This document shows, piece after piece, positions 1 through 33,139 of a stretch of DNA of 33,139 nt. The notes under the pieces are model-generated. The model saw nothing but the letters and a program-made list of their open reading frames with translations, made no database searches and was not told the origin of the DNA. The stretch is from Bacteroidota bacterium (GTDB lineage: Bacteria > Bacteroidota > Bacteroidia > JAADEI01 > JALVCQ01), in assembly GCA_027009805.1 (NCBI GenBank), contig JALVCQ010000086.1:1-33139 (forward strand), given 5' to 3'. How positions within the stretch are numbered: position 1 is the first letter of the stretch; each line of letters opens with the position of its first letter. The translations under genes were made by a program, and so were the position numbers.

Positions 1-161
1 TGGAAGAAGCGCTGCGGTTGAAAACCGGGGCGCGCAGCCTTCGCGGGGTGGTCGAAAAGGTGCTGCTCGACTACATGTTCAATATTCGGGACTATCAGGG
101 GCAGACCCTTCGGATCGACGGAGAAGAGGTGCGGCGCCGTTTACAGCGGGCCGCGGCCTAA
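1..161 (+). CDS. clpX: ClpX-like ATP-dependent protease ATP-binding subunit, C-terminal fragment (truncated by window start)
   Basis: Frame from nt 3 reads EEALRLKTGARSLRGVVEKVLLDYMFNIRDYQGQTLRIDGEEVRRRLQRAAA*, resembling the AAA+ C-domain 'ALKLKTGARGLRSI.E..+LD.M' of ClpX; TAA at 159-161. Confidence 0.65.
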   Translation, partial: EEALRLKTGARSLRGVVEKVLLDYMFNIRDYQGQTLRIDGEEVRRRLQRAAA

Positions 162-172
162 ACGGCCCGTCG

Positions 173-1021
173 ATGCGGGTGCGCCGCCTTTCTCGGGAGC
201 AGTGGGCCGAGCGGGCGTGGTCGGTGGCGGCCACCTATTTTCATACGCCGGAGTGGTATGAGGTCTGGGCGCGCTGGCAGGGATGGACGGTATTTGCGTT
301 GGAATTTGGCTCGGACGGGTGGATGCCCGTGGCGGTGCGGGGACGCCGGGCGATGAGCTCGCCGCCGGGCACCTATGGCGGCCCGGTGACGTATTCCACC
401 GGACGGTGGGAGCGGCTGTGGGAAGCGGCCCGCCGTTGGGCACGGCGGGAAGGCCTGACCTTGCAGATGCTGACGATCCAGCGCCCGCCGTGGCCGGCGC
501 AACGCTGGGAAACCTACGTGGCGGTGCTGCCGCCGGCGGCCGAGCGGATTCCGCGGGAATGGCGGGCCACGCATCGAAATTATTGGCGGCGCACCTATCG
601 CGGGGAGATGACGGTGAAAGCCCTCACGGTGGACAACCTCGATGACTATCTGGCGCTTTATACCATAAATTATGAGCGGTGGGAAGAAAAACGCCTTCGG
701 TATGATGGGGCGTTTTTTGAGATGCTGCTGGGCCTGCGCGGCGTAAACGGCTTGCTGGCCTATCAGGACGGTGCGGTGGTGGCGGGCATCGTCGCGTTTG
801 CGCATCCGCATTCGATGTTTCACTGGCATGCGTTGCGCCATCCCGACCGAAAGGACGCCCTGGGCGCTTATCGGGTGCATTACGAGATGATGGCGCGGGC
901 GGTGGCGCTGGGCATCCATCGTTATGATATGTTGCCGGCACCGTTGCAGCGGGCCGAGCAGATAGCCTTTTACAAGCGGGGGTTTGGAGCGGTGCCGGCG
1001 TCGGTGTGGTGGACCGCGTGA
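173..1021 (+). CDS. FemAB/GNAT-like acyltransferase family protein
   Basis: 282-aa ORF, ATG start 11 nt after the clpX-like stop; fold-like pattern 'FHTPEWYEVWARWQGW', 'GLLAYQDGAVVAGIVAFAHPHSMFHWHALRHPDRKDALGAYRVHYEMMARAVALGIHRYDM' typical of FemAB/GNAT-like proteins. Confidence 0.55.
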   Translation: MRVRRLSREQWAERAWSVAATYFHTPEWYEVWARWQGWTVFALEFGSDGWMPVAVRGRRAMSSPPGTYGGPVTYSTGRWERLWEAARRWARREGLTLQMLTIQRPPWPAQRWETYVAVLPPAAERIPREWRATHRNYWRRTYRGEMTVKALTVDNLDDYLALYTINYERWEEKRLRYDGAFFEMLLGLRGVNGLLAYQDGAVVAGIVAFAHPHSMFHWHALRHPDRKDALGAYRVHYEMMARAVALGIHRYDMLPAPLQRAEQIAFYKRGFGAVPASVWWTA

Positions 1022-1026
1022 GGGAG

Positions 1027-1058
1027 CCGTAGGGGGCAGCGTCGCTGTGCCCCTACGG
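1027..1058. repeat. Imperfect palindrome CCGTAGGGGGCAGCGTCGCTGTGCCCCTACGG
   Basis: Arms CCGTAGGGG...CCCCTACGG read directly; same GTAGGGG...CCCCTAC family as the palindrome at 1237-1266. Confidence 0.7.
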
Positions 1059-1071
1059 AATATCGAACGCC

Positions 1072-1149
1072 GAACACCGATTTTTGATTTAAGGTATTAT
1101 TTTAATTTATCATTTTTGTTCTTAAATCGGCGTTCGTTCATCGGTGTTC
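1072..1149. repeat. 78-nt AT-rich inverted-repeat element, copy A
   Basis: 10-bp perfect terminal inverted repeat GAACACCGAT/ATCGGTGTTC plus inner inverted repeat GATTTAAG/CTTAAATC; 71/78 identical to 32497-32574 by manual alignment. Confidence 0.85.
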
Positions 1150-1187
1150 TGCAATTGGCATCAGTCTCTTAACCCCACCCCTGGCCT

Positions 1188-1217
1188 CCTCCCCGCTTGC
1201 GGGGAGGGGAGTTTTTT
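1188..1217 (+). terminator. Hairpin followed by T-tract (terminator-like)
   Basis: CCTCCCCGC-TT-GCGGGGAGG stem followed by GGAGTTTTTT; no gene immediately upstream, so it may only be part of the repeat mosaic. Confidence 0.4.
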
Positions 1218-1236
1218 GATGTAGGGGAGACCGTTT

Positions 1237-1266
1237 CGTAGGGGCACGGCATGCCGTGCCCCTACG
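1237..1266. repeat. Perfect 30-bp palindrome CGTAGGGGCACGGCATGCCGTGCCCCTACG
   Basis: Exact self-reverse-complement, read directly. Confidence 0.9.
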
Positions 1267-1270
1267 TCGC

Positions 1271-1534
1271 GTGAGGGGCCCGAAGGGCGCCGAGCCGTAA
1301 GGCAAGGCGGACCGCCCTTCGACAAGCTCAGGGACCGCCGCCCGTGGGGAACACCCGCTGGCTGAGCGAAGTCGAAGCCACGCGGGTGGCGCAGGGTGTG
1401 GTGTGGGATGGTGGGCGGGCCGAGGCGGACAGCCGAGCCCGCAGGGGCCCGACCCGAAGGCGCCGACCGCGCCCGCTGCCTGAGCTTGTCGAAGGCAACG
1501 GGCGAAAGGCGCCGGAGGGACACGCCCCAAGAAT
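1271..1534. repeat. GC-rich mosaic repeat, copy A
   Basis: nt 1271-1424 differ from 32691-32844 at 5 of 154 positions by manual alignment; similarity continues more loosely to about 1530. Confidence 0.85.
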
Positions 1535-1619
1535 GATGATTCAATAGAAAGCCGGAAAGCCGACCGGCGGCGGCCTGTGCCGTTTTTTCATGGCGATAGA
1601 TTTGGTAAGGCTGTTTTTT

Positions 1620-1627
1620 TACTTTTG
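1620..1627 (+). promoter_or_regulatory. Candidate Bacteroidota -7 promoter element (TACTTTTG) upstream of rpsL
   Basis: Exact match to TAnnTTTG followed by C, 25 nt before the rpsL ATG; -33 element (TTTG at 1601-1604) is weakly spaced. Confidence 0.55.
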
Positions 1628-1651
1628 CAGCCCTTAAATGAAAAGGCCAGT

Positions 1652-2026
1652 ATGCCCACTATTCAACAGTTGATTCGCTTAGGGCGCAAACGAATTAAGA
1701 AAAAGAGCAGCTCGCCGGCGCTGGATGCGTGTCCGCAGAAGCGCGGCGTGTGTGTGCGGGTATATACCACCACGCCGAAGAAGCCGAACTCGGCGCTTCG
1801 GAAGGTGGCCCGTGTGCGGTTGAGCAACGGTAAAGAAGTGAACGCCTACATCCCGGGCGAGGGGCACAACCTGCAAGAACACTCGATCGTGTTGGTGCGG
1901 GGCGGCCGGGTGAAAGACCTGCCGGGGGTGCGCTATCACATCATTCGCGGGGCGCTGGACACCGCCGGCGTGGAGGGGCGGAAGCAGGCCCGCTCAAAAT
2001 ACGGCACGAAACGGCCCAAATCATAA
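1652..2026 (+). CDS. rpsL: 30S ribosomal protein S12
   Basis: [24 protein letters not shown]...[20 protein letters not shown]...[13 protein letters not shown]; start corrected from the ORF track (1577) to the MPTIQQ methionine. Confidence 0.97.
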
Positions 2027-2032
2027 AACATT

Positions 2033-2500
2033 ATGCGGAAAGGAAGACCTCAAAAGCGGGAAATCGCTCCCGACCCGCGCTATAACGACGTGGTGGTGGC
2101 CAAGTTTATCAACAACCTGATGTGGAAGGGGAAGAAAACTCTGGCGGCGCGGATTTTTTACGATGCGATGGCGATTATTCGTGAGCGCACCGGCGAGGAC
2201 GAGTTGGAAGTGTTTAAGCAGGCGCTGGGCAACGTGATGCCGTCGGTGGAGGTGCGGAGCCGTCGGGTGGGCGGTGCCACGTTTCAGGTGCCCACGGAAG
2301 TGCGGTCGGATCGGCGCCTCTCATTGGGCATTAAATGGATTATCCGCTATGCCCGTCAGCGGCGGGCCAAGGGAATGGCGCAAAAGCTGGCCGCGGAGCT
2401 GCTGGCGGCCCGTCAGGGCGAAGGCGGCGCGGTGAAGAAAAAAGAAGATACGCACCGCATGGCGGAAGCCAACAAGGCGTTCGCCCATTTTCGCTTTTAG
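2033..2500 (+). CDS. rpsG: 30S ribosomal protein S7
   Basis: MRKGRPQKREIAPDPRYNDVVVAKFINNLMWKGKKTLA..., S7 signature. Confidence 0.97.
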   Translation: MRKGRPQKREIAPDPRYNDVVVAKFINNLMWKGKKTLAARIFYDAMAIIRERTGEDELEVFKQALGNVMPSVEVRSRRVGGATFQVPTEVRSDRRLSLGIKWIIRYARQRRAKGMAQKLAAELLAARQGEGGAVKKKEDTHRMAEANKAFAHFRF

Positions 2501-2527
2501 CATTTTTTTAAGACGAATTCGGAAGTC

Positions 2528-4654
2528 ATGGCAAAGAACACGGGAAAGCTGAAAGACCGGGACCTGCGGAAATATCGGAATACGGGCATTATGGCCCATA
2601 TCGACGCGGGGAAGACAACCACCACCGAACGGATCCTCTTTTATACGGGGATTAACTATAAGATCGGCGAGGTGCACGAGGGGGCGGCCACGATGGACTG
2701 GATGGAGCAAGAGCAGGAACGGGGCATCACCATCACCTCGGCCACCACGCGGACGACGTGGACCTATAAGGGCGAGGAATATGTGATTAACATCATCGAC
2801 ACGCCCGGGCACGTGGACTTTACGGTGGAGGTGGAACGCAGCCTGCGGGTGCTGGACGGGGCCGTGGCGCTCTTCTGTGCGGTGGGCGGCGTGGAACCGC
2901 AGTCGGAAACGGTGTGGCGGCAGGCCAATAAATACGGCGTGCCGCGGATTGCCTTCGTCAACAAGATGGATAGGGTGGGGGCCGACTTTTTCCGCGTCTA
3001 TGAAGAGATCAAAACGCGGCTGGGCTCCACGCCCGTGCCGTTGCAAATTCCCATCGGGGCCGAAGAAAACTTTGAAGGCGTGATTGACCTCATCACGATG
3101 AAGGCCTATAAGTGGGATGAGGAGTCGAAGGGCGTCAAATACTGGACGGAAGAAATCCCTGAAAACCTGCGGGAAGAAGCCGAGCACTGGCGCAATCAGC
3201 TGCTGGAAATGGTGGCCGAAAGCGACGATGTGTTGATGGAAAAATTCTTCGAAGACCCCGAGAGCATCACCGAGGAGGAAATCCGCCATGCCGTGCGGAC
3301 GGCCACGATCAACCTGGACATCGTGCCGATGCTGTGCGGGTCGGCCTTTAAGAACAAGGGTGTGCAGTTGTTGCTGGATGCGGTGGCGGCCTATCTGCCC
3401 TCGCCGCTGGACCTGCCGCCGGTGAAGGGCGTCAATCCTAAAACGGGGCAGGAAGAGGTGCGGCGGCCCGACATTAACGACCCGTTCTGTGCGCTGGCCT
3501 TTAAGATTATGACCGACCGGTATGTGGGACGGCTGGCCTATTTCCGGGTGTATTCGGGGCAGTTGCAGGCCGGCTCGTATGTGTTGAACAACCGCTCGGG
3601 CAACAAAGAGCGGATTGCGCGGCTCTATCAGATGCATGCCAACAAGCAAAACCCGATTGATGAGGTGGGAGCCGGCGACATCGCCGCCGCAGTGGGGTTC
3701 AAGGACATTAAGACGGGCGACACCCTCACCGACGAAGCGCATCCGCTGCTGCTGGAAAGCATGGAGTTCCCCGAGCCGGTGATCTCGCTGGCCATCGAGC
3801 CGAAGACGCAGGAAGACGCCGATAAATTGTCGCTGGCGCTGGCCAAGCTGATGGAAGAAGACCCCACCTTTCAGGTGCGCACCGATGAAGAAACGGGGCA
3901 GACCATCATCAGCGGGATGGGCGAGCTGCATCTGGAAATTATCGTGGACCGTCTGCGGCGGGAGTTCGGCGTGCAAGTCAATGAAGGGCAGCCGCAGGTG
4001 GCCTATCGGGAAGCCCTCACCGACAACTTCACGCATCGGGAGGTGTTTAAGAAACAGACGGGCGGCCGCGGGAAATATGCCGACATTCAGTTTGAAATCG
4101 GTCCGGCGGATGAGGACGTCAAAGGCCTTCAGTTTGTGAATGAGATTGTGGGCGGCGCCATTCCCAAGGAATATATCCCGTCGGTGCAGAAGGGATTTGA
4201 AGAGGCGATGGAAAACGGCCCGCTGGCGGGTTATCCCGTCGATTCGATGAAGGTGCGGCTTTTCGACGGAAGCTTTCACCCGGTGGACTCCGACTCGATG
4301 TCGTTTGAAATCGCCGCCAAGATGGCCTTCCGTCATGCAGCGCAGAAAGCCGGGCCGGTGTTGATGGAGCCCATCATGAAGGTGGAAGTCATCACGCCCG
4401 AAGAACACATGGGCGACGTCATCGGCGACATCAACCGCCGACGGGGACAACTCCAGGGCATCGAAGCCCGGGGCAACGCCCAGGTGATCAAAGCACTGGT
4501 GCCGCTGGCCGAGCTGTTCGGCTACGTTACCACGTTGCGGACCATCACTTCCGGACGGGGCACCTCTACGATACAGTTTTCGCACTACGAACAGGTGCCG
4601 GCCAACGTGGCCGAAGAAGTGCTCGAAAAAGTGAAAGGCACCGTAAAAGCATAA
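2528..4654 (+). CDS. fusA: Elongation factor G
   Basis: 708 aa; [32 protein letters not shown] GTPase motifs. Confidence 0.98.
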
Positions 4655-4661
4655 ATGAGTT

Positions 4662-4982
4662 ATGGCCCAGAAAATGCGCATTAAACTGCGGTCTTACGAC
4701 CACCGGCTGGTGGACCGTGCGGCCCGCCAGATCGTGACCAACCTCAAAGGCAAAGTGCGGGGCGTGATCATCGCCGGCCCGATTCCGTTGCCCACCGAGA
4801 AAAAAATCTTTACGGTGTTGCGGTCGCCGCACGTAAACAAAAAGTCGCGGGAACAATTCCAGCTGGCTACGCATAAGCGCCTGCTGGAAATCTATAACCC
4901 CTCTCCGGAAGTGGTGGATGCCTTTATGAAGATGGACTTGCCCACCGGGGTGGACATCGACTTAAAAGTGTTGGAATCATGA
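4662..4982 (+). CDS. rpsJ: 30S ribosomal protein S10
   Basis: [23 protein letters not shown]...[28 protein letters not shown]. Confidence 0.97.
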
Positions 4983-5599
4983 CCGGGCTGATCGGGAAGA
5001 AAATCGGAATGACTTCGTTCGTCAACGAAGAAGGCAAAAACGTCCCCTGCACGCTGTTGGAGCTGGGCCCTTGTGTGGTGACCCAGGTCAAGACCGCCGA
5101 AAGCGACGGCTACGAAGCGGTGCAGATCGCCTATGAACCCATCAAAGAAAGCCGCACGACCAAACCGTTGCTGGGCCATTTCAAAAAGGCCGGTGTGAAG
5201 CCGCATCGTATTCTGCATGAGATTCGCGGGCTGGAAAAAGAAGTGAAGCCGGGCGATGCGCTGACCATCACCGACATCTTCGAAGAAGGCGAGTTTGTGG
5301 ATGTGGTGGGCCGTTCAAAAGGGAAAGGCTTTCAGGGGGTGGTCAAGCGCCATGGCTTTGCGGGTGTGGGCGGCCGCACCCACGGCCAACACAACCGGGA
5401 GCGGGCGCCGGGGTCGCTGGGCGCCTCGTCGTTTCCTTCCCGCGTGTTCAAAGGCAAGCGGATGGCAGGGCGCATGGGCAATGAGCGCGTTAAAGTCTTT
5501 AACCTTCAGGTGGTCAAAATCATTCCCGAAGAAAACATCATGGTCGTGAAAGGGGCGGTGCCCGGCCCGCGCAACGGCTACGTATTGGTCCTTAAATAA
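4979..5599 (+). CDS. rplC: 50S ribosomal protein L3
   Basis: [26 protein letters not shown]...[17 protein letters not shown] overlap with rpsJ. Confidence 0.97.
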
Positions 5600-5607
5600 T
5601 TGCCGTC

Positions 5608-6234
5608 ATGAAAGCGGAAGTGATAGACATTACCACCGGACAGCCCACGGGCGAAAGCATCGAGCTGAACGATGCAGTGTTCGCGGGCCCCGTCCGGAAA
5701 CATCTTCTGTGGCGGGATGTGAAACGCATCCTGAACAACCGCCGCCAGGGAACCCACAAAACGAAAGAACGGGGCGAAGTGGCTTACTCGACCCGTAAAT
5801 TGTTTGCTCAGAAAGGACGGGGCATGGCCCGCCGCGGCAGCCGAAAAGCACCGCCGTTGCGGGGCGCCGGCACCATCTTCGGGCCCCGACCCCGGTCTTA
5901 TGAGGAAAAAATCAACAAAAAAGAAAAACGGGCCGCCCGCCGCAGCGCCCTCGCCGCCCTGATGCAACAGGGCCGCATTATCGTCGTGGACGACTTTACG
6001 ATGGACACGCCTAAGACGAAGGCGTTCCTGAAAATGTGGAAAAACCTGGAGCTGCCCACCCGAAAAGCCGCCCTTGTCAAAGACGACACCGACCCCAACC
6101 TCATCGCCGCCGGACGCAACGTGCCCAACGTGGCATTTCATCGGGCCGATTGCCTCAACACCTACCGGATCCTCCATGCCGGCACGCTGGTGATCACGCG
6201 CAAAGCCGCACAATTCATGAATGAAAATTTCTAA
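5608..6234 (+). CDS. rplD: 50S ribosomal protein L4
   Basis: RQGTHKTKERGEVAYSTRKLFAQKGRGMARRGSRKAPPLRGAGTIFGPRPRSY. Confidence 0.97.
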   Translation: MKAEVIDITTGQPTGESIELNDAVFAGPVRKHLLWRDVKRILNNRRQGTHKTKERGEVAYSTRKLFAQKGRGMARRGSRKAPPLRGAGTIFGPRPRSYEEKINKKEKRAARRSALAALMQQGRIIVVDDFTMDTPKTKAFLKMWKNLELPTRKAALVKDDTDPNLIAAGRNVPNVAFHRADCLNTYRILHAGTLVITRKAAQFMNENF

Positions 6235-6237
6235 GCC

Positions 6238-6531
6238 ATGAAGGGAGTTATCAAACGGCCGATCATCACGGAGAAAGCCACCCAGCTGTCGGAGGTGCTG
6301 AATCAATATTCCTTCGTGGTCGATAAGAAGGCGACCAAGGAAGAAATCAAGCGGGAAATCGAGCAGCTTTACGGCGTCAAGGTCGTCAAAGTGCGCACCC
6401 ACATTATGCCGAAAAAGCCGAAATATCGATATACGCGGACCGCTATTATCCGCGGCGCCAAACCCTCCTTCAAAAAAGCGATCGTGACCCTGGCCGAAGG
6501 GAACGAAATCGACTTTTACAAAAACATTTAA
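6238..6531 (+). CDS. rplW: 50S ribosomal protein L23
   Basis: IKRPIITEKATQLSE...YSFVVDKKATKEEIKREIEQLYGVKVVKVRT. Confidence 0.96.
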   Translation: MKGVIKRPIITEKATQLSEVLNQYSFVVDKKATKEEIKREIEQLYGVKVVKVRTHIMPKKPKYRYTRTAIIRGAKPSFKKAIVTLAEGNEIDFYKNI

Positions 6532-6541
6532 CGAGTAGGTC

Positions 6542-7369
6542 ATGCCGTTGAAACGACTTAAACCGATCACGCCGGGTTTGCGTGGCACCGTGTTGGTGGA
6601 CTATTCCCACCTGTCGAAGGTGGCGCCCGAGCGTTCGTTGCTCAAGCCCCTCAAGCAGAAAGCCGGCCGGAACAATCAGGGACGGCGCACCATGCGGTAT
6701 CGGGGCGGCGGCCATAAGCGCTACTATCGCATTATCGACTTTAAGCGGGACAAGGTCGGCATTCCGGGTGTGGTCAAGACGCTGGAATACGACCCCAACC
6801 GGACGGCGTTTATTGCGCTGGTGGCCTACAAAGACGGCGAAAAGCGCTACATCATCGCGCCGCAGGGCCTGGAAGTGGGCCAGACGGTGCTGAGCGGCCC
6901 CGAGGCGCCGGTGCAGCCGGGCAACACCCGCAAACTGAAAGAAATGCCGGTGGGGGTGACGATTCACAACGTCGAGTTGAACCCCGGCGCAGGCGGCGTG
7001 ATGGTTCGCGGCGCAGGCACCTCGGCGCAGCTGGTGGCGAAAGAGGGACGTTATGTGGTCATCAAGATGCCTTCCGGGGAAGTCCGGCGGGTGTTGGCGG
7101 AATGTCGGGCCACATTTGGAAGCGTCTCGAATCCCGACAACCGCCTGGTGAAAATCGGCAAAGCCGGACGCAACCGCTGGAAAGGACGCCGACCGCGAAC
7201 CCGCGGGGTGGCCATGAATCCCGTCGATCATCCCATGGGCGGCGGCGAAGGAAAGGCCAGCGGCGGACATCCCCGCTCCCGGACAGGCCTCTATGCCAAA
7301 GGAAAGAAAACACGCAAAAAGAATAAGCCCTCCTCAAAACTCATCATCGAGCGGCGTAAAAAACGATAG
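6542..7369 (+). CDS. rplB: 50S ribosomal protein L2
   Basis: [30 protein letters not shown]...[22 protein letters not shown]. Confidence 0.98.
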
Positions 7370-7371
7370 TC

Positions 7372-7641
7372 ATGGCACGTTCTCTCAAAAAAGGCCCCTA
7401 CGTCTCATGGAAGCTGCTGCGTAAAATCCAGCGGCTCAATGAAAGCGGAAAAAAGGAGACCATTAAAACATGGTCCCGTCGCTCCATGATCACCCCCGAC
7501 TTTGTGGGGCACACCATCGCAGTGCATAACGGGAAAAGCTTTATTCCCATTTACATTACCGAAAACATGGTGGGGCACCGCCTGGGGGAATTTGCGCCCA
7601 CGCGCATCTTCCGCGGTCATCCCGTCAAAAAAGGCAAATAA
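7372..7641 (+). CDS. rpsS: 30S ribosomal protein S19
   Basis: [16 protein letters not shown]...[46 protein letters not shown]. Confidence 0.97.
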
Positions 7642-7644
7642 CCC

Positions 7645-8040
7645 ATGGAAGCGCGAGCCATTCTGAAAAACAGCCCGTTCCCCGAACGGAAAATGCGCCT
7701 GCTGGCGGATGTGGTCCGAAACAAGCCGGTGGCCGAAGCGCTCAATATTCTGTCGCTGCATAAAAAGAAGCTCTATGCTTCCTATCTCTATCGGCTCATC
7801 CGTTCGGCGGTGGCCAATTGGGAGGGTAAATACGGAGAAGACGCGCCGGTGGATATCGACGATCTCTATATCAAAGAAATTCGTGTGGATAAGGGCCGGG
7901 TGTTGAAACGCTGGCAAACGGCGCCGCGGGGCATGCCCCGACCTATCCGGAAGCGATTCAGCCACATCACCGTGGTGGTGGCCCCCATGACGCCGGTGCC
8001 CGTGAGTGAAGAAACCGAAAACACCGAAACTGAAGAATAA
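7645..8040 (+). CDS. rplV: 50S ribosomal protein L22
   Basis: SPFPERKMRLLADVVRNKPVAEALNIL... plus position between rpsS and rpsC. Confidence 0.95.
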   Translation: MEARAILKNSPFPERKMRLLADVVRNKPVAEALNILSLHKKKLYASYLYRLIRSAVANWEGKYGEDAPVDIDDLYIKEIRVDKGRVLKRWQTAPRGMPRPIRKRFSHITVVVAPMTPVPVSEETENTETEE

Positions 8041-8045
8041 CGACT

Positions 8046-8756
8046 ATGGGACAGAAGGTTAACCCCATCGCCAATCGCCTCGGCTACATCCGGGGATGGG
8101 AGTCGCTGTGGTATGCAAAAGACGCCTCGGACTATGCCGATCGGGTCATCGAAGACCAAAAAATCCGTGACTACGTCCATAAGCGGTTCCCCCGCGGCGC
8201 GTTTGCATATATCATCATCGAACGCACCCGCAAGCGCCTCCACATCTATTTGCACTCGGCCCGGGTGGGCGTGGTCCTTGGAAAGAAAGGCGCCGAAATC
8301 GACAAGCTGACGCAGGAACTGAAAAAGCTGACCAAGACCGAAAAACTGGACATCGATGTCATCGAGGTGAAAAACCCTTACACCTCGGCCAAATTGATTG
8401 CCGAAAACATCGCCCAGCAGCTGGAAGCCCGCGTGGCACACCGGCGGGCGATGAAAATGGCCATCAACGACGCAATGCGCACCCCCGGCGTGCACGGCAT
8501 CAAAGTCCGCTGCTCGGGGCGGCTGGGCGGAAGCGAAATGGCCCGCACCGATGAATATAAAGACGGTCGGGTACCTTTGCACACCTTTCGGGCCGATGTC
8601 GATTTCTATATCGCCGAGGCCAAAACCATTTACGGCGTGATCGGCGTGAAGGTGTGGCTGTTTAAGGGCGAAGTCATCGGACGTCGGGAACTGGACCTTA
8701 ACCTCGGTGCCCGCAAAGCTTCGGGAGGAGGGCGCCGTCGGCAACGCCGCCGATAA
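8046..8756 (+). CDS. rpsC: 30S ribosomal protein S3
   Basis: MGQKVNPIANRLGYIRGWESLWYA...KH-domain VGVVLGKKGAEIDKL. Confidence 0.97.
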   Translation: MGQKVNPIANRLGYIRGWESLWYAKDASDYADRVIEDQKIRDYVHKRFPRGAFAYIIIERTRKRLHIYLHSARVGVVLGKKGAEIDKLTQELKKLTKTEKLDIDVIEVKNPYTSAKLIAENIAQQLEARVAHRRAMKMAINDAMRTPGVHGIKVRCSGRLGGSEMARTDEYKDGRVPLHTFRADVDFYIAEAKTIYGVIGVKVWLFKGEVIGRRELDLNLGARKASGGGRRRQRRR

Positions 8757-8778
8757 ACGCATTAAAGATTGTTGAACG

Positions 8779-9204
8779 ATGTTGCAACCACGCAAGACCA
8801 AATATCGGAAACGTCAGAAAGGGCGTATTAAAGGGCTTGCCCAACGCGGCGCCGAAGTCTCCTTCGGAACCTTTGGCATTAAAGCCCTTCAACCGGCTTT
8901 TATCTCCGCCAAACAGATCGAGGCGGCCCGTGTGGCCATCACCCGTCACCTGCGCCGGGCCGGGAAAGTGTGGATCCGAATCTTTCCCGACTATCCGGTG
9001 ACCCGCAAGCCGCTGGAAGTGCGGATGGGAAAAGGGAAGGGGAATCCGGAGTTCTGGGCGGCCCGGGTGAAGCCCGGAACGGTGCTGTTTGAGGTCGATG
9101 GCGTGAGCGAAGAAGCCGCCCGACGAGCCCTCTGGCTGGGCGCCCAAAAGCTGCCCGTGAAAACCAAGTTGGTGTTTCGACGCGACTATCTTCAAAAACA
9201 ATAG
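8779..9204 (+). CDS. rplP: 50S ribosomal protein L16
   Basis: [39 protein letters not shown]. Confidence 0.97.
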
Positions 9205-9206
9205 GC

Positions 9207-9434
9207 ATGGCCACGCGATTGAGCAATAATGACATCCGCCAGCTCACGGACAAAGAGCTGATCGAGATATATCGGGAGCAGAAAGAACACCTTGCGCGGC
9301 TGAGGATGGCCCACTACGTCAACCCGCTGGAAAACCCCATGGAACTGAAACATACGCGCCGATACATCGCCCGGTTGCTCACGGAAATCAACCGACGGAA
9401 GAAAACGCGCAGCCAACAAAAATCGCAAGCATGA
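9207..9434 (+). CDS. rpmC: 50S ribosomal protein L29
   Basis: LTDKELIEIYREQKEHLARLRMAHYVNPLENPMELKHTRRYIARLLTEINRR. Confidence 0.94.
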   Translation: MATRLSNNDIRQLTDKELIEIYREQKEHLARLRMAHYVNPLENPMELKHTRRYIARLLTEINRRKKTRSQQKSQA

Positions 9435-9712
9435 ACAACACGACAACAGGCCCGGACAAGCGGACCACACGCCGACGCACCATGGTCGGTGTGGTGGTGA
9501 GCAACAAAATGGATAAAAGCGCGGTGATTCGCGTCGACCGATACGTGAAACACCCCCGCTATAAAAAACGGCGGCGCCTGTCCACGCGCTTTATCATCCA
9601 CGACCCCAACAACGAGTTGCAGGTCAATGATGTGGTGCGGGTGATGGAAACGCGCCGGCTGAGTCGCCGAAAACATTTCCGATTGGTGGAAGTGATTGAA
9701 AAGGCGAAATAA
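9431..9712 (+). CDS. rpsQ: 30S ribosomal protein S17
   Basis: TMVGVVVSNKMDKSAVIRVDRYVKHPRYKKRRRLSTRFIIHD; ATGA overlap with rpmC. Confidence 0.96.
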   Translation: MNNTTTGPDKRTTRRRTMVGVVVSNKMDKSAVIRVDRYVKHPRYKKRRRLSTRFIIHDPNNELQVNDVVRVMETRRLSRRKHFRLVEVIEKAK

Positions 9713-9729
9713 CCTAAAGCCCTGAAGCC

Positions 9730-10098
9730 ATGATTCAACGAGAAACGCGTCTGGTGGTGGCCGACAACTCGGGGGCCAAAGAGGTCCTCTGCATCGGCAT
9801 CCTTGGCGGAAGTCAGAAAAAATATGCCACGGTGGGCGACAAGATCGTGGTGACCGTCAAGCGGGCGTTGCCCAGCGGAAATATCGAAAAGGGAACCGTG
9901 TCGCGGGCTGTGGTGGTGCGGGTGCGGAAAGAAGTCCGCCGCAAAGACGGCTCTTCTATCCGCTTCGATGAAAATGCATGCGTGTTGCTGAATCAACAAG
10001 ACGAGCCGCGCGGCACGCGGATATTCGGCCCCGTGGCGCGCGAGTTGCGGGACAAAAACTTTTCCCGAATCGTTTCGCTCGCTCCTGAAGTGTTATAG
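9730..10098 (+). CDS. rplN: 50S ribosomal protein L14
   Basis: [28 protein letters not shown]. Confidence 0.97.
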
Positions 10099-10100
10099 TT

Positions 10101-10442
10101 ATGCGAAGGAAATGTAATCATATCCCGAAAGTCCACGTCAAGAAGGATGACGTGGTGTTGGTGATCGCCGGCAAAGACAAGGGCCGAAAAGGGCGCGTGT
10201 TGAAGGTGTATCCGCGCAAGCAGCGGGTGCTGGTCGAAGGCGTGAATATCGTGATTAAACACACCAAACCCTCGGCCAAACATCCCGACGGCGGTCGCAT
10301 CGAAATGGAGATGCCGCTGCATATCTCCAACGTGATGGTCGTCAGCCCCAAAACCGGCGAGCCCTCACGGGTAGGGCGCAAGCGCGACGACAACGGAAAA
10401 TGGGTCCGATACCTCAAAAAAACCGGTGAAATCCTGAAATGA
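10101..10442 (+). CDS. rplX: 50S ribosomal protein L24
   Basis: [47 protein letters not shown]. Confidence 0.96.
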
Positions 10443-11002
10443 TGAGCACGCAGTATAAGCCCAACCTGCGGCGCAGATACGAAGAAGAAGTGGCGCCGAA
10501 ACTGATGAAAGAGTTCGGTTATAAATCGCCCATGCAGGTCCCCCGAATCACCAAGATAGTGTTGAATCGGGGCGTGGGAGCCGCCGTCAACGATAAGAAA
10601 CTGCTCGATGCGAGCGTGGAAGAATTGACCCTGATTGCCGGGCAAAAGGCCGTGCCCACCTATGCCCGCCGTTCCATCGCAGGGTTTAAGCTGCGGGAAG
10701 GTATGCCCATCGGCGTGCGGGTGACCCTGCGGGGCAACCGCATGTATGAGTTCCTCGAACGGCTCATCCGCACGGCGTTGCCGCGGGTGCGGGACTTTCG
10801 GGGGGTGTCCCGGAAGTTAGACGGCCGCGGAAATTATACCCTGGGCATTGCCGAGCAAATCGTGTTTCCCGAGATCGACGTCGATAAGGTCGATAAGATC
10901 ATGGGGCTGGACATCACCATCGTCACCACGGCCCGCACCGACGAAGAAGGACATCGGCTCCTTCAAGAAATGGGCATGCCCTTTCAACGGGATGAAGAAT
11001 AA
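10439..11002 (+). CDS. rplE: 50S ribosomal protein L5
   Basis: [39 protein letters not shown]; start either 10439 or 10442. Confidence 0.97.
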
Positions 11003-11026
11003 CCACCAAAAAAATACGAACGACAC

Positions 11027-11296
11027 ATGTCGAAACTTTCATTGAAAGTCCGAAATGAAAAGCGCCGTCGAACCGTCGAAAAATATGCGGCGCGGCGGGC
11101 CGAGCTGAAGAAAAAGGGAGATTATGCCGCGCTGGATAGGCTGCCGCGGAACGCCTCGCCCGTGCGCCTGCGAAACCGCTGCCGGATGACCGGACGGCCC
11201 CGAGGATATATCCGCCAGTTCGGCATCTGCCGGAATAAGTTTCGGGAGCTGGCCCACAAGGGGCTGTTGCCCGGGGTGAAAAAAGCGAGCTGGTAA
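11027..11296 (+). CDS. rpsN: 30S ribosomal protein S14 (zinc-independent type)
   Basis: 89 aa, [40 protein letters not shown]. Confidence 0.96.
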
Positions 11297-11308
11297 AACA
11301 TCGACACT

Positions 11309-11716
11309 ATGGACACGATCGGAGATTTTTTCACCATCATTCGGAATGCCCTCAAAGCGCGCAAGCGCGTGGTGGAGGTGCCCGCCTCGAAATTGAAAAA
11401 GGAGATTACGAAGATTCTTTACGACCAGGGCTATATCCTGAACTACAAGTTCGCCCCCGGCGTCGGCGATCAGGAAACCATCAAAATCGCCCTGAAATAC
11501 ACAAGGGTCCCCGGCAAGGCCGAACCCGAACCGGTGATCAAAGAGATTAAGCGCATCAGCCGCCCCGGCTTGCGGCGCTACGAAGGATGGAAAAGCATTC
11601 CCCGGGCGGCCAACGGCCTCGGGATTGTGTTTGTATCGACCTCCCGCGGCGTGCTCACCGACAAAGAAGCCCGACGCCTTCAGGTGGGCGGCGAGGTGGT
11701 CGGCTACGTCATCTAA
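11309..11716 (+). CDS. rpsH: 30S ribosomal protein S8
   Basis: DTIGDFFTIIRNALKARKRVVEVPASKLKKEITKIL...GLGIVFVSTSRGVLTDKEA. Confidence 0.96.
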   Translation: MDTIGDFFTIIRNALKARKRVVEVPASKLKKEITKILYDQGYILNYKFAPGVGDQETIKIALKYTRVPGKAEPEPVIKEIKRISRPGLRRYEGWKSIPRAANGLGIVFVSTSRGVLTDKEARRLQVGGEVVGYVI

Positions 11717-11730
11717 TCAAAGATTCAATC

Positions 11731-12285
11731 ATGTCGAGAATCGGAAAATTACCCATTACGGTTCCCCAGGGGGTGGAAGTGACGGTGAGTCCGGACAATG
11801 AAGTGAAGGTCAAAGGCCCCAAAGGCGAACTGACGTTGCAGGTCGATCCGGAAATCACGGTGAAGGTGGAAGACGGCGCCGTCACCGTCGAGCGGCCTTC
11901 CGAACAGCAGCGCCATCGGGCGTTGCACGGGCTCTACCGGTCGCTTATCAACAATATGGTGGTGGGCGTATCGGAAGGCTTCAAAAAGCAACTGCAGGTG
12001 ATCGGCGTGGGGTATCGGGCGTCGGTGTCGGGGCAGCAGCTGGAGCTCTCGTTGGGCTTTTCCCACGATGTGATAGTCGTATTGCCGCCCGAAGTAAAAG
12101 CCTCCGTAGAGTCGGGGAAAGGAAAAGCCACGGTGATCACGCTCGAGTCGCACGACAAAGAGCTGCTGGGCCAGGTGGCCGGACGCATTCGGGCTTTGCG
12201 GAAACCGGAGCCTTACAAAGGGACCGGCATCCGGTATGTGGGCGAGTATGTCCGCCGAAAAGCCGGTAAATCGGCTGGAAAATAA
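11731..12285 (+). CDS. rplF: 50S ribosomal protein L6
   Basis: MSRIGKLPITVPQGVEVTV...KPEPYKGTGIRYVGEYVRRKAGK; start corrected from the ORF track (11587). Confidence 0.97.
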   Translation: MSRIGKLPITVPQGVEVTVSPDNEVKVKGPKGELTLQVDPEITVKVEDGAVTVERPSEQQRHRALHGLYRSLINNMVVGVSEGFKKQLQVIGVGYRASVSGQQLELSLGFSHDVIVVLPPEVKASVESGKGKATVITLESHDKELLGQVAGRIRALRKPEPYKGTGIRYVGEYVRRKAGKSAGK

Positions 12286-12298
12286 AGTCATTTGAGCC

Positions 12299-12661
12299 AT
12301 GGAAGGAATTCGTAAACGCCTCTATCGCCGCCGCCGCATTCGGCGGGGCATTCGGAAAAAAATCAAGGGGACGGCGGCGCGCCCGCGCCTCTCGGTGTAT
12401 CGCAGCAACGTCCACATCTATGCCCAACTGATCGATGACGAAAAAGGCCACACCCTGTGTGCCGCCTCATCGCTGGAAAAAGAATTGCTCGCAGCCCAAG
12501 GCACCAAAACGGAAAAGGCGGCGATGGTGGGCAAACTGCTGGCGGAACGGGCCCGAGCGAAAGGCATCGAAGCCGTGGTCTTCGACCGGGGCGGGTTCCG
12601 CTATCACGGACGGGTGCGGCGCCTTGCCGAGGCCGCCCGGGAAGGAGGTCTTCAATTTTAA
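12299..12661 (+). CDS. rplR: 50S ribosomal protein L18
   Basis: [46 protein letters not shown]...[26 protein letters not shown]. Confidence 0.96.
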
Positions 12662-12682
12662 TGCTAAAAGATATATTGCAAT

Positions 12683-13213
12683 ATGAGCCTGGAAGGATTT
12701 GAACATCGCAAGGTTTACCGCCGGCAGGGCGATGTGGAACTCAAAGAGATCGTCGTCTCGATCAATCGGGTCACCAAAGTGACCAAAGGTGGACGGCGTT
12801 TCCGGTTTGCCGCACTGGTGGTGGTGGGCGACGGCGAGGGCATCGTTGGGTATGGGCTGGGCAAAGCCAATGAGGTGATGAACGCCGTGAATAAAGCCAT
12901 TAACAACGCCCGAAAAAACCTCTATAAGGTGAGCGTGGTCAATGGCACCATCCCCCACGAGATCGAAGAAAAATACGGCGCTTCGCTGGTGTTTATGCGG
13001 CCGGCGGCGCCGGGGACCGGAATCATCGCCGGCGGAACGATGCGAATGCTTTTCTCCGTGGCCGGCGTCCGCGATGTGTTGGCCAAAATCAAAGGCTCCA
13101 CCACGCCCCACAACGTGCTGAAAGCCACCATGAAAGCCCTCCTCAAAATGCGGGACGCCCATCAGGTGGCCAAAGAACGGGGCGTGCCCTTGCAAAAGGT
13201 GTTTAACGGATAA
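12683..13213 (+). CDS. rpsE: 30S ribosomal protein S5
   Basis: [46 protein letters not shown]. Confidence 0.97.
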
Positions 13214-13224
13214 AACCTCGACCG

Positions 13225-13410
13225 ATGGCCAAATTGAAAATTACCCAGGTGCGAAGCGCTATTGATCGCCCCCGCGATCAAAAAGCGACGCTGAAAGCCC
13301 TCGGATTGCGCCGTATCCGCCATTCGGTGATTCACAACGACACGCCGCAAATCCAGGGCATGGTGCGGAAAGTGAAACATCTCGTTACCGTAGAAAAAAT
13401 ATCGTCATGA
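13225..13410 (+). CDS. rpmD: 50S ribosomal protein L30
   Basis: KLKITQVRSAIDRPRDQKATLKALGLRRIRHSVIHNDTPQIQGMVRKVKHLV. Confidence 0.95.
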   Translation: MAKLKITQVRSAIDRPRDQKATLKALGLRRIRHSVIHNDTPQIQGMVRKVKHLVTVEKISS

Positions 13411-13856
13411 CACTCGATCAGTTACGTCCAGCACACGGCGCCGTGCGCACCAACAAGCGGGTGGGACGCGGTGAAGGCTCGAAAAAGGGCGGCACCGCCG
13501 GCCGAGGACACAAAGGCGACCAGTCCCGTTCGGGCTATCGGCGCAACTATGCCTACGAAGGCGGACAGATGCCCCTGGTGCGGCGCGTGCCCAAGTTCGG
13601 ATTCAAAAACATCTTCCGGAAAGAATATCTCGCCCTTAATCTTGATCGGATCAGCCGGTGGGCCGAAAAATATCAGTTGGAGGAGATCACACCCGAAAAA
13701 CTGTATGAGCGCCGCTTGATCCCGAAAAACGCCCGCATTAAGGTGCTGGCGCGGGGCCGCCTCGAAAAACCGATCACGATTCAAGCGCACGCCTTCTCCC
13801 AGAAAGCGGCGGCTCTAATTGAAGAAGCCGGCGGGCGCATTTCAAAAATCGGATAA
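13407..13856 (+). CDS. rplO: 50S ribosomal protein L15
   Basis: LRPAHGAVRTNKRVGRGEGSKKGGTAGRGHKGDQSRSG...YEGGQMPLVRRVPKFGF. Confidence 0.96.
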   Translation: MTLDQLRPAHGAVRTNKRVGRGEGSKKGGTAGRGHKGDQSRSGYRRNYAYEGGQMPLVRRVPKFGFKNIFRKEYLALNLDRISRWAEKYQLEEITPEKLYERRLIPKNARIKVLARGRLEKPITIQAHAFSQKAAALIEEAGGRISKIG

Positions 13857-15211
13857 TGAAATCCTTCATACAGACGCTTCGTAATATCTGGCGGATTAAG
13901 GAACTGCGCGAGCGGATCATTCTCACGTTGCTGATGATCGCCGCCTTTCGCTTCGGTAGTTACGTGGTCCTGCCGGGGGTCAATCCTGAGGCACTCGAAC
14001 GCTACACCGCTCAGGCACAGGAAGGTCTGCTGGGGCTGTTTAACCTGTTCGTGGGCGGTGCCTTTTCTCGGGCATCTATCTTCGCCCTCGGCATTATGCC
14101 GTATATCTCGGCGTCGATTATCATCCAATTGCTGGGGGTGGCGCTTCCCTATTTTCAGCGCCTCCAGCGGGAAGGCGAGTCGGGACGGAATAAGATCAAC
14201 CAGATCACGCGGGTGTTGACGGTGGCCATCACGATGGTCCAGTCGGTGGGATATCTGGTCAATCTGCGGGCGCAAGTGCCCGAAGCGCTGTTGCCGGTGG
14301 TCAACCCCGGTGCCATGTCGCACTTTCTGTTTATGGTCACGAACGTGTTGTTGTTGACCTCGGGAACCATCTTTGTGATGTGGCTGGGCGAAAAGATCAC
14401 CGAGCGGGGGGTCGGCAACGGAATCTCATTGATGATCACGATTGGGATTCTGGCGGCCCTTCCAACCTCGTTGGCGGCGGAATTTGAAATGAAGCTGGGG
14501 CAGGCGGGCGGCGGACTGTTCCTGTTCCTCCTTGAGATGGTGTTTTTGTTCCTGGTAACGTTGGGTGTGGTGGCTCTGGTGCAGGCCACGCGCCGCATCC
14601 CGGTGCAATATGCCCGACGGGTGGTCGGCAATCGGGTTTATGGCGGCGTGCGGCAGTTCCTCCCCATTAAAGTCAACGCCGCCGGCGTGATGCCCATCAT
14701 CTTTGCCCAGGCCCTGATGTTCATCCCGGCCACGATTGCCACTTTCATGCCCGACTCGGCATCGGGCCTGGTGGCCGTATTCAGCGACTATACCAGCTTC
14801 TGGTATAATCTGGTCTTTGCTATCCTGATCATCATCTTTACCTACTTCTACACGGCGGTGACCATTAACCCTCAACAAATCGCCGACGACCTTAAACGCA
14901 ACGGCGGATTTATCCCCGGGGTGAAGCCCGGGCGGGCCACCGTCGAATTTATCGACAACGTGGTCAGCCGCATCACCTTACCCGGTTCGATCTTTCTCGC
15001 ACTGGTGGCGATTATGCCCACCTTTGCTATGATGATCGGCGTGAGTCCGGCGTTTGCACAGTTTTTCGGTGGGACCAGCCTGCTGATTATGGTGGGCGTG
15101 ATGCTGGATACCCTCCAGCAGATCGAGAGTTATCTGATCATGCGTCATTACGACGGACTGATCAAGGGCGGACGCGTGAAAGGACGGTATGCCATGGGCG
15201 GCGTAATCTGA
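13856..15211 (+). CDS. secY: Preprotein translocase subunit SecY
   Basis: 451 aa, multiple TM segments, SecY signatures 'FALGIMPYISASIIIQLL', 'ITERGVGNGISLMITIGI'; overlaps the rplO stop (TAATG). Confidence 0.98.
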   Translation: MKSFIQTLRNIWRIKELRERIILTLLMIAAFRFGSYVVLPGVNPEALERYTAQAQEGLLGLFNLFVGGAFSRASIFALGIMPYISASIIIQLLGVALPYFQRLQREGESGRNKINQITRVLTVAITMVQSVGYLVNLRAQVPEALLPVVNPGAMSHFLFMVTNVLLLTSGTIFVMWLGEKITERGVGNGISLMITIGILAALPTSLAAEFEMKLGQAGGGLFLFLLEMVFLFLVTLGVVALVQATRRIPVQYARRVVGNRVYGGVRQFLPIKVNAAGVMPIIFAQALMFIPATIATFMPDSASGLVAVFSDYTSFWYNLVFAILIIIFTYFYTAVTINPQQIADDLKRNGGFIPGVKPGRATVEFIDNVVSRITLPGSIFLALVAIMPTFAMMIGVSPAFAQFFGGTSLLIMVGVMLDTLQQIESYLIMRHYDGLIKGGRVKGRYAMGGVI

Positions 15212-15217
15212 AAAGGC

Positions 15218-15225
15218 TAATTTTG
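15218..15225 (+). promoter_or_regulatory. Candidate -7 element TAATTTTG between secY and infA
   Basis: Exact TAnnTTTG followed by C in a 30-nt intergenic gap; no convincing -33 TTG seen. Confidence 0.4.
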
Positions 15226-15241
15226 CACCCAATTTGAAAAA

Positions 15242-15469
15242 ATGGCCAAAAAGTCGGTGATCGTTCAGGACGCGGAGGTGATTGAAGCTTTGCCCAACGC
15301 CATGTTTCGGGTGAAGCTGAAAAACGGCCATGTCATCCTTGCCCACATCTCGGGCAAGATGCGCAAACACTACATCAAAATCGTGCAGGGAGACATCGTG
15401 CGGGTGGAAATGAGCCCCTATGACCTTAACCGCGGACGGATTACCTTCCGCTATAAAACGACCCGATAG
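15242..15469 (+). CDS. infA: Translation initiation factor IF-1
   Basis: [72 protein letters not shown]. Confidence 0.97.
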
Positions 15470-15471
15470 TT

Positions 15472-15588
15472 ATGAAAGTGAGAGTGTCGGTGAAAAAACG
15501 CAGCAGCGACTGCAAGATCGTCCGCCGAAAAGGGCGAATCTACGTGATCAACAAGAAGAACCCCCGCTACAAACAACGTCAAAAGTAA
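15472..15588 (+). CDS. rpmJ: 50S ribosomal protein L36 (zinc-ligand-depleted type)
   Basis: Translated by hand: [38 protein letters not shown] (38 aa); not in the ORF track. Confidence 0.95.
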
Positions 15589-15591
15589 GCT

Positions 15592-15969
15592 ATGGCACGG
15601 ATCCGAGGCGTCGATTTACCCACGCATAAACGCGGCGACATCGCCCTGACCTACATCTTCGGCATCGGCCGAAGCACCGCCCGAGAAATCCTCGATAAGG
15701 CGGGCGTCCCCTACGAAACCAAAGTGAAAGACTGGACCGACCAGCAACTGGTGACCATCCGGAAAATCATCGTCGATGAGTATAAGACCGAAGGGGAACT
15801 GCGGGCCGAAATCCAGATGAACATTAAGCGGTTGATCGACATCAACTGCTATCGAGGCATCCGCCATAAGAAAGGCTTGCCGGTGCGCGGCCAACGGACA
15901 CGCTCCAACGCCCGCACGCGCAAAGGGAAGAAGAAAACCGTGGCAGGCAAGAAAAAAGCCGTTAAATAA
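15592..15969 (+). CDS. rpsM: 30S ribosomal protein S13
   Basis: [34 protein letters not shown]...[18 protein letters not shown]. Confidence 0.97.
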
Positions 15970-15974
15970 CCACT

Positions 15975-16367
15975 ATGGCCAAGCGTAAACGCACTGTTGC
16001 GAAGAAGAAAAAAGTCCGGATCGACCAGACCGGCCGGGTGTATATCCAGACCACCTTCAACAACACACTGATTACTATCACCAACGCCGACGGCGACGTC
16101 ATCTCGTGGTCGTCATCAGGCAAGATGGGCTTTCGGGGGGCGAAAAAGAATACGCCCTACGCCGCCCAGACAGCCGCATCGGATGCCGCCAAGGTGGCCT
16201 ATGAGTTGGGGATGCGGCGCGCCCACATCTACGTGAAAGGCCCCGGAAGCGGACGGGATGCCGCCGTGCGGGCCATCTACAACAGCGGAATCGAAATCGA
16301 ATCCATCAACGACATTACGCCCGTTCCACATAACGGCTGCCGGCCGCCTAAGAAACGGCGCGTTTAA
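15975..16367 (+). CDS. rpsK: 30S ribosomal protein S11
   Basis: [46 protein letters not shown]...[18 protein letters not shown]. Confidence 0.97.
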
Positions 16368-16381
16368 AGCATCTTACGAAT

Positions 16382-16984
16382 ATGGCACGATATAGAGGAC
16401 CCCGCTCACGATTGGCTCGGCGCTTTCGCGAGCCCATCTTCGGCCCCGACAAGGCCCTGACCCGTAAACCGTATCCCCCAGGGCAGCATGGTGTGCGAAA
16501 ACGCCGTATGAAATCGTCGCAATACGGCCGTCAGTTGATGGAAAAACAAAAACTCCGCTATACCTACGGTCTGCTGGAAAAACAATTCCAGAACCTGTTT
16601 TATAAAGCGGAACATCTGCCGGGCATGACCGGGGAAAACTTCCTCAAATTGCTGGAAGCCCGCCTCGACAATGTCGTCTATCGCATGGGATTCGCTCCCA
16701 CCCGGGCCGCCGCCCGTCAGCTCGTAAACCATCGACACATTGTGGTGAACGGACGCGTGACCAACATCCCCTCCTACTCGGTAAAACCCGGCGATATCGT
16801 CGAAGTGCGCGAGCGCTCCAAAACCCTTCAGTCAGTGATCAGCTCCGTGAGCCGACGAAAAGATCATTCATGGCTGGAAGTGGATGAAGCCCGCCTGAAA
16901 GGAAAGTTTATTCGCTATCCCGAGCGGGAAGAAATCCCCGAAAAAGTGGAAGAATACCTTATCGTCGAGTTCTATTCTAAATAA
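16382..16984 (+). CDS. rpsD: 30S ribosomal protein S4
   Basis: MARYRGPRSRLARRFREPIFG...LEARLDNVVYRMGFAPTRAAARQLVNHRHIVVNGR. Confidence 0.97.
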   Translation: MARYRGPRSRLARRFREPIFGPDKALTRKPYPPGQHGVRKRRMKSSQYGRQLMEKQKLRYTYGLLEKQFQNLFYKAEHLPGMTGENFLKLLEARLDNVVYRMGFAPTRAAARQLVNHRHIVVNGRVTNIPSYSVKPGDIVEVRERSKTLQSVISSVSRRKDHSWLEVDEARLKGKFIRYPEREEIPEKVEEYLIVEFYSK

Positions 16985-17003
16985 TTTTTAAGCAGACGTG
17001 ATT

Positions 17004-17999
17004 ATGGCAGAATTTCAAGCAAAACCGGTCGAAACGCTTCAAAAACCCAATAAAGTTTACATCACCCCGCTCGACAGCCATTACGAACAAATTGAAATCT
17101 ATCCGCTGGAGCGAGGATACGGCCTGACGCTCGGCAACGCGTTGCGGCGGATTTTGCTCTCGTCGTTGGAAGGCTATGCCGTAACGCATCTGCAGGTGGA
17201 AGGGGTGCATCATCTGTTCTCATCGGTGGATGGAATGGTCGAAGACGTCGTCGAATTGATGCTCAACGTCAAAGGCATCCGTTTCCGCCCTTACGGCGAA
17301 CAGGACTATGAGGTGATTCGGGCCGAATTTTCAGGCACCAAGACCATCACCGCCGGTGAGCTTCAAAAATTCTCGTCGGTGTTTGAGGTGTTGAACCCCG
17401 ACCATGTCATTGCCCATATCGACCGGACGGTGCCGCTGAAACTGACCATCGTCGTGGGAAAAGGACGCGGCTACCGAACCGCCGAAGAAAACAAAACCGG
17501 CCGAGAACCCGAAGGACTCCTGGCCATCGACTCGAACTTCTCTCCCGTCAAAAAAGTGGCCTATCATGTAGATGACTTCCGCATCGGGCAAGACACCGAC
17601 TATGATAAGCTCATCCTGAAAGTCCAAACGGATGGGTCGGTATCCCCTTCCGAAGCCGTCCAACGGGCCGCCGCCATCCTCATCGACTATGCCTCCATCG
17701 TGGCCAATCCCGACCAATACGGCGAACATGAAGAAGAAGAGGAAAAAGAAATGGAAGAACTGGTGGATATGGCGGAAGTCTTTCAAATGCCCATCGAAGA
17801 ATTGGACCTCAATGCCCGGGCATACAACTGCCTCACATCCGTGGGCATCAAAACCGTCGGTGAACTGGTCCAATATTCCGAGGAAGAGGTGATGAAGTTC
17901 CGCAATCTGGGTAAAAAATCGCTCGAACTGATTAAAGAGCGTCTGGCTGAAAAAGGCTTGAAACTTGGAATGCATATTCCTCAACAAACTGCGAAATAG
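17004..17999 (+). CDS. rpoA: DNA-directed RNA polymerase subunit alpha
   Basis: LERGYGLTLGNALRRILLSSLEGYAVT...alpha-CTD 'IEELDLNARAYNCLTSVGIKTVGELVQYSEEEVMKFRNLGKKSL'; ORF track start 16998 is GTG, ATG at 17004. Confidence 0.98.
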   Translation: MAEFQAKPVETLQKPNKVYITPLDSHYEQIEIYPLERGYGLTLGNALRRILLSSLEGYAVTHLQVEGVHHLFSSVDGMVEDVVELMLNVKGIRFRPYGEQDYEVIRAEFSGTKTITAGELQKFSSVFEVLNPDHVIAHIDRTVPLKLTIVVGKGRGYRTAEENKTGREPEGLLAIDSNFSPVKKVAYHVDDFRIGQDTDYDKLILKVQTDGSVSPSEAVQRAAAILIDYASIVANPDQYGEHEEEEEKEMEELVDMAEVFQMPIEELDLNARAYNCLTSVGIKTVGELVQYSEEEVMKFRNLGKKSLELIKERLAEKGLKLGMHIPQQTAK

Positions 18000-18008
18000 C
18001 CAACGGTT

Positions 18009-18494
18009 ATGCGACACGCCAAACGCATCAATCACCTGGGACGAAAACGGGGACACCGCCAATCAATGCTGGCCAATCTGGCCACCCAGCTGATTCTTCA
18101 TAAACGGATTACCACCACGGTGGCCAAGGCGAAGGCCTTGCGCAAATACGTCGAGCCCGTGATGACCCGCGCGAAGGAAGACACGCTTCACAACCGACGG
18201 ATGGCCTTCCGTTACCTCCGCCACAAAGCGGCCGTTAAAGAATTGTTCGATGAAGTCGCCGACAAGATTGCCGAACGCCCCGGCGGCTACACCCGCATCC
18301 TCAAGCTGGGCACCCGCCTCGGAGACGCCGCCGAGATGGCCCTGATCGAATTGGTGGACTATAACGACACCTACACGGCCCGAAAAGAGAAAAAGCGGCG
18401 CCGTTCGCGACGGCGGGGCAAAAAGTCGAAAGAACAAACCCCTGCCGCCGCTTCTCCTTCGCAGGAATCTTCCGACGACGCTTCCGAGGAATAG
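18009..18494 (+). CDS. rplQ: 50S ribosomal protein L17
   Basis: [50 protein letters not shown]; charged C-terminal extension. Confidence 0.97.
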
Positions 18495-18500
18495 TCCGTC

Positions 18501-21205
<2,705 letters not shown>

Positions 21206-21213
<8 letters not shown>

Positions 21214-22120
21214 ACAGCCTCATCATCCACCTCGGGAAGGATGGTGGCGGAGAATGCGCCGGCGGTTGGGCAGCCTCTACCACGTCGCCGTCTATCGGGA
21301 AGACTTCGAGCCGCGGCGAAGCTATTCTTTCCACCCGTGGAAACTGCTGGTGGTGATGCTTTTTGTCGCAGGGTTGATTGTCCTGGGCACGGCGGCATTG
21401 ATCGCCTACACCTCTTTGCGGGAATATATCCCCGGCTATCCCGCCATTGAGACCCGACGTCGGGTGTTGGAGTTGATGCGCACCACCGACTCCCTCCAAG
21501 ATGTGATTAATAAGCAGGTGGCGTATCTGGATGCCATGCAGCGCAGCCTCTTTGACCATTCTCCTTTTGAAGAAGAGGATGCCAGGGAAGATACCGACTC
21601 TTTTGCGCCGATGGACGTCAAGCCCGAAGCGTTGGCACCCACCGAAGTGGAGGTGGAATTTCGCCAGTCTTATGAATCTTCGTTCCTGCAGTCTTTTCGG
21701 GCAAAGTCGGGCGGGGAACGCTATTTCCCGTTCTTGCCGCCGGTCATGAAGGGGTATAAATCGTCCGATTTTGATCCAGCGATTCGACATTTCGCTATAG
21801 ACATCGCTACGCCCGACCGGGCCCTCTTTCGGGCAATCGCCCCCGGACGGGTGGTGTTTCGAGGCCTCACACCGGCGTTTGGACACGTCGTGGTCATTCA
21901 ACATCAAGGTGGGTTCGTGTCGATTTTTAAGCACTGCGCAGCGGTTTTCCCAAAAGTGGGTAATTTTGTGCACGCTGGAATGCCAATTGGAAGAGTGGGA
22001 TCGACGGGTGAGCTAAGCACCGGCCCCCATTTGCATTTTGAGCTGTGGCTCAACGGTGTGCCCCTTGATCCTTCACATTTTATTAAATTATCACCTGATG
22101 TTTGGGAAAAAGAAAGATAA
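21206..22120 (+). CDS. M23 family metallopeptidase (LytM domain), membrane-anchored
   Basis: N-terminal TM; Zn-ligand motifs 'RHFAIDIATP' (HxxxD) and 'HLHFELW' (HxH). Confidence 0.9.
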
Positions 22121-22529
22121 CGGAACCGTGGGTGCCGCACCGGGAACAATCAACATTATTGGTCCCGACACCACGATCTCCGGCGAGGTCACGGCCAAAA
22201 GCAATATCCGCATCGACGGAACGTTGCAGGGAAATATCCGCACACAGGCCCGCCTGATTCTGGGTGCCAAAGGAACAATCGAGGGAGACATCTGGTGTAA
22301 GGAGGCCGAGCTTTCAGGGCATGTGAAAGGCAATGTGTATGTGCGGGGCCTGCTGGTGCTCACGGCTACCGCCCGGATCACCGGCAATATCGCTACGATG
22401 CGTCTTAAAATCATGGAAGGGGCACAATATAATGGGGCGTGTGAGATGGGGGAAAAAAGCGTGAACGCCCATTTTGAGGAGAAAAAGCATGAAAAAGTCA
22501 CGCCTGCCCGATCGAAAGTGGTGGCATGA
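22098..22529 (+). CDS. Bactofilin family (polymer-forming cytoskeletal) protein
   Basis: MFGKKKDNG...INIIGPDTTISGEVTAKSNIRIDGTLQGNIRTQARLILGAKGTIEGDIWCKEAELSGHVKGNVYVRGLLVLTATARITGNI; overlaps the M23 3' end; start corrected from the ORF track (22038). Confidence 0.9.
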   Translation: MFGKKKDNGTVGAAPGTINIIGPDTTISGEVTAKSNIRIDGTLQGNIRTQARLILGAKGTIEGDIWCKEAELSGHVKGNVYVRGLLVLTATARITGNIATMRLKIMEGAQYNGACEMGEKSVNAHFEEKKHEKVTPARSKVVA

Positions 22530-22716
22530 TTATGCACGGCTTTCCCATCTTGGCTTTCAGATCGTGGCGGCGGTGTTGTTGGGGGTAGGGCTGGGATATC
22601 TCATCGATTCTGTTTTCGCGTCTAAATATCCACTCTTCACAATCGTTGGAGGGGCCCTGGGTATTTTTGCCGCGCTTTTCAGCGTGGTTCGCACATATGG
22701 CAACGGGAAAAAGTAA
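22489..22716 (+). CDS. AtpZ/AtpI-family F0F1 ATP synthase-associated membrane protein
   Basis: MKKSRLPDRKWWHDYARLSHLGFQIVAAVLLGVGLGYLIDSVFASKYPLFTIVGGALGIFAALFSVVR; upstream of atpB. Confidence 0.8.
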   Translation: MKKSRLPDRKWWHDYARLSHLGFQIVAAVLLGVGLGYLIDSVFASKYPLFTIVGGALGIFAALFSVVRTYGNGKK

Positions 22717-23080
22717 ATGGTTGTGGCGTGCAGCCGGCGTCGCCGGTATTCTGGTGGGGGCGGCCCTGGATATGTGGCTGGGCAACCCCTGGCCCTATCT
22801 GGCCGGCATGGTGCTGGTGTTGTGGGTGGCGGCCACGCTGTCGATGCTGATCACAGCCCGCTATCTGTTGGCCGCGCCTAAGCATTTCATGGCGGCCATG
22901 GTGGGCGGCATCCTGATGAAAATGCTGGCGGCCACGGCGGTTGTGATGGTGGTGGTGAAAGTGATGGAAGTCAAAACATGGCCGGCGGTTGCCACTATGC
23001 TCATCGCCTATTTCACCTATACTTTCCTCGAAATTCGGATGCTGACCCGAATGGCGAAATCCTCTAACTATTCCGCATGA
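22697..23080 (+). CDS. AtpI-like small membrane protein
   Basis: 127-aa multi-TM protein (MATGKSKWLWRAAGVAGILVGAALDMW...) directly before atpB; start corrected from 22646. Confidence 0.6.
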   Translation: MATGKSKWLWRAAGVAGILVGAALDMWLGNPWPYLAGMVLVLWVAATLSMLITARYLLAAPKHFMAAMVGGILMKMLAATAVVMVVVKVMEVKTWPAVATMLIAYFTYTFLEIRMLTRMAKSSNYSA

Positions 23081-24126
23081 GACATTGGCTGGTTATTCTC
23101 TGGGCGTTGTGGCTGCCATGGAACAGCATGGCGGCGGATGCAGAGCATCCGCATGAAACAGCCGACGAACATTCGCAAGAAGAAGGCATCGGTCAGGTGA
23201 TTGTCCACCACCTGCTGGATGACTATCAATGGCACTTTTTCTCTTACGGCGATCTGCATGCCACGCTCTACCTGCCCATTATCGTCTATCATCAGGGGCA
23301 TGGCTTGAAAGTGTTTTCGTCACGCCATCTTTATCATAGCCCCGATCACACCTATCAGGGCATTCAATTGCATCACGACCGGCTGGCGGCCGCCGACGGG
23401 GCCATGCTGCTGGACTTCTCGATCTCGAAAGTGGTGGTGGGCCTTTTGCTGACAGCCCTGTTGCTGTTGTGGGTGTTCCGAAAAGTGGCGCGTGCGTATG
23501 AAAAACGGCTGGTGCCTGCCGGACTGCAAAGCTTTATGGAGCCCATCGTGTTGTTTGTCCGAGACGATATTGCCGTGCCGTCGATGGGAACCGACAATGC
23601 CCGCCGATTTACGCCCCTGCTGCTGACGTTTTTCTTTTTCATCTGGTTTGCCAACCTGCTGGGACTGTTGCCGTGGGGACTTAACCTCACAGGAAACATC
23701 GCCGTGACGGGGGCGCTGGCCTTGCTGGCATTGATTGTGATTAACGTCAACGGCACCAAAGACTATTGGGTGCACATCTTCTGGACGCCCGGCGTGCCGT
23801 GGTGGCTGAAGGTGCCGCTGCCCGTGATGCCGCTCGTGGAGTTTCTCGGCATTTTCACCAAACCCTTTGCGTTGATGATTCGTTTGTTTGCGAACATCAC
23901 CGCAGGACACGTGCTGATCCTCAGCACCGTCAGCCTCATTTTCATCATGGCGAAGCTCCATCCACTGGTGGGATACGGAACTTCGCTTTTTTCCATCGGA
24001 TTGGGACTTTTCCTCTTTGGATTGGAATTGCTGGTGGCCATATTGCAGGCCTACATTTTTACCATTCTCGTGGCCGTCTTTATCGGGATGGCCCTCGAAA
24101 CCCATCATCACGAAGAAGCACACTAA
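23077..24126 (+). CDS. atpB: F0F1 ATP synthase subunit A
   Basis: 349 aa; 'FTKPFALMIRLFANITAGHVLI' with conserved Arg; long N-terminal His-rich periplasmic-type extension. Confidence 0.96.
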   Translation: MRHWLVILWALWLPWNSMAADAEHPHETADEHSQEEGIGQVIVHHLLDDYQWHFFSYGDLHATLYLPIIVYHQGHGLKVFSSRHLYHSPDHTYQGIQLHHDRLAAADGAMLLDFSISKVVVGLLLTALLLLWVFRKVARAYEKRLVPAGLQSFMEPIVLFVRDDIAVPSMGTDNARRFTPLLLTFFFFIWFANLLGLLPWGLNLTGNIAVTGALALLALIVINVNGTKDYWVHIFWTPGVPWWLKVPLPVMPLVEFLGIFTKPFALMIRLFANITAGHVLILSTVSLIFIMAKLHPLVGYGTSLFSIGLGLFLFGLELLVAILQAYIFTILVAVFIGMALETHHHEEAH

Positions 24127-24134
24127 ACCCCTAA

Positions 24135-24395
<261 letters not shown>

Positions 24396-24397
24396 AA

Positions 24398-24437
24398 CCC
24401 CGTAAAGGCCTTCGGGGGGCGGGCCTGAACGCCCCCC
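24398..24437 (+). promoter_or_regulatory. atpE-atpF intergenic hairpin(s), possible attenuator or mRNA processing/stability element
   Basis: GGGGGGCG(24414-24421)/CGCCCCCC(24430-24437) 8-bp stem; alternative CCCCG(24398-24402)/CGGGG(24413-24417) overlaps it. Confidence 0.55.
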
Positions 24438-24456
24438 ATTTTAAACCGCACGCATT

Positions 24457-24942
24457 ATGGAACTGTTGCTTCCCAAGTTCGGCCTCTTCTTCTGGACGCT
24501 GGTAATCTTTCTTGTCCTGCTTTTCCTGCTGAAAAAGCTGGCATGGCGTCCGATCCTCAATGCATTGGCCGCCCGTGAAGAGCGCATCGCCGCCGCTTTG
24601 CAGAAGGCGGACGAAGCCCGACGGGAATATGAACGCCTGCAAAAAGAGCGGGAAGCCATCATGGCCGAAGCCCGAGCCGAGCGGGACGCCCTCCTGAAGG
24701 AAGCCCGCATGCTGAAAGACCGACTGCTGGAAGAAGCCCAGCAAAAGGCCGTCGAAAAGCAAAAACAAATTCTGGATGAGGCCCGGCGGCAAATTGAAAA
24801 CGAACGCCTGAACGCCCTGACCGCCCTCAAAAAAGAGGTCGGCAGCCTGGCCGTCGAAATGGCGGAAAAAATCTTACGGGAGGAACTGAAAGAACGCGAA
24901 GCCAAAATCGCCCACATTCAGCGCCTTATCGAACAAAACTAA
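24457..24942 (+). CDS. atpF: F0F1 ATP synthase subunit B
   Basis: PKFGLFFWTLVIFLVLLFLLKKLAWRPILNALAAREERIAAAL, long helical tail. Confidence 0.96.
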   Translation: MELLLPKFGLFFWTLVIFLVLLFLLKKLAWRPILNALAAREERIAAALQKADEARREYERLQKEREAIMAEARAERDALLKEARMLKDRLLEEAQQKAVEKQKQILDEARRQIENERLNALTALKKEVGSLAVEMAEKILREELKEREAKIAHIQRLIEQN

Positions 24943-24954
24943 ACTCCGGCGGAT

Positions 24955-25506
24955 ATGAGTGCCCTTCGCGTGGCACGCCGATATGCGGCGGCCCTTTTGA
25001 TGCTCGGCAAAGAGCAAAGCGTAGAAGACCGCCTGGCCGAAGACGCCCGCCTGGTCCTCGAAGCAGGTGCCCAAAGCCCACAGCTGCGCAACCTGTTGAA
25101 ATCGCCCATCATCTATCGAGATAAAAAAGACCGCATCCTGCGGCGTCTCTTTGAGGGTAAAGTGCACGACATCACCCTGCGCTTTATCCGCATTATGCTG
25201 CGGAAGCGCCGTGAAGCGTATTTGCTGGATGCCTTCCGGCAATACGTGGAACTGTATAAGGCTGCCAAGAAGATAGCGGACGTGCTGGTGGTCCTCCCTA
25301 CGCCGGCGGATGCCCCGTTGATGGAATCGCTGGAACGGTGGCTCCGCACGTTGCCGCCGTTGCAGGATAAGCAGCGGTTGAACGTCCGCACCGTCGCCGA
25401 TGAGGCCATTATCGGCGGGGTGATGACGGAGTTTGAAGGCTATAAGCTGGACCGGAGCGTGCGCACGCAACTGGAAAGATTCAAAAAGGCTTTTTCCTTA
25501 TCATAA
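24955..25506 (+). CDS. atpH: F0F1 ATP synthase subunit delta
   Basis: RVARRYAAALLMLGKEQ...VADEAIIGGVMTEFEGYKLDRSVRTQLERFKKAF. Confidence 0.94.
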   Translation: MSALRVARRYAAALLMLGKEQSVEDRLAEDARLVLEAGAQSPQLRNLLKSPIIYRDKKDRILRRLFEGKVHDITLRFIRIMLRKRREAYLLDAFRQYVELYKAAKKIADVLVVLPTPADAPLMESLERWLRTLPPLQDKQRLNVRTVADEAIIGGVMTEFEGYKLDRSVRTQLERFKKAFSLS

Positions 25507-25519
25507 AACATAACGAGTC

Positions 25520-27100
25520 ATGGTGAATATTCGACCTGATGAAGTCGCCGCCATCCTTCGGGAAGAGCTGGCCGGCGTTCAAGATGAAGCACGCCTCGAG
25601 GAGGTAGGTAAAATCCTCCAGGTCAGCGACGGGATTGCCCGAATTTATGGCTTACGCGGCGCCAAATCCGGCGAGTTGTTGGAGCTGGACCATGGTGTGA
25701 CGGGTATTGTGTTGAACCTTGAAGAAGACAATGTCGGGGCTGTGCTGTTGGGGCCCTGGGACAAGATTCGGGAAGGCGACGAAGTGCGCCGGACCGATCG
25801 GATCGCTTCGGTGATGGCCGGCGACGGCCTGATCGGCCGGGTGGTCAACGCCCTGGGACAACCCATCGACGGAAAAGGACCCATTCAGGGCGAGCTGTTT
25901 GAAATGCCGCTCGAACGCCGGGCACCAGGTGTCATCTATCGGGAGCCGGTGAAAGAACCCCTCCAGACAGGGATTAAAGCCATCGACGCCATGATCCCGA
26001 TCGGGCGCGGACAGCGGGAGCTCATCATCGGCGACCGCCAAACCGGAAAAACCACCATCGCCCTCGACACCATCATCAATCAGCGCGAAAACTACGAAAA
26101 AGGCGAACCGGTCATCTGCATCTACGTGGCCGCCGGACAAAAAGCCTCCACCATCGCGCAGATCGTGAAAGTGCTCGAAGAGCACGGCGCCATGGACTAT
26201 ACCATCGTCGTGGCCGCTTCGGCCTCGGAACCGGCGCCGATGATCGTCTATGCACCGTATGCCGGATGTGCTATCGGCGAGTATTTCCGGGACACCGGAC
26301 GCCCCGCGCTGGTGGTCTATGACGACCTGTCGAAACAGGCCGTGGCCTATCGGGAAGTGTCGTTGCTGTTGCGGCGCCCGCCCGGACGGGAAGCCTACCC
26401 GGGCGATATCTTCTACTTGCACTCACGCTTGCTTGAACGGGCCGCTAAAATCATCGGCGAAGACAGCGTGGCCGCCCAGATGAACGACATCCCGCCTTCC
26501 ATCAAAGACCGGATTAAGGGCGGCGGATCGCTCACGGCCCTGCCCGTGATCGAAACGCAGGCGGGCGACGTGTCGGCATACATCCCCACCAACGTCATCT
26601 CCATTACCGACGGCCAGATATTCCTCGAAGCCGACCTCTTTAACGCAGGGGTGCGCCCCGCTATCAACGTCGGGATATCCGTCTCCCGTGTGGGCGGAAA
26701 CGCCCAGATTAAGTCGATGAAAAAAGTGGCCGGCACGCTGAAGCTGGACCTTGCGCAATATCGGGAACTGGAAGCCTTCGCCAAGTTCGGCTCCGACCTT
26801 GATGCCGCCACTAAGTTTGTCCTCGACAAAGGGGCCCGATTGGTCGAGCTGCTCAAACAAGATAAGTTCTCGCCGCTGCGGGTTGAAGACCAGGTGGCCC
26901 TTATCTACGTGGGCACCAAAGGGCTGTTGATGGATATTCCCGTGGAGAAAGTGCAGGAGTTCGAACGCCGCTTTCTGGAAATGTGTCACCTGAAACTGTC
27001 CGAAGAGCTGCGTCAGATTGCCGAAGGCAAGTTTAATGACGAGCTGGCGGCGGCGTTGGAAAACGTGGCCAAAGACGTCATTGCCCAGTTGAAAAGCTAA
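25520..27100 (+). CDS. atpA: F0F1 ATP synthase subunit alpha
   Basis: Walker [68 protein letters not shown]. Confidence 0.98.
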
Positions 27101-27112
27101 TCCCCCCTTTTC

Positions 27113-27988
27113 ATGGCAAGCCTGAAGGACCTCCGGAAGCGGATTGCTTCCATCATCTCCACCCAGCAGATCACCCGGGCGATGAAGTTGGTGTCTGCCG
27201 CCAAGCTGCGGAAAGCACAGGAGCGGATCGTGACTCTGCGCCCGTATGAGAACAAGCTCTCGGAAGTGGCGCAATACTTGCGCGGCAGCGTGGATGAACA
27301 TTCGGAGGTGTTTCCGTTGTTTCAGCCGCGCCCGGTGCGTCGGGTGCTGGTGGTGTTGGTCACTTCCGACAAGGGGCTGTGTGGTGCTTACAACTCCCAG
27401 TTGACGAAGTTCGTGAAAGCCCACATGGACAAAAATTATCCCGACCCGTCGGTGGTGGATTTTATCGCCGTCGGGCAAAAGGGATTGCCGTTTTTGCGGA
27501 AAAACAGCTATCAAGTAGTGCGGGAGTTGCCGCATTTTCTGGCAAAATTTGACTTTGACAAAGCGCGGCAACTGGCCGATGAGCTGGTGGAGATGTTCCT
27601 GGCCGGACGTTACGACCGGATCGAAATCGCCTACAACCGTTTCAAAAACGCCCTCGTCTATATCCCTTCGGTGGACCGGTTCCTTCCCATTCCGGAGGCC
27701 GAAGCCGCCGAAGAAACCAAAGTGCAGCCCAACTTCCTTTTCGAACCGTCGGAAGATGAACTTCTAAAGGTGTTGATTCCGAAAATCCTGCGCACACAAC
27801 TGTTCCGGATCTTTGCCGATGCCACCACGGCCGAACACGGCGCCCGGATGACCGCCATGGACAACGCTACGGAAAACGCTTCCGAGTTGATTCGGGCCCT
27901 GCGCATCGAATACAACAAAGCCCGTCAGGCGGCCATCACCAAAGAACTGAGCGAAATTATCGGCGGCGCCAACGCCCTGGAAGGATAA
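27113..27988 (+). CDS. atpG: F0F1 ATP synthase subunit gamma
   Basis: KDLRKRIASIISTQQITRAMKLVSAAKLRKAQ...GARMTAMDNATENASELI. Confidence 0.97.
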   Translation: MASLKDLRKRIASIISTQQITRAMKLVSAAKLRKAQERIVTLRPYENKLSEVAQYLRGSVDEHSEVFPLFQPRPVRRVLVVLVTSDKGLCGAYNSQLTKFVKAHMDKNYPDPSVVDFIAVGQKGLPFLRKNSYQVVRELPHFLAKFDFDKARQLADELVEMFLAGRYDRIEIAYNRFKNALVYIPSVDRFLPIPEAEAAEETKVQPNFLFEPSEDELLKVLIPKILRTQLFRIFADATTAEHGARMTAMDNATENASELIRALRIEYNKARQAAITKELSEIIGGANALEG

Positions 27989-28025
27989 GCGCCGCTGCTT
28001 TTGGGATCATTAGATGTAGCGGCTC

Positions 28026-29093
28026 ATGAGCGTTCGTTTTTATCCGTTGCGGCTGGCCCGGGTGGAACCCAATACGCCTTACGCCCGGAACTTCTACTTT
28101 GACATTCCCGAAGAACTGGCCGACACGTTCCGCTATAAGCCCGGCCAGTATCTGACGTTTCGGTTTGTGGTGGACGGACAGGAATATCGCCGCTCTTATT
28201 CGTTCATGACCAGCCCCTACACCGACCCGATGCCGGGCGTGACGGTGAAGCGAATCCCGGGCGGGAAAATCTCCAACTACGTTAACGATACAGCGGAGGC
28301 AGGCGATGTGTGGGAGGCTTATCCGCCCATGGGGCAATTTGTCCTTGAACCCGATCCCGGCCGGGTGGGGCATTACGTTATGATTGGTGCCGGCAGTGGA
28401 ATCACCCCCTTGATGTCGATGATTAAAAGCGTGCTCCACGTAGAAAAAGAAAGCCGGGTATGGCTGCTATATGGCAACCGCAATGAGGAGAGCATTCTTT
28501 TTCGGGAGACGTTGGATGCGCTGGCATCGCAGTATTCGGGGCGTTTTCAAGTCATTCATTCTTTGTCCCGCCCGTCGTCGGCATGGCAGGGACGCACGGG
28601 GCGTCTGAACCGCGAAGCCGTTGCTGAGATTATCCGCGAAGCGAACATCCCAACGCCGGCATCGGGCTACTATTTATGCGGCCCCTCGGGGTTGATTGCC
28701 GAGGCCGAAGTGGCCCTTGCCCGACTGGGCGCGGCGCCGGAGTTGATTCACAAAGAGCTTTTCACCGCGCCGCCGGTGGTGGAAGAGCCTCAACCGGAAA
28801 CTTCCGCCTCCGATTTCTCAGAAGCCGAGGTGACCGTCATCCTCGACGATCGGGAATACCACCTAACGGTGAAGCCCGATGAATATATCCTGGATGTTGC
28901 CCTCGATGAGGGCATTGACCCGCCGTATGCCTGCCGGATGGGGATTTGCACCACCTGTCGGGCCCGATTGCTGGAAGGGAAGGTGCAGATGGACGAGGAT
29001 GAAGGCCTCTCAGCGCAAGACATCGAGGAAGGATTCATCCTCACATGTCAGGCCAAGCCCCTCACGCCGGTGGTGAAGCTGCGGTATGAATAA
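28026..29093 (+). CDS. FAD/NAD(P)-binding oxidoreductase with C-terminal [2Fe-2S] ferredoxin domain (PaaE/PaaK-like ferredoxin reductase)
   Basis: RRSYSF (FAD), GAGSGITPLMSMIK (NAD(P)), C-terminal CRMGICTTCRARLLEGK...LTCQAKP (2Fe-2S Cys ligands). Confidence 0.88.
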   Translation: MSVRFYPLRLARVEPNTPYARNFYFDIPEELADTFRYKPGQYLTFRFVVDGQEYRRSYSFMTSPYTDPMPGVTVKRIPGGKISNYVNDTAEAGDVWEAYPPMGQFVLEPDPGRVGHYVMIGAGSGITPLMSMIKSVLHVEKESRVWLLYGNRNEESILFRETLDALASQYSGRFQVIHSLSRPSSAWQGRTGRLNREAVAEIIREANIPTPASGYYLCGPSGLIAEAEVALARLGAAPELIHKELFTAPPVVEEPQPETSASDFSEAEVTVILDDREYHLTVKPDEYILDVALDEGIDPPYACRMGICTTCRARLLEGKVQMDEDEGLSAQDIEEGFILTCQAKPLTPVVKLRYE

Positions 29094-29100
29094 CCGCCGG

Positions 29101-29736
29101 TTAGAACCTTAACACCATCCCCGGCTTCCAGCGTTTGGGATCGAGATGCCAGCTCTGTAAGGCTTGAAGCTCCGAATCGGTGAGGGCGCCCTTTTCCCGG
29201 GCATGCCTGACCAGTTGCGGAAACTCGATGAGCGGGAAAAAATGCAGCCCCCGGGAACGGAACTTATCGGAGACCCCGCCGAACCCATAGCTGAAAACCG
29301 ACATGATGCCCAGAAGCTCCGCCTCCTTTTTGCGGAGCTGATGAACAGCAGCCAGCAGGGCGCCGCCTGTCGAGACGGTGTCTTCTATCAGCACCACCTT
29401 TGAATGCGATGGAAGCAGCCCTTCCAACATCTTTTTCCGCCCGTGCTCTTTGGCCATCGGGCGCACGTAAATCAATGGAAGCCCTGTTTTCTGGGCCACC
29501 ATCGCCGCCCATGGCAGTCCGCCGGTGGCTACCCCGCAGATATGCGTGACTTCGGAAAAGCGGCGCTCCAAAATTTCAGTAAATTTGCCCACGAGTTCCT
29601 CCCGTATGCGAGGCAACGAGAGCAGCATCCGCGTGTCGGTGTAAACAGGTGCTTTCAGGCCCGAACGCCACCGAAAAGGCTGCTGTAACCGAATGGTAAG
29701 CGCTTTGTCAATGAGCTGGTTCAATATTTCTTCCAT
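29101..29736 (-). CDS. pyrE: Orotate phosphoribosyltransferase
   Basis: PRPP-binding 'VVLIEDTVSTGGALLAAVHQLRKKEAE'; 'GVATGGLPWAAMVAQKTGLPLIYVRPMAKEHGRKKMLEG'; ORF track start at 29742 is TTG, first ATG at 29736. Confidence 0.93.
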   Translation of the reverse strand: MEEILNQLIDKALTIRLQQPFRWRSGLKAPVYTDTRMLLSLPRIREELVGKFTEILERRFSEVTHICGVATGGLPWAAMVAQKTGLPLIYVRPMAKEHGRKKMLEGLLPSHSKVVLIEDTVSTGGALLAAVHQLRKKEAELLGIMSVFSYGFGGVSDKFRSRGLHFFPLIEFPQLVRHAREKGALTDSELQALQSWHLDPKRWKPGMVLRF

Positions 29737-29753
29737 CCACAAAAGGAATCTTA

Positions 29754-30440
29754 ATGCAGCAAAATTATCAATCCCCCACCTTCCGTGTCTATTTTAAGGA
29801 CATCCCGTTGATTTTTACGGAAGACCCCGCGCCCTATGCCGGCGATCCCGATGCCCTGCTGGTGCCGGTCCATGCCCCGCAAGCCATTCTCGAGGCGATG
29901 GAATATGTCGAGAACATGCCGATGCATACCCGCATCGTTTTTCATAACGGCGATGCCCGCTCGTTGATGGAGCAGTTTAAGGGGCTGTTTCCCGAAGGGA
30001 ACTATTTGCTGGCGGGCGGCGGCGTGGTCTTTGATGAAAACAACCGGCTGCTGATGATTTACCGCAATCGGCGGTGGGACCTTCCCAAAGGCAAAAAAGA
30101 ACCCCATGAAACAGTGGAACAGGCTGCCATGCGAGAGACCCGCGAAGAAACCGGCCTGAAAACATTGCACGTGCGGGCGCCGTTCATGGTGACCTATCAC
30201 TACTACTATCGGGAAGGCAAGCGGATGCTGAAAGAAACCCATTGGTTTGAGATGGAAGCGACGTCACGGGAGCCGCTGGTCCCCGCCCATCATGAAGGCA
30301 TCGAGAAGGTCCAGTGGATGCCGCTGGACGGCTTGCCGGAAGTCTTTTCCAATACCTATGCCAACCTGTTGCAGGTGTTTGAACGGGTGCTGCAGCAGCG
30401 GGCGCCGCAACCGGATGAGGTGGCCGACCCGTCGGAATGA
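29754..30440 (+). CDS. NUDIX domain hydrolase
   Basis: Nudix box GKKEPHETVEQAAMRETREETGL; additional about 80-aa N-terminal region. Confidence 0.9.
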   Translation: MQQNYQSPTFRVYFKDIPLIFTEDPAPYAGDPDALLVPVHAPQAILEAMEYVENMPMHTRIVFHNGDARSLMEQFKGLFPEGNYLLAGGGVVFDENNRLLMIYRNRRWDLPKGKKEPHETVEQAAMRETREETGLKTLHVRAPFMVTYHYYYREGKRMLKETHWFEMEATSREPLVPAHHEGIEKVQWMPLDGLPEVFSNTYANLLQVFERVLQQRAPQPDEVADPSE

Positions 30441-31312
30441 CCGCCCTGCCGATCTCGTGTGTGATACCCGTTCGGGGATCGCATGAGGGGCTGCTTCGCA
30501 CGCTTTCGGCACTGAGGCAACAGACGCGTCCGCCCGCGGAGGTGGTCGTGGTCTGGGATGATGCGGGTCCGCCGCCTGCGCTGCGGGATGATAAGCCGTT
30601 TTCGTTGCGGCTGATTGCGGGGCCACGGCGGGGCTCCTACGCCGCACGCAATGCCGGCGCCCGGACAGCAAAACAGCCGTGGATTTTCTTTTTAGATGCC
30701 GACATCACTTTTCCGGAAAATCTGTTGGCCGACGTCGCGCCCTATCTAAAAACGCATGAATACGTGGCCATACTGGTCGAGTCGCTGCCGCCGCGCACCT
30801 TCTTTGAGCATTACACGGCGGCTTACGAGTTTCGGTTCCGAGAGTGGTTTCGGCGCTATTTTTTCAGTGGCGTGATGATGATCCGGCGGGAGGTGTTTGA
30901 GCGGTTGGGCGGCTTTGATGAGCGGCTGATGTCGGGCGGCGACCATGAATTTGGGCGGCGTTGTCGTGAGCATGGCGTGCGGCAATTTTTCTGGGAGGCG
31001 GTGCCCGCCTACCATCCGCCGCGGGGATGGCGCTCGTGGGTGCGGAAATGCATCCGCGTCGAAAAGGGAAAGCAGCAACTGAAAGCGCGCTACCCCGAGC
31101 GGTTCGGCTTTTATTCCACCGGATGGCGGGCGTGGTGGGACAGCACCCTTCGGCTGGGCTATGCCCTGCTGGCCGGTCACCGGCAAATCCCATCTTCGCA
31201 GGTGCCGCTGTCGTCGGGCAAGCGCTGGGCGCTGGCGGTCATGGCCGCAGCAGCCGACTGGACGGCCAAAACGGCGGTGGCCCTGTTCCCGCATAAAACA
31301 TGGAACGTATGA
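30437..31312 (+). CDS. Glycosyltransferase family 2 protein
   Basis: ISCVIPVRGSHEGLLRTLSALRQQTRPPAEVVVVWDDAG...ARNAGARTAKQPWIFFLDADITFPENLL (GT-A, DAD). Confidence 0.88.
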   Translation: MTALPISCVIPVRGSHEGLLRTLSALRQQTRPPAEVVVVWDDAGPPPALRDDKPFSLRLIAGPRRGSYAARNAGARTAKQPWIFFLDADITFPENLLADVAPYLKTHEYVAILVESLPPRTFFEHYTAAYEFRFREWFRRYFFSGVMMIRREVFERLGGFDERLMSGGDHEFGRRCREHGVRQFFWEAVPAYHPPRGWRSWVRKCIRVEKGKQQLKARYPERFGFYSTGWRAWWDSTLRLGYALLAGHRQIPSSQVPLSSGKRWALAVMAAAADWTAKTAVALFPHKTWNV

Positions 31313-32463
31313 GCGAGGCGTATCGGCCGGCGGTGGTGGTGATGGCCTATCAGCGGCCCGCTTCGTTGCGGCGGTTGCTGGGCAGTCTGCGGCGGGTGCC
31401 GCAGCGGGAAAAGCCCATCCCACTGATCATCAGCCTCGAAGGCGGGGCGCATCCGGAAGTGAAGCAACTGGCCCATGCTTTTGAAGGGCCGGCTTTTGAG
31501 GTGAGGGTGGTGGAACAGCCGCGCCGCCTCGGGCTGTCGGCCCATGCCCTCTGGGCGCTGGCACAAAGCGAGCAGTGGGGGAGCGTTATCCTGCTGGAAG
31601 ATGACCATTACACGGCGCCATACTTTTATGAAGCCGCCGTGCGGCTGCTGGCCGCCTATGGCGATGCCGAGGATGTGGCCGGCATCAGCCTCTACCGCTA
31701 CCCCAGAAACGAGATAGTCCACCTGCCTTTTGAACCCATCGATGACGGCTATGACGTCTTTTTTCATCAGCGCACCGGCACGCGGGGAATTGCCCTGTCG
31801 GCTGCGCAATGGGCCCGCTTTGCGCAGGCGCTGGACGCCCTGCCGACCGATGACGCCCGCCTGCCGGACAAAATCCGCCGATGGTCGGTGGACGACTGGG
31901 AGCGGCGGTTTAACGTCTATACCCTGGTGGCGGGGCATTTCTTTGTGTATCCACGCTGGTCGTATGTGACCAACTTCGGAGATGCGGGCACGCACGTCCC
32001 GGCACATGAATATTGGGCTTTTCAGACGCCGCTGACGGTCTCGGAACGCCTGCCGGAGCGCCTGCCGTCGGTGGCGGAGAGCCGGGCGTGTTACGATCAT
32101 TATTCCGAGCTGTTGCCGCGGTGTCTGTGGCAGTGGCAGCCGGCGCTGGAAGCCTATCAGCCGCTGACGGTCGATCTGTACGGTGCCCGACCGCTGCCAC
32201 CGTCGGGATGGGTGCTTTCCTTGCGGCCCACGCGGCGGCCCCCTGTCCGCTCGTATGAACTGGCGCTGCATCCGCACGAGCTGAATGTCATTGACGAGCT
32301 GCCCGGCACCGACATCTCGCTGGCCCGGGCCGAAGACTTCCGCCGGGGCGGCCTCTCATGGCGAAAACGCTGGCACCGCCACCGCTATCACTACCCCGTG
32401 CTATCCTTAGAAGCCCTGGCCCGCTTCCGCTGGTTCGCCTGGTGGGAGCGGCGGCGAGGGTGA
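31309..32463 (+). CDS. GT-A-type glycosyltransferase
   Basis: PAVVVMAYQRPASLRRLLGSL...WGSVILLEDDHYTAPYFYEAAVRLLAAY; ATGA overlap with the preceding GT (start 31300 also possible). Confidence 0.75.
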   Translation: MSEAYRPAVVVMAYQRPASLRRLLGSLRRVPQREKPIPLIISLEGGAHPEVKQLAHAFEGPAFEVRVVEQPRRLGLSAHALWALAQSEQWGSVILLEDDHYTAPYFYEAAVRLLAAYGDAEDVAGISLYRYPRNEIVHLPFEPIDDGYDVFFHQRTGTRGIALSAAQWARFAQALDALPTDDARLPDKIRRWSVDDWERRFNVYTLVAGHFFVYPRWSYVTNFGDAGTHVPAHEYWAFQTPLTVSERLPERLPSVAESRACYDHYSELLPRCLWQWQPALEAYQPLTVDLYGARPLPPSGWVLSLRPTRRPPVRSYELALHPHELNVIDELPGTDISLARAEDFRRGGLSWRKRWHRHRYHYPVLSLEALARFRWFAWWERRRG

Positions 32464-32496
32464 TGCACTGCTCGCCTCTACTAAATAGCAAACATC

Positions 32497-32574
32497 GAAC
32501 ACCGATTTTTGGTTTAAGATTTTATTCTAATTTATTCTTTTTGTTCTTAAATCAGCGTTCGTTCATCGGTGTTC
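32497..32574. repeat. 78-nt AT-rich inverted-repeat element, copy B
   Basis: Same length and orientation as 1072-1149 with identical 10-bp termini; 7 mismatches, 5 of them in the central spacer. Confidence 0.85.
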
Positions 32575-32577
32575 TGC

Positions 32578-32620
32578 CATCCCCCGCTGGCTGAGCGAAG
32601 TCGAAGCCACGCGGGGGATG
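32578..32620. repeat. Hairpin CATCCCCCGC-TGGCTGAGCGAAGTCGAAGCCAC-GCGGGGGATG
   Basis: 10-bp perfect outer arms plus inner TGGCT/AGCCA; shares the CTGAGCGAAGTCGAAG core with 1352-1388 and 32772-32808. Confidence 0.8.
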
Positions 32621-32690
32621 GGGGGCCTTCCGCACCCTTCGACTACGCTCAGGGAGCGGAAGGGGGATGTTCAGGGAGCGGAAGGTTTGC

Positions 32691-32955
32691 GTGAGGGGCC
32701 CGGAGGGCGCCGAGCCGTCAGGCGAGGCGGACCGCCCTTCGACAAGCTCAGGGACCGCCGCCCGTGGGGAACACTCGCTGGCTGAGCGCAGTCGAAGCCA
32801 CGCGGGTGGCGCAGGGTGTGGTGTGGGATGGTGGGCGGGCCGAGCGAACAGCGAGCCCGCAGGGGCCCGACCCGAAGGCGCCCCACCGCGCCCGCTGCCT
32901 GAGCGGAGCCGAAGGCAGGCGGGCGGCCGGGCGCCGAAGGGACACGCCCAAAAGA
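32691..32955. repeat. GC-rich mosaic repeat, copy B
   Basis: nt 32691-32844 match 1271-1424 at 149/154 positions; looser similarity continues to about 32950. Confidence 0.85.
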
Positions 32956-33084
32956 AAAGAATACGCCGAGACGGGGGGCATATTTCCCCTTTACACAGAA
33001 AGGCCGTGAGGAAGGGCGGGATGTGCACCTTTGCAGCAGCCGAAGCAAAGTGCAGGCGCTTTGTGCGGGCATTAACAGAAATGT

Positions 33085-33139
33085 ATGACGACAACCCACG
33101 ACCCTTCGCCCGGCACGGTGACGGATAAGGCGGCCCTTT
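33085..33139 (+). CDS. Possible 5' end of a CDS truncated by the window end
   Basis: ATG at 33085 opens MTTTHDPSPGTVTDKAAL... to the window end; CACCTTTGC promoter-like match at 33026-33034; no family recognisable. Confidence 0.3.
   Translation, partial: MTTTHDPSPGTVTDKAAL

Follow-up and report, generated by a model that had tools for sequence, protein, structure and literature searches.

A lineage-specific family of modular, hairpin-rich intergenic elements holding REP-like repeats in a Bacteroidota genome

Here, we show that a GC-rich block found near both ends of a 33,139-nucleotide stretch of Bacteroidota DNA (contig C86 of the assembly, hereafter the window) belongs to a dispersed, lineage-specific family, of which about 75 left arms are found in the genome. 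The copies share a constant frame, bounded by a left arm (L) and a right arm (R), with a string of short hairpins inside it; at defined slots and at hairpin tips, some copies have a REP and others none. Whole blocks recur between genes at dozens of unrelated places, in either orientation. On balance, we consider it probable that each block is one copy of an intergenic, non-coding and non-autonomous mosaic family that acts via folded single-stranded DNA. Overall, the family works like REP/BIME-type mobile DNA.

Two blocks and the family they belong to

Positions 1271-1424 and 32691-32844 (copies A and B) are identical at 149 of 154 positions without gaps, in the same order and orientation, as the initial annotation had reported, and both are preceded by an AT-rich module on the same strand. 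Weaker similarity extends to 1534 and 32954 (94 of 114 aligned columns), and the two AT modules are about 91% identical. The linkers between modules, 114 nt in A and 113 nt in B, align no better than shuffled sequence (score -21.5 against a shuffled mean of -19.2). That these linkers differ, with palindromes in A and CTGAGC..GTCGAAG hairpins in B, had been correctly seen: linker A consists of module C and palindrome P, and linker B of hairpin H and a REP-bearing hairpin. That they are of similar length is coincidental, as the two belong to different types of junction. The features of the window are collected in Table 1.

Table 1. Positions of repeat modules and hairpins in the window
Feature	Position	Strand	Remark
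Left arm (L) of AT-type element, copy A, GCGTGAGGGAGCC	1016..1028	+	Its TGA (1019-1021) is the stop codon of the upstream FemAB/GNAT-like ORF
Degenerate GTAG-type palindrome, CGTAGGGGGCAGCG..CCCCTACG	1028..1057	not assigned	
AT-rich core module, copy A, imperfect inverted repeat	1062..1156	+	At least 41 copies genome-wide
Module C (CCCCACCCCTGGCCTCCTCCCCGCTTGCGGGGAGG..)	1170..1213	+	Separate dispersed repeat in linker A
Palindrome P, GTAG-tagged REP	1237..1266	not assigned	Perfect palindromic core GTAGGGGCACGGCATGCCGTGCCCCTAC at 1238-1265
GC-core element, copy A, left arm to right arm	1269..1527	+	Full element around the annotated block
Hairpin H1	1289..1308	+	GCC-GA-GCC-GTAA-GGC-AA-GGC in copy A; family consensus has GA on both sides
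REP R1 (CCCTTCGACAAGCTCAGGG) in slot 1	1315..1333	-	
REP hairpin H, CCCGCTGGCTGAGC-GAA-GTCGAAGCCACGCGGG	1354..1386	+	GNA loop at 1368-1370
Hairpin H2, empty form	1417..1440	+	Loop without REP
Hairpin H3, filled form	1452..1519	+	REP CCTGAGCTTGTCGAAGG at tip (1479-1495)
Right arm (R), GGGACACGCCCCAA	1517..1530	+	Family consensus GGGGCACGCCCAAA
AT-rich core module, copy B	32496..32580	+	Left arm missing
Hairpin H in linker B	32583..32615	+	Identical to H within copy A block (1354-1386)
Hairpin CCTTCCGC..GCGGAAGG in linker B	32626..32663	+	REP CCCTTCGACTACGCTCAGGG at tip
GC-core element, copy B	32689..32949	+	

The source genome is a 2.01-Mb assembly of 232 contigs. A 21-nt left-arm probe, allowing up to 3 mismatches, finds 77 places genome-wide against 0 for its reversed control, and a 21-mer from the GC-block core finds 41 against 9 at the same tolerance. 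The counts of element anatomy given here come from about 281 kb fetched around the matches and are lower bounds. With about 75 copies on dozens of contigs and with unrelated linkers and flanks, the pair is, as first argued, no simple recent duplication. The claim that it brackets a core gene cluster did not hold up: about 75 arms in 2.01 Mb amount to one per 26 kb, so two are expected in 33 kb, and a functional meaning of the pair's position around the ribosomal cluster was rejected on this copy density. Copies are often cut by or close to contig ends (the contig ends 190 nt beyond copy B), hence the presence of one at each end of the window.

The common frame runs from a left arm GCGTGAGGGGCCCG.., in the form (T)YGCGTGAGGGGCCCGRMGGGC, to a right arm ..GGGGCACGCCCAAA followed by A-rich DNA. 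Inside it lies an AT-rich core or a GC-rich multi-hairpin core, and some copies have both. AT-type elements read L-GGGGAAT-AT core-CAGGCAGAAGG-R and are about 143 nt long; GC-type elements read L-H1-slot-H2-H3-R and range from 123 to 343 nt, the slot being taken by a REP pair (R1 + H) or else by at least one GTAG palindrome. An AT module is followed by a GC core in 12 composites (0.23 expected), all 12 in the same order and on the same strand. A recurrent junction, AT-GCCAT-CCCCCGCTGGCTGAGC.., is common to about 10 AT copies, which argues that the AT-GC arrangement was copied as a unit, and copy A represents a second junction type with modules C and P. Among the copies counted, 29 of 41 AT modules have no GC partner and 53 of 65 GC cores no AT partner. 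Thus, of the annotated "modular, co-propagating mosaic", the modular part stands, with at least five modules in a common outer frame, and the co-propagating part survives only for the composites and their recurrent junction. The modules mostly occur without each other, an outcome that the annotation itself had listed as counting against its reading, and the fixed spacing it had proposed to check for is absent, the AT-GC gap varying from 13 to 218 nt.

Two composites, C13:262-741 and C25:41-528, have shared flanks and thus reflect the duplication of a segment, or strain variation within the assembly, and not independent insertions. Module C forms a C-rich/G-rich stem (CCCCACCCC..CTCCCCGCTTGCGGGGAGGGG). 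Weak matches to it occur in a relative from the same order (G003), so it may be older than the frame.

All copies are intergenic and never lie within a predicted gene. Relative to neighbouring genes, the element (E) is found 24 times as >E>, 13 times as <E>, 11 times as >E< and 11 times as <E<. On one side it typically lies 7-25 nt past a stop codon, and on the other 40-120 nt ahead of a gene start, these distances being approximate as the genes were called from a simple codon-usage score. Promoter-like TAnnTTTG motifs follow the elements. The family is specific to the source lineage, and the REP ingredient is class-wide. Among the genomes of 84,980 other species, the left arm gave only 2 single matches, in unrelated taxa, which we take as chance; it had 0 matches in viral contigs, and the composite had no match among plasmids and phages.

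Hairpin structure, loop tips and slots

The stems and tips of H1 and H3 are conserved as structure while their sequence changes. The arms vary among copies yet stay complementary (GCC/GGC, GGC/GCC, GC/GC, GGCCC/GGGCC, GGCGGC/GCCGCC), and in 2000 trials in which arms were re-paired between copies the observed complementarity was never reached, whether all copies or only distinct sequences were used. For distinct sequences only, H1 scored 60 against a re-paired mean of 47 and maximum of 57, and H3 scored 59 against a mean of 33 and maximum of 54. Most stems are broken by G.A mismatches, with CGAG on both stem strands in 63 elements and a few departures, copy A for example. Global DNA folding of copy A was compared with shuffles: the AT element gave z -4.2 and the GC block z -2.2, a moderate gain only; the structure argument rests on local covariation.

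The tips follow rules of their own. H1 ends in GNNA in 51 of 63 cases, mostly closed by C-G (C-GNNA-G), and H3 in GNNA with some GNA triloops. When the GNNA tips of both are pooled, 36 of 78 have a pyrimidine at position 3, which departs from the GNRA rule of RNA; loops of the GNA and GNNA type on a G-C stem are published as extraordinarily stable DNA mini-hairpin loops (PMC4686876). The REP core CYGAGC-NNN-GYCGAAG shows the same preference, its NNN being GNA in 117 of 125 cases in the roughly 281 kb fetched from the source genome. In the class as a whole, the REP motif is found in 93 of 198 genomes, with GNA at 132 of the 150 places listed in genomes other than the source genome; the reversed control has 3 among the matches listed.

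REPs occupy defined positions that are filled in some copies and empty in others. In slot 1 the REP CCCTTCGACAAGCTCAG is present in 32 elements and absent in 29, and at the H2 tip it is present in 12 and absent in 57, with clean boundaries. H3 may end in a tetraloop or triloop, in a REP, or in a GTAGGGGCGATGCATGCATCGCCC palindrome. R1 runs in the opposite direction to H and the REP of H3, so that orientations alternate, and there is no regular tandem array. Near-direct repeats (GGACCG; GAACAG/GAACCG) flank the REP in slots 1 and 2, and as they are too alike between sites they are no proof of duplication. The filled and empty forms are what a stepwise insertion of hairpins into hairpins would leave; recombination between repeats could produce them too.

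The resident RAYT gene and the GTAG palindromes

The initial annotation had suggested looking for a Y1/RAYT transposase, and the genome does have one intact REP-associated tyrosine transposase (RAYT) gene (C135:4723-5418, minus strand), along with a decayed second one (C135:9046-9573). The intact gene exceeds the cut-off for PF01797 (28 bits) and has HIH and QYIAENP motifs, read by eye, for the HUH and catalytic Tyr; comparison with PDB gave no match. Its match to NF047646 (E=3.4e-15, 56 bits) falls below the cut-off of 80, probably due to an in-frame insert that splits the domain. In the coding sequence (region C135 4720-5607), the insert lies between the HUH and Tyr motifs and is built from halves of GTAG-type palindromes together with a tandem NQRGTHT repeat; being palindrome-derived and in frame, it indicates that a REP became part of the transposase protein. 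The gene sits between a PLD/SNF2-helicase-like gene (DrmD/HKD+Snf2 profiles; C135 1105-4515) and a type IIG restriction-methylase-like gene (5421-9032), neighbours that suggest a putative defence-like locus.

Module P is a GTAG-preceded palindrome, GTAGGGGC..GCCCCTAC, whose main subtype has 25 palindromic copies, to which related subtypes add more; a looser pattern finds 84+94 against 13+17 for its control. P-like palindromes at C135 4698, 4938 and 5123 lie inside the intact RAYT gene and directly downstream of it, which makes module P a reasonable RAYT substrate. It is the only module that shows both the GTAG palindrome and the cognate RAYT by which we defined a RAYT-type REP. Enzymes of the TnpA-REP kind work on a single strand of hairpin DNA, in which they recognise mismatches in the stem or loops (PMC8266576). 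The GTAG palindromes in the linkers would most likely have been moved in trans by the resident RAYT.

Contig C135, which carries the RAYT gene, has no L, R, AT or H module, and modules H and R1 have no GTAG ahead of CTGAGC..GTCGAAG. One complete genome from the same class (G043) has CTGAGC-NNN-GTCGAAG at 213 places and another genome (G013) has it at 21, and neither has a RAYT or Y1_Tnp match. Since the H-type REP is this abundant in G043 without a detectable RAYT, RAYT cannot be the general engine, and another mechanism must serve the H-type REP at least in these two genomes. Searching the literature for this REP motif as such gave no result.

How the elements may form and spread

In light of these features, how might such a mosaic arise? 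From the hairpins, slots and dispersal we infer single-stranded-DNA action, stepwise nesting and movement. Replication or transcription would expose one strand, which would fold into a row of ultra-stable DNA mini-hairpins with GNA/GNNA tips and G.A-interrupted stems. Small REP hairpins would be copied into the slots and tips of older hairpins, so that elements grow by nesting, and finished composites would then be copied elsewhere as units. The GTAG palindromes would be moved in trans by the RAYT of the genome, and the frame and the CTGAGC-GNA-GTCGAAG REPs presumably by another enzyme. A wider proposal, which we offer tentatively and with no great expectation, is that this is a self-nesting class of mobile DNA between genes, in which selection would act on the single-stranded DNA mini-hairpin as its unit: unrelated modules would converge on GNA/GNNA tips and G.A-mismatched stems, REPs would insert preferentially in the slots and tips of other hairpins, and in some genomes REPs would spread without any RAYT, through a different enzyme.

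The same hairpins could instead function as RNA, in a 3' UTR stabiliser, terminator or attenuator transcribed from the neighbouring gene. Strong covariation, the position just past stop codons with a distance kept from gene starts, and the description of REPs elsewhere as transcribed RNA elements (PMC3733652) are all consistent with this. We nevertheless think it unlikely, as both orientations relative to genes are common, the tips are GNNA or GNA and not GNRA or UNCG, the right arm is followed by A with no T-run, and an Rfam covariance-model scan of the window at gathering score gave 0 matches. It is rather improbable, too, that the resident RAYT mobilises the whole composite, frame included, as a giant REPIN/BIME. 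An intact and a decayed RAYT gene, GTAG palindromes in many composites and the proposal that RAYTs build BIMEs (PMC2817692) point that way, but GTAG is missing from the ends of the frame, the P module is absent from AT-only elements and from many with a GC core, and no frame lies near the RAYT gene.

A classical MITE, with terminal inverted repeats GCGTG/CACGC and a DDE transposase, would account for the short complementary ends, small size, intergenic position and A-rich right flank. We hold this to be very unlikely: the terminal complementarity is 5 bp only, size and interior vary with the modules, and a target-site duplication of the whole element, our criterion for a MITE, was seen in only 2 of 70 cases and is lacking in the other 68. 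Finally, the 97% identity of A and B over 154 nt might suggest a simple recent segmental duplication or gene conversion bracketing the ribosomal/ATP-synthase cluster. To this we give almost no credence; it is already refuted by the copy number, and the unrelated linkers and flanks and a density of two copies per 33 kb, the genome average, also stand against it.

Returning to the mosaic of folded single-stranded DNA, its nearest known counterparts are REP/BIME and REPIN + RAYT (TnpA-REP) systems, with which it shares many-copy short intergenic hairpins, stem mismatches, composites with REPs in both orientations, GTAG palindromes and the presence of a RAYT gene. Tips of the form GC-GNA-GC are likewise seen in published REPs of Citrobacter, Enterobacter and Klebsiella, and module H is similar to the REP core of Coxiella, GGCTGAGCTTGCGAAGCC (table in PMC2817692). 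Unlike in REP/BIME, a constant non-REP frame here holds the REPs, which sit in the tips and slots of other hairpins and not in regular tandem alternation, and the commonest REP lacks a GTAG tag and is found as well in genomes where no RAYT is detectable. BOX of Streptococcus pneumoniae (boxA-boxB-boxC; PMC3049150) is likewise a modular intergenic composite of up to a few hundred bp with a fixed module order and a predicted fold, a likeness at the level of architecture only; its sequences are different, and the present elements have two alternative cores with interchangeable REP cargo, not a tandem array of one middle module, and tips that fit DNA mini-hairpins. REP dimers in larger palindromes (A. 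variabilis GTAG-15, T. roseum GTAG-23, H. neapolitanus CGTC-1) and the mosaic intergenic regions of Neisseria also show REPs within longer palindromes or alternating with repeats of other kinds (PMC3733652), whereas here several kinds of module occupy several defined slots of one conserved frame, filled and empty in the same genome.

The variation within this one genome gives a handle on how REP-like repeats spread and on whether it is their DNA or their RNA that matters, with loop rules that fit DNA mini-hairpins, covarying stems and filled and empty slots in one frame. In addition, the class-wide CTGAGC-GNA-GTCGAAG REP, with its 213 places in a complete genome without a recognisable RAYT, allows a concrete search for another mobilising activity.
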